DNA from: Dongia deserti
GTDB taxonomy: Bacteria > Pseudomonadota > Alphaproteobacteria > Dongiales > Dongiaceae
Direction of reading: 5' to 3'
Length of the DNA: 64,000 nucleotides
Assembly: GCF_003574735.1 (NCBI RefSeq)
Contig: NZ_QORW01000008.1
Coordinates: forward strand, 124,001-188,000
Within the stretch, counting starts at the first letter, position 1; every line of letters begins with the position of its first letter. Below, piece after piece: positions 1 through 64,000 of the stretch. The position numbers were made by a program, and so were the translations under genes. Below the pieces are notes generated by a model. It made no database searches, was not told the origin of the DNA, and saw only the letters and a list, made by a program, of their open reading frames with translations.

Positions 1-795
1 CTGCGCGTGAAGGGCGAGCAGATGCGCCCCGAGCGGCAGATCGGCCAGGCCGGCGTGGAGCTCATCGGCACCGAAAGCGCGGCTGCCGACGCTGAAGCTG
101 TGCTGCTGGCCGCAGAAGCGTTGAAGCAGCTTGGCGTCGCGGCTCTAGTTGTTGACCTCAACGCACCGATGCTCGCGGTCTCCTATTTGCGCGAATCCGG
201 CATTGCCGATCCGGCCCCGATCATCGCCGCGCTCGATCGCAAGGATGCTGCGGCGGTGAAGGAACTCGGCGGCGCACTGGCGCCAACCCTGCAGCAATTG
301 ATGAATGCGGTTGGCGCGCCGGCGCAGGCACTCGATCGCCTGGCCAGTATCGCGCTCACCCCGAGCGCGGCGGCGCAGCGCGATCGCCTGGTCGAAGTGG
401 CGACGCTGGTGCAGGCTGCGGCCCCCGACCTCGGCCTCAATCTCGATCCCACCGATCACCGCGGATTCGAGTATCATACGGGCGTCACGTTCTCCTTGCT
501 CGGGCGCGGCGTCGCCGGCGAGTTCGGGCGCGGCGGGCGCTATGTCAACCAGGCGGGCGAGGACGCGACCGGTTTCACGCTCTATCTCGACACGTTGTCG
601 GCTGCCTTGCCCGCGCCCAAGCCGGCGCGGCGCATCTTCCTGCCGCGCGGCGCGTCGCACGATGCGGCCTTGCGCCTGCGCCAGGAAGGCTGGGTCACCA
701 TTCACGCGCTCGACAACGGCGCGGAGGATGAGAAGGAAGCGCGCCGCCTCGGCTGCTCGCATCTCTGGCGCAACGGCGCCATTCAAATGCTCTAA
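1..795 (+). CDS. hisZ: ATP phosphoribosyltransferase regulatory subunit HisZ (5' truncated by window)
   Basis: The reading frame is open from the first base, so the true start lies upstream. The 264 residues visible resemble the C-terminal part of HisZ, the catalytically inactive histidyl-tRNA-synthetase-like subunit that activates the short HisG in the first step of histidine biosynthesis. Supporting segments are MRPERQIGQAGVEL near the left edge, the class II synthetase-like stretch GFEYHTGVTFSL, and the GRGGRY motif. purA follows after 15 bases, an order common in alphaproteobacteria. The family call is from motif recognition and context. Confidence 0.88.
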   Translation: MRVKGEQMRPERQIGQAGVELIGTESAAADAEAVLLAAEALKQLGVAALVVDLNAPMLAVSYLRESGIADPAPIIAALDRKDAAAVKELGGALAPTLQQLMNAVGAPAQALDRLASIALTPSAAAQRDRLVEVATLVQAAAPDLGLNLDPTDHRGFEYHTGVTFSLLGRGVAGEFGRGGRYVNQAGEDATGFTLYLDTLSAALPAPKPARRIFLPRGASHDAALRLRQEGWVTIHALDNGAEDEKEARRLGCSHLWRNGAIQML

Positions 796-810
796 CGGAG
801 ATTTCTCGGC

Positions 811-2100
811 ATGGCGAATGTAGCGGTCATCGGCTCGCAATGGGGCGACGAGGGCAAGGGCAAGATCGTCGATTGGCTGTCGGAGCGCGCCGACGTGGTC
901 GTGCGGTTCCAGGGCGGCCACAATGCGGGCCATACTTTGGTGATTGGCAACAAGACCTACAAGCTCAGCCTGCTGCCCTCGGGCGTCGTGCGAGGCAAGC
1001 TCTCCGTGATCGGCAATGGCGTGGTGGTCGATCCCTGGGCGCTCTTGAAGGAGATTGAGATTCTGCGCGGACAAGGCGTTGCGGTCACGCCGGATGTGCT
1101 CGCGGTGGCGGAGAATGCCGCGCTTATCCTGCCGCTGCACAGCAAGCTCGATCTGCTGCGCGAGGAGGCACGCGGCGCTGGCAAGATCGGCACGACAGGC
1201 CGCGGCATCGGCCCGGCCTACGAGGACAAGGCCGCGCGCCGCGCCATCCGCCTCTGCGACCTGCTCGACCCCGATGCACTGGATGGAAAGGTGCAGAACC
1301 TGCTCCAGCACCACAATGCGCTGCTGCGTGGCCTGGGCGCCGAGGAGGTGAATGCCGCTGAGCTGCTCGCGCAGTTACGCGGGGTGGCGCCCAAGGTTGC
1401 GCCGTTCGTGAAGACCGTCTGGCAGTTGCTCGACGCAGCGCGCAAGCGCAGCGACCGCATCCTGTTCGAAGGCGCGCAGGGTTCGATGCTCGACGTCGAT
1501 CACGGCACCTATCCGTTCGTCACTTCCTCCAACACCGTCGCGGGGCAGGCGGCGACCGGCTCGGGCATCGGTGTCGGCGCGGTCGGCTACGTGCTCGGCA
1601 TCACCAAGGCCTACACAACGCGCGTCGGCTCCGGCCCATTCCCGAGCGAACTCCACGACCAGATCGGCCAGACCCTCGGCGAGCGCGGGCACGAATTCGG
1701 CACGGTCACCGGCCGCAAGCGGCGCTGCGGCTGGTTCGACGCAGCGTTGGTGCGTCAGTCCGCGAAAGTGGGCGGTATCAACGGCATCGCTCTCACCAAG
1801 CTCGACGTGCTCGATGGATTCGAAGAGCTGAAGATCTGCATCGGCTACGACATCAATGGCCAGCACTTCGACTATCTGCCCTCCGCCGCGCATCTGCAGG
1901 CGGCCGCAAAGCCGGTCTACGAAACCGTCGAAGGCTGGTCCGAATCCACCAGGGGCGCGCGCTCCTGGGCGCAGCTGCCGGCAACCGCCATCAAATACAT
2001 CCGCCGCATCGAGGAACTGATCGAAGTGCCGGTGGCGCTGCTCTCTACCTCGCCGGAGCGCGACGACACGATCCTGGTGACGGATCCGTTCACGGATTGA
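811..2100 (+). CDS. purA: Adenylosuccinate synthetase
   Basis: PurA (429 residues, normal length) joins IMP and aspartate using GTP to make adenylosuccinate, the committed step to AMP, in the cytoplasm. The N-terminal signature WGDEGKGK lies at residues 11-18, with the phosphate-loop Lys and the catalytic Asp. [10 protein letters not shown] (the catalytic His region) and a [12 protein letters not shown] block follow. The IMP-contacting [12 protein letters not shown] segment and the [11 protein letters not shown]-specificity segment are intact. The ATG at 811 is preceded by a GGAG element, and the gene is probably co-transcribed with hisZ. Confidence 0.97.
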
Positions 2101-2116
2101 GTCGAGAGACGATCAT

Positions 2117-2320
2117 ATGAAAATCGATCGAGACGGATCGGGAGGTTTCACGCTTCATGCCAACTCCGACGAGCTGCTCATTATCAACAACGCCTTGAAC
2201 GAAATATGTCATGGCCTGCCGATATCTGATTTCGAGGCGCGTATCGGACGCCCTTTGAATGAGGCGCAGTCAATCTTGATGCAAGTAGGCAAGGTGCTTA
2301 GCGAGAGCACCTTGAATTGA
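2117..2320 (+). CDS. Conserved hypothetical small protein (67 aa)
   Basis: A 67-residue soluble protein starting 16 bases after purA. It has a short beta-like N-terminus (GGFTLHANSDEL), then a helical stretch LLIINNALNEICHG and a short C-terminal helix. It resembles the small bacterial proteins of unknown function with a central NNALNE-type motif, but I cannot assign a role. No signal peptide, membrane segment or cysteine pair is visible. Its base composition is lower in G+C than its neighbours. The preceding sequence lacks a strong Shine-Dalgarno element, so the call rests on the coherent reading frame and the family resemblance. Confidence 0.62.
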   Translation: MKIDRDGSGGFTLHANSDELLIINNALNEICHGLPISDFEARIGRPLNEAQSILMQVGKVLSESTLN

Positions 2321-2358
2321 TCATAGGATGTGTGGAGTGCTCGCGCATTGAATGTCTC

Positions 2359-2922
2359 ATGAACTCAACCATCGTCGATGTTGCGCACAGCGCTCTGGAT
2401 GACGCCGGTAGGGTCATCGAGAAACTAGACCGTGTCGCATTTGAGGCTCTTGCCCAGTCCATAGCTCAGGCCAAGACCATCGCGCTTCACGGCCTCGGCC
2501 GCGAGGGGTTGCAGATGAAGGGCCTTGCGATGCGGCTCTTCCATCTCGGGCTCGATGCGCATGTGGTGGGGGAGATGACGACGCCGCCGCTCGGCGCGGG
2601 CGATCTGCTGATCTGCTCTGCGGGACCGGGTGATTTTGCCACCATCGCGGCGCTCATGAAGATTGCGACGGATGCCGGCGCCAAGACGGCGGTCGTCACC
2701 GCCCAGCCCGGCAGCACGCTCGCGCAATCGGCGGATCACGTGCTGCACATCCCGGCCCAGACCATGGCCGACGACCAAGGCAGCAAGATTTCCGTCTTGC
2801 CGATGGGCTCCTTGTTCGAGCTCAGCCAGATGCTGGTGTTCGAGCTGCTGGTGCTGCGGCTCCGAGACATCAAGGGTGAGACCGCCGCTTCCATGCGCCG
2901 GCGCCACACCAACCTGGAGTGA
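2359..2922 (+). CDS. SIS-domain sugar-phosphate isomerase-like protein
   Basis: About 187 residues forming a single SIS (sugar isomerase) domain, most like the 6-phospho-3-hexuloisomerase (HxlB) group. Visible features are GLGREGLQMKG, the phospho-sugar-binding LICSAGPGD segment with a following Rossmann-like strand (AKTAVVTAQPGS), and an FELSQMLVFELL helix. The frame is open from 2317, but the ATG at 2359 aligns with the expected family N-terminus (MNSTIVDVAHSAL). No hexulose-phosphate synthase partner is present, so the substrate is unknown. It could act on another ketose phosphate or be a sugar-phosphate-sensing protein. Confidence 0.75.
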   Translation: MNSTIVDVAHSALDDAGRVIEKLDRVAFEALAQSIAQAKTIALHGLGREGLQMKGLAMRLFHLGLDAHVVGEMTTPPLGAGDLLICSAGPGDFATIAALMKIATDAGAKTAVVTAQPGSTLAQSADHVLHIPAQTMADDQGSKISVLPMGSLFELSQMLVFELLVLRLRDIKGETAASMRRRHTNLE

Positions 2923-3072
2923 GTTCATCCTTTTGCAGGGGGATGAGCGCACTGCATTCCTTACCGTCCCTTAACCTGTTCCCGTCATAACCTAGGATCG
3001 GCTCATTTTGTGTAGGGCCGGCGGGGCTAAACGGCCTTGGCCGCGAGGATTGGGCGCAAAGCGCGGTTGGCA

Positions 3073-5097
3073 ATGGCGGACGATCAGATTCTGCTCGAAG
3101 AACGGTACGAGATTGCGGCGGACAGGCGTCTGCCCAAGCTCGATTCACCGGACGTTGACGCCTTTGCTGTCAATGACCGCAACGAGCCTGGCCGACCGAT
3201 GTTCGCGCTAGTCGCGCCCGGGCACTTGCCGTGCCGCTATCTCGACCACCTCACCAAGAAACCGCCGTCCGATGCGCCGGTGCTCTGGCCGCGCGCCGCC
3301 GGCGTAATCGATTGGCCGATGGCCCCGGGCAATGGCAGCGCAATCGTCTGGGGCCGCCGTCCGGTTCTCATTTTCGATGCGCCGAAAGGCGAGCGCGTGT
3401 TCGGCCGCGAGATGGCACCACCGCGGCCCATGACCGAGCCGCAACTGGCGCGGCAGGTGATCACGCCGCTAGTCACGGCGATCCGCGAGATGAGCCTGCT
3501 TGGCATTCCGCATCGCGCGATCCGTCCGGGCAATCTGTTCTACCAGTCGAGCAGCCAGGGCCCGATGATGCTGGGTGAGTGCTTCAGCATGCCGCCCGGT
3601 TTCGCGCAGCCCGCGCTCTACGAGACGATCGAGAACGCGATCGCGGATCCGTACGGCCGCGGGCCTGGTCTCTCCGCCGACGATCTCTATGCGCTCGGTG
3701 TGCTCATCCTTCAGCTTCATATCGGACGCGACCCGACAGAGGGCATGACGGACGAAGAGATCGTCTCGGCCAAGATCTCCGCCGGCTCCTTTGCCGCACT
3801 GGCGGGACGCGAGAAGCTCTCCACGTCCATGGCCGAAATCCTGCGCGGCCTGCTGAACGACAAGGCAGGCGATCGCTGGACCTTGCGGCACCTCGATGCC
3901 TGGACCACCGGCCAGCATTTCACGCCGACCATGCCCTATCTGCCGCAGCGCGCCTCGCGCCCGATTCGCTTCGGCGACAGCGAGCACATGAACAGACCGG
4001 CCCTGGCCCATGCCATGGCGCGGCACTGGCCCGAAGCGTCGAAGCTGGTCGACAGCAGCGACTTCGATAACTGGATGAAGCGCAGCTTCAACGACGACAA
4101 GGTCGGCGACGTGATGATGCGGCTCATGGGCTCAGCCGCCGGGTCGGGACCGAGCGCAGCCATTAAGGATCGCTACATCGCGCGCCTCATCATCTGGATG
4201 AGTCCGCAATCGCCGATCTGCTATCGCGATATCCGGGTCAACGTGACCGGCATGGCGACCATGCTGGCCCAGCTATTAGACAATCAGCCGCTGCTCAACC
4301 AGTTCGTCGAGATGCTGCGTGGGCGATTGCCCCAGCTCTGGATGAACGAGCAGAGTGCCCTGAATTCGGATCAGCTCCAGCTGCGCCGCATCATGGAGGA
4401 GGTGGAGAAGCATATCGAACGACCAGGCATGGGCCAGGGCGTCGAGCGCGCGCTCTACGAATTGAATCCGCGAATACCCTGCCGCTCGCCGATGATTGCC
4501 GATTTCTACGTCACCAGCATGAAGGACCTGCTGCCGGCGATCGATGCCGCCCTGCCCGGACTGGGCGAGGGGGCGATTCCGTTCGACCGGCACATCGCGG
4601 CCTTCATCGGCGCTCATCTCCGGCGCACGATCGATCGCGAACTGACCGCCGTCTCCCAGGCAGAGAATGAGGCAGAACGCAGGATCGCCGTCCTGCGCCT
4701 GCTGGCGATGGTGCAGCAGGCCCATCCAAACCGCAAGCTGCCGCGCCTGGCGGATTCCGTCGTGGCCATGCTGATACCGGCGCTGAGCTGTTTCCATCAC
4801 GCCACCGCGCGCGCGGATGCGGAGCGGCGCATGCACAAACTGGGCAAGGAATGCGATCTGGCGGGCTTGGCATTGCTGTTCGATCCGACCGGCCCCCATC
4901 GCCGCGCCGACAGCCTCGGCTTCACCGCCGCCAGGCGCGCCTACGTCGCGCTGAAGCAGGAGGAGCGATGGTTGGAGAACGGCGGACTGACGAATCCAAA
5001 TCGTACCCGGCTGATCGGCCAGCGCGCCGCCGCCGTCACCTCTGCCTTCATCGCCAGTGCGGCGATCGCGGCCTACAGCGTCTTCGCCTTGTTGTGA
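3073..5097 (+). CDS. Membrane-anchored protein kinase-like protein (probable pseudokinase)
   Basis: A 674-residue protein. The first ~270 residues have the layout of a Ser/Thr kinase C-lobe: the catalytic-loop equivalent HRAIRPGN at about residue 147, a helix F-like SADDLYALGV around residue 200, and a terminal DRWTLRHLDAW segment. The HRD aspartate is replaced by Ala, no DFG triad is visible (LGE stands near its place), and no glycine-rich loop is obvious, so phosphotransfer is unlikely. Residues ~300-650 form a helical region I do not recognise. The last ~20 residues (SAFIASAAIAAYSVFALL) are a C-terminal membrane anchor. The ATG at 3073 was chosen over the TTG at 3037. A membrane protein gene follows after 10 bases. 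Confidence 0.75.
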   Translation: MADDQILLEERYEIAADRRLPKLDSPDVDAFAVNDRNEPGRPMFALVAPGHLPCRYLDHLTKKPPSDAPVLWPRAAGVIDWPMAPGNGSAIVWGRRPVLIFDAPKGERVFGREMAPPRPMTEPQLARQVITPLVTAIREMSLLGIPHRAIRPGNLFYQSSSQGPMMLGECFSMPPGFAQPALYETIENAIADPYGRGPGLSADDLYALGVLILQLHIGRDPTEGMTDEEIVSAKISAGSFAALAGREKLSTSMAEILRGLLNDKAGDRWTLRHLDAWTTGQHFTPTMPYLPQRASRPIRFGDSEHMNRPALAHAMARHWPEASKLVDSSDFDNWMKRSFNDDKVGDVMMRLMGSAAGSGPSAAIKDRYIARLIIWMSPQSPICYRDIRVNVTGMATMLAQLLDNQPLLNQFVEMLRGRLPQLWMNEQSALNSDQLQLRRIMEEVEKHIERPGMGQGVERALYELNPRIPCRSPMIADFYVTSMKDLLPAIDAALPGLGEGAIPFDRHIAAFIGAHLRRTIDRELTAVSQAENEAERRIAVLRLLAMVQQAHPNRKLPRLADSVVAMLIPALSCFHHATARADAERRMHKLGKECDLAGLALLFDPTGPHRRADSLGFTAARRAYVALKQEERWLENGGLTNPNRTRLIGQRAAAVTSAFIASAAIAAYSVFALL

Positions 5098-5107
5098 GAG
5101 ACTGATC

Positions 5108-5581
5108 GTGGCCAAGGAAGCACCAGCAAAAGCCGAAAACGCTGCCGGGCCCAGGCCGTTCAAGCCGGCCCTGCTGCTGATTCTGCTGCTGCCGGCCGCT
5201 GCCCTGATGGCGCCGATCGCGATCGTGCTCGTGGCCGCGCTGGTGCCGAGTGTGGTGGCGCGCATCGTCGATACGTCGCCCGGCCGCTATCTCACCTATA
5301 CGGTCTTGAGCCTCAACCTGGTCGGCGCCCTGTATTTCGTACATCGAGTGCTGACCATGGGCAACGATCTGAGCGTGGCGATGCTGGTGCTGCAGGATGC
5401 AATCGGATGGCTAGCGGCGCTCAGCGGAGCTGGCTGCGGCTGGCTGTTGTTCCTCGCCATGCCGTCGGTCTTTGCCAAGATGGCGGAAGCGCAGTCCGGC
5501 CTGCGTATGCGCCGCGTGCATCGCGATCAGAGCCAGCTGATCAGCGAATGGGGTGATACGGTCGCGTCAAACGAGTCCTGA
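5108..5581 (+). CDS. Small multi-pass membrane protein of unknown function
   Basis: About 157 residues beginning at GTG 5108, ten bases after the pseudokinase stop, so almost certainly co-transcribed with it. A Lys/Pro-rich N-terminus is followed by long hydrophobic stretches (ALLLILLLPAAALMAPIAIV; YLTYTVLSLNLVGALYF; a third around GWLAALSGAGCGWLLFLAM), suggesting three or four membrane spans and a short polar cytoplasmic tail. No recognised domain is seen. The pairing with a membrane-anchored pseudokinase suggests a partner subunit; that is inference from adjacency only. Confidence 0.7.
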   Translation: MAKEAPAKAENAAGPRPFKPALLLILLLPAAALMAPIAIVLVAALVPSVVARIVDTSPGRYLTYTVLSLNLVGALYFVHRVLTMGNDLSVAMLVLQDAIGWLAALSGAGCGWLLFLAMPSVFAKMAEAQSGLRMRRVHRDQSQLISEWGDTVASNES

Positions 5582-5622
5582 GGCGCGCCACGGCGCCACT
5601 CGTCAATTCGCGACGAACAAAG

Positions 5623-5649
5623 AAACCCGCGCCCAAGGAGCGCGGGTTT
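5623..5649. terminator. Bidirectional Rho-independent terminator
   Basis: A perfect 10-bp stem (AAACCCGCGC at 5623-5632 pairs with GCGCGGGTTT at 5640-5649) with a 7-base loop. T-rich tracts lie on both sides, TTTT on the plus strand and TTTCTTTG on the minus strand. It sits between the convergent pseudokinase/membrane operon and rpoH and can terminate both. Confidence 0.9.
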
Positions 5650-5667
5650 TCCATGGAGCGGATGGAC

Positions 5668-6552
5668 TTACTGCGCCGCCAGCTTCTCGTCGAGTGCGGC
5701 ATTGCGGATCGCGCGTTGCACCTTGTCGAACGCACGCACCTCGATCTGGCGCACGCGCTCGCGGCTGATGCCGAACTCCTTGGAAAGGTCCTCGAGCGTC
5801 GTCGGCTCGTCCTTCAGGCGGCGCTCCGACAGGATGCGCCGTTCGCGCGGATTGAGCAGATTGAGCGCGCGGTCCAGCAGCTTCTGCCGGCGGCCGAACT
5901 CCTGGCTCTCGGCCAGCTGCGATTCCTGGCTCTCACCTTCATCGACCAGCCATTCCTGCCACTCGCCCTCGCCATCCATGCGCACGGGCGCATTCAATGA
6001 ATGGTCCGGTGCGGCAAGGCGCCGGTTCATGTCGATGACGTCGCTCTCCGGCACCTCGAGGCGCGTGGCGATTTCCGACACCGTCTCGGGCCTGAGATCG
6101 CCTTCCTCCAGCGCCTTCAACTGGCCTTTGACGCGGCGCAGGTTAAAGAACAGCTTCTTCTGCGCGGCGGTGGTGCCGATCTTCACCAGCGACCAGGAAT
6201 GCAGGATGTATTCCTGGATGGCGGCGCGGATCCACCACATCGCGTAGGTCGCGAGCCGGAAACCCTTGTCGGGATCGAAGCGCTTCACCGCCTGCATCAG
6301 GCCGACATTGCCTTCGGAAATGACCTCGGACATGGGAAGCCCATAACCGCGATAGCCCATCGCGATCTTCGCCACCAGGCGCAGATGGCTGGTGACCAGC
6401 CTGTGCGCGGCTTCGGTGTCCTGATGTTCCTGCCAACGTTTGGCCAGCATGAATTCTTCGCTCTGTTCCAGCATCGGGAACTGGCGAATCTCCGCGAGGT
6501 AGCGGGCCAGATTGGAATCGCTGACAAGGCTTGGCAGGTTTCGTACGGCCAT
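5668..6552 (-). CDS. rpoH: RNA polymerase heat-shock sigma factor RpoH (sigma-32)
   Basis: A 294-residue sigma-70 family factor that directs RNA polymerase to heat-shock promoters. Region 2 includes MSEVISEGNVGLMQAV and RFDPDKGFRLATYAMWWIRAAI, and region 4.2 has a helix-turn-helix ending GISRERVRQIE. The RpoH box QKKLFFNLR at residues 131-139 separates it from the primary sigma factor. Start ATG 6552 follows an AAGGGGACG ribosome-binding site. It lies downstream of rluD on the same strand, with a 176-base gap carrying a perfect inverted repeat that may be an operator. Confidence 0.95.
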   Translation of the reverse strand: MAVRNLPSLVSDSNLARYLAEIRQFPMLEQSEEFMLAKRWQEHQDTEAAHRLVTSHLRLVAKIAMGYRGYGLPMSEVISEGNVGLMQAVKRFDPDKGFRLATYAMWWIRAAIQEYILHSWSLVKIGTTAAQKKLFFNLRRVKGQLKALEEGDLRPETVSEIATRLEVPESDVIDMNRRLAAPDHSLNAPVRMDGEGEWQEWLVDEGESQESQLAESQEFGRRQKLLDRALNLLNPRERRILSERRLKDEPTTLEDLSKEFGISRERVRQIEVRAFDKVQRAIRNAALDEKLAAQ

Positions 6553-6664
6553 ATCGTCCCCTTTATGGTGTCGCTAGGACATCATAGAACAGCCCAGTCC
6601 CTATCCCATTACGATTGCCGCAGGGCTGCAGACGACTCCCTGCATGGCTTTGAGAAACTGGCGA

Positions 6665-6683
6665 ATGTAAGGTTGGCTTACAT
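6665..6683. promoter_or_regulatory. Perfect inverted repeat upstream of rpoH
   Basis: ATGTAAG (6665-6671) and CTTACAT (6677-6683) form 7-bp perfect arms around a 5-base spacer, about 110 bases before the rpoH start. The arms are AT-rich in a GC-rich region and no T-run follows, so an operator is more likely than a terminator. The binding protein is unknown. Confidence 0.45.
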
Positions 6684-6728
6684 TGCGTCGATTTCAAGGC
6701 ATCCGACTCGTGCGCCTGGAAATTATTT

Positions 6729-7727
6729 CTAACCCTTTGAAAGAGCTGAAGATAATGCCATCAGATCTGCGGGCAGCGGCGATTCCCAGCGCAATGTCTT
6801 GCCCGTCCGTGGGTGGGCGAAGCCCAGCATCGCCGCGTGCAGCGCCTGCCGTGGAAAGGTGGCTGCCGCGGGCAGCGCTTTGCGCCGCGCGGGTGTGACG
6901 CGGCCATAGGTCTCATCACCGATCAGTGGATGGCCGATCGCCGCGAGATGCACACGAATCTGATGCGTGCGTCCGGTCTCCAGCTGGCAGGACAGCTCGG
7001 CCGCGGCGAGGCCGAACACTTTCGTGACTTGGTAATGCGTGACCGCGTGCTTGCCGCCCGATTTGACGATGGTCATGCGCTTCCGATCGATGCCGTGACG
7101 GCCGATATTGCCTTCGATCGTGCCGGATTTCGGCGAGGGCAGGCCCCATACAAAGCAGCGATATTCCCGCTCGATGTCGTGGGTGGCGAAGGCTTCGCTC
7201 AGCGCCTTGTGTGCGACATCGTTCTTGGCGGCGACGACGAGACCGCTGGTGTCCTTGTCGATGCGATGGACGATCCCGGGGCGCTTCACCCCGCCGACGC
7301 CGCTCAGGCTGTCGCCGCAATGGGCGATCAGCGCATTGACCAGCGTGTTCTCCGGATTGCCGGGCGCCGGGTGCACCACCATGCCGGCTGGTTTGTCGAT
7401 AACGATCAGGTCGCGATCTTCGTAGACGACGGTGAGCTCGATCGCCTGGCCGCGCGGCACGGCATCCTCGGGTGGCGGCACGGTCAGCTCGAGCAGCTGG
7501 TCCGGTTTGACCCGGTAGGAGGGGTCGTCTAAGGTCTCGACCGCGCCGCCCGCCGGCTGGACCAACCGCAAATTGCCTTGCTCGATCAGCGCCTTGATGC
7601 GGCTGCGCGAGAGCTCGGGAAAGGCCGCAGCGAGGCAGCGGTCGACCCGCTCGCCGGCTTCGGTGTCGGCGACGCGATGGCAAGAAATCGTGCTGACGGA
7701 CGGGTCGCTGTTGTGGGGCGCGATCAT
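6729..7727 (-). CDS. rluD: 23S rRNA pseudouridine synthase (RluD family)
   Basis: 332 residues from ATG 7727. An N-terminal S4 RNA-binding domain (VDRCLAAAFPELSRSRIK) is followed by the pseudouridine synthase domain with the catalytic-Asp motif HRIDKDTSGLVV and the RTHQIRVHLA motif. RluD-type enzymes isomerise uridines in helix 69 of 23S rRNA. The frame stays open to 7859, but the extension reads antisense into the divergent membrane-protein gene and looks non-native. Neighbours: rpoH downstream, and the DUF6476-like gene starts only 4 bases away on the other strand. RluA or RluC specificity cannot be excluded. Confidence 0.9.
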   Translation of the reverse strand: MIAPHNSDPSVSTISCHRVADTEAGERVDRCLAAAFPELSRSRIKALIEQGNLRLVQPAGGAVETLDDPSYRVKPDQLLELTVPPPEDAVPRGQAIELTVVYEDRDLIVIDKPAGMVVHPAPGNPENTLVNALIAHCGDSLSGVGGVKRPGIVHRIDKDTSGLVVAAKNDVAHKALSEAFATHDIEREYRCFVWGLPSPKSGTIEGNIGRHGIDRKRMTIVKSGGKHAVTHYQVTKVFGLAAAELSCQLETGRTHQIRVHLAAIGHPLIGDETYGRVTPARRKALPAAATFPRQALHAAMLGFAHPRTGKTLRWESPLPADLMALSSALSKG

Positions 7728-7731
7728 TGGG

Positions 7732-8076
7732 ATGGGGCGTGACGTGCCGGCATATGGGGTGGAGCATCCAGTACAGCAGGGCAGCAGGCTGCTCAAGGGC
7801 GCGGTGGCGGGCCTCTGCGCCGTGCTGGCGATCTGCGCCATCGTGATCACCACCGCCATTGCCTATCGCTTCATCAGGCCGGCGCCACCGCCGCAGCTGG
7901 CACCCTTCGGCGTCTCGGCCCTGCCATTGCCGGTCGGCTGCTCAATCCACTACGTGACGGCGGAGGGCGACCGCCTCATCCTGGAGATCGGCGGCGGCGA
8001 AGAATGCCGCCGCATCCTGGTCACCGACATGCGGACCGGCGCGCTGCTCGGCCAGTTTCAGTTTCCTCCTCAGTGA
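7732..8076 (+). CDS. DUF6476-like single-pass membrane protein
   Basis: About 114 residues with one N-terminal transmembrane helix (AGLCAVLAICAIVITTAIAY) and a short C-terminal domain ending RILVTDMRTGALLGQF, a layout I associate with the DUF6476 proteins found beside rluD in alphaproteobacteria. ATG 7732 was chosen so that the helix lies near the N-terminus; the start nearly abuts that of rluD on the opposite strand. Function unknown. A beta-propeller-like 'VTDxxTG' turn is visible, but the domain is too short to be a propeller. Confidence 0.68.
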   Translation: MGRDVPAYGVEHPVQQGSRLLKGAVAGLCAVLAICAIVITTAIAYRFIRPAPPPQLAPFGVSALPLPVGCSIHYVTAEGDRLILEIGGGEECRRILVTDMRTGALLGQFQFPPQ

Positions 8077-8092
8077 CATCACGGAAAGAGCG

Positions 8093-9154
8093 ATGAACTT
8101 CATCAGCGACAATGCGGTCGGCGTGGCGCCGGAGATCATGAGCGCGCTGGCGGAGGCCAATCGCGGCCCCAGCATGCCGTATGGCGCCGATGACTGGACC
8201 CGGCGCGTGGAACGCAAGATGGCCGAGATCTTCGAGCACGAGGTCCGCGTCTTTCCGGTAGCGACCGGCACGGCCGCCAACGCCTTGTCGCTCGCCTGTC
8301 TCACGCCGCCCTACGGCTCGATCTACGCGCACGAGGAGGCGCACGTCATGGCCGACGAGTGCGGCGCCCCGGAGTTGTTCAGCGGCGGCGCGAAACTCCG
8401 TCCGCTCCCGGGTGCGCACGGCAAGCTTACTGCGGAGACGCTGGACCGCGCGCTGAAGAGAGACACCACGGGCGACGTCCATCAGGTGATCCCGGCCACC
8501 ATCAGCCTGACCCAGGCGACGGAGGCGGGGACTGTCTACCAGCCGGCGGAGCTGCAGGCGATCGCCGAGGTCGCGCGCCGGCACAAGGTGCGCCTGCACA
8601 TGGATGGCGCGCGCTTCGCCAATGCGATGGCGTTCCTCGGCGTGCCGGCGCGTCAGGTGACCTGGGAGGCCGGCATCGACGTACTCTCGTTCGGTGCCAG
8701 CAAGGGCGGCTGCATGGCGGCGGAGGCGGTCGTGTTCTTCAATCCCGCCCTGGCCGAGAGTTTCGGGCATCGTCGCATGCGGGGCGGCCATCTCGTTTCC
8801 AAGATGCGCTTCGTCTCGGCCCAGCTCGAGGCCTATCTCACCGATGGCCTATGGCTGAGGCTGGCGCGACACGCCAATGCGATGGCGCAGCGCCTGACGC
8901 GGGGGCTGAGCACGACCTTGCCGCGTCTGCCGGGCGCGCGGCTGTTGCATCCCGTGGAAGGCAACGAGCTGTTCGTGCAGTTGCCGGCCAGCACGATCGC
9001 AGGCCTGCGCCAAGCCGGCTTCGAGTTCTATGACTGGCCGGTGGAGGAGGGCACCGCGATCCGGCTGGTCACGGCCTTCAACACCGAGGCTGCGCACGTC
9101 GAGTTGTTGCTGAAGACCGTCGAGGAATTGGCCGGCCGCGCCACAGTGAATTAA
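8093..9154 (+). CDS. ltaE: Low-specificity L-threonine aldolase
   Basis: 353 residues, a fold-type I PLP enzyme that splits L-threonine or L-allo-threonine into glycine and acetaldehyde. Visible features are the N-terminal FISDNAVGVAPEI, the cofactor-binding HMDGARFANA segment with the PLP-contacting Asp, and the SFGASKGG motif whose Lys should form the Schiff base. Start ATG 8093 has a GGAAAGAG ribosome-binding site. It ends tail to tail with the PfkB kinase, overlapping by 4 bases. Confidence 0.92.
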   Translation: MNFISDNAVGVAPEIMSALAEANRGPSMPYGADDWTRRVERKMAEIFEHEVRVFPVATGTAANALSLACLTPPYGSIYAHEEAHVMADECGAPELFSGGAKLRPLPGAHGKLTAETLDRALKRDTTGDVHQVIPATISLTQATEAGTVYQPAELQAIAEVARRHKVRLHMDGARFANAMAFLGVPARQVTWEAGIDVLSFGASKGGCMAAEAVVFFNPALAESFGHRRMRGGHLVSKMRFVSAQLEAYLTDGLWLRLARHANAMAQRLTRGLSTTLPRLPGARLLHPVEGNELFVQLPASTIAGLRQAGFEFYDWPVEEGTAIRLVTAFNTEAAHVELLLKTVEELAGRATVN

Positions 9155-10176
9155 GCCGGCCAATCGTTCCAGCCCCAGCCCTCCGCAAGCTGCAGGCAGG
9201 TTTGCCAGTGCTCCACGGTATCCGTCGTGGAGGCGCCGCGCAGCGAGGCGGCTGCACTGGCGTGGGCCAGCGCCAGGCAACGCCTGACCTCCCAGCCCTC
9301 GTGCAATCCATAGAGCATACCGGCGGCGAACGCGTCGCCGGCGCCATTGGCGCTGACGATCGCGGACTGCGGCACCCGAACGGAAGGCTGTTGCGTCACG
9401 GTGCCGTCGCGCGCGACCGCGATGGCGCCTTTGGGGAAATGCACCACGACTAGGCTGATGCTGCCGTGCTTCAAGACATGACGCGCGGCCTCGAGACAGG
9501 CCGCGATGTTGGTGACGCCTTCGTCATAGGTTCTCTGATCGGCCAGCGCGCCGATCTCCCAGTCGTTGACGATCAGGTAATCGAGATGAGGCAGGCACGG
9601 CCGGATGATGCCGGCGAGACGCTGGGGCTCGATCATCACCAGCTCAAAGTTGGTGAGCATGCCGGCGGCCCGCGCCTTCTTGAGCACGGTCACCCAGCCA
9701 TTCGCATCGCCCTGCCAGGGTGAATCCAGCACGCGGTGGATGCCCGGCAGGCCCAGATGAAAAATCCTCCCGCTGGTCCTGGAGAAGTCGAAATGATCCG
9801 GCGTCAGCAGGGCAGCGGCGCCGGCGTAGTAGATGTGCGTGCGCCGGCCGGTGCGCTTGGAGCCGAAGCAATCGGTGAACTGGGTCGGCAGCTCCTTGGT
9901 GATGGCGATCTGGCGGCGGTCGATGCCGAAACTATCGGCGTGGCTCAGCAGGAAGCGCCCGTTCTCGTCGTCGCCGACGATGCCGACGGTCTCGACCGGC
10001 ATTGCCGGATCGAGCTTCTTCATGTCGATGGCGAGATTGGAGGCCGAGCCGCCGCCGCGCACATCGATCTGATGGATCTCCGCGATCGAATCCTCCGGCG
10101 GCCAGAAGTCGATCATCTTGTTGAGATCGACGCACCAGGTGCCGCCGGTGACGAAGCCGCGCCGTGTGCCCGCCAT
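9151..10176 (-). CDS. PfkB-family carbohydrate kinase
   Basis: 341 residues with the ribokinase/PfkB fold. The N-terminal GGGSASNLAIDMKKL matches the substrate-binding glycine motif and ANGAGDAFAAG near residue 290 is PfkB signature 2, with the catalytic Asp and anion hole. The substrate is not evident; the family covers ribose, fructose, ketogluconate and nucleosides. It is the third gene of a minus-strand unit (binding protein, aldolase-like protein, kinase) starting 10 bases after the aldolase-like gene, which suggests phosphorylation of an imported sugar. ATG 10176 follows GAGGATCGC. Confidence 0.88.
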   Translation of the reverse strand: MAGTRRGFVTGGTWCVDLNKMIDFWPPEDSIAEIHQIDVRGGGSASNLAIDMKKLDPAMPVETVGIVGDDENGRFLLSHADSFGIDRRQIAITKELPTQFTDCFGSKRTGRRTHIYYAGAAALLTPDHFDFSRTSGRIFHLGLPGIHRVLDSPWQGDANGWVTVLKKARAAGMLTNFELVMIEPQRLAGIIRPCLPHLDYLIVNDWEIGALADQRTYDEGVTNIAACLEAARHVLKHGSISLVVVHFPKGAIAVARDGTVTQQPSVRVPQSAIVSANGAGDAFAAGMLYGLHEGWEVRRCLALAHASAAASLRGASTTDTVEHWQTCLQLAEGWGWNDWPA

Positions 10177-10186
10177 GGTGCGATCC

Positions 10187-11209
10187 TCAGCCGGCCTTCA
10201 GCGGCGCTTCCGTGACGACGAGGTCGTCGTCGAGCGATCGTGCCGGCTTGATCTTCTGCTTCTGCAATTCACCGTGATAGGCCTTCACGGCTTCGGCCGG
10301 CGCGATCGTGCCGTCTGCCACCTGCCGCATCATCGCGACCATGGCAAGCGGGTCTTCTGCCAAGTTGATCTTGCGCCCGAACAGAGCCACGCGCGCGCCG
10401 TAGCGCTCTGCCTGGTACAGAAGCTCGAAGCAGTCGCGTGTCGTGCCGGCGCCGCCGCCCAGCACGCCAACCACTAAGCTCGGGTCGAACGAGGCAAGCT
10501 CCTCCAGCGCCTTCGGACCGTTATAGGCGATCTTTAAGAACTGCGGCCGTTCTGCCTTGGTGACGCCGGCAAGGCAACGCAGGATCACGTCGTTCACGTA
10601 GTGCGGCAACACCTTCGGATCGATGCCCGTCTCAACATTCGGGTTGAAGACTTCGAGGAAATATTTGAAGCCATGCGCCACCGCATCGACGCGGAATTCC
10701 CCGAACGCCTCTAATGACCGCACATCGGCGTCGATGTCATTGTTAAATGTGATGGAGTAGAGCCCGAGGTCTGTGCCGACGATCTGCCTGTCGGGCGTGG
10801 GCTCCGCCGCGCCATACATCACGTGCGACAAGGAGGCTGAGCGGAAAGGGCGGGACACGCTGTTGTGATAGACCGCGCCGCGGCAGCGCCAGATGTCCGT
10901 CGTGTCATTGGCGCGGATGGCGGGCTTCACCGCGCTGTTGCGGAACACGTCACGCTCGTTCAGCAGCTCGAGGTTCGACGCCGATACCAGCATGATGTCG
11001 ACGATGTCCTGTTGCACGATGGCGGTGATCTGGTCCAGGAACTCCGCGCGCGTGCGATAGCGATTCCAGGTGCCGTCCGGCTGGCGATGCGGGCCGCTGG
11101 AGGTGAGGCTCGGCCCCATGTCGCCGTCCTTGGCGTCGGCAATGATGAAATCCGACCGCTTGTACTGGCCGGACCGGATGCGGGCGAGCTTGCTGTCCAG
11201 ACGCTTCAT
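10187..11209 (-). CDS. Class I aldolase-like TIM-barrel protein of a sugar operon
   Basis: 340 residues from ATG 11209, preceded by AAGGAGC. The sequence resembles the (beta/alpha)8 proteins of the Cgl0159/DeoC-LacD-like group found next to sugar ABC transporters. Indicative segments are FLKIAYNGPKALEEL, with a Lys in the expected strand, and GGGAGTTRDCFELL followed by GARVALFGRKINLAEDP. It probably cleaves or isomerises the sugar phosphate made by the adjacent PfkB kinase; substrate and direct catalysis are inference. A strong hairpin lies between it and the upstream binding-protein gene. Confidence 0.72.
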   Translation of the reverse strand: MKRLDSKLARIRSGQYKRSDFIIADAKDGDMGPSLTSSGPHRQPDGTWNRYRTRAEFLDQITAIVQQDIVDIMLVSASNLELLNERDVFRNSAVKPAIRANDTTDIWRCRGAVYHNSVSRPFRSASLSHVMYGAAEPTPDRQIVGTDLGLYSITFNNDIDADVRSLEAFGEFRVDAVAHGFKYFLEVFNPNVETGIDPKVLPHYVNDVILRCLAGVTKAERPQFLKIAYNGPKALEELASFDPSLVVGVLGGGAGTTRDCFELLYQAERYGARVALFGRKINLAEDPLAMVAMMRQVADGTIAPAEAVKAYHGELQKQKIKPARSLDDDLVVTEAPLKAG

Positions 11210-11234
11210 TCCAAATTGCTCCTTCAAAGAATAA

Positions 11235-11262
11235 GGCGAGCAGCCGTCTGAGGCCGCTCGCC
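11235..11262 (-). terminator. Intercistronic hairpin (partial terminator/attenuator)
   Basis: On the minus strand an 11-bp stem with one G-U wobble (arms 11252-11262 and 11235-11245) and a 6-base loop is followed by TTATTCTTT. It lies just after the substrate-binding-protein stop and before the aldolase-like gene's ribosome-binding site. This position is typical of hairpins that raise expression of the binding protein relative to downstream genes by 3'-end protection or partial termination. Confidence 0.8.
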
Positions 11263-11271
11263 ATGGAACTC

Positions 11272-12342
11272 TCAACCCCAGCACTTTTTGAGTGCCTGGT
11301 CCGATGTGATGGATTCGATGCCCTCCACCGGCTTGTCGGTGACCAGTGCCACGCCCGTGTTGAAGAAGTCGAGGCCTGGTGTGGGCGTCGGCTTCTCGCC
11401 GGTCTTGGCGAACTTCGCCACCGCTTCCACGCCCATGGAGGCCATGAGCAGCGGATATTGCTGCGCCGTCGCGCCGATGACACCGGCCTTCACGTTCTGC
11501 ACGCCGGGGCAGCCGCCATCGACCGACGTCATGATGACATCCTTGTCGCGGCCGATCGCCTTCAGCGCTTCATGCGCACCGGCGGCGGTCGGCTCGTTGA
11601 TGGTGTAGACGACATTCACGGTCGGGTCCTTTTGAAGGAGATTCTCCATGCCCGTCCGTCCGCCTTCTTCCGAGCCGGCGCCCCATTGATGGCCGACGAT
11701 GCGCTCGTCGGTTTCATCGCCATAGCGCTTGGGATCCTTGATGTCGATCCCGAAGCCTTTCATGAAGCCCTGGTCGCGCGCCAAGTCGACGCTCGGTTGG
11801 GATTGTATGGCGTCGATGAAGGCGATGCGCGCATCCTTTGCATCGTTGCCCAGAGTCTTGGCCGCCCAGGCCCCGATCAACTCGCCGGCCTTGAAATTGT
11901 CGGTGGCGAAGGTGGCGTCGGCCGCGCTGGTCGGCTCCAGCGGCGTGTCGAGCGCGATGACGAGGATGCCGGCCTGGCGCGCTTTCTCGACCGACGGCAC
12001 GATCGCCTTGGTGTCGCTGGCGGTGATGAGGATGCCCTTGGCGCCGGCCGCGATCAGGTTCTCGATCGCCGCAACCTGGGTTTCATTGTCGCCGTCATAC
12101 TTGCCGGCGAAGCTCTGCAGCTCGAGGCCGAGCTTCTTGGCTTCCGCTTCGGCGCCTTCCTTCATCTTGGCGAAGAACGGATTGGTGTTGGTCTTGGTGA
12201 TCAGGCCGACGATCACCTTCTCCTGGGCATAGGCAGGGGCCGTCCACAGGGCCGCTGTCAATGCAGCGATCGCCGCGCACGCTGTGACGCTCAAACGCCA
12301 CGCGGACCAGCGCCCGCGCTTCATCGCACGATCCACAATCAT
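11272..12342 (-). CDS. Sugar ABC transporter periplasmic substrate-binding protein
   Basis: 356 residues from ATG 12342, with a strong GGGAGGAAGAC ribosome-binding site. A basic N-region and hydrophobic core end in a signal-peptidase site after about residue 39 (APAYA/QE). The mature protein is a periplasmic-binding-protein type 1 / LacI-like sugar binder: [39 protein letters not shown] and a final Cys-Trp-Gly. It most resembles fructose/ribose-type (FrcB-like) binding proteins. No permease or ATPase gene lies in the window, so it must use a transporter encoded elsewhere. It is divergent from a ROK regulator. Confidence 0.9.
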
Positions 12343-12430
12343 GTCTTCCTCCCAAATTGCTCCTCGCCAAAGCGGCGGGCGCTTATCGGCCCGATCGCAG
12401 GACTGGGCCGCCCGGAATTCAAATTCACCA

Positions 12431-12484
12431 TTTTGCATCTTGTCAAGCAGATCACGGAAAAGATATGCATAGAAATATGCAAAA
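12431..12484. promoter_or_regulatory. Candidate ROK operator region (spaced inverted repeat)
   Basis: TTTTGCAT (12431-12438) and ATGCAAAA (12477-12484) are perfect 8-bp inverted arms 38 bases apart, with a further ATATGCAT at 12463-12470. They sit in the divergent region between the binding-protein and ROK genes. ROK repressors often bind AT-rich palindromes next to their own gene. The site assignment is inference. Confidence 0.35.
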
Positions 12485-13664
12485 GCAGCTCACCGCCGCT
12501 ACCGGCATCGGGCAGGTCCTCGCGCTCATCCTCTCGCGCCAGGCGACCACTCGGCCGGATCTCGAGCGCGTCTCCGGGCTGTCGCGCGCCACCGTCGCGC
12601 ATCGCCTGGGTGAGCTGCTGGAGATCGGCCTCATCGACGAGGCGGCCGAGCGCCAGCCGAGCGGCGGGCGACCGTCGCGCATCCTGAAGCTGAATGAAGG
12701 CTTCGGCGTGACCGTGGCGGCCGATATCGGCGAGAGCGTCACGCGCGTCGCCGTTACCGATCTCGCGCCGCGCATCCTGGTGGAGCAGACCATCACCATC
12801 GATGTGGCCAGCGGGCCTTTGCCGATCCTGGGCGAGATCGCGCGCTTAGCACGCGCACTGCTGAAGCGGGCGAGCTGCAAGCCGAGCCATGTCTTTGGCA
12901 TCGGCCTCAGCCTGCCCGCGCCGGTCGATCACGAAGGTGGGCGCGTGGTCGGCCCTTCGGTCATGCGCCAGTGGGACAATTTCGATATCCGCGGTTGGCT
13001 GGAAAAGGCGCTGGGCACCGACGCACTTATCGACAATGACGTGAATCTGCTGGCGCTGTCGGAGCATCGCCGCTTCTGGCCATCCGCCGATCACTTCTTC
13101 TTCGTGAAGGCCGGGACCGGCATCGGCAGCGGCATCGTCGTCCGCGGGCAGGTCTATCGCGGCGGGCGCGGTGCCTCGGGCGATATCGGCCACATCCAGT
13201 TCGACGCGCCGAAAGCGCCGCTTTGCCGTTGCGGCAAGCTCGGCTGCGTGGAGGCGCGTGCGGCGGGCTGGGCGATCGCGCGCGATCTGCGAGCGCTGGG
13301 CTTCGAAGGCCAGAACGCACGCGACGTCGTAGCGCTGCTCGATCGCGGCACGCCCGAATGCATCCGGCGCATCCGCGAGGCGGGACGCGTGCTGGGCGAA
13401 GTGTTGGCCGACGTGGTCAGCATTCTCAATCCCACGACGATCGTGATCGGTGGCACACTCTCTCAAGCCGGCGAGCATCTGATCGCCGGCATTCGCGAGA
13501 TGATCTATCAGCGCTGCCTGCCGCTCGCGATCGGAGGGCTCGCCATCCACACCGCGCGCAGCGATGACCGCGCCGGCATCCTCGGCACCGCCCAACTCGT
13601 CATCGACGCCAAGCTGCAGCCGTCCGCGATCGGGCAAACGGTGGCGAGAGTGGTGGGGTACTAG
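12465..13664 (+). CDS. ROK-family transcriptional regulator
   Basis: 399 residues from ATG 12465 (an in-frame ATG at 12477 is an alternative). An N-terminal winged helix-turn-helix ([20 protein letters not shown]) precedes a ROK sugar-kinase-like domain with [23 protein letters not shown] and the zinc-binding [10 protein letters not shown] motif. Such proteins are usually repressors released by a sugar or sugar phosphate. Its divergent position implies that it controls the binding protein / aldolase / PfkB unit. Confidence 0.92.
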
Positions 13665-13685
13665 GGGGGCACATCGGTGCGGACT

Positions 13686-13755
13686 CCCTCCCCCCAAGCT
13701 GGGGGAGGGTTGAGGTGGGGTGCTCCCCACCTAACCTCTCCCGGCTCGGGGGAGG
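13686..13755. repeat. Palindromic GC-rich intergenic repeat, family A, copy 1
   Basis: Three successive hairpins: CCCTCCCCC/GGGGGAGGG (13686-13694 with 13701-13709), GGTGGGG/CCCCACC (13714-13720 with 13725-13731) and CCTCTCCC/GGGGGAGG (13735-13742 with 13748-13755, one wobble). It lies between the convergent ROK and dipeptidase genes. A related element is at 60372-60468. It looks like a REP/RPE-type chromosomal repeat and may also act as a terminator. Confidence 0.75.
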
Positions 13756-13786
13756 AATAGTGAGACGTGCCGATGAACGAATGTGC

Positions 13787-14785
13787 TTACTTCCACACCG
13801 CGTTCGCGACGCGCATGAAGTTGCCGCCGAGCACGCCCAGGATCTCGCGGTCGCGGAAGCCGCGTTTCACCATGATCTCCGTGATCTCGAGCAGCTGCTT
13901 GGGCGGCACGTAGGAGGTCGGCCAGCGGGCGTAATCCTCGCTGGGCGGCCAATAGGCCTTGTGCTCTTCCAGGAGGTCGTCCAGGTTTCCAGCGTCGAAC
14001 GCGTAATCGAGCGCGATACCGACATGCTCGGACCCCACGAGGTCGGACATGTGGGCGATGTGATTGACGAAGGTTTCACTGGTGGTGTCGTTTTCGCCCA
14101 GGAACAAGCTGACGCCGTTGATTCCGATGACACCACCGGTCTTGGCGCAGGCCTTAATCTGCTCATCGACGATGTTGCGCCCGTGGTTCCGCAGCGCCTT
14201 GGCGCAGGAGTGGGAGAAGATGACCGGCGCTTCGGAGGTCTCCATCGCCTCCATCGTGGTGCGATAAGCGGTGTGGGAGCAATCCACCAGCATGCCGACG
14301 CGATTCATCTCTTTGACCACATCGCGACCGAAGGAGGTGAGGCCGGCATTGCCGTCGTGGCAGCCGCCGCCCGCGAGGTTGTTGAGGTTGTAGGCAAACA
14401 GCATTTGCCGGACGCCGAGGTCATAATAGAGGCTGACCATGTTGACGTCGCCGTCGAGCGCGTTCATGCCCTCGAGATCGAAGGCGACGGCGAGCTTGCC
14501 ATCCTTGCGCGCGCGCCTGATGTCCGCGGTATTCTTCACCAGCGCATATTTCTTCGGATGGGTCTGCAGCCAGGCGCGGAAGCGCGCCAGCGTCTTGATG
14601 GTCGCCTGCCAGTCGAACACGTCGTAGCCGACGTTCACCGACAGGTAGTGCACGCCGGCCTTGCGCCAGATGTTGAGGTTGTCGAGATCGGCCCCGCCAT
14701 GGGGGTCGAAGCCCGAGTGATCGTCCCACACCAGCGCCCGCTTGTAGAGCTGCGCTGCGCGCTTTCTCGCTTCCGCCCTGTTCAT
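13787..14785 (-). CDS. Membrane dipeptidase-like protein (peptidase family M19)
   Basis: 332 residues from ATG 14785. It has the TIM-barrel amidohydrolase layout of renal dipeptidase-like proteins: VAFDLEGMNAL with the bridging Glu, GMLVDCSH and IFSHSCAKAL with metal-ligand His residues, and NFMRVANAVWK at the C-terminus. The usual N-terminal HxD metal motif reads DHSGFD, so one ligand appears altered. Homologous genes can lie beside dimethylglycine/sarcosine catabolic genes (for example the dgc region of Pseudomonas), matching the divergent GcvT-containing operon here. The frame extends far upstream, but that part is antisense to the flavoprotein gene. Confidence 0.85.
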   Translation of the reverse strand: MNRAEARKRAAQLYKRALVWDDHSGFDPHGGADLDNLNIWRKAGVHYLSVNVGYDVFDWQATIKTLARFRAWLQTHPKKYALVKNTADIRRARKDGKLAVAFDLEGMNALDGDVNMVSLYYDLGVRQMLFAYNLNNLAGGGCHDGNAGLTSFGRDVVKEMNRVGMLVDCSHTAYRTTMEAMETSEAPVIFSHSCAKALRNHGRNIVDEQIKACAKTGGVIGINGVSLFLGENDTTSETFVNHIAHMSDLVGSEHVGIALDYAFDAGNLDDLLEEHKAYWPPSEDYARWPTSYVPPKQLLEITEIMVKRGFRDREILGVLGGNFMRVANAVWK

Positions 14786-14912
14786 GATCCCCCGAATGCC
14801 GAAAAGTATACGCGTGACTGAAAGCCTAATTTGACGATGCGACCAGGGAGTCGGCAAGCCCTTTTCTGGATGGTCAAGTATATCGTCATACCAGCAGCTT
14901 ACAGCATGTTCG

Positions 14913-14928
14913 ATGTATGACCATACAT
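14913..14928. promoter_or_regulatory. Palindromic operator candidate between dipeptidase and flavoprotein operons
   Basis: ATGTATG-AC-CATACAT is a perfect 16-base palindrome (7-bp arms, 2-base centre). A second GTCATAC half-site occurs at 14885-14891. A TTGACG element (14935-14940) begins six bases downstream, so a protein bound here could control the plus-strand operon and, divergently, the dipeptidase. The regulator is not encoded nearby. Confidence 0.5.
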
Positions 14929-15016
14929 TATTCATTGACGACACCGGAGTGCTTGGGCAGGATGCGCGCGGCTGCTGCGAGGAGCGCGGCAGAGGTTCGT
15001 TTTCGAGGGCCGCGCG

Positions 15017-16675
15017 ATGCAGCAGGGCTATGACGCAATCATCATCGGCGGCGGCCACAACGGCCTGACCTGCGCGGCCTATCTCGCCAAAGGCGGCGAG
15101 AAGGTCGGCAAGAACAAGCTGAAGGTGCTGGTGCTGGAGCGGCGCGAGAAGGTCGGCGGCGCCGCCGTGTCGGAAGAGAAGTATCCGGGCTTCATCTACT
15201 CGACCTGCTCCTATGTCTGCTCGCTGCTGAGGCCGGAGATCTTCCGCTTCCTCGATCTGCCGCGGCATGGCCTGCAGGTCATCCCCTACGACATCAACTC
15301 CGCCCCCAACCCGGAGGGCGAGGGGATCATCTACTACAACGACCACGACCGCACGCGGGAATCGCTGCGACGCCATTCGATCCGCGATGCCGAGGCGTAC
15401 GACGAATATGCGGTGGAGATCAGCCGCCATTGCCGCTTCATCAAGCGCATGCTGCTGATGACGCCGCCCGACCCGACGCAGATCAATCCCTTCGTGCAGA
15501 ACCGCATCAATCCCTGGGGCCATCGCGAGGATCTGGATGGCCTGCTGCGCATCGCGCGGGAATTCGGGCAGCTGGGCGAGCGCCACATGTACGACATGAT
15601 TCGCTTCTGGTCGATGTCAGTCGCCGATTTCCTGGACCAGTATTTCGAGACGCCGCGCTGGAAGGGCCTCGCCGCCGCGTCCTCGATCATCGGCACTGCT
15701 CTTGGCCCTTACTCGCCGGGCACCGCGTACGTTCTGCTGCACCACTACATGGGTGAAGTGGACGGGCAGATCGGCGCCTGGGGCTTTGCGCGCGGCGGCA
15801 TGGGCTCGGTCAGCAAGGCAATAGCCGCCGCTGCTGTAGAGGCGGGCGTCGAGATCCGCGTCGATGCGGAAGTCGATAAGATCATCGTCAGGAACGGCAA
15901 AGCCGTCGGTGTCGCGCTGAAATCTGGCGAGGAGATTTATGGGCGCTCGATCGTCAGCAACGCCGACCCCAAGCGCACCTACTTGAAACTGATCGACAAG
16001 GGCGATCTCGACGCGATTGATCCTGACATCCATCGCTACGCCAGGAACTACAAGATCCGCGGCTCGTCGGGGAAGCTGAACATCGCGCTCGACGGACTGC
16101 CGGAGTTCGCCGGCCTCGGGAAGGAAGCCGCCTATGGCACCGTCGATATCGGTGGCGACTTCGACTACATCGAGCGCGCCTTCGACGACTACAAATACGG
16201 AAGCTGGTCCAAGCGTCCGTTCCTGGATTGCGTAATCCCAACCACCGTTGATCCGACCATGGCACCGCCGGGCAAGCACTTCATGTCCGTGTTCGTTCAG
16301 TACGTGCCCTATCAGCTCGCCGAAGGGCCGTGGACCCCGGAGATGAAGGGGCAATACGAGAAGGACGTGCTGGACACGATCGAGCTGCATGCACCGGGCT
16401 TCCGCAAGCTCGTGCTGCATGTGCAGTGCCGCACGCCCTGGGACATCGAGAACGAAGTCGGCATGACCGAGGGCAACATCTTCCACGGCGAGCTCACCTT
16501 GGATCAGCTGCTGTTCAACCGGCCGTTCCCCGGCATGGGGCAGTATCGCGGGCCGTTCGACAACTTCTATATGTGCGGCTCCGGCACTCATCCCGGCGGC
16601 GGCGTCATGGGCGCGCCCGGCGCCAATGCGGCGACGGAGATGCTGAAGGACTTCAAGCGCGGGGTGGTGCAATGA
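15017..16675 (+). CDS. FAD-dependent oxidoreductase, PYROXD2/phytoene dehydrogenase-like (first of two)
   Basis: 552 residues. An N-terminal Rossmann FAD motif (IIIGGGHNGLTCAAYL), the KVGGAAVSEE segment, the central FARGGMGSVSKAIAAAA motif and the C-terminal FAD-contact segment MCGSGTHPGGGVMGAPG mark a CrtI/PYROXD2-like (COG1233) flavoprotein of full length. Substrate unknown; carotenoid desaturation is unlikely because no carotenoid genes are present. It overlaps the next gene, a paralogue, by 4 bases (ATGA), implying coupled translation and possibly a heteromer. Confidence 0.88.
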   Translation: MQQGYDAIIIGGGHNGLTCAAYLAKGGEKVGKNKLKVLVLERREKVGGAAVSEEKYPGFIYSTCSYVCSLLRPEIFRFLDLPRHGLQVIPYDINSAPNPEGEGIIYYNDHDRTRESLRRHSIRDAEAYDEYAVEISRHCRFIKRMLLMTPPDPTQINPFVQNRINPWGHREDLDGLLRIAREFGQLGERHMYDMIRFWSMSVADFLDQYFETPRWKGLAAASSIIGTALGPYSPGTAYVLLHHYMGEVDGQIGAWGFARGGMGSVSKAIAAAAVEAGVEIRVDAEVDKIIVRNGKAVGVALKSGEEIYGRSIVSNADPKRTYLKLIDKGDLDAIDPDIHRYARNYKIRGSSGKLNIALDGLPEFAGLGKEAAYGTVDIGGDFDYIERAFDDYKYGSWSKRPFLDCVIPTTVDPTMAPPGKHFMSVFVQYVPYQLAEGPWTPEMKGQYEKDVLDTIELHAPGFRKLVLHVQCRTPWDIENEVGMTEGNIFHGELTLDQLLFNRPFPGMGQYRGPFDNFYMCGSGTHPGGGVMGAPGANAATEMLKDFKRGVVQ

Positions 16676-18234
16676 CCGATGCCATCATCATCGGCGCTGG
16701 ACACAATGGACTAGTTACTGCTGCCTATCTCGCGAAAGCTGGCCTCAAGGTCAAGGTGCTGGAAGGCGCGCCGCAGGTCGGGGGAGCGGCTGTCACACGC
16801 GAGTTCGTGCCGGGTTACCAGGTCTCCAGCGTCGCTCACCTGCTGCATGCGATGCATCCGACCATCGCGCGCGATCTCAATCTGGCGCGATACGGCCTCG
16901 ATCTGAAAGCAGAGCGCGTTTCGACGCGCTCATTGCTACCGGGCGGTCGCAGCATTGATGTCGGCGATGCCGCTTCCATTGCCGCGCTCAGCCGCGCCGA
17001 CGCGGAGGCGTATCCAGTTGTCATGTCCCGTCTCGCGCGCATGGCCGATGCGCTCGCGTCCTATGCGCTCCACACGCCACCGCGGCCGGACATCGCCAAG
17101 ATGGATTGGGAGGGCAAGCTCAATCTCGGCAAGTTCGCCTGGGCGATGCGTCGCCTCGGCAGAAAGGACATGCTGGAGCTGACCCGCATCCTCACCATGA
17201 ACGTCAACGACCTCGCCGGCGATTACTTCGAGAGTGAGGCGGTGCGGGGGCTGCTGTGCTTCGAGGGCGTGCTGGGCTTGGCGCTGGGACCGCGCTCGCC
17301 GAGCACGGTGTTCAACCTGCTTTATCGATTGTCCAGCCTCGGTGCGAACGGGCAAGGCGGGCTCCTGCTGCCCAAAGGCGGCATGGGCGCTGTCACCCAC
17401 GCGCTTGCCAAGGCTGCGCAGATTGCCGGCGCAACCATCCGCACAAGCGCGGCCGTCGATCACATCCTGATCGAGAATGACGCCGCGGCCGGCGTGGTAC
17501 TCTCGACCGGCGAGGAAGTGCGGGCGCCGCGCGTGGTTTCCAACGCGGACCCGCAGCGGACCGCCCTGCAGTTCATCGGCCCGCGCAATCTCGACACCAT
17601 GTTCGTCTCGCGCATCCGCCACATGCGGATGAATGGCTGCACGGCGAAGATCCACTTGGCGCTGGATGGCCTGCCGGAGGCGCTGACGGATAGGCGCGGC
17701 CGCATCGTCGTGGCGCCGCGGCCCGACGACATCGAGCGCGCCTATGATTGCGCGAAGTATGGCCGCGTTTCGGATCGTCCGGCTTTGGAACTCGTGATCC
17801 CGACCCTCAGCGATCCGTCGCTCGCACCCGCCGGCAAGCATGTCGCCTCCATCGTGGCGCAATACTGCCCCTATCGCATACGCGAGACGTCGGTCAACGA
17901 AGCGCGCCGGCAGATCGGCGAGCGTAGCCTCGCTGTCCTGGAGGAGGTGGCGCCAGGGATCAAGCAGCGCGTGACCGCGATGGAGGTGCTGACGCCGCAC
18001 GACCTCGAAGCCCAGTTCGGCATGAGCGGCGGCCAGTGGCATCACGGCGAGATCACGCTCGACCAGGTACTGTTCCTGCGGCCCGCCGGCCAGGCGCAGG
18101 ATTATCGCATGCCGGTGCCTGGTGTCTATCTGTGCGGCGCCGGTGCGCATCCCGGCGGCAATATCTCCGGGGCGCCCGGCTACAATGCCGCGCGCGAGAT
18201 CCTCAAGGATGTGCGTGCACGGAGGGTGGCATGA
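16672..18234 (+). CDS. FAD-dependent oxidoreductase, PYROXD2/phytoene dehydrogenase-like (second of two)
   Basis: 520 residues from ATG 16672, overlapping the previous stop. It has the same architecture as its neighbour: IIIGAGHNGLVTAAYL, VGGAAVTREFVPGY, LPKGGMGAVTHALAKAA and LCGAGAHPGGNISGAPG. It is clearly diverged from the first copy, so this is an old duplication rather than a recent one. It overlaps the GcvT-like gene by 4 bases. The two flavoproteins probably act together on one substrate; which one is unknown. Confidence 0.88.
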   Translation: MTDAIIIGAGHNGLVTAAYLAKAGLKVKVLEGAPQVGGAAVTREFVPGYQVSSVAHLLHAMHPTIARDLNLARYGLDLKAERVSTRSLLPGGRSIDVGDAASIAALSRADAEAYPVVMSRLARMADALASYALHTPPRPDIAKMDWEGKLNLGKFAWAMRRLGRKDMLELTRILTMNVNDLAGDYFESEAVRGLLCFEGVLGLALGPRSPSTVFNLLYRLSSLGANGQGGLLLPKGGMGAVTHALAKAAQIAGATIRTSAAVDHILIENDAAAGVVLSTGEEVRAPRVVSNADPQRTALQFIGPRNLDTMFVSRIRHMRMNGCTAKIHLALDGLPEALTDRRGRIVVAPRPDDIERAYDCAKYGRVSDRPALELVIPTLSDPSLAPAGKHVASIVAQYCPYRIRETSVNEARRQIGERSLAVLEEVAPGIKQRVTAMEVLTPHDLEAQFGMSGGQWHHGEITLDQVLFLRPAGQAQDYRMPVPGVYLCGAGAHPGGNISGAPGYNAAREILKDVRARRVA

Positions 18235-19418
18235 CCGCCTACGTCGAGCATCTGACGCCCTTTCTGCGCAAGACGCCGTTCCATCCGCGGATCGAAGCGC
18301 TGATGCATGGCAGTCACTGGATGCGCTGGACCGGGCATTATTCGCCGGCGGCATTCGAGTCCGTGCAGTCGGAATACTTCACCATCCGCAACGGCGCCTC
18401 GGTCTATGATGTCTCGCCGCTGATCAAGTATCGCATTCGCGGCCGGCAGGCTGCGGATTACGTAAACCACCTGATCACGCGCGACCTCTCGAAGATCAAG
18501 CCGATGCACGCCTTCTATACTGCCTGGTGCCAGGACGACGGCATGCTGGTGGAGGAGGGCACGATCTTCCGGTTCGGCGAGAACGATTTCCTGCTCAACT
18601 CCGCGAAGGATCAGCTGCACTGGTTGGAGCAGGTCGCCTACGGCTTCGAGGTGGAGATCCAAGAAGCTTCGAACGAACTCTGCGGCCTGTCATTGCAAGG
18701 CCCGCAATCGCGCGACGTCCTGCGCGCTTTCGGCATCAATGGCATCGACCATCTGCCGCGTTTTGGCATCCTGGAGTTGGAGCTGCAGGGCCGCTGGCTG
18801 CGCATCGACCGCGCCGGCTTTACCGGCGACCTCGGGTACGAGATCTGGGTGAAGCCGGATGATGCGCTCTGGCTATGGGATCGGCTGTTCGAGGTTGGGC
18901 GCGACCACAAGATCGCGCCGATCGGCGCGCAAGCACTAGAGACCGCGCGGATTGAAGCCGGCTTTATCCTGATCGACGTGGATTATTCCGGCGCGTTGCA
19001 TGCGCTGAGGCCGAGCAACCGCATGTCGCCCTACGAGCTCGGCATCGGCTGGACGGTCAACCTCAACAAGGAGGGCTACTTCGTTGGCAAGCGCGCGCTG
19101 AAGCGCGAGAAGGAGCAGGGCTTGAGCCGTTACGTGCTGACCGGCATCGAGATCGAAGGCCGCAAACCCGCGCCGGGGTCGTTCCTCTATGCCGATCGGA
19201 AGGGCAGGCGCGAGCTCGGCCTCACCACCTCGGCCTGCTGGTCGCCGACACTCAAGAAAAACATCGCCTTCGCCCGCGTGCCGTCTGCCTATGCCAAGCC
19301 GGGCACCGAGATGTGGATCGAGATCTGGTACCACAAGGAGCACAAGATCGAGCGCTCCATGGTGCGCTGCCGGGCCGCCAACCGGATGTTCTACGACCCG
19401 CCGCGCAAGTCGGCGTGA
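18231..19418 (+). CDS. GcvT-like aminomethyltransferase family protein (folate-dependent)
   Basis: 395 residues from ATG 18231. It shows the GcvT fold: NGASVYDVSPLIKYRIRG, LQGPQSRDVLRAFG, RAGFTGDLGYEIWV and ETARIEAGFILIDVDY, plus a C-terminal barrel. Relatives are the glycine-cleavage T protein and the folate-binding domains of dimethylglycine and sarcosine dehydrogenases, which move a one-carbon group to tetrahydrofolate. There are no gcvH or gcvP genes nearby, so it is more likely the C1-acceptor partner of the two upstream flavoproteins in an oxidative demethylation. Substrate not determinable. Confidence 0.85.
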   Translation: MTAYVEHLTPFLRKTPFHPRIEALMHGSHWMRWTGHYSPAAFESVQSEYFTIRNGASVYDVSPLIKYRIRGRQAADYVNHLITRDLSKIKPMHAFYTAWCQDDGMLVEEGTIFRFGENDFLLNSAKDQLHWLEQVAYGFEVEIQEASNELCGLSLQGPQSRDVLRAFGINGIDHLPRFGILELELQGRWLRIDRAGFTGDLGYEIWVKPDDALWLWDRLFEVGRDHKIAPIGAQALETARIEAGFILIDVDYSGALHALRPSNRMSPYELGIGWTVNLNKEGYFVGKRALKREKEQGLSRYVLTGIEIEGRKPAPGSFLYADRKGRRELGLTTSACWSPTLKKNIAFARVPSAYAKPGTEMWIEIWYHKEHKIERSMVRCRAANRMFYDPPRKSA

Positions 19419-19459
19419 TTCAGCCAAAGTCCAATTGCAAAGAAAGTGTCGGGTCACCT

Positions 19460-19483
19460 TCGTGCCAAGCACGACCATGACGG
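19460..19483. repeat. Degenerate fragment of repeat family B
   Basis: TCGTGC-CAA-GCACGA followed by CCATGACGG resembles the right end of the palindromic repeats at 35675-35778 and 40704-40802, which end in a ...CAAG...CATGACGA pattern. It looks like a decayed or solo end between the GcvT-like gene and the GT61 gene. Confidence 0.35.
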
Positions 19484-19514
19484 TAAAGGGGAACGGTCGA
19501 TCTGCGCGATCCAT

Positions 19515-20576
19515 CTAGCTGGCTTGCTGTCGCGATTTGTCGCCGGCCTTTGATCGGCCGAGAGCGCGTTTGAGCCGCAGCAGCAGAACCGGTCCACGCC
19601 GTTCCAGCTCGCCCAGGATGGTGCGCAGGTGCTTTCGCACGGTCTTCGGTTTTATGTTGGCTTCGGTTCCCTCGCCGAAGGGAATGAAGTGCGCCTCGAC
19701 CTGCGCCAGCTCGTTCGCCATGCGCTGCATGAGCGGTGGTGTGCGACGCGCCCGCTTGTCCCCCACTTCGATCGTCAGCAGGCCAGGCCGGGCGAACAGG
19801 CAATTGTGCATAAAGCTGCTCGACAGGCCCGCCAGGACCTCGCAATTCGCGAAGAGCGACAGCTGCTCCGCCATCGGCATGTGCTCGGGATAGACGATGC
19901 GGAACCCGAAGCCCGCGAACACGTCTTCCACCGCGAACGGATTGCCGAGCCGCTCGGATGGCGCGCGCGACAGGAAGATGCGGCCGCTGGACTTGTTGCC
20001 TGTGTGACGGCTCCGGATGCGCTCGTAGACCGCGCGCATATGGGCATTCACATGCCGGTCGTAGACCCAGAGCTGCTCCGGGACGACGATCTCGTCGAAC
20101 ACGGTCTGGCTGCGTAGCATCGTCATGCGGTCGAGCGGCACATCCAGCAGGCCCGCCAGATAACGGTGGAAGTCCTGCATGTGGATGTTTCCGGTCTCGT
20201 CGTCGAAGGGATAGGCCACGAAATGGTCGAACGGCCCGGCATCCTTCAGCCAGTAGCGCGACAGGCTTTCGGTGATGAAACGTCCATAGTGGTCCATGAT
20301 GAGGCCGAGATAGAGTGTCCGGCCATTGAGCCAACTGCCGCCGCGCTGCTCCGGCGGCAGCACTGCGGGATCGATCGAAGTCTGTCCTATCGACAGATCG
20401 ACCCGCGCGCCGCCCGCCTCATAGAGGCAGCCAAGTGTGTGGCCTTTGACGCCGGTCGGCGGCGATGGCTGGTCTCGCGCCTGGTCAGGGGAGGCCAGGG
20501 CGAACGGCGTTGCGATCGCATCGCGCAGGGTTACGCAGCGCGGCTCGGTCGTGGCGATGTGAGTCGGGGCAGCCAT
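19515..20576 (-). CDS. Glycosyltransferase family 61 protein (DUF563)
   Basis: About 353 residues from ATG 20576 (an in-frame TTG at 20612 would add 12). GT61/DUF563 features are NGRTLYLGLIMDHYGRFITE, IFLSRAPSERL and the C-terminal FANCEVLAGLSSSFMHNCLF / LLTIEVGD segment. Such enzymes add sugars to surface polysaccharide or capsule. No other polysaccharide genes are adjacent, so acceptor and donor are unknown. No signal peptide or membrane span is seen. Confidence 0.75.
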   Translation of the reverse strand: MAAPTHIATTEPRCVTLRDAIATPFALASPDQARDQPSPPTGVKGHTLGCLYEAGGARVDLSIGQTSIDPAVLPPEQRGGSWLNGRTLYLGLIMDHYGRFITESLSRYWLKDAGPFDHFVAYPFDDETGNIHMQDFHRYLAGLLDVPLDRMTMLRSQTVFDEIVVPEQLWVYDRHVNAHMRAVYERIRSRHTGNKSSGRIFLSRAPSERLGNPFAVEDVFAGFGFRIVYPEHMPMAEQLSLFANCEVLAGLSSSFMHNCLFARPGLLTIEVGDKRARRTPPLMQRMANELAQVEAHFIPFGEGTEANIKPKTVRKHLRTILGELERRGPVLLLRLKRALGRSKAGDKSRQQAS

Positions 20577-20660
20577 CGCAAAACGGTTTCCAGGCCTTGC
20601 CAAGGATGTCAAGGCAACGTGGTTCCATTGCCGGCTAAGACGTAGCTGCGATCTCGCCGA

Positions 20661-21482
20661 TTAGCGCGCTGATTTTACGGCATTTTTCCCGAGCATTTTC
20701 AGTGCCATGCGAGCGACCTTCCGGTCCAAGGGCGGAAGCGACAGATCGAGGCCTTTGCTAAGCCGTTTCACCAGGATGCCGAGCGCCTGCGCCCGCGCCG
20801 CCGGCTTGTCGTCGGAAGGTACCACGTCCCAGGGGGCGGCCTTGGTGTTGGTGCGATCGAACATGTCTTCGATCGCCTCGACGTAGTCGCTCCAGCGGGC
20901 GCGATTGCGGAAATCATCGTAGCTCAGCTTCCAGCGCTTCAGCGGATCGCGCAGCCGCTCGATGAGCTCTTTGCGCTGCTGCTCCTTGCTGATGTGGAGG
21001 AAGATCTTCACCACGCGGATGCCGTCGTCGACCAACTGCTGCTCGAAGGCGTTGATCTCCTGGTAGGCTCGGCGCCAGTTTTGCGCCGGCGTCAATCCCT
21101 CGACCCGCTCGACCAGCACCCGCCCGTACCAGGAGCGGTCGAACACGGCGATCTGCGTTTTCTCCGGCAGGCGCGTCCAGAAGCGCTGCAGGTAGTGCTG
21201 CTTGGCCTCGATCTCGTTGGGCGCGCCGATCGGCCAGACCTTGAGCGAGCGGGGGTCCATGGCCCACGCAAGGCGACGGATGGTGCCGCCCTTGCCCGCG
21301 GCATCCATACCCTCGAACACGACCACCGCGCGCTGGCCGGAGAAGAGCAGGGCCTGCTGGATGCGCACCAGAGTCTCCTGGTGCGCCTTCACCAGCCGAT
21401 CATTCTCCTCTTTGCTGCGCTCCGGTAGAGGCGGGAGCGACTTCAGCCGAATCGACTTCGCCATCTGAGCGGTGTTCCCCAT
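20661..21482 (-). CDS. ppk2: Polyphosphate kinase 2 family protein
   Basis: 273 residues (an in-frame ATG at 21464 is an alternative start). The P-loop GMDAAGKGGTIRRL, the Walker B/lid segment FDRSWYGRVLVERVEG and a following RRAYQEINAFEQQL helix are those of PPK2, which phosphorylates nucleoside mono- or diphosphates with polyphosphate, or the reverse. It lies 45 bases after serA on the same strand and about 8 kb from the ppk1-ppx polyphosphate genes. The PPK2 subclass cannot be assigned securely by eye. Confidence 0.9.
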   Translation of the reverse strand: MGNTAQMAKSIRLKSLPPLPERSKEENDRLVKAHQETLVRIQQALLFSGQRAVVVFEGMDAAGKGGTIRRLAWAMDPRSLKVWPIGAPNEIEAKQHYLQRFWTRLPEKTQIAVFDRSWYGRVLVERVEGLTPAQNWRRAYQEINAFEQQLVDDGIRVVKIFLHISKEQQRKELIERLRDPLKRWKLSYDDFRNRARWSDYVEAIEDMFDRTNTKAAPWDVVPSDDKPAARAQALGILVKRLSKGLDLSLPPLDRKVARMALKMLGKNAVKSAR

Positions 21483-21527
21483 CTCCCGACTCAGCCTGAA
21501 TCACGCCGCTCTGGCAAGGCAGCGCGG

Positions 21528-23114
21528 TTAGAACACCAACGCCTTCGCCTGGCGAACATTGGGCAGCGTGCGCACCTTTTCCAGAACCGGCACGGGAATC
21601 GCCCCGTCGATCTCGATGAGCGCGATGGCGTCCTGGCCGGGAGCCGAGCGGCCGAGAGCGAAGGTCGCGATGTTGATCCCGCTGTCGCCCAGCGTCTTGC
21701 CCAGGTTGCCGATCATGCCCGGCTTGTCCTCGTTGGTGACATAGAGCATGTGCGGCCCAAGCTCGGCATCGACATTGATGCCCTTGATCTGCACCAGGCG
21801 CGGGCGCTTCTCCGCGAACAGGGTGCCGGCAAGGTCGCGGGTGAAATGATCGGTCTCGACGGTCAGCCGGATCAGGGTATGGTAATCGCCTTCGCGCTCC
21901 GTACGCATCTCACTCACCTGGATGTCCCGCTCCTTGGCGATATGAGCAGCATTGATCATGTTCACATTGTCCAGCGAGTTGCGCAGCACGGCCTGCAGGA
22001 TCGTTCCGGTCAGCGGCTTGATGTTGAGCGCCGCGGCGTGGCCTTCGTATTCGACGACGATGCGCTTGATCGGGTCCTCCGTCACCTGCCCGGCGAACGA
22101 ACCGAGCTGCTCTGCGAGCTTAAGATAGGGTCGCAGGCGCGGCGCTTCCTCCACCGTGACCGACGGCATGTTGAGCGCGTTGGTGACAGCGCCATGCAGC
22201 AGGAAGTCCGACATCTGCTCCGCCACCTGCAGCGCGACATTCAGCTGCGCTTCGGTCGACGAAGCGCCGAGGTGCGGCGTGGTCACGACGTGCGGATGGT
22301 TGAACAGCACGTTCGATGTGGCCGGTTCCTCGGAGAACACGTCCAGCGCCGCACCGCCGACCTGGCCGCTGTCGAGGGCAGCCCGTAGATCCTCTTCCAC
22401 GATCAGCCCGCCACGCGCGCAATTGATGATCCGCACGCCCGGCTGGCACTTGGCGAGCGCCTCCTTGTTGATCATGGCGCGGGTCTGGTCGGTCAGCGGC
22501 GTGTGCAGCGAGATGAAGTCCGCGCGGCTGTACAGCTCATCCAGCTCCACCTTCTCGACGCCGAGGTCGACCGCGCGGTCCGGCGACAGGAAGGGGTCAT
22601 AGGCAACCACCTTCATCTTCAGGCCCTGCGCCCGGTCGGCGACGATCGAGCCGATGTTGCCGCAGCCGATGAGGCCAAGCGTCTTGGCATAGAGCTCTAC
22701 GCCGATGAATTTCGACTTTTCCCACTTGCCGGCATGGGTCGAGCGATCGGCCTGCGGGATATGGCGGGCGAGCGCCATCATCATGGCGATCGCATGCTCC
22801 GCCGTGGTGATGGAATTGCCGAACGGCGTGTTCATCACGCAGATGCCGGCGGCGGTGGCGGCTTTGAGGTCGATGTTGTCGATGCCGATGCCGGCGCGGC
22901 CGACGACCTTGAGCTTCCTGGCGACCGCAATCACTTCCGGCGTCACTTTGGTGGCGGAGCGGACGGCGAGCCCGTCATATTCGCCGATGATCTCCCGCAG
23001 CTCCTTGGGCTTGAGGCCGATCTTCTCGTCGACATCCAGGCCGCGGTGGCGGAATACCTGCACCGCGGCGGGGGAAAGCTCATCCGCAATCAGAACCTTT
23101 GGCATGTCCGTCAT
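21528..23114 (-). CDS. serA: D-3-phosphoglycerate dehydrogenase
   Basis: 528 residues, the long SerA form, oxidising 3-phosphoglycerate to 3-phosphohydroxypyruvate with NAD in serine synthesis. Visible are the NAD-binding [41 protein letters not shown] (Arg), [12 protein letters not shown] (catalytic His), an intervening allosteric domain and a C-terminal ACT domain ([18 protein letters not shown]). ATG 23114 overlaps the serC stop by 4 bases, so serC-serA is one translationally coupled operon. Confidence 0.97.
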
Positions 23115-24274
23115 TCCTTGTTCGCGATCTGGCTCTTGGCTTCGGCGAAGGCCCAGTCGAGCCAGAGCGTCACCTGCTCGATATCGGCTTGCTCCACGGT
23201 GGCGCCGCACCAGATGCGCAGCCCGGGCGGCGCCTCGCGATAGGCGCCGATGTCGTAGGCGACGCCTTCCTTTTCCAGCAGGTTGGCGATGGCGGACGCA
23301 AACTTGGCCTGGTCCGCCGCCGGCAATGCGACGACATCCTTGTCGACGATCTTCAGGCACACGCTGGTATTGGAGCGCGCCTTCGGATCCTCGGTGAGGA
23401 ACCGCGCCCATTTGGATGACGAGACCCACTCTTCAAGGGCCGCGAGATTGCCCTTCGAGCGCGCGATCAGCGCCGACAGGCCGCCGATCTTCTGCGCCCA
23501 TTTGAGCGCGTCGATCTGGTCCTCTACGCAGAGCAGCGAGGGCGTGTTGATGGTGTCGCCCTTGAAGATGCCTTCGATCAGCTTGCCGTCCTTGGCCATG
23601 CGGAAGATCTTGGGAATCGGCCAGGGCGGGCGATGCGTGGCGAGTCTTTCCGCCGCGCGCGGCGACAGCGCGATCATGCCATGCGCCGCTTCGCCACCCA
23701 GCACCTTCTGCCATGACCAGGTGACGACATCGAGCTTGGCCCAGGGAACGTCCATCGCGAACACGGCGGAGGTCGCATCGCAGATCGCGAGCCCCTGGCG
23801 ATCGGCCGGAATCCACTCCCCGTCCGGCACGCAAACGCCGGAGGTCGTACCGTTCCACGCGAACACCACGTCATGCGACCAGTCGATGGTGGAAAGGTTA
23901 GGCAATTGGCCGTAATTGGCGCGCAGCACATGCGGAGTCAGCTTCAGTTCCTGCGCGACGTCGCTGGCCCATTCGCTGCTGAAGCTCTCCCAGGCCAGCA
24001 CGGTGACGCGGCGCGGGCCGAGCAGGGACCACAAGGCCATCTCAACCGCGCCGGTATCAGAGGCCGGCACGATGCCAAGCCGATAGTCGGCCGGGATGCC
24101 GAGCACATCGCGGCTCAGCTGAATGACCTCGGCGAGCTTGGACTTGCCGGTGGCCGAACGGTGCGATCGTCCGAGAACTGCAGTCGAGAGGATTTCGGGG
24201 GTCCAGCCGGGGCGCTTGGCGCAGGGTCCGGACGAAAAATACGGCCGAGCCGGCCGCAAAGCGGGTTTATTCAC
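23111..24274 (-). CDS. serC: Phosphoserine aminotransferase
   Basis: 387 residues from GTG 24274, preceded by GGAAGGGAC. This PLP enzyme converts 3-phosphohydroxypyruvate and glutamate to O-phosphoserine. [12 protein letters not shown] is the typical alphaproteobacterial SerC N-terminus; [17 protein letters not shown] holds the PLP lysine, and [15 protein letters not shown] and [12 protein letters not shown] are further family blocks. It is the first gene of serC-serA. The long open frame upstream of the GTG is unlikely to be translated and may hold a structured leader. Confidence 0.95.
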
Positions 24275-24298
24275 GTTTGCGTCCCTTCCAGAACGATG

Positions 24299-24316
24299 CG
24301 CTCCGGTGGGGGAGCG
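24299..24316 (-). promoter_or_regulatory. Hairpin in the serC 5' leader (candidate serC RNA motif)
   Basis: On the minus strand CGCTCC-CCCACC-GGAGCG forms a 6-bp stem 25 bases before the serC GTG, inside a roughly 150-base leader that also contains the palindrome GCCATGGC. A conserved 'serC' leader RNA has been described in alphaproteobacteria; placement and strand fit, but I cannot confirm a match to its covariance model. Confidence 0.4.
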
Positions 24317-24426
24317 TGGCCCACGTTTGCCATGGCATAAGGTGGGCTGGATGTCAATTGCGCCATTTGGCCAGCGCCCATCCGCACCTAATCGATCACC
24401 CTGCCGGATGTGGATGGGAGGCGCAT

Positions 24427-25437
24427 ATGCAAGGAGCACTTGGCGCCGCGGAAATGCGACGCCTCATCACTGGATTTTCTGTGACGATGGCCGTCTCGGC
24501 GGTGGCAGAGCTTGGGATCGCGGATCACCTGTCCCATGGCCCCAAGACCGCCTCCGACCTTGCGCGACTGAGCGGCACGCATGAGGGCTATCTCACACGC
24601 GTCCTGCGCTATCTGGCGAGCGAGGGCGTGTTCGAGGAGCAACCCGGTGATCTTTTTGCGTTGACGGAGCGCTCATATTGGCTGCGGTCGGACGTCCCGG
24701 GATCAATGAGGCCGCGCGCGATCTATATGGGCAGCGCGATGAGCTGGATGGCGTGGGGAAATCTCCTGCAGTGCCTCAGAACGGGGACCTCTGCGTTCCA
24801 TGTGGCGTTTGGTGAGGACATCTTCGACTACCTGAAGCGCCAGCCGGATGCCGCCGCGACGTTCAACACGTTCATGGCCGGCCAGACGGCTGCTTCCGTC
24901 GACGCCGTCCTGGCCACCTACGATTTCGCTGGCGTTCGCGAGCTGGTCGATGTGGGCGGCGGACGCGGCGCGCTCCTCGCCGGCATCTTGCGCGCCAATC
25001 CTGACATGCATGGAGTTCTGCTCGATATGCCGGAGGTGATCGCAACGGCGCAGCCGCTGCTCGACCAGGCCGGTGTGAGCGACCGATGCAGGCTGCTCGG
25101 CGGCGACTTCTTCGAAGCAGTGCCGGCCGGGGCCGATCTCTACGTCCTCAAATTCATCCTGCATGATTGGCCCGACGACCGGTGCATTCGCCTTCTACGG
25201 AATTGTCGGTGAGCGATGGCCACGGGCGGGCGTGTCCTCATCATCGAGCATGTGATCCCGGAGGACAACGGACCGCACATTGCGAAGTTCATGGATGTCA
25301 ACATGCTGATCAACACGACGGGCCGGGAACGCTCACGGCGCGAATTCGAGCAGCTCCTGTCCTCCGCCGGCCTCACGCTGCGGCAACTGACGCCCACGTC
25401 TATTGGAATTTGCGTATTGGAATGTGCGGCATCATGA
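24427..25437 (+). pseudogene. O-methyltransferase (family 2 type) interrupted by an in-frame TGA
   Basis: From ATG 24427 (ribosome-binding site GGGAGG) the frame encodes an N-terminal dimerisation winged helix (VTMAVSAVAELGIADHL), the SAM-binding VDVGGGRGALLAGIL, and LKFILHDWPDD. It then meets TGA at 25210-25212. The same frame continues with MATGGRVLIIEHVIPED to 25437, the expected C-terminal end of the family, about 336 codons in all. The TGA falls where a basic residue is usual (NCR-stop-AMATGG), so a single C-to-T change of CGA is the simplest cause. The truncated product would lack the last two or three strands. Substrate unknown; it may once have been co-transcribed with the next gene. 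Confidence 0.82.
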
Positions 25438-25467
25438 TCGATGGGCGCATGGGGGGAGCGATCCATC

Positions 25468-26568
25468 ATGAAAAGACTTCGCGTTGGCTTGGTCGGTGCC
25501 GGGCTGGTAGGGCAGGCTGAGCACGCCTTCTATCTGTGGGAAGAGCGCGAGCGGTTCGAGTTCGTAGCTTTGGCGGACGCGTCCGCGTCCGTGCGCGAGG
25601 CGATCAAGCAGCGTTACGGGCTGCAGCACGTATGCGCCGACATCAATGGATTGCTGACCCGCGGCCTCGACGCGGTCGTGATTGCTGCACCGGATGCGCT
25701 TCATCCGGATCTCGCGGTCGCGGCTCTGGAAGCGGGCCTCCATGTGCTATGCGAGAAGCCACTAGCTCTGACCCTTCCAGGATGTGATCGGATTGCCGCG
25801 GCGCGCGACAGGTCCGGTCGTGTGCTGCAGGTCGCGTACATGAAACGGCACGATCCCGCCTACAAGCGTGCGTTGGAGCTGCTCCCCGATCTCGCGGACG
25901 TGAAGCTGATCTCGGTGGAGGTCAACGATCCCGATTTCGAGCCCTTCATCGCACATCTGCCGATGACCTGGCCGAACGATATTCCCGCTGCGCTGCGCAG
26001 TGAATCGCGTGCTGCGACTGCGGTCCAGCTTCGTCAGTCGGCGGGATCCGATCTGACGGAGAGCGCAGCGCGCGCCTTGGGCAGCGGCTATCTGTCCGCG
26101 ATGGTGCATGACGTCGCCGTAGTACACGGCATGCTCGCGCATCTCGGAAGCGAGATGCCGCGCGCGGTCGATCAGGCTGCCTGGTTCGATGACGGGCGCG
26201 GCGTGCAGCTTGCCTTCGGCTTGGCCAGCGGCGGGCGCGTGTCGATCACGCACCTGACGCTGCCCGGGGTGCCGGACTATACCGAGCGCGTGACGGCCTA
26301 TTGCACGGACCGGATCATCGAGCTGGTGTTTCCGGCACCGTATCTACGCCATGAGCCGACCCGCTTGACGGTGAAGCACGGCGCTGGCAGGCATGCGCTG
26401 GAGACGGTCGATTATCGCCCGAGCTATGAAGAAGCCTTTCGGGAGCAGCTGCGGGCATTTCATGCCGCCGCATGCGGCGACGCGCCCGTCTCGACTCCCG
26501 TCGAGCAGGCGCGCTGCGATATCGAATTGTTGATCTCGGCCTTCCGGAAGGCCGCTGCTGCGCGTTAG
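25468..26568 (+). CDS. Gfo/Idh/MocA-family oxidoreductase
   Basis: 366 residues from ATG 25468, with a GGGGGGAGC ribosome-binding site. The N-terminal NAD(P) Rossmann fold ([18 protein letters not shown]) and the CEKPLALT motif are characteristic; the C-terminal domain contains a [15 protein letters not shown] segment. These enzymes oxidise or reduce sugars, inositols or related pseudo-sugars; the substrate cannot be read from the sequence. It lies 30 bases after the methyltransferase pseudogene and overlaps the wrbA stop by 4 bases, tail to tail. Confidence 0.85.
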
Positions 26569-27173
26569 GTGTTGCCGCTCAGCCTGGCCGCGATCTTCGC
26601 CACGTGCTCGCCTTGGAAACGCGCCATCGAGAGCTCGCCCTCGGTCGGCTGGCGGCTGCCGTCACCGCCGGCAATGGTGCTGGCGCCGTAGGGCGAGCCG
26701 CCGGTGATCTCGTCGAGCCGCATTTGTGTCTTGCAGGAATAGGGTAGGCCGACGATCACCATGCCCTGGTGCAGCAGCGTGGTGTGGAAGGAGAGGATGG
26801 TGCTCTCCTGGCCGCCGTGCTGGGTCGCGGTCGAGGTGAAGACGCTGCCGACCTTTCCGATCAGTGCGCCGGTGACCCATAGCCCGCCGGTCTGGTCGAG
26901 GAAATTGCGCATCTGCGCCGACATCATGCCGAAGCGGGTCGGTGCGCCAAAAATGATCGCATCATATTGTGGAAGCTCGTCCACGGTCGCGATCGGGGCA
27001 ACTTGGTCGAGCTTCATGCCGGATTTCTTTGCGACATCTTCCGGCACCAGTTCCGGCACGCGCTTGACGTCGACCTGGACGCCGGACACCGATTTCGCGC
27101 CCTCGGCGACGGCCTTCGCCATCGTCTCCAGGTGGCCGTAGGTCGAATAATAGAGCACCAGAACCTTCGTCAT
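26565..27173 (-). CDS. wrbA: NAD(P)H:quinone oxidoreductase WrbA (flavodoxin-like)
   Basis: 202 residues, the WrbA length. It has the FMN phosphate loop [36 protein letters not shown], and [21 protein letters not shown] around the isoalloxazine site. It reduces quinones by two electrons, limiting radical formation. A LysR gene is divergent at a distance of about 120 bases and is the likely regulator. Confidence 0.94.
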
Positions 27174-27296
27174 TTCGCGCCTCGTCCGAATGTGAATCGT
27201 GCTTGTGGCGAGACGATATGGTCTTGCGCGGCTCCGTGAGTATCCGCATCCTCGCGATCGGATTGTTCATGCTTGGTAGACAATGAGGAATCACCG

Positions 27297-28226
27297 ATGG
27301 ATCGCCTGAGCGCCATGCGCACCTTCCGCACCGTGGTGGAGACGGGCGGCTTCTCGGCAGCAGCGCGTCGGCTTGGTCTCTCGAAGGCCGCTGTCTCCAA
27401 GCAGGTGGCGGAGCTGGAGGCGCATTTCGGAACCGCGCTGCTTCAGCGCACGACCCGGCGCCTCAACGCCACCGATGCAGGGCGACGCTATTTCGAGAAT
27501 TGCGTCCGCCTGCTGGACGACCTGACCGAGGTCGAGGCGGAGGTGCGCAACCTGCAGGCGGAGCCGAGCGGGCGCCTGCGGATCAGCGCGCCGGTCAATT
27601 TCGGCAATGCCGTACTAGGCCCTGTGATCTGCGCCATAGCGCAGCGCTATCCCAAACTCGAGATACAGGTGGAGCTGAACGACCGTTTCGTCGATCTGAT
27701 CGAGGAGGGGTTCGACGTCGCCCTGCGCATCCGCACCAATCTGCCGGATTCCAGCTTGATCGCGCGCCGGCTCTGCAAGATCACGCGCTCCGTTTGCGCC
27801 GCGCCGAGTTATCTGAAGCGCATGGGGACGCCGAAGACGCCGGAAGAACTTAAGAATCACGCATGCTTGATCTACACCCTCTCCACATCGCCGTATGATT
27901 GGAAATTTCTGTCCGGCAACAAGAGTGTGACCGTGCGCGTGAATGGCGGTATCCAGTCCAACAATGGGCAGTTCCTGATGTCGTTCCTGCATGCCGGCAT
28001 GGGCATCGCATTCCTGCCCGACTTTACCGTCGGGGACGATATCCGTGCCGGCCGCCTGAAACTTATCCTGGAGGACTACCAGGCCGAGCCGCACGATCTC
28101 TATCTTATCTATCCGGCCAACCGACACCAATCTCCCAAGTTGCGCGCTTTCATGGACATGGCGGCGCAGCATCTGACGGGGCAATGCGACCGGGCATCCG
28201 CCCACCACCGCAAGGAACGGCGATGA
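27297..28226 (+). CDS. LysR-family transcriptional regulator
   Basis: 309 residues from ATG 27297 (GAGGAA upstream). An N-terminal winged helix-turn-helix (TGGFSAAARRLGLSKAAVSK) and a PBP2-type effector domain of the CrgA/YafC-like group (ATDAGRRYFENC, GRLRISAPVNFG) are visible. Placed divergently from wrbA, it probably controls that gene. It overlaps the cytochrome b561 gene by 4 bases, so both may be expressed together. Effector unknown. Confidence 0.9.
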   Translation: MDRLSAMRTFRTVVETGGFSAAARRLGLSKAAVSKQVAELEAHFGTALLQRTTRRLNATDAGRRYFENCVRLLDDLTEVEAEVRNLQAEPSGRLRISAPVNFGNAVLGPVICAIAQRYPKLEIQVELNDRFVDLIEEGFDVALRIRTNLPDSSLIARRLCKITRSVCAAPSYLKRMGTPKTPEELKNHACLIYTLSTSPYDWKFLSGNKSVTVRVNGGIQSNNGQFLMSFLHAGMGIAFLPDFTVGDDIRAGRLKLILEDYQAEPHDLYLIYPANRHQSPKLRAFMDMAAQHLTGQCDRASAHHRKERR

Positions 28227-28924
28227 GCGAAGAGAAGGAGCCGCTGGTCGATGTGCCGATGTGGGACTTGCCGGTCCGGCTGTTCCACTGGGCCTTTGCC
28301 GTGTTCTTCTTTCTCTCCTGGGCGTCGGGTCAGTTTGGCAACCGCGATCTGCACTATCAGAGCGGGATGGTGCTGCTCGGCTTAGTGATCTTCCGCCTGC
28401 TGTGGGGCCTCGTCGGCAGTCCGACAGCGCGGTTCGCGCATTTTTTGCGCTGGCCCGGTGCCGCGTTGGAACACCTGCGCAGGTCCTTTGGGAATCGCCT
28501 GCCGTCTTACACCTATGGGCACAATGCGGCGGGTGGGCTCATGGTGGCCGCGGTCCTGGTTCTGGTCGGTTTGCAGGCGGTGTCAGGTATGAGCTCGACC
28601 GACGACATCCTGTTCGAAGGTCCGCTTTATGGAAGATGGCCGGAGTGGTTCGGCTCGATCCTGGAGAAGATCCACGAGCCGCTGTCCAATGTACTGCTCG
28701 CGCTGGTGCTGCTGCATATCGCCGTCATCGTTATCTACCGCTTCTTCAAGCGCGAGAATCTGGTGCGTGCGATGATCCTGGGGCGGGCGCGCCTGCCGCG
28801 CTCGATTGCGCGCATGGCGGAGCAGAGCGGGAGCACAAAGAGCGCGCCTTGGTGGCGCGCCCTTGCCTGTATCGTGATCGCCGCTGCAGTCCCGGCGACG
28901 ATCCATCTCACCTTGATGAGCTAG
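28223..28924 (+). CDS. Cytochrome b561-type membrane protein
   Basis: 233 residues with four main hydrophobic helices plus a C-terminal one. WDLPVRLFHWAFAVFFFL carries a heme-ligand His, GHNAAGGLMVAAVLVLVGLQ a second, and the late HEPLSNVLLALVLLHIAVIV a pair, as in the diheme cytochrome b561 / Ni-Fe hydrogenase b-type family. It probably passes electrons between quinones and a periplasmic cytochrome c. The cytochrome c' gene is the immediate convergent neighbour, 3 bases away, the usual partner. Confidence 0.9.
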   Translation: MSEEKEPLVDVPMWDLPVRLFHWAFAVFFFLSWASGQFGNRDLHYQSGMVLLGLVIFRLLWGLVGSPTARFAHFLRWPGAALEHLRRSFGNRLPSYTYGHNAAGGLMVAAVLVLVGLQAVSGMSSTDDILFEGPLYGRWPEWFGSILEKIHEPLSNVLLALVLLHIAVIVIYRFFKRENLVRAMILGRARLPRSIARMAEQSGSTKSAPWWRALACIVIAAAVPATIHLTLMS

Positions 28925-28927
28925 TCC

Positions 28928-29395
28928 TTATTTCGCGCGGAAAGCTTTGTGGCAGCTGCCGCAGGCGCCGCCCAGCTTTTCGAACTCGGCCTTAATCACG
29001 CCCATGTCCCCCCCGGCGACGGCGGTCTTGAACATGGCGGCTTCTTCCTGGAACTTCTTCACCGCGGCTGCGAAGTCATCTGGCTTCTGCCAGATCTCCG
29101 GCTTGGCCATGGTATGGCCGGGATCCTTGCCTTGCGGCTGATCGGTTCCGGCGGGGAAGAGGGTCGCCAGCTTCATCGCCGTGTCGTTGATCTGGTTGGC
29201 GTGAGGGGCCAACTCGGCGGCAGAACCACCGTTTTCCAGCGCGGTGTTGATCGCCTTCATGGCCTTGCCATTCCCCTTCATCGCTTCCCGGCGCTCGGAA
29301 ATCGGATCCGCTGCCTGCACCAGCGTGGCGAGGGTGGCAAAACCGATGGCCGAGGCTAGCGCCACGGCGCTAAGCTTCGAGATGCGTCCCTTCAT
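28928..29395 (-). CDS. Cytochrome c' (class II c-type cytochrome)
   Basis: 155 residues with a signal peptide (SAVALASAIGFATLATLVQA, cleaved near AADP) and a four-helix bundle ending in the heme attachment site CGSCHKAFRAK close to the C-terminus, diagnostic of class II cytochromes c. It is periplasmic, with a pentacoordinate heme that in this family binds NO or CO. ATG 29395 follows AAGGGGAAC. It is convergent with the cytochrome b561 gene. Confidence 0.93.
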   Translation of the reverse strand: MKGRISKLSAVALASAIGFATLATLVQAADPISERREAMKGNGKAMKAINTALENGGSAAELAPHANQINDTAMKLATLFPAGTDQPQGKDPGHTMAKPEIWQKPDDFAAAVKKFQEEAAMFKTAVAGGDMGVIKAEFEKLGGACGSCHKAFRAK

Positions 29396-29530
29396 CTGAC
29401 GAGTTCCCCTTCTTGGAAAGATGACACTGAAACCAATAAGCCACTGACAGAGTTACACTAACAGCCCGCCATTGACTGGGACATGATGTGTCCTAGCCGC
29501 TCACGTCCTTGTGACCTATCATGTGCCGGA

Positions 29531-29570
29531 CTGACCGAGAACTGTCACGGAACTGACGTAGTTCTGTAAC
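29531..29570 (+). promoter_or_regulatory. Putative Pho box: four tandem 11-bp repeats upstream of the CYTH-CHAD gene
   Basis: CTGACCG (29531), CTGTCAC (29542), CTGACGT (29553) and CTGTAAC (29564) recur at exactly 11-base spacing in one orientation. PhoB binds direct 7-mers of CTGTCAT type separated by 4 AT-rich bases, the same period. The array ends about 60 bases before the likely CYTH-CHAD start. Function is inferred from the pattern and the polyphosphate role of the downstream gene. Confidence 0.68.
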
Positions 29571-29633
29571 TTTCTTGCGCAGAGGCTGCACTTTATGGTG
29601 CGCGCCACAAAGGAGAAAGCGCACGGGGACGGC

Positions 29634-31190
29634 ATGCCGATTGAGACGGAGCTGAAGCTGCAGTTGCCGCAGACGCTCCAAGGGTTCGATTCACGCCTTT
29701 TATTGACGCGTCTGCAACCGAGTTTGCGCTCCAAGGGAACCAAGAAGGTTCTTCGCAACGTGTATTTCGACACGGCGGAGCGCGATCTGGCCAAGCGCGG
29801 CATAGCGCTGCGCGTGCGCGAGATTGGCCGCAAGCGGATCCAGACGCTGAAAGTGCCCAATGGCAGCGCGCTTGGGCTGCAAAGCTTTCGGGAACTGGAG
29901 GCGGAGCTTCCCAACGATCAGCCGAGCCTGGCGAAGGTCGGCGATCGCGCCCTGGCACGCGAGCTGCGGCAGGGCATTTGGCCGAAATTGCAGCCGGTCT
30001 TCTTGACAAATTTCGAGCGAACCTCCTGGCGGTTGCCCTATCGCGAGTCGGAAATAGAGGTCTCACTGGATCGCGGCAGCATTCTCGCCGGCGATCGCGA
30101 AGAGCCGATCCATGAGCTCGAGCTTGAGCTCAAAGGAGGCAATCACATCGATCTCTGGGGTGCGGCCGAGGAGTTGCTGGATATCGTGCCGTTCCGCCTT
30201 GGTCACGTGACCAAGGCTGCGCGCGGCTACGCTTTGGCCGATGCCGCTTCGCCGCAGCCGCAGAAGGCGGCGCCGGTCAAGCTGACCGACGACGACACGG
30301 TCGCGACCGCCTTCGAGAAGATCGTTGCCGGCTGTATTGCGCAGATGCAGGCCAACGAGGCTGCAATGCTGGCAACTGGCGCGGTCGAAGCAATCCATCA
30401 GTTCCGCGTCGCCTTGCGGCGGTTACGCGCCATTGTCGGCGCCTATCGCGAGTTGATCGACGATACCGTCCATGCCGCCTGGTCGATCGATCTGCGGTGG
30501 GCGCAGCGCGCCTGCGGGCCGGCGCGCGACCTGGACGTCCTGGTGCTGGAGACCCTGTCCCAGATGTCATCCCACCTGCAGCACGACGAAGCATTCCAGC
30601 GCTTCCTGCAAGTGGCGAACGAAGGGCGGGCTGTCGCGCGGCGGGAGGCGATCCAGGCCCTGCACAACCCGCGCTACGCGGCCATGCAGCTGCAATTGTT
30701 CCAGGGGCTGCACGATGGCGCATGGCGGCATGCGCTGGCCGGTCCGATCCTGGACGCGCCGGTCCGCGATTTCGCCGAGCGGCTGCTCCAGAAGCGCTAC
30801 AAGCGCCTCATGAAGCTGGGCGAGCGCTGGTCGGAGCTGCCGGATGCAGAACTCCATCGCCTGCGCATCTTCGGCAAGAAGCTGCGCTACGTCTCGCTCG
30901 CCTTCTCCTCGCTGTTCAAGCCGAAGGCGACCAAGCGCTTCCAGGATCGCCTGTCGGACGTGCAGGATTGCTTGGGCGCGGTCAATGACGGCGCGGTTGG
31001 CCGGCAGTTGGTTCGACACTTGGCGGAGCGCGCCGGCGCGCAGGGCGCCCTGGAGCCGAACAACCTGCAGCGCATCCAAGGCATGGTCGTCGGATGGCAG
31101 ACCCACGCTGCCCATGAAAGAATTGCAGAGTGCGCAGAAATCTGGACTACCTTTGCGGAAACCAAGCAGTTCTGGCGCATGCGCCGCTAG
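29634..31190 (+). CDS. CYTH and CHAD domain-containing protein (inorganic triphosphatase-like)
   Basis: About 518 residues from ATG 29634, preceded by GGGGAC (an ATG at 29595 is possible but close to the Pho-like array). The N-terminal CYTH domain opens with the ExExK motif (IETELKLQL) that binds triphosphate and Mg. The C-terminal CHAD domain has its conserved histidines and basic helices (EAIHQFRVALRRLRAI, LRIFGKKLRYVSLAF), a polyphosphate-binding helical domain. CYTH-CHAD proteins hydrolyse triphosphate or associate with polyphosphate granules. sixA, ppk1 and ppx follow, consistent with a polyphosphate role. Confidence 0.92.
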   Translation: MPIETELKLQLPQTLQGFDSRLLLTRLQPSLRSKGTKKVLRNVYFDTAERDLAKRGIALRVREIGRKRIQTLKVPNGSALGLQSFRELEAELPNDQPSLAKVGDRALARELRQGIWPKLQPVFLTNFERTSWRLPYRESEIEVSLDRGSILAGDREEPIHELELELKGGNHIDLWGAAEELLDIVPFRLGHVTKAARGYALADAASPQPQKAAPVKLTDDDTVATAFEKIVAGCIAQMQANEAAMLATGAVEAIHQFRVALRRLRAIVGAYRELIDDTVHAAWSIDLRWAQRACGPARDLDVLVLETLSQMSSHLQHDEAFQRFLQVANEGRAVARREAIQALHNPRYAAMQLQLFQGLHDGAWRHALAGPILDAPVRDFAERLLQKRYKRLMKLGERWSELPDAELHRLRIFGKKLRYVSLAFSSLFKPKATKRFQDRLSDVQDCLGAVNDGAVGRQLVRHLAERAGAQGALEPNNLQRIQGMVVGWQTHAAHERIAECAEIWTTFAETKQFWRMRR

Positions 31191-31201
31191 GCGACGCTGC
31201 T

Positions 31202-31729
31202 CTAGTCTCCGCGCTCGATCTGCTTCGGTGTCGCGAAATCGATGAGATGCCCGGTCTCGGCATCCGCATCGCCCCAGTCCTCGACATCGAACTCGATCAC
31301 CGCAACGGCGCCCGTCGGGAATTTGCGCGCCAGATTGGCGCGGTGCTCCGCCTTGCCGTGGCTGCATAGCCAGTTGGCAAAGTCGGCAATGCCCGGATTG
31401 TGCCCGACTAGCATCACGCAATCCGGTTCGCGTCCCACCGCCTGGATCCGCCGCAGCATTTCACGCGGCGTGGCGAGATAGAGGCTTTTCAGCTTGCGGA
31501 CCGTGGGCTTGACCTGCCAGCCGGCGCACACGAGGTCCAGGGTCTCCAGCGTCCGTTTGGCGGAGGAGGTGAGGACCAGGTCGGGCACCAAGCTCCGGCG
31601 GGCGAGATAGGCGCCAACCACCGGCGCAGCCTTGCGCCCGCGGCTGGACAAGGGGCGGTCGAAATCGGCCAGGCTGGGATTGTCCCACGCCGATTTGGCG
31701 TGGCGCAGCAGGATCAGTCGTTTGGGCAC
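31202..31729 (-). CDS. sixA: Phosphohistidine phosphatase SixA-like histidine phosphatase
   Basis: 175 residues from GTG 31729. A histidine-phosphatase superfamily protein: the catalytic LILLRHAKSAW at the N-terminus, a second Arg block, and CVMLVGHNPGIADFANWL with the second catalytic His. SixA-type enzymes dephosphorylate phosphohistidine on HPt domains or PTS proteins. It is convergent with CYTH-CHAD (11 bases apart) and divergent from ppk1, inside the polyphosphate module. Confidence 0.88.
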   Translation of the reverse strand: MPKRLILLRHAKSAWDNPSLADFDRPLSSRGRKAAPVVGAYLARRSLVPDLVLTSSAKRTLETLDLVCAGWQVKPTVRKLKSLYLATPREMLRRIQAVGREPDCVMLVGHNPGIADFANWLCSHGKAEHRANLARKFPTGAVAVIEFDVEDWGDADAETGHLIDFATPKQIERGD

Positions 31730-31850
31730 GGTTTGGACAGGTCCCTCGGCGGCGCTGGGCCGCTCAGTGGAGGCTATACATGCCCTCGGCCAGGGCTTGG
31801 AACAAGGTCCAAGAATGCGAAATTCGTGTTATATGATGGCAATCGCGAGC

Positions 31851-31868
31851 ATGTCACATAACTGTCAT
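31851..31868 (+). promoter_or_regulatory. Putative Pho box upstream of ppk1
   Basis: ATGTCAC (31851-31857) and CTGTCAT (31862-31868) are direct repeats 11 bases apart with the AT-rich spacer ATAA, matching a single 18-base PhoB site. It lies 36 bases before the likely ppk1 ATG and about 120 bases from the divergent sixA start. Confidence 0.7.
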
Positions 31869-31903
31869 GAATGGTCTTTAGCGTCGTTCGAATCGGCCGG
31901 AAT

Positions 31904-34138
31904 ATGATCGAGAAGACCGACAAGATAGCCGCGGCCCTTGCCGCGGGCGGAAATGGAATTGGAGCTGGAGAGCAAGCCGTGGACGACGCTGCAGCGGATC
32001 TATCGCCACTAAAGATCGGGATGACCTCGCCGAATCGCTTCATCAATCGCGAGCTGTCCTGGCTCGCCTTCAATGAACGCGTGCTGGACGAGGCGGGCAA
32101 CCCCAACCACCCCTTGTTCGAGCGGTTGCGCTTCCTCTCCATCTCCGCCAACAACCTCGACGAATTCTACATGGTGCGCGTCGCCGGTCTGCGCGGGCAG
32201 ATCCGGGCCGGCGTTTCCGTCACCAGCGCCGACGGCCTGACCCCCGCGCAGCAGCTGGCCGCCATCAACCGGCGCAGCGGCGAGCTGATGCGCAACCAGC
32301 AGGCCCATTGGCGACAACTGCGCCAGCTGCTGAGCGAAGCGGGCGTTGCAGTCATCGACCCCGGCGAGTTGACCGGCACGGAGAAGGCCTGGCTCGATAC
32401 ATTCTTCCTGGACCAGATATTTCCGGTGCTGACACCGATGGCTGTCGATCCGGCACATCCGTTCCCCTTCATGCCCAACCAGGGGTTTGCGATGGCGCTG
32501 GAACTGCGCCGCGCTAGCGACGGCAAGATGCTGCGCGCACTGCTGCCGCTGCCCTCGCAGCTGCCGCGGTTCATCCGCTTGCCTGGCGCCGATCCGAAGA
32601 ACATCCGCTTCTTGACCTTCGAGGATATGGCGGGGCTCTATCTCGACCGCCTGTTCCCGCAGTTCGACGTCATCAGCAAGGGCCACTTCCGCCTGATCCG
32701 TGACAGCGAGATCGAGATCATGGAGGAAGCGGAGGATCTGGTCCGCCATTTCGAATCCGCCTTGAAGCAGCGGCGCCGCGGCACGGTCATCCGTCTCAAG
32801 GTGAATGCCGAGATGCCGGAGGACCTGCTCGCCTTCGTCATCGACGAGCTGGGCGCTGACCGTGCCGACGTGTTCCCGCTCGATGGGCTGATCGGGCTCG
32901 CCAGCACGTCCAAGCTGATCGTGGATGAGCGGCCGGACCTCAAGTTCCAGCCGTTCAATCCGCGCTTCCCGGAACGCATCCGCGATTTTGGCGGCGACTG
33001 CTTCGCCGCGATCCGGCAGAAGGACATCGTCGTCCACCATCCGTACGAGAGCTTCGACGTGGTCGTGCAGTTCATCCTGCAGGCCGCGCGCGATCCCAAC
33101 GTGGTCGCCATCAAGCAGACGCTCTATCGCACGAGCGAGGACAGCCCGATCGTCAAGGCACTGATCGAGGCGGCGGAGGCAGGCAAGTCGGTCACCGCGC
33201 TGGTGGAGCTGAAGGCACGGTTCGACGAGGCGGCCAACATCCGCTGGGCGCGCGATCTGGAGCGCGCCGGCGTGCAGGTGGTCTACGGCTTCGTGGCGCT
33301 GAAGACTCACGCAAAGGTCTCGATGGTGATGCGGCGCGAGGCCGGTACCTTGCGCACCTATGTGCACTACGGCACCGGCAACTATCACCCGGTCACAGCG
33401 AAGATCTATACCGATCTCAGCTTTTTCACTTGCGACCCTGGTCTGTGCCACGACGCGGCGCGGCTGTTCAACTACATGACCGGCTATGCGACGCCCGAGG
33501 GCACGGAGAAAGTAGCGTTCGCACCTGTCACGTTGCGGCCGACCTTGCTGCGACTGATCAATGACGAGATTGAACATGTGAAGGCCGGCCGGCCCGGCTC
33601 GATCTGGGTCAAGCTGAACTCGCTGGTGGACGGTGAACTGATCGATTCGCTCTATCGCGCCAGCCAGGCGGGCGTGAAGATCGATCTGGTGGTGCGCGGC
33701 GTCTGCTGCCTCCGGCCTGGTATCCCCGGCCTGTCGGAGAACATCCGGGTGAAGAGCATCGTCGGCCGCTTCCTCGAGCATTCGCGCATCGTCTGCTTCG
33801 GCGCGGGGCAAGTCTTGCCGTCGCGCCAGGCGAAGGTATTCATTTCCTCGGCGGACTGGATGCCGCGCAACATGGATCGCCGTCTCGAGACCCTGCTGCC
33901 GATCGAGAACTCGACGGTGCATCAGCAGATCCTCGATCAGATTATGATCGCGAACCTCAAGGACAATATGCAAAGTTGGGTGTCGGATTCGAACGGCTAC
34001 TATCACCGGGTCGAACCGGGCGAGGAACCGCCGTTCAGCGCCCATCACTATTTCATGACGAATCCAAGCTTGTCGGGCCGCGGCTCAGCGCTTAAGAAAC
34101 GGGCCAAGACTCCCAGGCTAAATTTGTTGAAGGGTTGA
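31904..34138 (+). CDS. ppk1: Polyphosphate kinase 1
   Basis: About 744 residues from ATG 31904 (an ATG at 31871 would directly follow the Pho-like box and is less likely). PPK1 reversibly polymerises ATP gamma-phosphate into polyphosphate at the inner membrane. Seen are the N-terminal [17 protein letters not shown], the PPK middle domain, and two phospholipase-D-like C domains with the autophosphorylated His in [13 protein letters not shown] and the second-site region [16 protein letters not shown]. ppx follows after 4 bases. Confidence 0.97.
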
Positions 34139-34142
34139 TGCA

Positions 34143-35651
34143 TTGACGGCAACGCTGCGGCAAGCGGCCGCGATCGCCAAAGCGACAAAACCTGGGCGGG
34201 TCGCGGTCATCGACGTCGGATCGAATTCCGTTCGTCTTGTAGTCTACGAGAAACGCTCGCGCAGCCTGGTCCCGATCTTCAACGAGAAGGCGCTGCCTGC
34301 ACTCGGCAGGGGGCTTGAGCGGACCGGCAAGCTGAATGCCGAGGGCCGCAAGGACGCGCTGATCAACATCCGCCGTTTCGTCGCGCTCACGCGCGCGATG
34401 AACGTGACGGATGTCGAGATGCTGGCGACCGCCGCCGTGCGGGACGCCAAGGACGGCAAGGAATTCGCCAAGGAGATCGAGCGGGCGACCGGCGTTGCCG
34501 TCCGGGTGATCTCAGGCGAGGAGGAGGCGCGCCTTTCCGCGATGGGCGTTCTCGCCGGCGTGCCCAAGGCCGACGGGCTGATGGGCGACCTCGGTGGCGG
34601 CAGCCTCGAACTGGTCCTGTTGAACAAAGCCAAGATCGCCCAGCAGGTGACCTTGCCGATCGGTCCTTTGCGGCTGGCGGAGGCGACCAACGGTGACCTC
34701 GATGCCGCGCAAAAGATCATCGACCAGCAGCTGGACGAGCTCGAATGGCTGCAAGAGGTGAAAGGCCGCACCTTCTATCCGGTGGGCGGCACTTGGCGCA
34801 CGCTGGCGAAGATCCACATGGATCAGACGCACTATCCACTTCATGTGATCCACGAATACCGTATCGGGCGCCGCTCGGCCGAGGATCTGGCGCGGGTGGT
34901 CAGCCGCCTCGGCCGCCGCAGCCTCTCTTCATTGGAAGGCATCTCCAAACGCCGCATCGACACGCTGCCGCTGGGCGCGCTTGTCATGGAACGCCTGTTG
35001 CGCGCGGCGAAGCCCGACCGGACCCTGTTCTCCGCGTACGGACTGCGTGAAGGGTGCCTGTACGCCAAGCTCACTGCGAGCGATCAGGAGGCCGATCCCT
35101 TGCTGGTCGGTTGCGCGGATTTCGCCGGGCTGGACAGCCGTTTTGAATCGCTCAGCGACGCGCTCGACAGCTGGATCGCGCCTTTGTTCTCCGACGAGGA
35201 CGACGGACGTGCGCGCCTGCGTGAAGCGGCGTGCCTGCTATCCGATCTCGGCTGGCGCGAGCATCCCGACTATCGCTCGGAACAGGCCTTCATGCGCGTC
35301 CTTCGGATGCCGGTCGCCGGTATCGACCATGCGGAGCGCGTGATCCTGGCGCTCGCCATGGCGATCCGCTACGGCGCCGACCTCGACGAGACGCACTACG
35401 CGGATCCCTTCATGCAGCTGCTGAAGGATGACGATGTCACCTATGCCTGGCGCATCGGTGCCGTCATTCGCCTGGCCTATTCGCTGAGCGGCGGCACGCT
35501 TGCCATGCTCAACCAGACCCGGGTCTCGAGAAAGGACGGCAAGATCTGCCTGCATCTGCCGCAGGAATCCCGCCTGCTGTTCGGCGAAGCTGTGCAACGC
35601 CGCCTCGACGCCGTCGGCCGCGCCTTCGACAAGGCGGTGCAGATCGTTTAG
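34143..35651 (+). CDS. ppx: Exopolyphosphatase (Ppx/GppA family)
   Basis: 502 residues from TTG 34143, preceded by GAAGGG. The ASKHA-fold phosphatase opens with VAVIDVGSNSVRLVVYE, then LATAAVRDAKDG, SGEEEARLSAMGVL and the catalytic GDLGGGSLELVLL, with a C-terminal HD-like helical domain. It releases phosphate from polyphosphate ends or converts pppGpp to ppGpp. The tight junction with ppk1 indicates one transcript making both polymer synthesis and turnover enzymes. Confidence 0.95.
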   Translation: MTATLRQAAAIAKATKPGRVAVIDVGSNSVRLVVYEKRSRSLVPIFNEKALPALGRGLERTGKLNAEGRKDALINIRRFVALTRAMNVTDVEMLATAAVRDAKDGKEFAKEIERATGVAVRVISGEEEARLSAMGVLAGVPKADGLMGDLGGGSLELVLLNKAKIAQQVTLPIGPLRLAEATNGDLDAAQKIIDQQLDELEWLQEVKGRTFYPVGGTWRTLAKIHMDQTHYPLHVIHEYRIGRRSAEDLARVVSRLGRRSLSSLEGISKRRIDTLPLGALVMERLLRAAKPDRTLFSAYGLREGCLYAKLTASDQEADPLLVGCADFAGLDSRFESLSDALDSWIAPLFSDEDDGRARLREAACLLSDLGWREHPDYRSEQAFMRVLRMPVAGIDHAERVILALAMAIRYGADLDETHYADPFMQLLKDDDVTYAWRIGAVIRLAYSLSGGTLAMLNQTRVSRKDGKICLHLPQESRLLFGEAVQRRLDAVGRAFDKAVQIV

Positions 35652-35674
35652 TGCGACCGGAGAACACGCCCCCA

Positions 35675-35778
35675 TTCGTCGTGGTCGCCTGGCGCGACCA
35701 TCCACGAGTTTGCTTGTGATCGCACAGCCTTGCCTAACGAAACTCGTGGATGGTCGGACCAAGTCTGACCATGACGAA
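35675..35778. repeat. Long imperfect palindromic intergenic repeat, family B, copy 1
   Basis: Arms of about 37 bases (35675-35711 and 35740-35778) share TTCGTC, GTGGTC/GACCA and the core CGACCATCCACGAGTTT with its complement. It lies between convergent ppx and rnd and could fold into a long hairpin that also terminates both. A related element is at 40704-40802. Confidence 0.75.
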
Positions 35779-35795
35779 GGAAGCGAAGAGCGCCG

Positions 35796-36980
35796 CTACT
35801 CCAGCGAGATGATCCGGATCGAGCGGCCCTTGGCGGTCAGCGCCAGCTTGCCGTGCTTCAGCGCCAGCGCTTCCTCGCCGAATACCTTGCGCCGCCAGCC
35901 GTGCAGGGCGGGCACCTTGGCATGATCGTCGGCAGCGATCCGCTCCAGGTCCGATGAGCTGGCGATCAGCTTCTGCGCCACCTCGAACTCGTCGCAGCGC
36001 AGCTTCAAGAGCACGCGCAGCAGGTCGATCAGCGGCCCCAGGCCAGGCGGGATGTCGGGACGCGGCGGCAGCTTGGGCGCTTCATTCTCCGGAATCGCGA
36101 GGCCGCGCCGCACCGCCGTCAGGATGGCCTCGCCATTGCGGCTGTCGGCGAAGCCGCGTGTCAGGCCACGGCATTGCGCCAGCTGCTCCGGAGTCTCTGG
36201 CACATGCGCGGCGATCTCGACGATGTTCTCGTCGTTCAGCACGCGGTTGCGCGGAACGTCGCGGCTCTGTGCCTCGCGCTCGCGCCAGGCGGCGACCTCC
36301 TTCAGCACGGCCAGGAAGCGCGGCTTTTCCGAGCGCGTCTTGAGCCGCTTCCACGCGTTTTCCGGATTGAACTCGTAGGTCGCGGGATCGGTCAGCAGCG
36401 CCATCTCTTCCGCGATCCATTCCAGGCGCCCGGTCTTCTCCGCCTTGTCGTGCAGCTTCTGATAGATGCCGCGCAGGTGGATGACGTCGGACAAGGCGTA
36501 GTCGAGCTGGCGCGCCGACAGCGGCCGCCGCGACCAGTCGGTGAACCGCGCCAGCTTGTCGAGCCGCACGTTGGCGAGCTTGCTGGCCAGCGTCTCATAG
36601 CTGGCGGCATCGCCGAAGCCGCACACCATTGCCAGCACCTGGGTGTCGACGATCGGCTTGGGGATGGCGCTGGTCAGGCGGAAAAAGATCTCCACGTCCT
36701 GCCGGGCGGCGTGGAAGACCTTCGTCACCTTGGTGTTCTTCAAAAGCGCGGCCAGCGGTGCAAGGTCCAGTCCCGGCGCCATGGTGTCGATCGCCGCTAC
36801 CTGGTCCGCCTCAGGCCCAGCGATCTGGACCAGGCAGAGGATGGGCCAGTAGGTCTTCTCCCGCAGGAATTCGGTATCGATCGTGATGTAGGGGGCATGC
36901 GCCAAGCTGCCGCAGAAGTCGGCCAAGGCGTCGGAAGTGGTTATCAACAGGGAATGGACGGCAGGTTGTCGAGCTGTCAT
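35796..36980 (-). CDS. rnd: Ribonuclease D
   Basis: 394 residues. A DEDD 3'-5' exonuclease domain begins [15 protein letters not shown], continues with [13 protein letters not shown] and ends near [19 protein letters not shown] domains follow. RNase D trims 3' ends of stable RNAs, mainly tRNA precursors. The gene is convergent with ppx and divergent from aspS. No clear Shine-Dalgarno precedes ATG 36980. Confidence 0.95.
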
Positions 36981-37110
36981 TGGCCGATGCTATAGCTGGT
37001 TTGCCAGAGTCTGGGAAGGGCGGGGGCTAGGGTCCCGGCGCAGCCTTGACAAAGCCCGGCTTTCCGTGGCTTCTCGCGCCCAAACCTTGGAATCTTTGAG
37101 GAAATTCACC

Positions 37111-38898
37111 ATGCACGCCTACCGCACGCACACCTGCGGCGCGCTCCGTTTGGCCGACGTCGGCCAGCAGGTCCGGCTGTCCGGCTGGGTCCATCGCAAG
37201 CGCGATCACGGCAATCTGGTCTTCATCGACTTGCGCGACCATTACGGCCTGACCCAGTGCGTGCTGGACGTTTCTTCGCCGCTCTTCAAGGCGGTCGAGC
37301 AGACTCGAGTCGAGAGCGTGGTGACGGTGACCGGCAAGGTGGTGCAGCGCCCGCCCGAGACCGCGAATCCCAAGCTCGCGACGGGCGAGATCGAGCTGCA
37401 GATCCAGGAATACGTCGTGCAGTCCGTGGCGGACGTGGTGCCGCTGCAGGTCAACAGCGACGAGGACGCAGGTGAGGAAGTGCGCCTGCGCTATCGCTTC
37501 CTCGATCTGCGCCGTGACCGCGTGCATAGCAACATCGTGCTGCGCTCGAAGGTGATCTCTTCGATCCGCCGCCGCATGATCGAGGCGGGCTTCACTGAGT
37601 TCCAGACGCCGATCCTGACCTCGTCCTCGCCTGAGGGTGCGCGCGACTTCCTGGTGCCGGCCCGTTTGCATCCGGGCAAGTTCTATGCGCTGCCCCAGGC
37701 GCCGCAGCAGTTCAAGCAGCTGCTGATGGTGGCGGGCTTCGACCGCTATTTCCAGATCGCGCCCTGCTTCCGCGACGAGGACAGCCGCGCCGATCGCTCG
37801 CCGGGCGAGTTCTATCAGCTCGACTTCGAGATGTCGTACGTGACGCAGGAAGACGTCTTCAACACCATCGAGCCGGTGCTGCATGGCGTGTTCGAGGAGT
37901 TCGCCGGCGACCGCAAGGTATCGCCGCTGCCGTTCCCGCGCATTCCGTTCGAAGAGTCCATGCTGAAGTATGGCTCCGACAAGCCGGACTTGCGCAACCC
38001 GATCGTGATCGCAGACGTGACCGAGCCGTTCCGCGGTTCCGGCTTCGGCATTTTCGCCAAGGCGATCGATGGCGGTGCCATCGTGCGCGGCATCCCAGCG
38101 CCGGGTGCCGGTTCGAAGCCGCGCAGCTTTTTCGACAAGCTCAATGAATGGGCGCGCAGCCAAGGCGCCGGCGGCCTCGGCTATATCATCTATGAGGCGG
38201 GCGGCGCCAAGGGGCCGATTGCGAAGAACCTCGACGAAGCGCGCATTGCTGCGATCAAGTCCGCGACCGGGGCACGGGACGGCGACGCCGTGTTCTTTGC
38301 TTGCGACAAGAAGGCGGTCGCCGAGAAGTTCGCCGGCACCGTTCGCACGCGCCTGGCTGAGGAGCTGCAGCTGATCGATGTCAAGCGCTTCGAGTTCTGC
38401 TGGATCGTCGACTTCCCGATGTATGAGCTCAACGAGGAGACTGGCAAGGTCGAGTTCAGCCACAACCCGTTCTCCATGCCGCAGGGCGGTATGGACGCGC
38501 TGCTGAACAAGGACCCGCTGACCATCAAGGCGTTCCAGTACGACATCGTGTGCAACGGTGTCGAACTGTCGTCCGGCGCGATTCGCAACCATTTGCCGGA
38601 GATCATGTACAAGGCGTTCGAGATCGCAGGCTATCCGGCGAGCGAGGTCGAGTCGAAGTTCGGCGGCATGCTCAACGCCTTCAAGTTCGGCGCACCGCCC
38701 CATGGCGGCTCGGCGCCCGGCATCGATCGCATCGTCATGCTGTTGGCGGACGAGAAGAACATCCGTGAGGTCATTGCTTTCCCGCTGAATCAGCGGGCCG
38801 AGGACCTGCTGATGCAGGCGCCGGCCGAGGTCCCGCCGGCACGCCTGAAGGAATTGCATATCAGGCTTGACCTTCCCCTCAAGAAGGCCGGCCAATAG
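37111..38898 (+). CDS. aspS: Aspartyl-tRNA synthetase
   Basis: 595 residues from ATG 37111 (TTGAGGAAA upstream). Bacterial-type AspRS: an N-terminal OB anticodon-binding domain ([21 protein letters not shown]), class II motif 2 [19 protein letters not shown], the inserted GAD domain, and motif 3 [18 protein letters not shown]. It charges tRNA-Asp and in many alphaproteobacteria also tRNA-Asn (nondiscriminating, with GatCAB). A TTGACA element at 37046-37051 is a plausible -35. Confidence 0.97.
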
Positions 38899-39002
38899 GC
38901 CCCTAGCCAGGGCAGGGCAACCTGCTTAGACTTGCCCGGCCTTGGGAGGGGTGCCGGATCAACCGGCAGGCTGGAGACACGAGGCTTGAGACAGGGACGC
39001 CT

Positions 39003-40043
39003 ATGAGCAATCCGTTGGCCGACGGCTTCACCATGCCGGCCGAATGGGTGCCACACGAGCGATGCTGGATGGCTTGGCCAAGCCGGGCGGAGACCTGGGG
39101 CGAGCATCTGGACGGCGCCCGCGATGTCGTCGCCGAAATTGCCAATACGATCGCGCGCTTCGAGCCCGTCACCATCGTCACCAAGCCGAAGAATGTCGCC
39201 GAAGTCTCGCTGCTGACCGCGAACGGTGTTGCGCAGGTTTCGCTGCCGCATGACGATTGCTGGATCCGCGACTACGGTCCGACGTTCCTGATGAACCCGG
39301 CGAAGGGCGTGGCCGGCGTCGCCTGGCGCTGGAATGCCTGGGGCTTCCGCTACGAGGATCACGAGCGCGACGCCAAGGTGGCGGAAGAGGTGCTAAAGCA
39401 TCTCGAGATGCGCGCCTATTCCCACAATCTGGTGCTGGAAGGCGGCGGGGTCGATGTCGACGGCGAAGGGACGGTGATCGCCAGCGAAGCGACACTGCTC
39501 AACCCCAACCGCAATCCCAACATGACGCGCGAGCAGATCGAAGAGGTCCTGATCGAGTATCTCGGCGTGCAGCAGGTGATCTGGCTGGGTGAGGGGTTGC
39601 AGGACGACATCACCGGCGGGCAGATCGGCAACGTCGCACGTTTCGTTCGGCCCGGCGTGGTGCTGGCCTTGAGCTGCGCCGATCCCGCCGATCCTAACCA
39701 CAAGATCCTCACCGACAACATCCAGCGCCTGAAGGCCGCGCGCAACGCCAAGGGCCAGCAGCTCGAGGTGGTGGAGGTGGAGCAGCCCCGGCCCCTGTTC
39801 GATCCGGACGGAAAGCGGCTCGCGCTGTCCTATGTCAATTTCTACATGCCCAACGACGGCGTCGTGATGCCGGCTTTCGATGACGGTGCCAGCGACCGCA
39901 AGGCCTTCGACGTCATGAGCAAGCTATTCCCGAAGCGCGAGGTCGTGCAGATCCCCGCGCTGGAGCTGGCCTATGGCGGCGGCGGCGGTATTCATGCCTT
40001 CACGCTGCCGCAGCCTGTCGGCACTATTGTAAAGCCGGCTTGA
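39003..40043 (+). CDS. Agmatine deiminase-family (pentein) protein lacking catalytic residues
   Basis: 346 residues with clear overall similarity to agmatine deiminase (AguA): CWMAWPSRAETW, DDCWIRDYGPTFL, NAWGFRYED, VDVDGEGTVIASEATLLNPN. The active site is lost. The usual GHxDN motif with the catalytic His and Asp reads GGQIGN (Gln 207, Gly 209), and the nucleophilic Cys of the C-terminal GGGxIHC motif is Ala 332 (GGGGGIHAFTLPQP). Substrate-pocket segments remain, so it may still bind a guanidino or polyamine ligand. No N-carbamoylputrescine amidase gene is nearby. GST follows after 16 bases. Automatic annotation as active AguA would be misleading. Confidence 0.85.
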   Translation: MSNPLADGFTMPAEWVPHERCWMAWPSRAETWGEHLDGARDVVAEIANTIARFEPVTIVTKPKNVAEVSLLTANGVAQVSLPHDDCWIRDYGPTFLMNPAKGVAGVAWRWNAWGFRYEDHERDAKVAEEVLKHLEMRAYSHNLVLEGGGVDVDGEGTVIASEATLLNPNRNPNMTREQIEEVLIEYLGVQQVIWLGEGLQDDITGGQIGNVARFVRPGVVLALSCADPADPNHKILTDNIQRLKAARNAKGQQLEVVEVEQPRPLFDPDGKRLALSYVNFYMPNDGVVMPAFDDGASDRKAFDVMSKLFPKREVVQIPALELAYGGGGGIHAFTLPQPVGTIVKPA

Positions 40044-40059
40044 TTTCCAGGAGGATCGC

Positions 40060-40683
40060 ATGTTGAAGCTGTTCTATGCACCGGGCAGCTGCGCGCTCGC
40101 GTCTCACATTGCATTGGAAGAAGCAGGCGCCGAATACACGGCGTACCGGATGGATTTGAAGGCCGGTGATCAGCGCAAGCCGGAATATCTCGCTACCAAT
40201 CCGAAGGGCAGGGTGCCTGCCCTGGTGACGGATCGCGGCATCCTGACCGAGAACGTCGCGATCCTGGCATTCGTTGCGCAGAGCTTTCCGAAAGCCGGGC
40301 TCGCGCCGCTCAACGACCCATTCGCCTTCGCCGAGATCCAAGCGTTCAACAGCTATCTGGCCTCCACGGTGCACGTCGCGCATGCGCATCGCAACCGCGG
40401 CTATCGCTGGGCCGACAATCAGTCTTCATTCGATGATATGAGGCGCAAGGCTCCCGAAACCATCAGCGCCTGCTTCGACCTCATCGAGCGCCAGATGTTG
40501 AAAGGCCCTTGGGTCATGGGCGAGGCTTACACGATCTGCGATCCGTATCTCTTCACCATCGCGGAATGGCTCGAGGGCGACGGCGTCGACCCGACGCGCT
40601 TTCCCAAGGTGCACGACCATCGCCGCCGCATGTACGAGCGCCCCGCTGTGAAGCGCGCGCTGGCGGAAGAGGGTAGAGGATAA
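40060..40683 (+). CDS. Glutathione S-transferase family protein
   Basis: 207 residues with an AGGAGG ribosome-binding site. The N-terminal thioredoxin-like domain begins MLKLFYAPGSCALASHIALEE, with the Ser/Cys-containing beta-class-like active site, and has NPKGRVPALVTDRGILTENVA with the cis-Pro and the Glu-Asn glutathione contacts. A C-terminal helical domain includes VMGEAYTICDPYLFTI. Substrate unknown. It is probably co-transcribed with the deiminase-like gene. Confidence 0.88.
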   Translation: MLKLFYAPGSCALASHIALEEAGAEYTAYRMDLKAGDQRKPEYLATNPKGRVPALVTDRGILTENVAILAFVAQSFPKAGLAPLNDPFAFAEIQAFNSYLASTVHVAHAHRNRGYRWADNQSSFDDMRRKAPETISACFDLIERQMLKGPWVMGEAYTICDPYLFTIAEWLEGDGVDPTRFPKVHDHRRRMYERPAVKRALAEEGRG

Positions 40684-40703
40684 CTGCGCTCGCACCCAAT
40701 GCC

Positions 40704-40802
40704 GTCATGGCAAGGCTTGCCTTGCCATCCACGAGGTTGTTTGGGCGAGACCGTGCTGTCGCCGGCAAACTCGTGGATGCCAGTGTCAAGCACTGGCATG
40801 AC
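40704..40802. repeat. Long imperfect palindromic intergenic repeat, family B, copy 2
   Basis: Arms 40704-40735 and 40770-40802 pair over GTCATGGCAAG...CCATCCACGAG and its near complement. The CCATCCACGAG/CTCGTGGATG core is shared with the copy at 35675-35778. As there, it lies between convergent genes (GST and the hydroxyacid dehydrogenase). Confidence 0.75.
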
Positions 40803-40836
40803 GAAATGTTGGGCGCGGTGGCTGACCTACAGGTAC

Positions 40837-41802
40837 TTACACCACCCGATCCGGCAGCTCCTGCCCCGCGAAGAACGCGTCCAGATTGTCCAGCGCCTTG
40901 AAGCCCATGGCGTTGCGAGTCTCGACCGTCGCGCTGCCGAGGTGCGGCAGCAGGAAAACGTTGGGCAGCTCGCGGTAGCCGGGATGGATGTTGGGCTCGT
41001 TCTCGAACACATCGAGCCCGGCCGCAAACAGCTTTCCGGATTTCAGCGCGGCGGTGAGCCCGTTGTCGTCGACCAGCGGCCCGCGCGACGTATTCACCAC
41101 GATCGCCCTGTCCGGCAGGCGGGCGATGCGCTCGGTGTTCAGCCAGTGATGGGTCTCCGGTCCGCCTGGCGCGTTGATCGACAGGAAATCGCACAGGGGC
41201 AGCATCTCGTCCGCGCTGGCGTGATAGATCGCGCCGTGCTCGAGATGCGCGGCCAAGCGGCGGCGGTTGAAGTAGTGGATCTGCATGTCGAAGGCCCGCG
41301 CACGCTTGGCGACTGCCTGGCCGATACGACCCATGCCGAAGATGCCGAGCCGCTTGCCGGTCATATGGATGCCCAGCATGTAGGTGGTGGACCAGGACTT
41401 CCACGTTGCCTCGCGCACCGCCCGCTCGCCCTCGTAGGCCCGGCGCGCGGCACCCAGCATGAGCAATAGCGCGATGTCCGCCGTCGCATCGGTTAGCACG
41501 TCCGGTGTGTTGGAGACGGGAAGGCCGCGGGCCTTGGCGGCATTGAGGTCGATATGCTCGTAGCCGACCGAGAAGGTCGCGATCATCTTGACCGATTTCG
41601 GCAGGCGGCCGATCACCTCGGCGGTCAGCTTGTCGGTCGGCGTCACCAGCAGCGCGTCGGCACCTTCGGCGCCGGTCACCAGCTGGTCCGGCGATAGGAC
41701 CCCATCGTGCTCGTTCAGCCGCGCCTCGTAAGCCGAGGTCAGGCGATGCGTCACGGCATCGGGCAGCCGGCGGGTGACAAAGATGATCGGCTTCTGCGGC
41801 AT
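40837..41802 (-). CDS. D-2-hydroxyacid dehydrogenase (glyoxylate/hydroxypyruvate reductase type)
   Basis: 321 residues with a GAGGG ribosome-binding site. The NAD(P)-binding motif LGIFGMGRIGQAVAKRA, INAPGGPETHHWLN, NTSRGPLVDDNGL with the catalytic Arg, the Glu region and FLLPHLGSATVETRNAMG with the catalytic His are intact. It most resembles GhrB-type reductases that convert glyoxylate or hydroxypyruvate to glycolate or D-glycerate with NAD(P)H. The exact substrate is uncertain. Confidence 0.9.
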   Translation of the reverse strand: MPQKPIIFVTRRLPDAVTHRLTSAYEARLNEHDGVLSPDQLVTGAEGADALLVTPTDKLTAEVIGRLPKSVKMIATFSVGYEHIDLNAAKARGLPVSNTPDVLTDATADIALLLMLGAARRAYEGERAVREATWKSWSTTYMLGIHMTGKRLGIFGMGRIGQAVAKRARAFDMQIHYFNRRRLAAHLEHGAIYHASADEMLPLCDFLSINAPGGPETHHWLNTERIARLPDRAIVVNTSRGPLVDDNGLTAALKSGKLFAAGLDVFENEPNIHPGYRELPNVFLLPHLGSATVETRNAMGFKALDNLDAFFAGQELPDRVV

Positions 41803-41910
41803 GGAACCCTCTGGAATCCTCGAGATTTCTATTGGTGGAGGGCCCTATCATGGCGATGCTGCCCATGCGATAATTTCTGAAAACGGCCCCGATTGGTGAA
41901 GAGGCGACAG

Positions 41911-42744
41911 GTGACCGACTCCCGTGTGCAAAGGCAAATCGTTGGAATGGCAAAAGGTCTCGCCGTCTCGGCGAGCCTCCTAGTATTGCCCGGCGCGAGC
42001 GCGGATGCCGCCCAGCTGATGCCGCATCGCGCCATCTATGAGCTAACCGGCAAGTCCGCCGGCGGTTTCGGGCGCAGTGGCTCCCTGCACGGCCTTCTCA
42101 CTTATGAGCTGATGGAGGACTGTGACGGCTGGAGTGTCAACCAGAAGGCCGGCCTCGACGTCTCCGCAGCGGAGGGCGCGGGCCACCGCTTCGAATGGAG
42201 CCAGGCCACGTGGGAAGCCAAGGATGGCAGCAGCTACCGTTATTTCATCAAGGATAGCCAGGACGGCACCACCGGCAATCAACGCCGCGGGGAGCTCGTC
42301 TATCCCGAGCCCGGCGCCACCGGCAAGCTAACGACCGAGCTGCCGGCGCGCGGCGAGGCAGACGTCCCGCCGGCCCTGCTGCCCGTGCAGCATACGCTCG
42401 AGCTGCTGGAGCGGGCGAAAGCCGGCGACACGATCTACCTAGCGAAGATCTTCGATGCGACGGTGGATGAAAAGCCGGTCGAGATCAGCGCCACCTTCGG
42501 CCCGTCGCTGCCGCAGTCGGAATTGCAGGCAGAGGCGTTCGCACCGCTAATAAACGTCCCGTCCCGCCACATCGATTTCGCGTTCTTCGTGAAGAACCTG
42601 CCCGACGGCACGCCGGACTTCGAGCAGAGCATCGAGCTGTTCGAGAACGGTGTCGTCTCCCGCGTGAGCTTCGAGTTTGGCGGACTGCCAGTCCTCGGCA
42701 AGCTACGCAAGCTGGAAATGCTCGAACCGCAGACATGCGAATAG
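41911..42744 (+). CDS. eipB: EipB/DUF1849-family periplasmic cell-envelope protein
   Basis: 277 residues from GTG 41911, chosen for its GAGGCGACAG ribosome-binding site and because it supplies a basic N-region before the hydrophobic signal core (LAVSASLLVLPGASADA). The mature part has features of the DUF1849/EipB family: PHRAIYELTG, LTYELMEDCDGW with the first conserved Cys, GSSYRYFIKDSQDG, LLPVQHTLELLERA and a C-terminal Cys (PQTCE) able to form a disulfide. EipB maintains outer-membrane and envelope integrity in Brucella. Conserved in alphaproteobacteria. Confidence 0.83.
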   Translation: MTDSRVQRQIVGMAKGLAVSASLLVLPGASADAAQLMPHRAIYELTGKSAGGFGRSGSLHGLLTYELMEDCDGWSVNQKAGLDVSAAEGAGHRFEWSQATWEAKDGSSYRYFIKDSQDGTTGNQRRGELVYPEPGATGKLTTELPARGEADVPPALLPVQHTLELLERAKAGDTIYLAKIFDATVDEKPVEISATFGPSLPQSELQAEAFAPLINVPSRHIDFAFFVKNLPDGTPDFEQSIELFENGVVSRVSFEFGGLPVLGKLRKLEMLEPQTCE

Positions 42745-42786
42745 TTCGGGGGCATTAGATGATGCGGTGGAGTTACGGCGCATTGC

Positions 42787-43215
42787 TCAGAGTTTCGCGA
42801 TCGTGAGCGAATCCTCCTCGCCGCCGAAATACTTCTCCAGGGCATCGCGAAACAGCGGATCCTCGGGTGCGGCATGGGCGAAGAGCGTGAGGCAGGAATG
42901 GAATTTCATGTCGTCGGGAGACCCGAGAATCTGGTGCGCCGATCGCCGTTCGACCAGCATCACGAGACGCGTGCATTCCCGCAGCCGCGGCCCGAGGGTC
43001 GGGTGCTTCAGATAGGCCTCGGCTTCATCCAGCGATGAAATGGCATAGCGCTGCGCCATCGCGCTGCGGCCGAGCCCGGCGATCTGCGGAAAGATGAACC
43101 ACATCCAGTGGCTCTGCTTGCGGCCGTTTCTCAGCTCACCGCGAACGCGGTCATAGACCGGATTCTGCGCGTCCACGAAGCGCTGCAGGTCATAGGGATC
43201 ATCTGCGCTCGGCAT
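42787..43215 (-). CDS. DUF1810-family protein
   Basis: 142 residues. The family pattern is clear: DPYDLQRFVDAQNPVYDRV, then SHWMWFIFPQIAGLG, AQRYAISSLDEAEAYL, HPTLGPRLRECTRLV and DDMKFHSCLTLFAHA. It is a small alpha-helical protein with no established reaction that I know of. It starts 12 bases after the dinB stop on the same strand, so both may be one unit, as seen in other genomes. Confidence 0.85.
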   Translation of the reverse strand: MPSADDPYDLQRFVDAQNPVYDRVRGELRNGRKQSHWMWFIFPQIAGLGRSAMAQRYAISSLDEAEAYLKHPTLGPRLRECTRLVMLVERRSAHQILGSPDDMKFHSCLTLFAHAAPEDPLFRDALEKYFGGEEDSLTIAKL

Positions 43216-43227
43216 GACCGCCTCTGC

Positions 43228-44536
43228 TCACCGCCGCTTGAACTCCAGGCCGCGACCCTTGCCGATGCTGCCCTTGCCCAGCTTGGCGCGCACCGCGTCG
43301 ATCGCGGCCTCGACCTTGCGGCGCTGTGCCGCGCCGGGGTCGGCGAGATCCATGGGGTCCGCGTCGGCCGCGTCGCGGATGTCGCCGACGCCAATGCCGA
43401 TCAGGCGATAACGCATCCCGGTCGCTTCCCGCTGCAACATCGTGCGGCCGGAGCGGAACAGGGTTTCCGCCAGTTGGGTCGGCGCGTTCAGCGACATCTG
43501 GCGCGAGATGATGCGGAAGCCGCCCGTCTTGAGCTTGAGATGGACATTGCCGCCGGCGAGTCCGGCCCGCTTGAGCCGGTCCGATACCTTTTCGCACAAG
43601 GGCCAGAGCTCGCGCGCCAGGTCATCGAACTCCGCAATGTCGATATCGAACGTCGTCTCTGCAGAAATGCTCTTGGCTTCGGAGTCCGGATCGACGATGC
43701 GCTCGTCATGGCCGCGCGCCAAGTGCCAGAGATGCCCGCCCAATTTGCCGTAACGCGCGACCAGGTCGCGCTCCGCCATGGACTGGATCTGGCCCAAGGT
43801 CGTGAGCCCGTCCTTCGCCAGGCTTTCGCTGGTCTTCTGACCGATGCCCCACACGAAGCGAACGGGCTTCTCGGCGAGGAAGGAGAGGGTCTCGGCCTTG
43901 CCAATGACGGAAAAGCCGCGCGGCTTGTTAAGGTCGGAGGCGATCTTGGCCAGGAACTTGTTGTGGCTGAGGCCGATCGAAACCGTGAGGCCGACCTCGC
44001 GCTCGATCTTCAGCGCCAGACGAGCCAGGCTTTCCGCCGGGCTGCTCTTGTGCAGCTTCTCCGTGCCGGTGAGGTCGAGGAAGGCTTCGTCGATCGACAG
44101 GGGCTCGACCAGGGGCGTCAGTTCCAGCATGAGCGCGCGCACTTCTTTGCCCGCCTTCTGGTATTTCGCCATGTTGGGCGGCAAGATAATGGCCTCCGGG
44201 CAAAGTTTCCTAGCCTTGAACATCGGCATGGCCGACCGGACGCCCGAGATTCGCGCAATATAACAGGCGGTTGAGACGACACCGCGGGTGCCGCCGCCAA
44301 TGATGAGCGGCCTGTCACGTAAGTCGGGGGTTGTCGCGCTTTTCGATCGCAGCGTAAAAAGCGTCGCAATCAATATGCGCTATCGTGAGGCCGAAGAGCT
44401 CGGCGTGACGGGTCAGACGTGGCGAGCGGCAATAGGGGCAGCGCCCCGAGGCGGCGGCTTCTGGCGGAAGGCGGGTGCAGCAATCCCGGCAGAACCCATT
44501 CGGGGATTGGTCGTGCTCCGATCCGGCATTTGGCAT
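43228..44536 (-). pseudogene. dinB: DNA polymerase IV (DinB), frameshifted near the N-terminus
   Basis: The two parts lie in different frames. ATG 44536 opens an alphaproteobacterial DinB N-terminus with a Cys-rich zinc-finger-like segment (FCRDCCTRL ... CPYCRSPRL) and the palm motif AHIDCDAFYAAIEKRDNP, then hits TGA. The rest (DRPLIIGGGTRGVVSTACY, SIDEAFLDLTG, FVWGIGQKTSESLAKDGL and the little-finger domain) runs in the next frame to 43228. The switch is at a run of five C on the minus strand (44326-44330); removing one C gives NPDLRDRPLII, the normal reading. Both catalytic carboxylate regions are present only if the frames are joined. Either a real mutation, slippage, or an assembly error. 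Confidence 0.88.
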
Positions 44537-44560
44537 AGAGCGGGCGCCTAACCAAAAGAG

Positions 44561-44575
44561 TTAATTCAAGGTTGA
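44561..44575. promoter_or_regulatory. Candidate CtrA-type box upstream of divK
   Basis: TTAA-N7-TTGA (44561-44575) differs by one base from the CtrA consensus TTAA-N7-TTAA. It lies in the 172-base divergent region, 133 bases before divK and 24 bases before the dinB start. Cell-cycle genes such as divK are CtrA targets in Caulobacter; transfer to this organism is inference. Confidence 0.35.
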
Positions 44576-44708
44576 ACGATTTGTTTACCAATGTCCAATT
44601 ATGCATAAGTTGGGTGAGGCTTGCCCGTAAGGATCGAGTCGATGGGGTGGGGCAGGATCACCAGCAACTTGGCCGATTTGCCCTGGGGACTATCGGGCCG
44701 GAGGACCA

Positions 44709-45122
44709 ATGCTTGAGAGGCAACAGATGACGCCGGAGGAAAAGCGCCGCCGCGCGTCCGAGAAGACGATCCTGATCGTCGAAGACAACGAGCTGAACAT
44801 GAAGCTCTTCCACGATCTGATCCAGGCGCATGGGTACAATATTCTGCAGACCAAGGACGGCATGGAAGCGCTGAAGCTCGCGCGTCAGCACAAGCCAGAC
44901 CTGATCCTGATGGACATCCAGCTGCCGGAGGTATCCGGTCTGGAAGTCACCAAGTGGATCAAGGAAGACGATAACCTCAAATCCATTCCCATCATTGCTG
45001 TCACGGCATTCGCGATGAAGGGCGACGAAGAGAAAATCCGCGAAGGTGGGTGTGAAGCCTATATCGCCAAGCCGATCTCCGTCGTTCAATTCCTGGAAAC
45101 CGTCGACCGCTTCTTGCAGTAG
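44709..45122 (+). CDS. divK: Single-domain response regulator DivK
   Basis: 137 residues from ATG 44709 (GGAGGACC upstream). It is essentially one receiver domain with [14 protein letters not shown] (acidic pocket), the phosphoacceptor Asp 69 in [14 protein letters not shown], the Thr switch in [13 protein letters not shown] and the Lys in [13 protein letters not shown]. DivK acts in the alphaproteobacterial polarity/cell-cycle phosphorelay with PleC and DivJ. It lies 13 bases from pleD, the classical divK-pleD operon. A slightly extended basic N-terminus is visible. Confidence 0.93.
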
Positions 45123-45135
45123 GTCGTAGTAGCTC

Positions 45136-46527
45136 ATGTCGGCGCGAGTCCTGGTTGTTGACGATATCGCCGCCAATGTCCGCTTGCTGGAAGCAAAGCT
45201 TGCAGCCGAGTATTTCGAGGTGATGACGGCGTCGAGCGGCAAGGAAGCGCTCGCCCTCATCGAGAAGCAGACGCCCGACATCGTGCTCCTGGACGTGATG
45301 ATGCCGGAGATGGACGGCTTCGAGGTGTGCAAGCGCATCCGCGCCAATCAACGCACCCGTTTCCTGCCGGTGGTCATGGTGACGGCCCTGAGCGATCAGG
45401 CCGATCGTGTGCGCGGGCTCGAGGCCGGCGCCGACGATTTTCTCACTAAGCCAGTCAACGACCTCGCCTTGTTTGCGCGCGTGCGCTCGCTTGTCCGCCT
45501 GAAAATGATCATGGACGAATGGCGGATGCGCGAGCAGACCTCCGGCGCGTTCGACGTGCTGTCGTCGGAAGCGGAGCCGGCGGAGGAGGATCACACGAGC
45601 GCCAAGGTGCTGCTGGTGGAAGGCTTCGCGCCGGCGGCGCAGCGGATCACGACGATTCTCGCCGCCGATAAGGATACTGTGGAAGTTGCCGCCAATTCCG
45701 CCGAGGCCATGCAGAAGTCGGCCAAGGGCAACTACGATCTCGTCATCACCGGCCTGCAGATCGGGCAGGAGGATGGCCTGCGCCTCTGCTCCAACCTGCG
45801 CTCCGCCGACGAGACGCGCCAGGTGCCGATCCTGCTCATCGTGGATGAGTTCGAGATGCCGCGCCTGGTGAAGGGCCTCGACATCGGCGTCAGCGATTAT
45901 CTGATGAAGCCGATCGACGCCAACGAATTGCTGGCGCGCGTGCGCATCCAGGTACGCCGCCGGCGCTACCAAGATCGCCTACGCACCAACTATGAACGCA
46001 GCCTCTCGATGGCGCTCACCGACGTGCTGACCGGCGTCTATAACCGCCGCTATGCGCTCCGCCACATGGAAGGGCTGATGAAGCGGGTGGCTGACACCGC
46101 AAAGCCGCTTTCCGTCCTGGTGTGCGACCTCGACCGCTTCAAGTCGGTCAACGACACCTATGGTCACGCCGCAGGCGACGAAGTGTTGAAGCAGTTCGCC
46201 CAGCGCGCCACGCAATCCATGCGCAACATCGACATGGTGGCACGTTTCGGCGGCGAGGAATTCGTGATCCTGCTGCCCGATACCGAGGGCGACAACGCGC
46301 TGAAGGCCGCGGAACGTCTCTGCAAGAAGGTCGCCTCGATCCCGATGGACGTGGCGGACGCGCCCGACGGCAAGCTCACTGTGACCGTCAGCATCGGCGT
46401 CGCATCCACGACCATGGCGATGCCGGGCGAGGAGCTCATCAAGCTCGCCGATGCCGCGCTCTATCGCGCCAAGCAAGGCGGCCGCAACCAGGTCTGTGCC
46501 GACCCCAGCGCGCTGCTGGTGGCATAG
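45136..46527 (+). CDS. pleD: Diguanylate cyclase response regulator PleD
   Basis: 463 residues: REC1, REC2 and GGDEF. REC1 keeps the phosphoacceptor (DIVLLDVMMPEMDG, Asp 53). REC2 has lost it (LVITGLQIGQEDG), as expected for the adaptor REC2 of PleD. The cyclase domain has VLTGVYNRRYAL, CDLDRFKSVNDTYGHAAGD and the active loop RFGGEEF at about residue 372, with the inhibitory I-site RxxD (RNID) five residues upstream. It makes cyclic di-GMP upon phosphorylation and feedback-inhibits via the I-site. Confidence 0.95.
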   Translation: MSARVLVVDDIAANVRLLEAKLAAEYFEVMTASSGKEALALIEKQTPDIVLLDVMMPEMDGFEVCKRIRANQRTRFLPVVMVTALSDQADRVRGLEAGADDFLTKPVNDLALFARVRSLVRLKMIMDEWRMREQTSGAFDVLSSEAEPAEEDHTSAKVLLVEGFAPAAQRITTILAADKDTVEVAANSAEAMQKSAKGNYDLVITGLQIGQEDGLRLCSNLRSADETRQVPILLIVDEFEMPRLVKGLDIGVSDYLMKPIDANELLARVRIQVRRRRYQDRLRTNYERSLSMALTDVLTGVYNRRYALRHMEGLMKRVADTAKPLSVLVCDLDRFKSVNDTYGHAAGDEVLKQFAQRATQSMRNIDMVARFGGEEFVILLPDTEGDNALKAAERLCKKVASIPMDVADAPDGKLTVTVSIGVASTTMAMPGEELIKLADAALYRAKQGGRNQVCADPSALLVA

Positions 46528-46545
46528 GTCCGGGACCTCTTGGCC

Positions 46546-47292
46546 CTAAGCCGGTACACGGGCGTTGGTGCGCGCCCCTTCCAGGCGCCATCCGAATGTC
46601 TTGCCGATCACCGTCATCGCGTCCGGCGAGAGATCGACGCGCGTGACCGGCAGCGTCGCCATCTTGGCCTCCGCAACCGCATCCCAGGATCGCAGCATCT
46701 GCTCGATGTTTCCGCGGCGGCGATAGAAGTCGATGGCGCCGGTCTGATACTGGCGGTAGCTGCGCAGCGCGCGATCGACGTGTTTGAGGAAACGGATCGG
46801 CTTGGGATAGCGCGTACGGTCCGGAATTCGCGGATGCTTCGCAATGCGCAGATACCCAACGGCTTGAAGGAGACACTTGGCGAGCGGGGCCAACAGCTTG
46901 CGGGCATGCAGCTTCCACCTAGGCACACCTAAACGGCCCAGAATCCACTGATCAAGCAGGCGCCGCTGCGTTGGCCGAATTTCAACCAAGGTCGCTGCCT
47001 CGCAGCGATGCAGCATGGGCCATAGCGGATCTTCCCAAAGTTGGTGCTTCAGGGCGTACCATTTGTACGTGATGTCGTAATGGAGAATGAAGCCAGGTAT
47101 GCCGCCGGCGGCCTCGGTCTCAACGACAAAGGCCTCCCACTCCTCGTGACGGCTGCAGCAGAACTGGGGCCAAGTCTCGGCACCTTGCGGAAGATGCCGC
47201 CGGATATGCGCTGGTACGCGACCGGCACGAAATTCGCGTACGAATGAAGTCTTGCCCGCGCCGGACGGGCCTGCGACGATCAGAGCATGCAA
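46546..47292 (-). CDS. P-loop NTPase-like protein of unknown function
   Basis: About 248 residues if it starts at TTG 47292, preceded by GGGGGAGC (a TTG at 47325 overlaps the upstream terminator). The N-terminus HALIVAGPSGAGKTSFVREF is a Walker A motif. The centre is rich in Trp, Tyr and His (ILHYDITYKWYALKHQLW) and the C-terminal half is very basic (Arg/Lys/Tyr). No clear Walker B or kinase lid is evident and I do not recognise the family. It lies between pleD (convergent) and rpmG (same strand). A capsule- or kinase-type nucleotide-binding role is possible but unsupported. Confidence 0.6.
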   Translation of the reverse strand: MHALIVAGPSGAGKTSFVREFRAGRVPAHIRRHLPQGAETWPQFCCSRHEEWEAFVVETEAAGGIPGFILHYDITYKWYALKHQLWEDPLWPMLHRCEAATLVEIRPTQRRLLDQWILGRLGVPRWKLHARKLLAPLAKCLLQAVGYLRIAKHPRIPDRTRYPKPIRFLKHVDRALRSYRQYQTGAIDFYRRRGNIEQMLRSWDAVAEAKMATLPVTRVDLSPDAMTVIGKTFGWRLEGARTNARVPA

Positions 47293-47323
47293 GCGCTCCC
47301 CCGAACATCTCGCATTGCGCAGC

Positions 47324-47356
47324 AAAAAAGGCGCCTGACGATAGCCAAGCGCCCTT
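47324..47356 (-). terminator. Rho-independent terminator of rpmG
   Basis: On the minus strand AAGGGCGC pairs with GCGCCTTT (8 bp, one G-U wobble) across a 14-base loop and continues into a run of six T. It starts 24 bases after the rpmG stop. Confidence 0.82.
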
Positions 47357-47379
47357 GTAAAAGCCAGCGGCAGTGCTGA

Positions 47380-47547
47380 CTACTTGATCTTCGCTTCCTT
47401 GAAGGCGACGTGCTTGCGCGCGACGGGGTCGTACTTCTTGAACTCGAGCTTCTCGGTCGAGGTGCGCGGGTTCTTCTTGGTCACGTAGTAGTAGCCGGTG
47501 TCCGCCGTGCTCACCAGCTTGATCAGGACCGTGTTAGCCTTGGCCAT
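47380..47547 (-). CDS. rpmG: 50S ribosomal protein L33
   Basis: A 55-residue protein beginning [18 protein letters not shown] and ending VAFKEAKIK, with the L33 core [20 protein letters not shown]. This is the Cys-free form of L33, lacking the zinc-binding CxxC pairs, so it binds no zinc. It sits at the E-site of the large subunit. It has its own promoter upstream and its own terminator downstream, so it is monocistronic. Confidence 0.96.
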
Positions 47548-47590
47548 TTGTCAATCTCGTCAGTGCGATAGGGGCAAAAAAGGTCGGCGC

Positions 47591-47618
47591 ACCATAGCCA
47601 GGGAAAGCCCAAAGTCAA
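47591..47618 (-). promoter_or_regulatory. Sigma-70-type promoter of rpmG
   Basis: On the minus strand TTGACT (47618-47613), a 16-base spacer, then TATGGT (47596-47591). It lies about 45 bases before the rpmG start and just after the NUDIX stop. Confidence 0.6.
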
Positions 47619-47633
47619 GCCCGAAGGGGTTTC

Positions 47634-48329
47634 TCAGGCTCTCCGGCGGGCCGCGGGCAAGGCGCGCAGAATAAGAGAATTATTTCGATATATCAGCAGC
47701 TTGGGAGACTCCCGACCGACCGGGACACGATCGCGCCACCGCGCCAGCGCAAGTCGGATCAGCGTCCAGGTCACGTCGACAATGTTGAGGCGGTCGAGCT
47801 CGCTGAGCTTTCGCCAGCGCAAATCCAGCAGTTCGCCGTCGCCGCGCACAGCGCCGATCGCCGTGCTGCCGTCAGCCAGGAAGAAGCGCGTGTTGTAACG
47901 CCGCCGCGATGCCACCGGCGTGATGGCGCGCAGCAGGAAATCGAAGGCACAGAAATCCGGCGCGCTGCCAGCCTGCGCGTAGGCCTGCCAGACCGCGCCG
48001 CCGCCCGGCTTCCCGCTGCCGCAGCCGTGGAGGATGAGGCCGGTCTCCTCATGCAGCTCGCGCAATGCAGCGCGCAGGAAGGCGATGGCTGGCCGGCGCT
48101 TGTTGCCGGCCTCCAGAGCCTCGGCGACGGCAGGATGCAGCCGCTCGCGAAAGCCCGATGGCAGATGATCTTCCGGGTCGACGCGGCCGCCTGGGACGAC
48201 ATAGATGTCGGGCAAAAAGGCCGTCTTGGCGTGGCGCCGCCCGAGCAGGATCTCAGGAGCTTCGCGGTTGCCCCGCAGCAGGATCAGCCCGGCGGCATCA
48301 ACTGGCCGAACCGGCGTCTCTCGCTTCAT
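47634..48329 (-). CDS. NUDIX hydrolase
   Basis: 231 residues. The opening DAAGLILLRGNREAPEILLGRR and a Nudix box with its catalytic core LRELHEETGLIL around residues 85-105 place it in the family that cleaves nucleoside diphosphates linked to another moiety. The preceding VVPGGRVDPEDH supplies the expected strand-loop. It resembles the NUDT7/19-like CoA or 8-oxo-nucleotide pyrophosphatase size class; substrate uncertain. It overlaps the S41 protease gene by 4 bases (ATGA), so the two are co-translated. Confidence 0.87.
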   Translation of the reverse strand: MKRETPVRPVDAAGLILLRGNREAPEILLGRRHAKTAFLPDIYVVPGGRVDPEDHLPSGFRERLHPAVAEALEAGNKRRPAIAFLRAALRELHEETGLILHGCGSGKPGGGAVWQAYAQAGSAPDFCAFDFLLRAITPVASRRRYNTRFFLADGSTAIGAVRGDGELLDLRWRKLSELDRLNIVDVTWTLIRLALARWRDRVPVGRESPKLLIYRNNSLILRALPAARRRA

Positions 48330-49924
48330 TGCGCGAGGGCGGTGTTCTCGTCGTCGTGGTTCAGGCCCAATTGCGGCGGCTCGGCTAGGCGAACGGCGCT
48401 GGCGAACATGTCGGGCGTCGAGACCAGCCGCAGCGCGACTTCGAGATCGACCGGGTTGTCCTGCTCCCGTGCCGGGCAGGCCTTGCGCAACGAATCCAAC
48501 CCTTTGGTGTCGTCCGGTTTCACGGCGTTGCGGCGACCGGTGGGGACCTGAGGCAGTTGGCCACGGCCCAGATCCCTCATCACCTCTTCGGCGCTACGAT
48601 AAACCGAGGTGCAGACGCTGGGCAGCACGCCCAGATGATGCAGCGTATATCCGGACGGCGCGTGGAAGCGCGCCCACGTCAGCGTGATCTCGCCCTGGTT
48701 GGGCAGAGGCAGCACCGTCTGCACGGTGCCTTTGCCATAGGTGTTGCTGCCGACGACCACAGCGCGGCGGTTGTCCTGCAGCGCGGCCGCGACAATTTCG
48801 GCCGCGGAGGCGGAATTGCCGTCAACCATCACAACGATCGGCTTGCCTTTCGCGATGTCGTCGCCGCTGGCTTCGAAATACTGGTGACTGTCGGGATGCC
48901 GGCCATGGGTCGACACCACGCGTCCTTCTCGCAGGAAGAGGTTGGAAACCGCGACGGATTGATTGAGCAGTCCGCCAGGATTGTCCCTGAGGTCAATAAC
49001 CAGCCCCCTCATGCGCGGGCCGATCTCCTGCTCGGCATCGGCCACGGCGCGCTTCAGGCTTGCCGCGGTCTCGGCGTTGAAGCTGTAGATGCGAAAGTAG
49101 CCCACATCGCCTTCGCGCCGATAGTTGATGCTCTCGGGCACCACATGAGCGCGTGTGATCGTCACGTCGAATGGATCTCGCGTCGCACGCTTGACGGTGA
49201 TGTCGACCTTGCTGTCCACCGCTCCGCGCAGGCGCTCCACCACCTCGCGTTGGCCAAGCCCCTTTGTGCTCTCGCCGTTGATCGCGGTGATGATATCGTC
49301 GGTCTTCAGGCCCATGCGCTCGGCCGGCGTGTAGTGTTGGACGGAGACGACGCGCACCTGGTCGTCTTCCACCGAGATGCGCACGCCGATGCCGCCGAAG
49401 CCGTCGCGCGCGGCGCGGGCTTCGCGTGCGTTCTCCGCGCTGGAATAGCGGGAGAACTGGTCGAGCTTGCTGACCACGCCGCTGAACATCGCCTCATGGA
49501 CTTTTTCGATCGGCGCTGTCTTGATTTTCTCCGATTCCGCCGTCGCTTCATCCAGCACGTCGGCGGTCAGATCGCCCCAGGCCTCGGGGTCGAAATCGCT
49601 GTCGACGGTCCGGCTATAGGCGATCTGGTTCTTCAACAGCAATTCGACCTTGTTGCCCGTGCGGCGGGCCGTCACGTCGGAATCGATCGTGCTGAGTTGC
49701 TGCATGCCGGCGAGGGCGAGGGCGCCGATGTCCGGCTTGTCGATATAGACCGCATCGATGTCTTCGAAGCCGGCTTCGAACATTTGGCGCGATAGCGCCG
49801 ACGGATCGGTGGAGGACCGGCTGCCGACGCAACCCGCGATAGCAAGCCCGAAAAGCGCGATCGCCGCTACAGCGCGAGCCCGCCTGAAGAGGTCAAGAGA
49901 CGGCATTCGAATCGATCTGATCAT
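48326..49924 (-). CDS. S41-family carboxyl-terminal processing protease, lipoprotein
   Basis: About 532 residues from ATG 49924 (a TTG at 49936 and an ATG at 49906 are also in frame). A lipoprotein signal ends in the lipobox LAIAGC. A PDZ domain follows (GIGVRISVEDDQV ... MGLKTDDIITAINGEST) and then the tail-specific protease domain, with the catalytic Ser in VDGNSASAAEIVAAAL and the Lys in SNTYGKGTVQTVL. Such CtpA-like enzymes cleave envelope proteins in the periplasm. The lipid anchor and the link to a NUDIX hydrolase are the notable points. Confidence 0.9.
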   Translation of the reverse strand: MIRSIRMPSLDLFRRARAVAAIALFGLAIAGCVGSRSSTDPSALSRQMFEAGFEDIDAVYIDKPDIGALALAGMQQLSTIDSDVTARRTGNKVELLLKNQIAYSRTVDSDFDPEAWGDLTADVLDEATAESEKIKTAPIEKVHEAMFSGVVSKLDQFSRYSSAENAREARAARDGFGGIGVRISVEDDQVRVVSVQHYTPAERMGLKTDDIITAINGESTKGLGQREVVERLRGAVDSKVDITVKRATRDPFDVTITRAHVVPESINYRREGDVGYFRIYSFNAETAASLKRAVADAEQEIGPRMRGLVIDLRDNPGGLLNQSVAVSNLFLREGRVVSTHGRHPDSHQYFEASGDDIAKGKPIVVMVDGNSASAAEIVAAALQDNRRAVVVGSNTYGKGTVQTVLPLPNQGEITLTWARFHAPSGYTLHHLGVLPSVCTSVYRSAEEVMRDLGRGQLPQVPTGRRNAVKPDDTKGLDSLRKACPAREQDNPVDLEVALRLVSTPDMFASAVRLAEPPQLGLNHDDENTALAQ

Positions 49925-50062
49925 GTGTTCGAGCAAGCTAGGCCCCAGCCCCGAAAAACAGGTTAACGGCGCGGCTACAGTAGCAAATTCGGCGGTTCCT
50001 GCCAGCGTCTGTTAAGAGACAGTGGCGGGCGCTCAACGTATACTGGCGGAAGGGGCCGGGCG

Positions 50063-52369
50063 TTAATCGCGCCTGCGACGCTTTGCCCGTGATTTCATCG
50101 GTTTAGGCTTGGATTTTGATTTCACGCCGACGCGCGGCTTGGCGGTCCGACGTTCTTCGCCGACCAGCTTGCGGACTGCCCGATCATCCTGATGCGCGCT
50201 CCCGCCCGCGACCAGCTCGAAGCTCAACCCTCCTGTTAACGGCTGCGCGGCTGCCAAACGGACGGTGATCTGCGCGCCTAACTGGAAGACGCGGCCGTTG
50301 CGCCGCCCCACGAGGGCATGAGACCGCTCGTCATGATCATAGAAGTCCGGCGGCAGCATCCCGACGGGCAGCAATCCGTCGGCCCCTGTTTCCTCCAGCG
50401 TAACGAACAAGCCGAAGCGCGCCACCCCGCTGACGCGGCCATCGAAATTCTCGCCGACACGCTCCGCCATGAAATGTGCCACGTAGCGGTCGATGGCATC
50501 GCGCTCGGCTGCGGCGGCACGGCGCTCGGTCGCGGAGATGTGCTGCCCGGTCGGTTCGAACGTGGCGGCTGCATCAGTCGGGAGACCGTCATTGCCGAAG
50601 CCATAAGCCGAGATCAAGGCGCGATGCACCAGCAGATCCGAATAGCGCCGGATCGGGGACGTGAAATGCGCATAGCGCTGCAGCGCCAACCCGAAATGGC
50701 CGAGATTGCCCGGCGCATAGACGGCGGGCATCTGCGAGCGCAGCGTCAATGTGTGGATCATCGCGGCGTAAGGCGTCTTCGTCGCTTGCTCCAGCAGCCG
50801 GGTGAAATGCTTCGGCCTGATCACCTGGCCCCGCGCAAGCTTCAACCCCAGCCCATCGACGAACTGCCGCAGCGCCTCGACCCGCGCGGGGTCGGGCGGC
50901 TCGTGCACACGATACATGCAGGGTTGACGGCGTTTCTCCAGCGCCTCCGCCGCCGCGACGTTAGCGGCGATCATGAATTCCTCGATCAGGCGGTGGGAAT
51001 CGAGCCGACTGCGCGGGACGATGCGGTCGATATGCCCGTCTTCTCCAAGGAATACGCGGCGCTCCGGGATGTCGAGGTCCAGCGTGCCGCGTGCCTCGCG
51101 CGCCTTCAGCAGCGCGCGGAAAGCGCCATACAGCGGCTCGATGATCGGCTTCAACACTGGCCCCGTCAGGTCGTTCGGCCTGCCGTCATGCGCTGCCTGC
51201 ACCTGCTCGTAGGTGAGGCGGGCCTGCGAGCGCATCAGCCCGCGCATGAAGCGGTGGCGCAGCTTGTTCCCGTTGGCGTCGATGATGATCTCGACCGCCA
51301 TGCAGGGGCGATCCTCGTTGGGCTTCAGCGAGCACCAGCCGTTGGACAGCTCCTCCGGCAGCATCGGCACGACACGGTCCGGGAAGTAGACCGAGTTGCC
51401 GCGCTCGCGCGCGGCTTTGTCCAGCGCGTCGCCCGCCCGCACGTAATGTGCTACGTCGGCGATCGCGATGACCAGGCGCCAGCCGCCCAGGTTCTTCGCA
51501 TCCTTGTCAGGCTCGGCGAACACCGCATCGTCGAAGTCGCGTGCATCATCTCCGTCGATGGTGACAAGCGGCACGTCGCGCAGGTCAGTCCGCTTGCCCA
51601 AGGTCGCCGGCCCGGCTTCTTTCGCCTGGGTCAGGGCGGCGGGCGAGAACTGGAACGGGATCTGATGCTCGGCGACCGAGATCAGGCTGATGGAGCGCGG
51701 TTCATCCGCGCGGCCGATGCGCTCCACGACGCGCGCTTTGGGCGTGCCGAGCCGTCGCGCCGGTTCCGCTTCGACGATGACCAGATCGCCGGTGCGCGCG
51801 CTGCCGATCTCGCGCGGATGGATGGAGAACTCGGTCTTGATCCGCTTGTCGGTCGGCACCAAGCGGCCGAACCCGTCCTTGCCCTTCTCGAACAGTCCAA
51901 CAACGCGCTGCGCCCGGCTCTGCAGCCTGCGGATCGCACGCGCTTCATAGACATCAGCATCCGTCTGTTTGAGCTGCACGAGGACGCGATCGCCGGCGCC
52001 GAGCGGGCGGTCGATCTTGCGGTCGTCGATGATGACGATCTTCGGCTCCGCGTCATCGGGCCGGAGGTCAACCGGCCGCGCCCACAGGTCGCCGTCGGCA
52101 TCGGGACCGATGACCTGCACGACCGTCACCTCGGGGAGAACGCCGGCCGCGGCCAGCTGCCGCTTGCGGCCGCGATCGACCTGGCCCTCTTTTTCCAGCT
52201 CCTTGAGCATCGCCTTGAGCGGGATGCGGTCGGCACCCTTCAGATGAAAGGCGCGGGCGATCTCGCGCTTGCCGACCGGCCCTTCGCTTTCGCGGATGAA
52301 GGCCAGCACCTGCTCCTTGGTGGGGAGGGGGACGTGCTTCGCGCCGCGCTTCCTGCTGCGCTCTTCCAT
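50063..52369 (-). CDS. rnr: Ribonuclease R
   Basis: 768 residues from ATG 52369; the longer open frame overlaps the cupin gene and is ruled out. An N-terminal winged-helix domain (FIRESEGPVGKREIARAFHL) and cold-shock domains are followed by the RNB catalytic domain (LVTIDGDDARDFDDAVFAEP with the metal-binding Asp cluster), an S1 domain (GRVSGVARFGLFVTLEETG) and a basic Lys/Arg-rich tail. It degrades structured RNA 3' to 5' and serves RNA quality control. Confidence 0.94.
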   Translation of the reverse strand: MEERSRKRGAKHVPLPTKEQVLAFIRESEGPVGKREIARAFHLKGADRIPLKAMLKELEKEGQVDRGRKRQLAAAGVLPEVTVVQVIGPDADGDLWARPVDLRPDDAEPKIVIIDDRKIDRPLGAGDRVLVQLKQTDADVYEARAIRRLQSRAQRVVGLFEKGKDGFGRLVPTDKRIKTEFSIHPREIGSARTGDLVIVEAEPARRLGTPKARVVERIGRADEPRSISLISVAEHQIPFQFSPAALTQAKEAGPATLGKRTDLRDVPLVTIDGDDARDFDDAVFAEPDKDAKNLGGWRLVIAIADVAHYVRAGDALDKAARERGNSVYFPDRVVPMLPEELSNGWCSLKPNEDRPCMAVEIIIDANGNKLRHRFMRGLMRSQARLTYEQVQAAHDGRPNDLTGPVLKPIIEPLYGAFRALLKAREARGTLDLDIPERRVFLGEDGHIDRIVPRSRLDSHRLIEEFMIAANVAAAEALEKRRQPCMYRVHEPPDPARVEALRQFVDGLGLKLARGQVIRPKHFTRLLEQATKTPYAAMIHTLTLRSQMPAVYAPGNLGHFGLALQRYAHFTSPIRRYSDLLVHRALISAYGFGNDGLPTDAAATFEPTGQHISATERRAAAAERDAIDRYVAHFMAERVGENFDGRVSGVARFGLFVTLEETGADGLLPVGMLPPDFYDHDERSHALVGRRNGRVFQLGAQITVRLAAAQPLTGGLSFELVAGGSAHQDDRAVRKLVGEERRTAKPRVGVKSKSKPKPMKSRAKRRRRD

Positions 52370-52397
52370 CGGCGCGTTGTCCTCGGCCTGATCAGTC

Positions 52398-52694
52398 TCA
52401 GGCTTGCGGCGTCTTGAATTCGATTTCGACAAAGACGAATTCGTGCTCGTTGGCGTTGATGACGTTGTGCTCGATGCCCACAGGACGGTAATAGGATTGG
52501 CCGGCCGTGAGTTCCGCGAGGCGCTGCGTTTTCCCATCATCGATCTGCAGCTTTCCCGTGGTCAGCGGCACGACGACATAGTCGTAGCCGTGCCGATGCC
52601 ACGTCGTCTCCGCCCCCGGCGCAAAGCGCCAGAGGGTGACGAGGACGCGGTCATTGTCGACTTGCACGGTAGGCTGGGCGGCGGGGCGGGACAT
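52398..52694 (-). CDS. Small cupin-domain protein
   Basis: 98 residues from ATG 52694 (an ATG at 52727 would lengthen it). A single beta-barrel cupin with WRFAPGAETTWHRHGYDYVV, where His-x-His and further residues form the metal site, and SYYRPVGIEHNVIN as the second cupin motif with a His. Function unknown; small cupins often bind small acids or act as isomerases. It precedes rnr by 28 bases on the same strand and may be co-transcribed. Confidence 0.82.
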   Translation of the reverse strand: MSRPAAQPTVQVDNDRVLVTLWRFAPGAETTWHRHGYDYVVVPLTTGKLQIDDGKTQRLAELTAGQSYYRPVGIEHNVINANEHEFVFVEIEFKTPQA

Positions 52695-52745
52695 CGGGAC
52701 TCGCGCTTTCTTCTGGTGCCCGATCATACAGAGCGGCGCCCACAC

Positions 52746-52851
52746 CTGTCATCCCAGCCGAGCGAAAGCGAGAGCCGGGGCCTATGCGGCATTGCCGCGA
52801 GGCCGCATGGGTCCCGGATCGCGCCGCTTCGCGACGCGTCCGGGATGACAG
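52746..52851. repeat. Palindromic intergenic repeat, family C
   Basis: Perfect 10-bp outer arms CTGTCATCCC (52746-52755) and GGGATGACAG (52842-52851) enclose smaller hairpins such as GATCGCG/CGCGACGC-like stems and ATGCGGC/GCCGCAT. It lies between the cupin and topA, in the direction of transcription. Only one copy is in the window. It is of the widespread alphaproteobacterial palindromic type and distinct in sequence from families A and B. Confidence 0.7.
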
Positions 52852-52873
52852 CTGTTGAGGAGGTCGGGCCGCG

Positions 52874-55606
52874 CTATTCCGCGCTCTTCTTGGCTGCCTT
52901 CTTCGCAGCTTTCGGCGTCTTGGCGGCAGCCTTCTTCGCGACCTTCGGCTTCACCGCCTTGGGTGCGGGTTCGCTCAGCTCCTGCTTGGGCTCGGCTTTC
53001 TTGGCTGCCTTCTTCGTCGCCTTCTTGACCCGGCCGCCGCCGGACTTGGCGGCGCGTTCGGCGATCAGGCCGACGGCCTGGTCCAGGGTGAGCGATTCCG
53101 GCGCAATGCCCTTCGGGATCGTGGCGTTGATCTTGCCCCACTTCACGTAGGGACCGTAGCGGCCGTCATGCAGGGTGACCGGCTGGTTGTCTTCCGGGTG
53201 ATTGCCGATGGGCTTGCCGGGAACCGGCGCACCGCGGCCGCGGCCCTTGCTCTCCTGGGCCAGCAGATCGACCGCGCGGTTGAGGCCGATGGTCAGCACG
53301 TCGTCATCCTTGGGGATCGATTTGTACTTGCCGTCGTGCTGTAGGTAGGGACCGAAGCGGCCGATGCCGGCCATGATCGGCTTCTTGGTTTCCGGATGAT
53401 CGCCGACGACCCGCGGCAGCGACAGCAGGCCGAGCGCCACGTCGAGTGTTATCTGATCCGGCGTCACGCCGCGCGGCAGAGAGACTCGCTTGGGCTTCTC
53501 GTCGCCTTCTTCATCCAGCTGCACATAGTGCCCGTAAGGGCCCTTGCGCAACGTCACGTTCTTGCCGGTCTTCGGATCCACGCCGACTTCGAGCGGCCCG
53601 ACCTGCTCGCTCTCCTCGCCATTGGCGACCGCGAGCGGGCGTGTGTAGCGGCATTCCGGATAGTTGCTGCAGCCGATGAAGGCGCCGGTCTTGCCGAGCT
53701 TGATGCCGAGCTGGCCGTTCTTGCAGGCCGGGCAGACGCGCGTGTCGCGCCCATCCTCGGTCGGCGGGAAGAAGTGCGGCGCCAGCGCCTCGTTCAGCGT
53801 GTCGATCACCACCGAGCGCTTGCCAATGCCGGAATCCAGGAAGCTGACCGCATCGTCCATCGAGGGCAGCTTGCCATCATCATCGTCGTTGGCCGGCTGA
53901 TGCAGGCGGCTGAAGTCGAGCCAGAAATCGCGCAGCACTTCCTTCCATTGCGCGCGGCCGCCGGAAATATCGTCGAGCTTCTCCTCGAGGTCGGCGGTGA
54001 AACCGTATTCGACGTAGCGATCGAAGAAGTTGGTTAGGAAGGCCGTGACGATGCGGCCGCGATCCTCGGGAATCAGGCGCTTCTTCTCCAACCGCACGTA
54101 GCTGCGGTCCTCCAGCGTCTGGAGGATCGAGGTGTAGGTCGAGGGCCGGCCGATGCCGAGTTCTTCCAATCGCTTGATCAGGCTCGCTTCGCTGTAGCGC
54201 GGCGGCGGTTGGGTGAAATGCTGTTCCGGCTTGACGGTGCCGGCTTTGACGTTGTCGTTCGCCTTCAGGTCGGGCAGGCGCCGGCCGCTGTCGTCCTCGT
54301 CGACCGGATCGTCGCGGCCTTCCTGATAGACCGACAGGAATCCTGCGAACTTCACCACCGAGCCGGTGGTGCGCAGCGTGACCTTGCGGTCGGCACTCTC
54401 GATGTCGATCGAGACCTGGTCCAGTTCCGCGCTTTCCATCTGGCTCGCGACGGTGCGCTTCCAGATCAGGTCGTAGAGGGCGGCCTCATCCTCGCGCAGG
54501 TAGCGGCGGATGCGGTCCGGCCGGCGGAACAAGTCCGTCGGGCGGATGGCCTCGTGCGCCTCCTGCGCGTTCTTCGCCGTGCTCTTATAGATGCGCGGCG
54601 CGTCAGGCAGGAACTCCTTGCCGTATTGCTCGGCGATCAGCTTGCGGCTGGCGGCGATGGCATCCTGCGCCAAAGCGACGCCGTCGGTTCGCATATAGGT
54701 GATGATGCCGACCGTCTCGCCCTCTATATCCACGCCTTCATACAGCCGCTGCGCGATGCGCATGGTGTGGGTCGCGCCGAAGCCCAGCTTGCGCGAGGCC
54801 TCCTGCTGCAGGGTTGAGGTGGTGAAGGGCGGGAAGGGGTGCCGCTTGACCGACTTGCGTTCGACATTGGAGACCTTGAAGGGTGCGCCGGCGCGCACCT
54901 TTGCCGCCGCAGCCTGTGCTGCTGCCTCGTCGGGCAGATCGAACTTGTCGAGCTTCTTGCCGTCGAGATGGGTCAGGCGCGCGGTGAACGAGGTACCGTC
55001 GGGCGCGGTGAAGTCGACCTCGATGGTCCAGTATTCTCGCGCCTTGAAGGCCTCGATCTCCGCCTCGCGCTCGCAGATCAGACGTAGCGCAACCGATTGC
55101 ACGCGGCCGGCCGAGCGGCTGCCCGGCAGCTTGCGCCACAGCACCGGCGACAAGGTGAAGCCCACCAGATAATCGAGCGCGCGGCGCGCCAGATAGGCGT
55201 CGACCAGCTCCTGGTCGATCGTGCGCGGGTTGTTGATGGCGTCGAGCACGGCGCGCTTGGTGATCTCGTTGAAGGCCACCCGCTCGAACGGGACCTTGCC
55301 AAGACCGCGCCGGGCCTTCAGCGCCTCGATGATGTGCCAGGAGATCGCCTCGCCCTCGCGATCAGGGTCGGTGGCGAGGATCAGCTTGTCCGCGTTCTTG
55401 ACCGCCTCGGCGATTTCCCTGATCTGCTTCTGGCCACGGCCCTCGACCTCCCAGTTCATAAGGAAGTCGTTCTCCGGCTGCACCGAACCGTCCTTGGAGG
55501 GCAGGTCCCGGACGTGGCCGAACGAGGCCAGCACCCGGTAGCCCTGCCCTAGGTATTTATTGATCGTCTTGGCTTTTGCCGGGGATTCGACAACGACGAT
55601 TTTCAT
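52874..55606 (-). CDS. topA: DNA topoisomerase I
   Basis: 910 residues from ATG 55606 (MKIVVVESPAKAKTINKYLG); ATG 55633 would add nine. A type IA topoisomerase relaxing negative supercoils: the Toprim domain (LATDPDREGEAISWH), the catalytic Tyr in GIITYMRTDGVAL, a four-Cys zinc motif (VCPACKNGQLG ... CSNYPECRYTRPL) and repeated C-terminal TOPRIM-associated RYGPY/GRFGPYLQ modules. The tail is extremely Lys/Ala-rich, as in many alphaproteobacterial TopA proteins. Upstream is dprA. Confidence 0.97.
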   Translation of the reverse strand: MKIVVVESPAKAKTINKYLGQGYRVLASFGHVRDLPSKDGSVQPENDFLMNWEVEGRGQKQIREIAEAVKNADKLILATDPDREGEAISWHIIEALKARRGLGKVPFERVAFNEITKRAVLDAINNPRTIDQELVDAYLARRALDYLVGFTLSPVLWRKLPGSRSAGRVQSVALRLICEREAEIEAFKAREYWTIEVDFTAPDGTSFTARLTHLDGKKLDKFDLPDEAAAQAAAAKVRAGAPFKVSNVERKSVKRHPFPPFTTSTLQQEASRKLGFGATHTMRIAQRLYEGVDIEGETVGIITYMRTDGVALAQDAIAASRKLIAEQYGKEFLPDAPRIYKSTAKNAQEAHEAIRPTDLFRRPDRIRRYLREDEAALYDLIWKRTVASQMESAELDQVSIDIESADRKVTLRTTGSVVKFAGFLSVYQEGRDDPVDEDDSGRRLPDLKANDNVKAGTVKPEQHFTQPPPRYSEASLIKRLEELGIGRPSTYTSILQTLEDRSYVRLEKKRLIPEDRGRIVTAFLTNFFDRYVEYGFTADLEEKLDDISGGRAQWKEVLRDFWLDFSRLHQPANDDDDGKLPSMDDAVSFLDSGIGKRSVVIDTLNEALAPHFFPPTEDGRDTRVCPACKNGQLGIKLGKTGAFIGCSNYPECRYTRPLAVANGEESEQVGPLEVGVDPKTGKNVTLRKGPYGHYVQLDEEGDEKPKRVSLPRGVTPDQITLDVALGLLSLPRVVGDHPETKKPIMAGIGRFGPYLQHDGKYKSIPKDDDVLTIGLNRAVDLLAQESKGRGRGAPVPGKPIGNHPEDNQPVTLHDGRYGPYVKWGKINATIPKGIAPESLTLDQAVGLIAERAAKSGGGRVKKATKKAAKKAEPKQELSEPAPKAVKPKVAKKAAAKTPKAAKKAAKKSAE

Positions 55607-55678
55607 CTGCGTCTTGCGGCTCTCTGTAGTCATTTTGGGGCACCGCCAGCCGCGACTCGCGGCCCCCTGAACCCCACG

Positions 55679-56818
55679 TCAGGGAGCGGCCAGCAACGAA
55701 ACGCGATTGCCGGGATGGCGTTCCAGGCGACCTGCGAGGTCGAGTTCCAGGAGCACCTGTCCGATAACGGGCGGTGAGGATTGGCACTGTCGGAGCAATT
55801 CGTCAACCGCGATGGGACTGGGCCCAAGCCGGTCCAGAACGTCGCGGCGGGTTCTGTCGACATCCCGCTCTACCGTAAAATCAATGGGTTGGTCGATTTC
55901 GCTCAGGGGCTTGTCGACCTCGATCGATTGGTGCCGCAGACTCGTTAAGATTTCCAGAATCTGGTCCGCATCCTCAATTAGGGCGGCTCCCTCGCGGATC
56001 AAGCGGTTGGCGCCGCGGCATCTTGGATCGAGCGGCGAGCCTGGAACGGCCATCACCTCGCGCCCCTGTTCGCCCGCCATCCGGGCGGTGATGAGCGAGC
56101 CGGAGCGCAGCGCCGCCTCCACCACGACGACGCCCTTGGAGAGGCCGGAGATGATCCGGTTGCGGCGCGGGAAATGGATGTCCCGGGGCTTGAAGCCCGG
56201 CGGCATCTCGGAGACGACGAGGCCCGCTTCCAGGATCCGCTCGCGCAAGGCGGCGTTCTCCTGCGGATAGATGTTGTCCACGCCGCCCGCGACCACGGCG
56301 ATCGTCCCTGCCTTGTCCAGTCCGGCGGCAAGGGCGCCTTGATGGGCCGCGCCGTCGATCCCGCGCGCCAGTCCCGAGACAACGCACCAGCCGGCCGCCG
56401 CCAACCCTTGCGCCAGATCGCGCGCCAGCTTCTGCCCGTTGCCGGACGCGTTGCGCGCGCCGACCAGCGCGACGCACGGCTGAGCCAGCCGGGCGTCGTT
56501 GCCGAGCAGGATGATGCAAGGCGGTGCATCCTCGATCGCGGCGAGGGCGGCCGGGTAATCGGCTTCATTGAGAAAGAGGTGTTGTGCGCCGAGCTTCGCC
56601 GCGTCCGCGAGTTCCGCCTCAATCTCCTTGACCGGTGCCGCCACCAGCGGCCGCGTGCGGCCACCACGCTTCGCCAGTTCCGGCAACCGCGCCAAGGCTT
56701 CGCCGGCCGATCCGTAGCGACGGATCAGCCGACGATAATTGGCAGGCCCGATCTGCTCACTACGCGCGAGCCGCAGGCAATCGAGGCGCTCTCGTTCGGT
56801 AAGCGCGCGTTGCGTCAT
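55679..56818 (-). CDS. dprA: DNA processing protein DprA
   Basis: 379 residues. An N-terminal helix-hairpin-helix-like SAM segment (IGPANYRRLIRRYGSAG), the Rossmann-like DprA domain (CVALVGARNASGNGQKLARD, VVSGLARGIDGAAHQGAL, GSLITARMAGEQGREVMAVPGSP across its length) and a C-terminal winged helix. DprA loads RecA on incoming single-stranded DNA in transformation. The dprA-topA order is common. A rhodanese gene lies about 50 bases upstream. Confidence 0.95.
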   Translation of the reverse strand: MTQRALTERERLDCLRLARSEQIGPANYRRLIRRYGSAGEALARLPELAKRGGRTRPLVAAPVKEIEAELADAAKLGAQHLFLNEADYPAALAAIEDAPPCIILLGNDARLAQPCVALVGARNASGNGQKLARDLAQGLAAAGWCVVSGLARGIDGAAHQGALAAGLDKAGTIAVVAGGVDNIYPQENAALRERILEAGLVVSEMPPGFKPRDIHFPRRNRIISGLSKGVVVVEAALRSGSLITARMAGEQGREVMAVPGSPLDPRCRGANRLIREGAALIEDADQILEILTSLRHQSIEVDKPLSEIDQPIDFTVERDVDRTRRDVLDRLGPSPIAVDELLRQCQSSPPVIGQVLLELDLAGRLERHPGNRVSLLAAP

Positions 56819-56867
56819 GCCGCAACGCTAGAGAAGCATCAATGGTTTTGCAACCAACCGGGGGACG

Positions 56868-57245
56868 CTACACTTTCTCGACCGCGGCGCCGCTCTCGGC
56901 CCAGTCCTTGAAGGCGCCCAGATTGCGCACGTCCGTGAAGCCGAGATCCTTGAGGGCTTTGCCGCCGAGCGCCGAACGCCCGCCGGATGCGCAATAAAGA
57001 ATCACTGTCTTATTCGGGTCGAACGCCTGATCGTGATAGGGGGACTTGGGATCGGCCTTGAACTCCAGCATGCCGCGCGAGACGTGCAACGCGCCTTTCA
57101 CCTTGCCGCTCGCCTGCAGCTCCGGCGCATCGCGGACATCGACGATGAGCGCGCCCTTCTCCTGAAGCTGTGCCGCTTCCTGCGGCGAGATTGCCGGCAC
57201 CACGGCCTTGGCGGCCGCAACGAGATCCATGATTGACTGCGCCAT
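56868..57245 (-). CDS. Rhodanese-like domain sulfurtransferase
   Basis: 125 residues from ATG 57245 with a strong AAGGAGGTAG ribosome-binding site. A single rhodanese domain with ALIVDVRDAPELQASG and the active-site loop YCASGGRSALGGKAL, whose Cys carries the persulfide. These proteins move sulfane sulfur or act in thiosulfate/cyanide detoxification. It is cytoplasmic, with no signal peptide. A partner acceptor is not evident. Confidence 0.9.
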   Translation of the reverse strand: MAQSIMDLVAAAKAVVPAISPQEAAQLQEKGALIVDVRDAPELQASGKVKGALHVSRGMLEFKADPKSPYHDQAFDPNKTVILYCASGGRSALGGKALKDLGFTDVRNLGAFKDWAESGAAVEKV

Positions 57246-57350
57246 GACTACCTCCTTGGCGTTTTGACAACATCATACGCCACGAGAACCGCGCCACCCG
57301 TGGAAGGCGCGCAATATCCTATGACGGCCGGCTAAGTCAAACAGAAAATG

Positions 57351-57364
57351 TGTGACTTGTCACA
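57351..57364. promoter_or_regulatory. Short palindrome TGTGAC-TT-GTCACA
   Basis: Perfect 6-bp arms around two bases, between the plsY stop and the rhodanese start on the minus strand. It resembles a CRP/FNR-type half-site pair, but the spacing is 4 bases rather than 6. A possible operator for the rhodanese gene; weak evidence. Confidence 0.25.
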
Positions 57365-57379
57365 GTCGCGTGCCAGCCG

Positions 57380-57991
57380 TCAGCCTTGAGGGGCTTCCTT
57401 CTTCTTGCCGATCTTCGGCTCTTCGCCTTTGAGCAGGCGGCGGATGTTTTCGTGATGGCGGATCCACACCAGCACTGCCGCGAAGGCGGCAAGCCATGCC
57501 TGCGGCACGGTGCCGAGCCAGAGGGCGATGAACGGCGCTGCGGCCACTGCAGCCAAGGCCGATAGCGAGGAGTAGCGGAACAACACCGCCGCCGCGAGCC
57601 ACACCAGGCACGCGCCGATGCCGACCATCCAGTTGGCGGCGATCAGAGTGCCGAGAGTGGTAGCAACGCCCTTGCCGCCCTTGAACTTGAGCCAGACCGG
57701 GAAGAGGTGGCCGAGGATCGCCGCGCCGCCGGCCATTACCGTCAGGTCTTCGCTGACAAGGCGCGCGATCAGGACGGCGATGGCGCCCTTGCCGCCATCG
57801 AGCAGCAGGGTGGCAAGCGCCAGATCCTTGCGCCCCGTGCGCAGCACATTGGTCGCCCCGATATTGCCCGATCCGATGTTGCGGATGTCGCCCAGGCCGG
57901 CGAGTTTGGTCAGCACCAACCCGAACGGGATCGAGCCCAGCAGGTAGCCGAGGGCGGCCGCGGCAACGTGGGGAAGGCCAAACTCGTTCAT
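57380..57991 (-). CDS. plsY: Glycerol-3-phosphate acyltransferase PlsY
   Basis: 203 residues, a five-helix inner-membrane enzyme that transfers acyl groups from acyl-phosphate to glycerol-3-phosphate, the first committed step in phospholipid synthesis. Signature segments are YLLGSIPFGLVL, GSGNIGATNVLRTGRK, LDGGKGAIAV and LFPVWLKFKGGKGVATTLG. It overlaps the upstream pyrC-like gene by 4 bases. A basic C-terminal tail (PKIGKKKEAP) follows the last helix. Confidence 0.95.
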   Translation of the reverse strand: MNEFGLPHVAAAALGYLLGSIPFGLVLTKLAGLGDIRNIGSGNIGATNVLRTGRKDLALATLLLDGGKGAIAVLIARLVSEDLTVMAGGAAILGHLFPVWLKFKGGKGVATTLGTLIAANWMVGIGACLVWLAAAVLFRYSSLSALAAVAAAPFIALWLGTVPQAWLAAFAAVLVWIRHHENIRRLLKGEEPKIGKKKEAPQG

Positions 57992-59331
57992 GCGCGCTCT
58001 CCCTCGAGGGCGAAAACCGCCCTACCGTCGACGAAGGTCTTGAGCACGAGGCCCTGCACCGGGCGGCCGTCATAGGGCGAATTCTTGGACTTGCTGCGGA
58101 ACTTCGCGACGTCGATGCGGTAGGGCCGATCGATATCCAGCAGCACCATGTCCGCCGGCGCGCCCTTCGCGAGCCGGCCCTGCGGCAGGCCCAGAATGTC
58201 CGCCGGCCGGCTGGTGAGGCACCGCAAAGCCGCGAGCAAGGTCATGGCGCCCTTATGGTACGGCTCGAGCGCGATGGGCAGCAGCGTCTCGAGGCCGATC
58301 ACGCCGGCTTCCGCCTGGGCGAAGGGCACGCGCTTGCTTTCGACATCGTGCGGCGCGTGGTCACTGGCGATGCAGTCGATCACGCCGTCGGCGAGGCCGG
58401 CTGCGATCGCACGCCGATCGGCTTCGCCGCGCAACGGCGGCGACACCTTGGCAAAGGTGCGGTAGTCGCCGATCTCGGATTCATTGAGCGAGAAATAGGG
58501 CGGCGCCGTATCGCATGTGACGCGCAGGCCCTCCTGCTTCGCCTTGCGGATCGCTTCGACAGAGGCAGCGGTGGAAACGTGCGCGACGTGATAGCGCGCA
58601 CCCGAACCGCGCACCAGATGCAGGTCGCGCTCGATCATCATCACCTCCGCATAGGCCGGGATGCCCGGAATGCCGAGGCGCGTCGAGAGCTCGCCGTTGT
58701 TCATCGCGCCGCCGGCGGCCAGGCCCGGCTCCTCCGGATGCTGGATCACCAATGCATCGAAGCTGCGCGCATAGGTAAGGGCGCGGCGCATCACCTGCAC
58801 GTCGCGCACCGCGTAGAGGCCGTCGGTAAAGCCGAGCGCGCCGCTGTCTGCCAGCAGGCCCATCTCGACGAGGTCCTTACCCTCCAAACCCTGGGTCAGT
58901 GCGCCGTAGCAATAGATCTTCACGCGCCTGACTTCCCGCGCGCGCCGCGCGATGAACTCGATGCCCGCCACGTCATCGATCACCGGATCGGTGTTGGGCA
59001 GGCAGACCATGGAGGTGACGCCACCCGCGGCTGCCGCCACGCTGCCGGTCTCGATCGTCTCCTTGTGCTCTTCGCCCGGCTCGCGCAGCTGCACGCGCAT
59101 GTCGATCAAGCCCGGCGCCAGCACGCGGCCATGGCAATCGTGGATCTCCGCGTCCTGAGAGACGTTGGCGCGCGTCACCTGCGCACCGGTCGCCACGATC
59201 ACGCCGTTCTCCACCAGCACGCCGCCGGTCTCGTCGCGGTTGCTCGCCGGATCGACCAGCCGCGCGTTGACCAGCGCGAGGGGGCGGTCCTGCTTCTTCG
59301 GCGGCTTGGGCGGCAGGGACGGGGGCGTCAT
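57988..59331 (-). CDS. pyrC: Dihydroorotase-like protein PyrC (probably non-catalytic, PyrX type)
   Basis: 447 residues from ATG 59331. Type I dihydroorotase-like amidohydrolase with [42 protein letters not shown] and [12 protein letters not shown]. The essential N-terminal HxH metal motif (normally DxHVHxREPG) reads [10 protein letters not shown], so both metal-binding His are lost and activity is unlikely. In other bacteria a non-catalytic PyrC is needed for assembly of the neighbouring aspartate carbamoyltransferase. It overlaps pyrB and plsY by 4 bases each. An active dihydroorotase is expected elsewhere in the genome. Confidence 0.92.
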
Positions 59332-60290
59332 TGGTTCCCCGTCAGATTGCGGGTGAGCGCATCGAGGCAGGCCATGCGCACGGCCACACCCATCTCCACC
59401 TGCTCGCGGATGACGGAGCGGTTGATGTCGTCCGCCACTTCCGAGTCGATCTCGACACCGCGGTTCATCGGGCCGGGATGCATGATCAACGCATCGGGCT
59501 TGGCGAGCGCCAGCTTGGCGTAGTCCAGCCCATAGAACCGGAAATACTCTCGCGTCGATGGCACGTAGGCGCCCTGCATGCGCTCGAGCTGCAAGCGCAG
59601 CATCATGACGATGTCGACGTCCTTCAGCCCCTTTTTCATGTCGGTGAAGACCTCGACTCCCATGCGATCGATATTGCTGGGGAGGAGCGTCAGCGGTGCG
59701 ATCACCCTGACCCACGCGCCCATCTTGGTCAGGAGCTGGATGTTGGAGCGCGCGACGCGGCTATGCAGGATGTCGCCACAGATCGCGACCAGCAGGCCGT
59801 TCAGCTTGCCGAGCCGTCGGCGGATGGTGAGGGCGTCGAGCAGCGCCTGGGTCGGATGCTCGTGGCGACCGTCGCCGGCATTGATCACCGAACCGTCCAC
59901 CTTTTGCGACAGCAGGTTGACCGCGCCGGATTCATTGTGGCGCACCACCATCACGTCCGGCTTCATGGCGTTGAGGGTCATGGCGGTGTCAAGCAGTGTC
60001 TCCCCCTTCTTGATGGAGGAGGTGCCGACCGACATGGCGATAACGTCGGCGCCAAGCCGCTTGGCCGCCAGCTCGAATGAGGTGCTGGTGCGGGTCGAGG
60101 TCTCGAAGAACAGGTTCATGACGGTGCGGCCGCGCAGCAGCTTGCGCGCGCGCTCGTCGTCCTTGGGAAGATTGGCGTAACTGTCCGCCAGGTCGAGCAA
60201 TCGCTCGATCTCCGCCGCGGAAAGCGCCTCGATACCGAGCAGATGCCGGTGTGGGAAAAACGCGTTGGCGGCGTTGGGCGACCCGATCAT
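59328..60290 (-). CDS. pyrB: Aspartate carbamoyltransferase catalytic subunit
   Basis: 320 residues. It makes carbamoyl-aspartate from carbamoyl phosphate and aspartate in pyrimidine synthesis. The carbamoyl-phosphate site [29 protein letters not shown] and [18 protein letters not shown] are intact, and the aspartate-binding loop and C-terminal [13 protein letters not shown] are present. It is the promoter-proximal gene of pyrB-pyrC-plsY. No pyrI gene is seen. Confidence 0.96.
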
Positions 60291-60371
60291 CGGGGGCGCA
60301 TCATATCCACGAAGCGCCCCCGGTCAATCGATTCGCAGGGCTGGAAATCCATCCGCAAGATGACTTGATCC

Positions 60372-60468
60372 CCCGCCCCCAACTTGGGGGCGGGCTAGGG
60401 TGGGGGAAGCGAGCGAGGACTATCTCTGACCGAAGTGCGGCTTCCCCCTCCCCAGCTTGAGGGAGGGG
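60372..60468. repeat. Palindromic GC-rich intergenic repeat, family A, copy 2
   Basis: Hairpins CCCGCCCCC/GGGGGCGGG (60372-60380 with 60386-60394) and CCCCTCCC/GGGAGGGG (60445-60452 with 60461-60468). GGGGGAAG (60402-60409) and CTTCCCCC (60441-60448) form a longer inverted pair. It is related to the element at 13686-13755. It lies upstream of pyrB and downstream of the VOC gene, so it may also end VOC-side transcripts. Confidence 0.7.
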
Positions 60469-60493
60469 ATCCATTGCTGACCGCTTGGTTAGG

Positions 60494-60901
60494 TTACGCC
60501 TTCTCGGCGATCACCATCCAGTTGACGCCGAACTTGTCCACCGCCATGCCGAAGCTCGCGGCGAAGAACGTCTTATCCAGTGGCATCTGGATCTTGCCGC
60601 CTTCGGCGATGGCAGTGAACAGCCGCATGGCCTCGGCACTGTTGGCGGCGTGAATGGTGAGCGCGAAGCCCTGGAAAGCGGGCGCGCCCAAGCAGTAGCC
60701 GTCCGATGCCAGGATCTCCGTCTCGCCGATCTGGAAGGCGGAGTGCATGACCTTGCTCTTGCTCTCCGGCTTGACCTGAGACTGGTCGGGTGCCTCGCTG
60801 AAGCGCATCAGCGCATTCACCTTGGCTCCGATCGCGCGCTTGTAGAACTCTAGCGCTTCCTCGCACTTGCCGTCGAAAAACACGTAGGGTTGGACTTTCA
60901 T
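60494..60901 (-). CDS. VOC/glyoxalase-superfamily protein (PhnB-like)
   Basis: 135 residues from ATG 60901, preceded by GGAGACG (a GTG at 60916 is possible). The PhnB/YjdN-type pattern is QPYVFFDGKCEEALEFYKRA at the start and MAVDKFGVNWMVIAEKA at the end. These are small vicinal-oxygen-chelate-fold proteins of uncertain activity; the two beta-alpha-beta-beta-beta modules are present, with few obvious metal ligands. Next to a GST and a TetR regulator, it may belong to a detoxification neighbourhood. Confidence 0.85.
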   Translation of the reverse strand: MKVQPYVFFDGKCEEALEFYKRAIGAKVNALMRFSEAPDQSQVKPESKSKVMHSAFQIGETEILASDGYCLGAPAFQGFALTIHAANSAEAMRLFTAIAEGGKIQMPLDKTFFAASFGMAVDKFGVNWMVIAEKA

Positions 60902-60944
60902 GACGGTCGTCTCCACTTGGAAGTATTAGACTTGTCGCGTTCCG

Positions 60945-61574
60945 CTACGCTGCCCGGATGCTGGCGAACGCCTCGGCAATCCGCTGAGGGGCGGTGGAAC
61001 GCTGATACATCCGCTGCAGGTAAGCCTTCAGGTTTGGGAGAACTTCGAGCAGCTGTTGCTCGTTCGCCCAGTCCATCAGGTAAGCCGTGACGCAATCGGC
61101 AGCCGTGATGCGATCCCCGACGATGAACTGACGTCCGTTCATATGACGTTCGAGCACGGACGCCATGGCCGTGAACTCCTCGCGGGCGAGATCAACGTCC
61201 TGAGGTATCCGCTTGTGTTCGGGAAAGAGGAACGTGTGCTTGGTGATCCGCCACAGCGGCTGCTCGAGCTCGGTCATGGCGAACATGACCCAGCGATAGA
61301 CCTGGCCCCGCTCCTGTAGTCTGGTCGGCATCAGCCCTTTCTCGGGATATTTCTCGGCCAGGTACAGGACGATCGCCGCCGATTCCGTCAGCACCAAGTC
61401 GCCGTCGACCAGCACCGGCACCTTTCCCGCGGGGTTGAGCGCGAGGAAATCCGGCCGTTGGTGTTCACCGGCCTGGAGATTGACCGGAATGAACTCGAAC
61501 TCCACACCCAATTCCTTGAGGCCCCAGATCGCGCGCAGCGACCGGGTGGGGCCGAAGCCATAAAGCTTCATCAT
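60945..61574 (-). CDS. Glutathione S-transferase family protein
   Basis: 209 residues with a GGAGGAACC ribosome-binding site. The N-terminal thioredoxin-like domain (KLYGFGPTRSLRAIWGLKEL, LNPAGKVPVLVDGDLVLTES with the cis-Pro and the Glu-Ser glutathione contacts) is followed by an alpha-helical C-domain (RQFIVGDRITAADCVTAYLM). Substrate not deducible. A TetR regulator is divergent across about 135 bases with palindromic elements and probably controls it. Confidence 0.9.
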   Translation of the reverse strand: MMKLYGFGPTRSLRAIWGLKELGVEFEFIPVNLQAGEHQRPDFLALNPAGKVPVLVDGDLVLTESAAIVLYLAEKYPEKGLMPTRLQERGQVYRWVMFAMTELEQPLWRITKHTFLFPEHKRIPQDVDLAREEFTAMASVLERHMNGRQFIVGDRITAADCVTAYLMDWANEQQLLEVLPNLKAYLQRMYQRSTAPQRIAEAFASIRAA

Positions 61575-61636
61575 TGGTTCCTCCAGATAATGCCACTCCC
61601 TTCGCTGATAACCCGTGCGCGGGAGCGCTTGTTACG

Positions 61637-61659
61637 GTATGTATACACCGTCCACATAC
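61637..61659. promoter_or_regulatory. Candidate TetR operator between GST and tetR
   Basis: GTATGT (61637-61642) and ACATAC (61654-61659) are inverted 6-bp arms 11 bases apart, beside TGTATACA (61640-61647). A direct repeat GTCCACAT occurs at 61650-61657 and 61682-61689. All are in the divergent promoter region, where TetR proteins usually bind. Confidence 0.45.
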
Positions 61660-61708
61660 GCTAGCAGAGAAAATGGACGCTGTCCACATTCTGAATCGAG
61701 ATCTGGGC

Positions 61709-62356
61709 ATGACAAAAAAATTGCGATCCAAAACGCCAGCACGCACGACCTATCGCCACGGTGACTTGCGTCGGGCGCTGCTGGAAGCTGGGATCGCCCT
61801 GGCGCGCGCGGGCGGGCCCAGCGCGATCGTGCTGCGCGAGGCGACGCGGCGGGCCGGCGTGGTGCCGAACGCTGCCTATCGGCACTTCGCCAGCCGACAG
61901 GATCTGCTGGAAGCGGTGCGCTCTGCGGCCTTGTCGGAGTTGGCGAAGACGATGGAAGCAGAGATCGCCAAGGTTCGGCGCGGCAAATCCGCCGGGGAAG
62001 CTGCCCGCGCCAAGCTCCGTGCTGTCGGGACCGGCTACCTGCGCTTCGCCTTTACAGAGACGGGATTGTTCCGCACCGCATTCGCCGCACCCGAACCGTT
62101 GGGCTTCACTCGTGATCCTGCGCGGAAGGGCGCGAGCGGGCTGGATCCCCTCGAACTCCTGGGTGCCGCCCTGGACGACCTCACCGCAGCCGGTCTGCTG
62201 CCGCTGGAGCGGCGGCCAGGCGCGGAGTTCCTCGCCTGGTCCTCCGTCCACGGCTTTGCCATGCTGGTGATCAACGGCCCGCTGCATACCGTGCCGCGCA
62301 GCGACATCGATGCGATCGGCGCCCGTGTCGTCGCGATGGTGGAGAAGGGGCTCTAG
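61709..62356 (+). CDS. TetR/AcrR-family transcriptional regulator
   Basis: About 215 residues from ATG 61709 (an ATG at 61673 would add 12). The N-terminal helix-turn-helix (SAIVLREATRRAGVVPNAAY, then RHFASRQDLLEAV) is followed by an all-helical ligand domain ending TVPRSDIDAIGARVVAMVEK. Likely a repressor of the divergent GST gene; its ligand is unknown. Confidence 0.9.
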   Translation: MTKKLRSKTPARTTYRHGDLRRALLEAGIALARAGGPSAIVLREATRRAGVVPNAAYRHFASRQDLLEAVRSAALSELAKTMEAEIAKVRRGKSAGEAARAKLRAVGTGYLRFAFTETGLFRTAFAAPEPLGFTRDPARKGASGLDPLELLGAALDDLTAAGLLPLERRPGAEFLAWSSVHGFAMLVINGPLHTVPRSDIDAIGARVVAMVEKGL

Positions 62357-62410
62357 ACAGCAGCGCGGCTCCGGATAAGCTGAGCGCCTTCAGCGCATGG
62401 GAGGGGGCGG

Positions 62411-63025
62411 ATGAGCATCGATTTCCTGATCACATCCCTGATCATCGTCGCATCTCCTGGCACCGGGGTGCTCTATACGCTAGCGGCCGGCCTTTCGCGC
62501 GGCTCGCGCGCCAGCGTGGTGGCGGCGGTCGGCTGCACGCTCGGGATCGTGCCGCACATGGCGGCCGCCATCATGGGCCTTGCGGCTCTGCTGCATACCA
62601 GCGCGCTTGCCTTCCAGACGCTCAAGTATCTCGGTGTCGCCTATCTGCTCTACATGGCCTGGAATGCGCTTCGGGAGCGTGGCGCCTTGCGGGTGGAGAG
62701 CGAAGTCGACGCGAAATCGGCGACCCAAGTCATCATCTCCGCCATCCTGATCAACATCCTCAATCCGAAGCTCTCGATCTTTTTCTTCGCCTTCCTGCCC
62801 CAGTTCGTGAGCGCAGATGAGGCCCGGCCGCTCGCGCGCATGCTGGAGCTGAGCGGAATCTTCATGCTGATGACGCTGGTGGTGTTTGCGATCTACGGCC
62901 TGTTCGCCGCCGCGGTGCGCAACCAGATCATCTCCCGCCCGCGCGTGCTGACCTGGATGCGCCGCAGCTTCGCCGCGGCCTTCGCCGCGCTCGGTGCGAA
63001 GCTGGCATTTGCCGAACGCCCGTAG
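62411..63025 (+). CDS. LysE/RhtB-family amino acid exporter
   Basis: 204 residues with a strong GGAGGGGGCGG ribosome-binding site. Six hydrophobic segments and the family pattern are clear: the N-terminal IIVASPGTGVLYTLAAGLSR, LKYLGVAYLLYMAWNALR and ILINILNPKLSIFFFAFLPQ. RhtB-type permeases export threonine, homoserine lactones or other small solutes using the proton gradient. It follows the TetR gene by 54 bases and may share its control. Confidence 0.92.
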   Translation: MSIDFLITSLIIVASPGTGVLYTLAAGLSRGSRASVVAAVGCTLGIVPHMAAAIMGLAALLHTSALAFQTLKYLGVAYLLYMAWNALRERGALRVESEVDAKSATQVIISAILINILNPKLSIFFFAFLPQFVSADEARPLARMLELSGIFMLMTLVVFAIYGLFAAAVRNQIISRPRVLTWMRRSFAAAFAALGAKLAFAERP

Positions 63026-63031
63026 GTTCTC

Positions 63032-64000
63032 CTACTCTGCCGCCCGGCGCGACCTTGCCGGCACTCCACCTTGGCTCTTGAGATACGCATTCTGGTCATG
63101 CATGAGCGCGCCCTCGGGCAGCGCCTTCCACAACGGCCCTAGGCTCTCGCGCACGCGGTTTGCATAGAACTGGGGCAGTTCGTCGCTTTCGCCCTCGAAG
63201 AAACGGCGAATCGGGACGTCCTTGTCAAGCAAGCGGCGGATCTTCGCTTGCCACGCGGCCCGGCCCGAGCTGACAGCGCGCACGCCGTTGAGAAAGCGCG
63301 TGTTGACACCACGATTGGCCAAGAAGCGCCGGCGTACCCGAGCGCCGGACAGTGCGTAGCGCGTCAGATCAACCGCGTAGTCGTAGAACTCCGGCCAGGT
63401 GTAATTGAGCGGCCGCACGTTCATTGCATGATTGCTGTCGAGAAAGTGGAACGGGAACGGCAGCACGCGACCCGCTCGTTGAAGGTCGAGGTTGAGCGGA
63501 GCTGCCTGACCGTAACACGTGAGCAGTGAGAACGCCGGATACGCACCGGGCGCCAGATCAACAAACTGCTTGGTCAGCTCGAACGGCTCCGGGCCGCTGT
63601 CGCAATCCAGTCCCAGCACGAAGTTGGTCTGCACGTAAGGCACGTGCCGCAAGATCATGTTCACGTGGTCGGCCACGCGACGGACCTTGGCCTCGCCGGT
63701 CGCGATACCGGTCTTCGACTTGTTGCCGAGGTCGTACCAGGATTCGATGCCCGGAAGCAGCGCGTCGAATCCGTTGCGAGCCAGGCGCTTCACATGCGCC
63801 TCCGACAACAGCGACAGGCTGCTCTCTGCGACAAACCGCATGCGCCGGGATGGCACGACCTCCTCGATGACGTTCATATAGTCATCGAAGCGCACGCCAA
63901 AGTTCGGGTCGTGCCAGGAAACACGCGGGCGCCTGAACTTGCCGAGCAGGAAACGCAGATCATCGCGGATCTGATCGAAAGGCAGAGGCTGATAGGGCAC
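63032..64000 (-). CDS. B12-binding radical SAM protein, C-terminal part (truncated by window end)
   Basis: The frame runs off the right edge, so the start and the N-terminal cobalamin-binding and CxxxCxxC parts lie outside. The 322 residues seen continue a radical-SAM TIM barrel: RVSWHDPNFGVRFDDYM, LPGIESWYDLGNKSKTG and QTNFVLGLDCDSGPEPFEL, followed by a C-terminal helical region. They fit the B12-dependent radical SAM family (hopanoid- or methylation-related), but subfamily and substrate cannot be fixed from this fragment. It is convergent with the RhtB gene. Confidence 0.75.
   Translation of the reverse strand: MPYQPLPFDQIRDDLRFLLGKFRRPRVSWHDPNFGVRFDDYMNVIEEVVPSRRMRFVAESSLSLLSEAHVKRLARNGFDALLPGIESWYDLGNKSKTGIATGEAKVRRVADHVNMILRHVPYVQTNFVLGLDCDSGPEPFELTKQFVDLAPGAYPAFSLLTCYGQAAPLNLDLQRAGRVLPFPFHFLDSNHAMNVRPLNYTWPEFYDYAVDLTRYALSGARVRRRFLANRGVNTRFLNGVRAVSSGRAAWQAKIRRLLDKDVPIRRFFEGESDELPQFYANRVRESLGPLWKALPEGALMHDQNAYLKSQGGVPARSRRAAE

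Follow-up and report, generated by a model that had tools for sequence, protein, structure and literature searches.

A putative multi-unit PhoB operator ahead of a CYTH-CHAD gene in a Dongia-like member of the Rhodospirillales

The gene of a CYTH-CHAD protein is preceded by four repeats which very probably constitute a genuine PhoB binding site, as judged from their sequence and its conservation. We propose, with considerable confidence, that they form a multi-unit PhoB operator that would activate the gene under phosphate shortage. The four units are direct repeats on the plus strand with an exact 11-bp period, located at positions 29531-29570 of the window, i.e. the whole 64-kb stretch of DNA that was analysed. 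A previous sequence-only reading had recorded these four 7-mers with their coordinates, shared orientation and period, all of which were found again in the sequence, and its interpretation as a multi-unit PhoB site gains computational support from the matrix score, the conservation and the motif found at pst and phoX. The source organism falls among the Dongia-like Rhodospirillales, and its relatives within the genus are MAGs, for example 'Rhodospirillum sp. PB1.008'; the genus alignment used here comprises four species (that of the window, G001, G002 and G003).

The repeat array and its gene

The features of the locus are as follows.

28928-29395, minus strand: cytochrome c' gene (Pfam PF01322), upstream and divergent
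29501-29514, no strand: palindrome-like TCAC-N6-GTGA, in the region that separates the cytochrome c' gene from the divergent CYTH-CHAD gene
29531-29537, plus strand: PhoB-type unit 1, CTGACCG, weak and outermost; kept in G003, absent from G002 and G001
29542-29548, plus strand: PhoB-type unit 2, CTGTCAC, strong; TGTCAY kept in all four genus members
29553-29559, plus strand: PhoB-type unit 3, CTGACGT, a variant with A in place of T4; within the genus, TGACG is invariant
29564-29570, plus strand: PhoB-type unit 4, CTGTAAC, strong; the same 7-mer occurs in the organism's own pst promoter
29575-29581, plus strand: TTGCGCA, possibly a degenerate unit 5 that keeps the register, by inspection; TTGC kept in all four genus members
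29591-29596, plus strand: probable -10 element, CTTTAT (CATTAT in G002 and G001; conserved WTTATG)
29634-31190, plus strand: CYTH-CHAD protein gene (Pfam CYTH and CHAD), start corrected to the probable ATG at 29634 (MPIETELKL)
31202-31729, minus strand: SixA-like histidine phosphatase gene (Pfam PF00300), after the CYTH-CHAD gene
31851-31868, plus strand: candidate second Pho box, ATGTCAC-ATAA-CTGTCAT, immediately 5' of ppk(-ppx)
31907-34138, plus strand: ppk, polyphosphate kinase (Pfam), likely start ATG 31907
34143-35651, plus strand: ppx, exopolyphosphatase (Pfam), directly 3' of ppk as a tight pair

The CYTH-CHAD gene probably starts at 29634. The listed start at 29595 was rejected on two grounds: the ATG lies across the conserved -10, and the reading frame from it is broken by a shift in both G002 and G001. 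Aligned homologues begin at E-x-E-L-K-L just past the start, which corresponds to 29634 here. An alternative ppk start at 31871 likewise overlaps the promoter. The protein consists of a CYTH domain followed by a CHAD domain, with the ExExK motif and conserved basic residues of YgiF-like proteins; E4, E6, K8, R60, R62 and K73 are invariant in 15 homologues, and solved structures are matched by both domains, the inorganic triphosphatase 5A60 by CYTH and 6QV5/6QV7 by CHAD. The architecture is like that of the inorganic triphosphatase YgiF of E. coli (PDB 5A60/5A61).

Units 2 and 4 of the array, 22 bp apart, fit the PhoB half-site used at pst; units 1 and 3 (CTGAC..) match it in part, their fourth base being A instead of the T preferred by the matrix derived from pst. 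With strong units at 2 and 4 and weak ones at 1 and 3, the array is open to being read as two neighbouring Pho boxes of two units; it may function as such a tandem, a weak unit being paired with a strong one in each box, or else as a graded operator. It conforms to the definition of a PHO box as at least two direct 11-nt units of seven conserved and four less conserved positions. No recognisable -35 element was found at 16-18 bp from the probable -10. The last unit of E. coli Pho promoters lies ~10 bp upstream of the -10, and the distance here is ~20 bp from unit 4, so that the classical layout is equalled only if the degenerate unit 5 is counted. In the whole genome (6,126,647 bases), four CTGWM at 11-bp steps are matched once with no mismatch and nowhere with one mismatch; with two to three mismatches, the pattern is no more frequent than its reversed control (14 versus 14 for all matches). 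The exact pattern CTGTNAC-N4-CTGTNAC has no match in the genome, since the array contains units of both the CTGTMAC and the CTGAC kind. An inverted repeat, GAAC-N7-GTTC, around unit 3 was dropped, as it is broken in G001.

The motif at phosphate and polyphosphate genes

The genome encodes PhoR together with pstSC-pstA-pstB-phoU-phoB, and hence a cognate PhoR/PhoB pair. Directly 5' of pstSC lies TTGTCAC-N4-CTGTAAC, which includes the 7-mer of unit 4. A single reading frame of 828 aa encodes a PstS-PstC fusion (L173:4534-7020, on G000:C8), and because of this fusion a TIGR00975 search of the genome gave no PstS match; pst was located via PhoU. A unit matrix was trained solely on 39 units from 13 pst/phoU promoters of the family, with a consensus of [CT]TGT[CA]AT/C followed by four A/T-rich bases, and was used for ranking within the 64-kb window and the retrieved loci, genome-wide counts being made by pattern search. 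With this matrix, 29542-29570 ranks first among the three-unit sites of the window (score 18.7) and scores higher than any of 2000 dinucleotide-shuffled versions of the 150 bp upstream. Adjacent two-unit scores within the array are modest (6.6-11.2) versus about 24.2 at the ppk box. The sequence-only reading had called the array longer than usual, which does not hold for this family: arrays of more than two units are nothing out of the ordinary, three being frequent at its pst promoters.

The stricter pattern HTGTMAY-N4-HTGTMAY has six sites in the genome and none in the reversed control, and three of the six precede phoX (encoding the PhoX alkaline phosphatase), pst and ppk. In sister species, the same pattern again marks phoX and adjoins an Na/Pi cotransporter gene, which links the motif to phosphate genes within this lineage. 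A triple CTGTCAT-like site (G000:C49:112741), which spans the junction of two minus-strand frames, was excluded as support. The site before ppk, at 31851-31868, has the top two-unit score of the window (24.15); it is kept in G003 and G002, and a variant site takes its place in Dongia. This box, ATGTCACATAACTGTCAT, is stronger than the array and was absent from the sequence-only reading.

Conservation among relatives and alternative readings

In the genus alignment, the segments TGTCAY, TGACG and CTGTAAC at 11-bp steps are invariant, as are TTT-S-TTGC and the -10, in each of the four species. A non-coding block made up of units 2-4 and the -10 is conserved, with a constant distance to the -10 (4/4), and the pattern TGTMAY-N5-TGACG-N3-TTCTGTAAC has a single match in each of the four genomes, always ahead of the CYTH-CHAD gene. 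Alignment of the upstream regions therefore bears out the 11-bp period and its register. The claim of a four-unit site needs qualification: units 2-4 are present in all four species, but unit 1, at the outer end, is shared by the window with G003, its nearest relative, alone, and two of the four units (1 and 3) match weakly. Dongia-type relatives carry CTGTCATCAAACCGTCAT at the equivalent position. The palindrome-like element at 29501-29514, TCACGTCCTTGTGA, is also conserved, TCACG-N3-TTGTGACC being kept in 4/4 of the genus and similar in Dongia.

A wider comparison covered 80 related CYTH-CHAD loci, in which the best two-unit score in the upstream 200 bp was set against dinucleotide shuffles (p<0.01), with control genes taken from the identical loci and genomes. 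A significant site on the gene strand was found at 24 of the 80 loci versus 4 of 320 control genes, and on the opposite strand at 9 of 80 versus 9 of 320, in counts whose rows are not independent (several are from Azospirillum and Dongia). At a score of at least 15, the corresponding figures are 16/80 versus 2/360 on the gene strand and 7/80 versus 1/360 on the opposite strand. The opposite-strand excess at p<0.01 (11% versus 3%) is less secure than the same-strand excess. Over all upstream regions, strong 7-mers most often stand 11 bp apart, with 19 gene-strand pairs against 6 for the second most frequent spacing. Significant sites precede the CYTH-CHAD gene in many Rhodospirillales; no upstream site was detectable for the homologues of Paracoccus, Methylobacterium and Xanthobacteraceae.

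Opposite-strand PhoB-type pairs lie 5' of CYTH-CHAD genes at L048, L050, L057, L063, L078, L091, L095 and L110 (reverse p<0.01), and one is found ahead of an Na/Pi cotransporter gene at L159. Such pairs may signify repression, control of another gene or another regulator. It could be hypothesised that the Rhodospirillales kept PhoB control of CYTH-CHAD while the operator flipped strand, with activation in some lineages and repression or a different regulation elsewhere, a scenario that we regard as rather unlikely. If it were true, the polyphosphate module would offer a natural series in which the rewiring of Pho operators could be followed.

A related question is whether, in the window itself, PhoB would bind the array and repress the CYTH-CHAD gene, or act on the divergent cytochrome c' gene. 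The site lies between the two divergent genes, the box is inverted in other lineages, and the synteny with cytochrome c' is kept in the genus and in Dongia. However, activation of CYTH-CHAD agrees with the orientation of the units and with how far they lie from the -10, and the more distant relatives L039, L046 and Azospirillum keep a same-strand site with no detectable cytochrome c' neighbour, so that we consider this reading improbable. The repeats could instead bind another alphaproteobacterial response regulator of the OmpR family that uses a tandem 11-bp site, most plausibly CenR or ChvI, which would place the gene in an envelope-stress regulon. CenR recognises TGA-N8-TGA, also with an 11-bp step (PMC9275681), and units 1 and 3 contain TGA; but these two units are 22 bp apart, and TGA-N8-TGA is absent from the array in the nine genus and family promoters tested. 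Neither the ChvI motif (TTGC-N3-GCAA or GCC-N8-GCC; PMC9731502) nor the CtrA motif was found in the array, the orthologous sites of Dongia (TGTCAT-CGTCAT) are devoid of TGA, and the motif is common to pst and phoX, all of which makes this alternative very improbable. There is only a slim chance that the spacing arose by coincidence or that the site is an evolutionary relic out of use, as could be suspected from the degeneracy of units 1 and 3 and from a score below that of the ppk box, given that the array is unique in the genome, kept in 4/4 of the genus and enriched over control genes.

Proposed mechanism and comparison with known systems

For PhoB-dependent activation, we propose that phosphorylated PhoB monomers would bind head to tail on the 11-bp units along a single face of the DNA, with strong contacts at units 2 and 4 and weak ones at units 1 and 3. 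PhoB would then bring in sigma-70 RNA polymerase, which would engage the -10 (29591-29596) in the absence of a proper -35, with a transcription start predicted near 29600-29605. The box at 31851-31868 would act likewise for ppk-ppx, so that the polyphosphate cluster would be co-controlled. CHAD domains bind polyphosphate (PMC6537752), and it is expected that the CYTH-CHAD product would bind polyphosphate via CHAD and probably hydrolyse short (tri)polyphosphate via CYTH. Its PhoB-driven co-expression with ppk-ppx would link it to the remodelling or mobilisation of polyphosphate in starvation. Since putative PhoB sites precede both CYTH-CHAD and ppk, a shortage of phosphate probably leads the bacterium to adjust its phosphate store.

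The PHO box has been described as two 11-nt direct repeats, CTGTCAT, with ppk as a common Pho target (PMC4415409). The array resembles proteobacterial PhoB operators in its head-to-tail 7-mers, 4-bp spacers, single orientation and promoter devoid of a -35, and differs from them in being uneven, with 4-5 units and strong units 22 bp apart. In addition, its last strong unit lies one helical turn further from the -10 than in the classical Pho promoters of E. coli.

The sequence-only reading regarded phosphate control as outside the standard description of this protein family; for CHAD proteins it is not entirely without precedent. The open literature, taken apart from older Rhizobium PhoB regulon tables, yielded no proteobacterial CHAD or CYTH case connected with PhoB or phosphate starvation. 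To our knowledge, E. coli YgiF has not been described as a member of the Pho regulon. The precedent comes from Streptomyces lividans, in which the ppk-pptA-SLI_4382 operon is under PhoP, according to RT-qPCR and a phoP mutant (PMC8003754). Similarly to what is proposed here, a CHAD (phosin) gene and ppk belong to the Pho regulon in that organism. However, PptA is reported as a CHAD phosin encoded in one operon with ppk and governed by a Gram-positive PhoP, whereas the present case, in the Rhodospirillales, involves a CYTH-CHAD fusion with its own box, a separate box for ppk-ppx and putatively PhoB. Closer in phylogeny, the ppk1 of the alphaproteobacterium Caulobacter crescentus is induced by phosphate starvation and reported to be PhoB-independent (PMC11208175), in contrast to the present ppk, which carries a strong PhoB-type box. 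The proposal would assign a widespread and poorly understood fusion of a polyphosphate-binding CHAD and a triphosphatase CYTH domain to phosphate starvation in Alphaproteobacteria, through a common operator type linking its gene to ppk-ppx. The question of its function would thereby narrow to the effect of CYTH-CHAD on polyphosphate granules while PhoB is active.

PhoB-type sites were also observed beside genes of other kinds. A two-unit site lies near trypsin/PDZ protease and family 2 glycosyltransferase genes (L213, G000:C23:270672). A box, CTGTCATNGGCNTGTCAT, is common to three sister genomes (L216, G000:C25:23718; L211, G003:C8; L215, G002:C21:140455). At L215 the genes that follow it encode an acyl carrier protein and an aminotransferase of class I/II that may be serine palmitoyltransferase-like, a context that suggests phosphate-controlled lipid remodelling.
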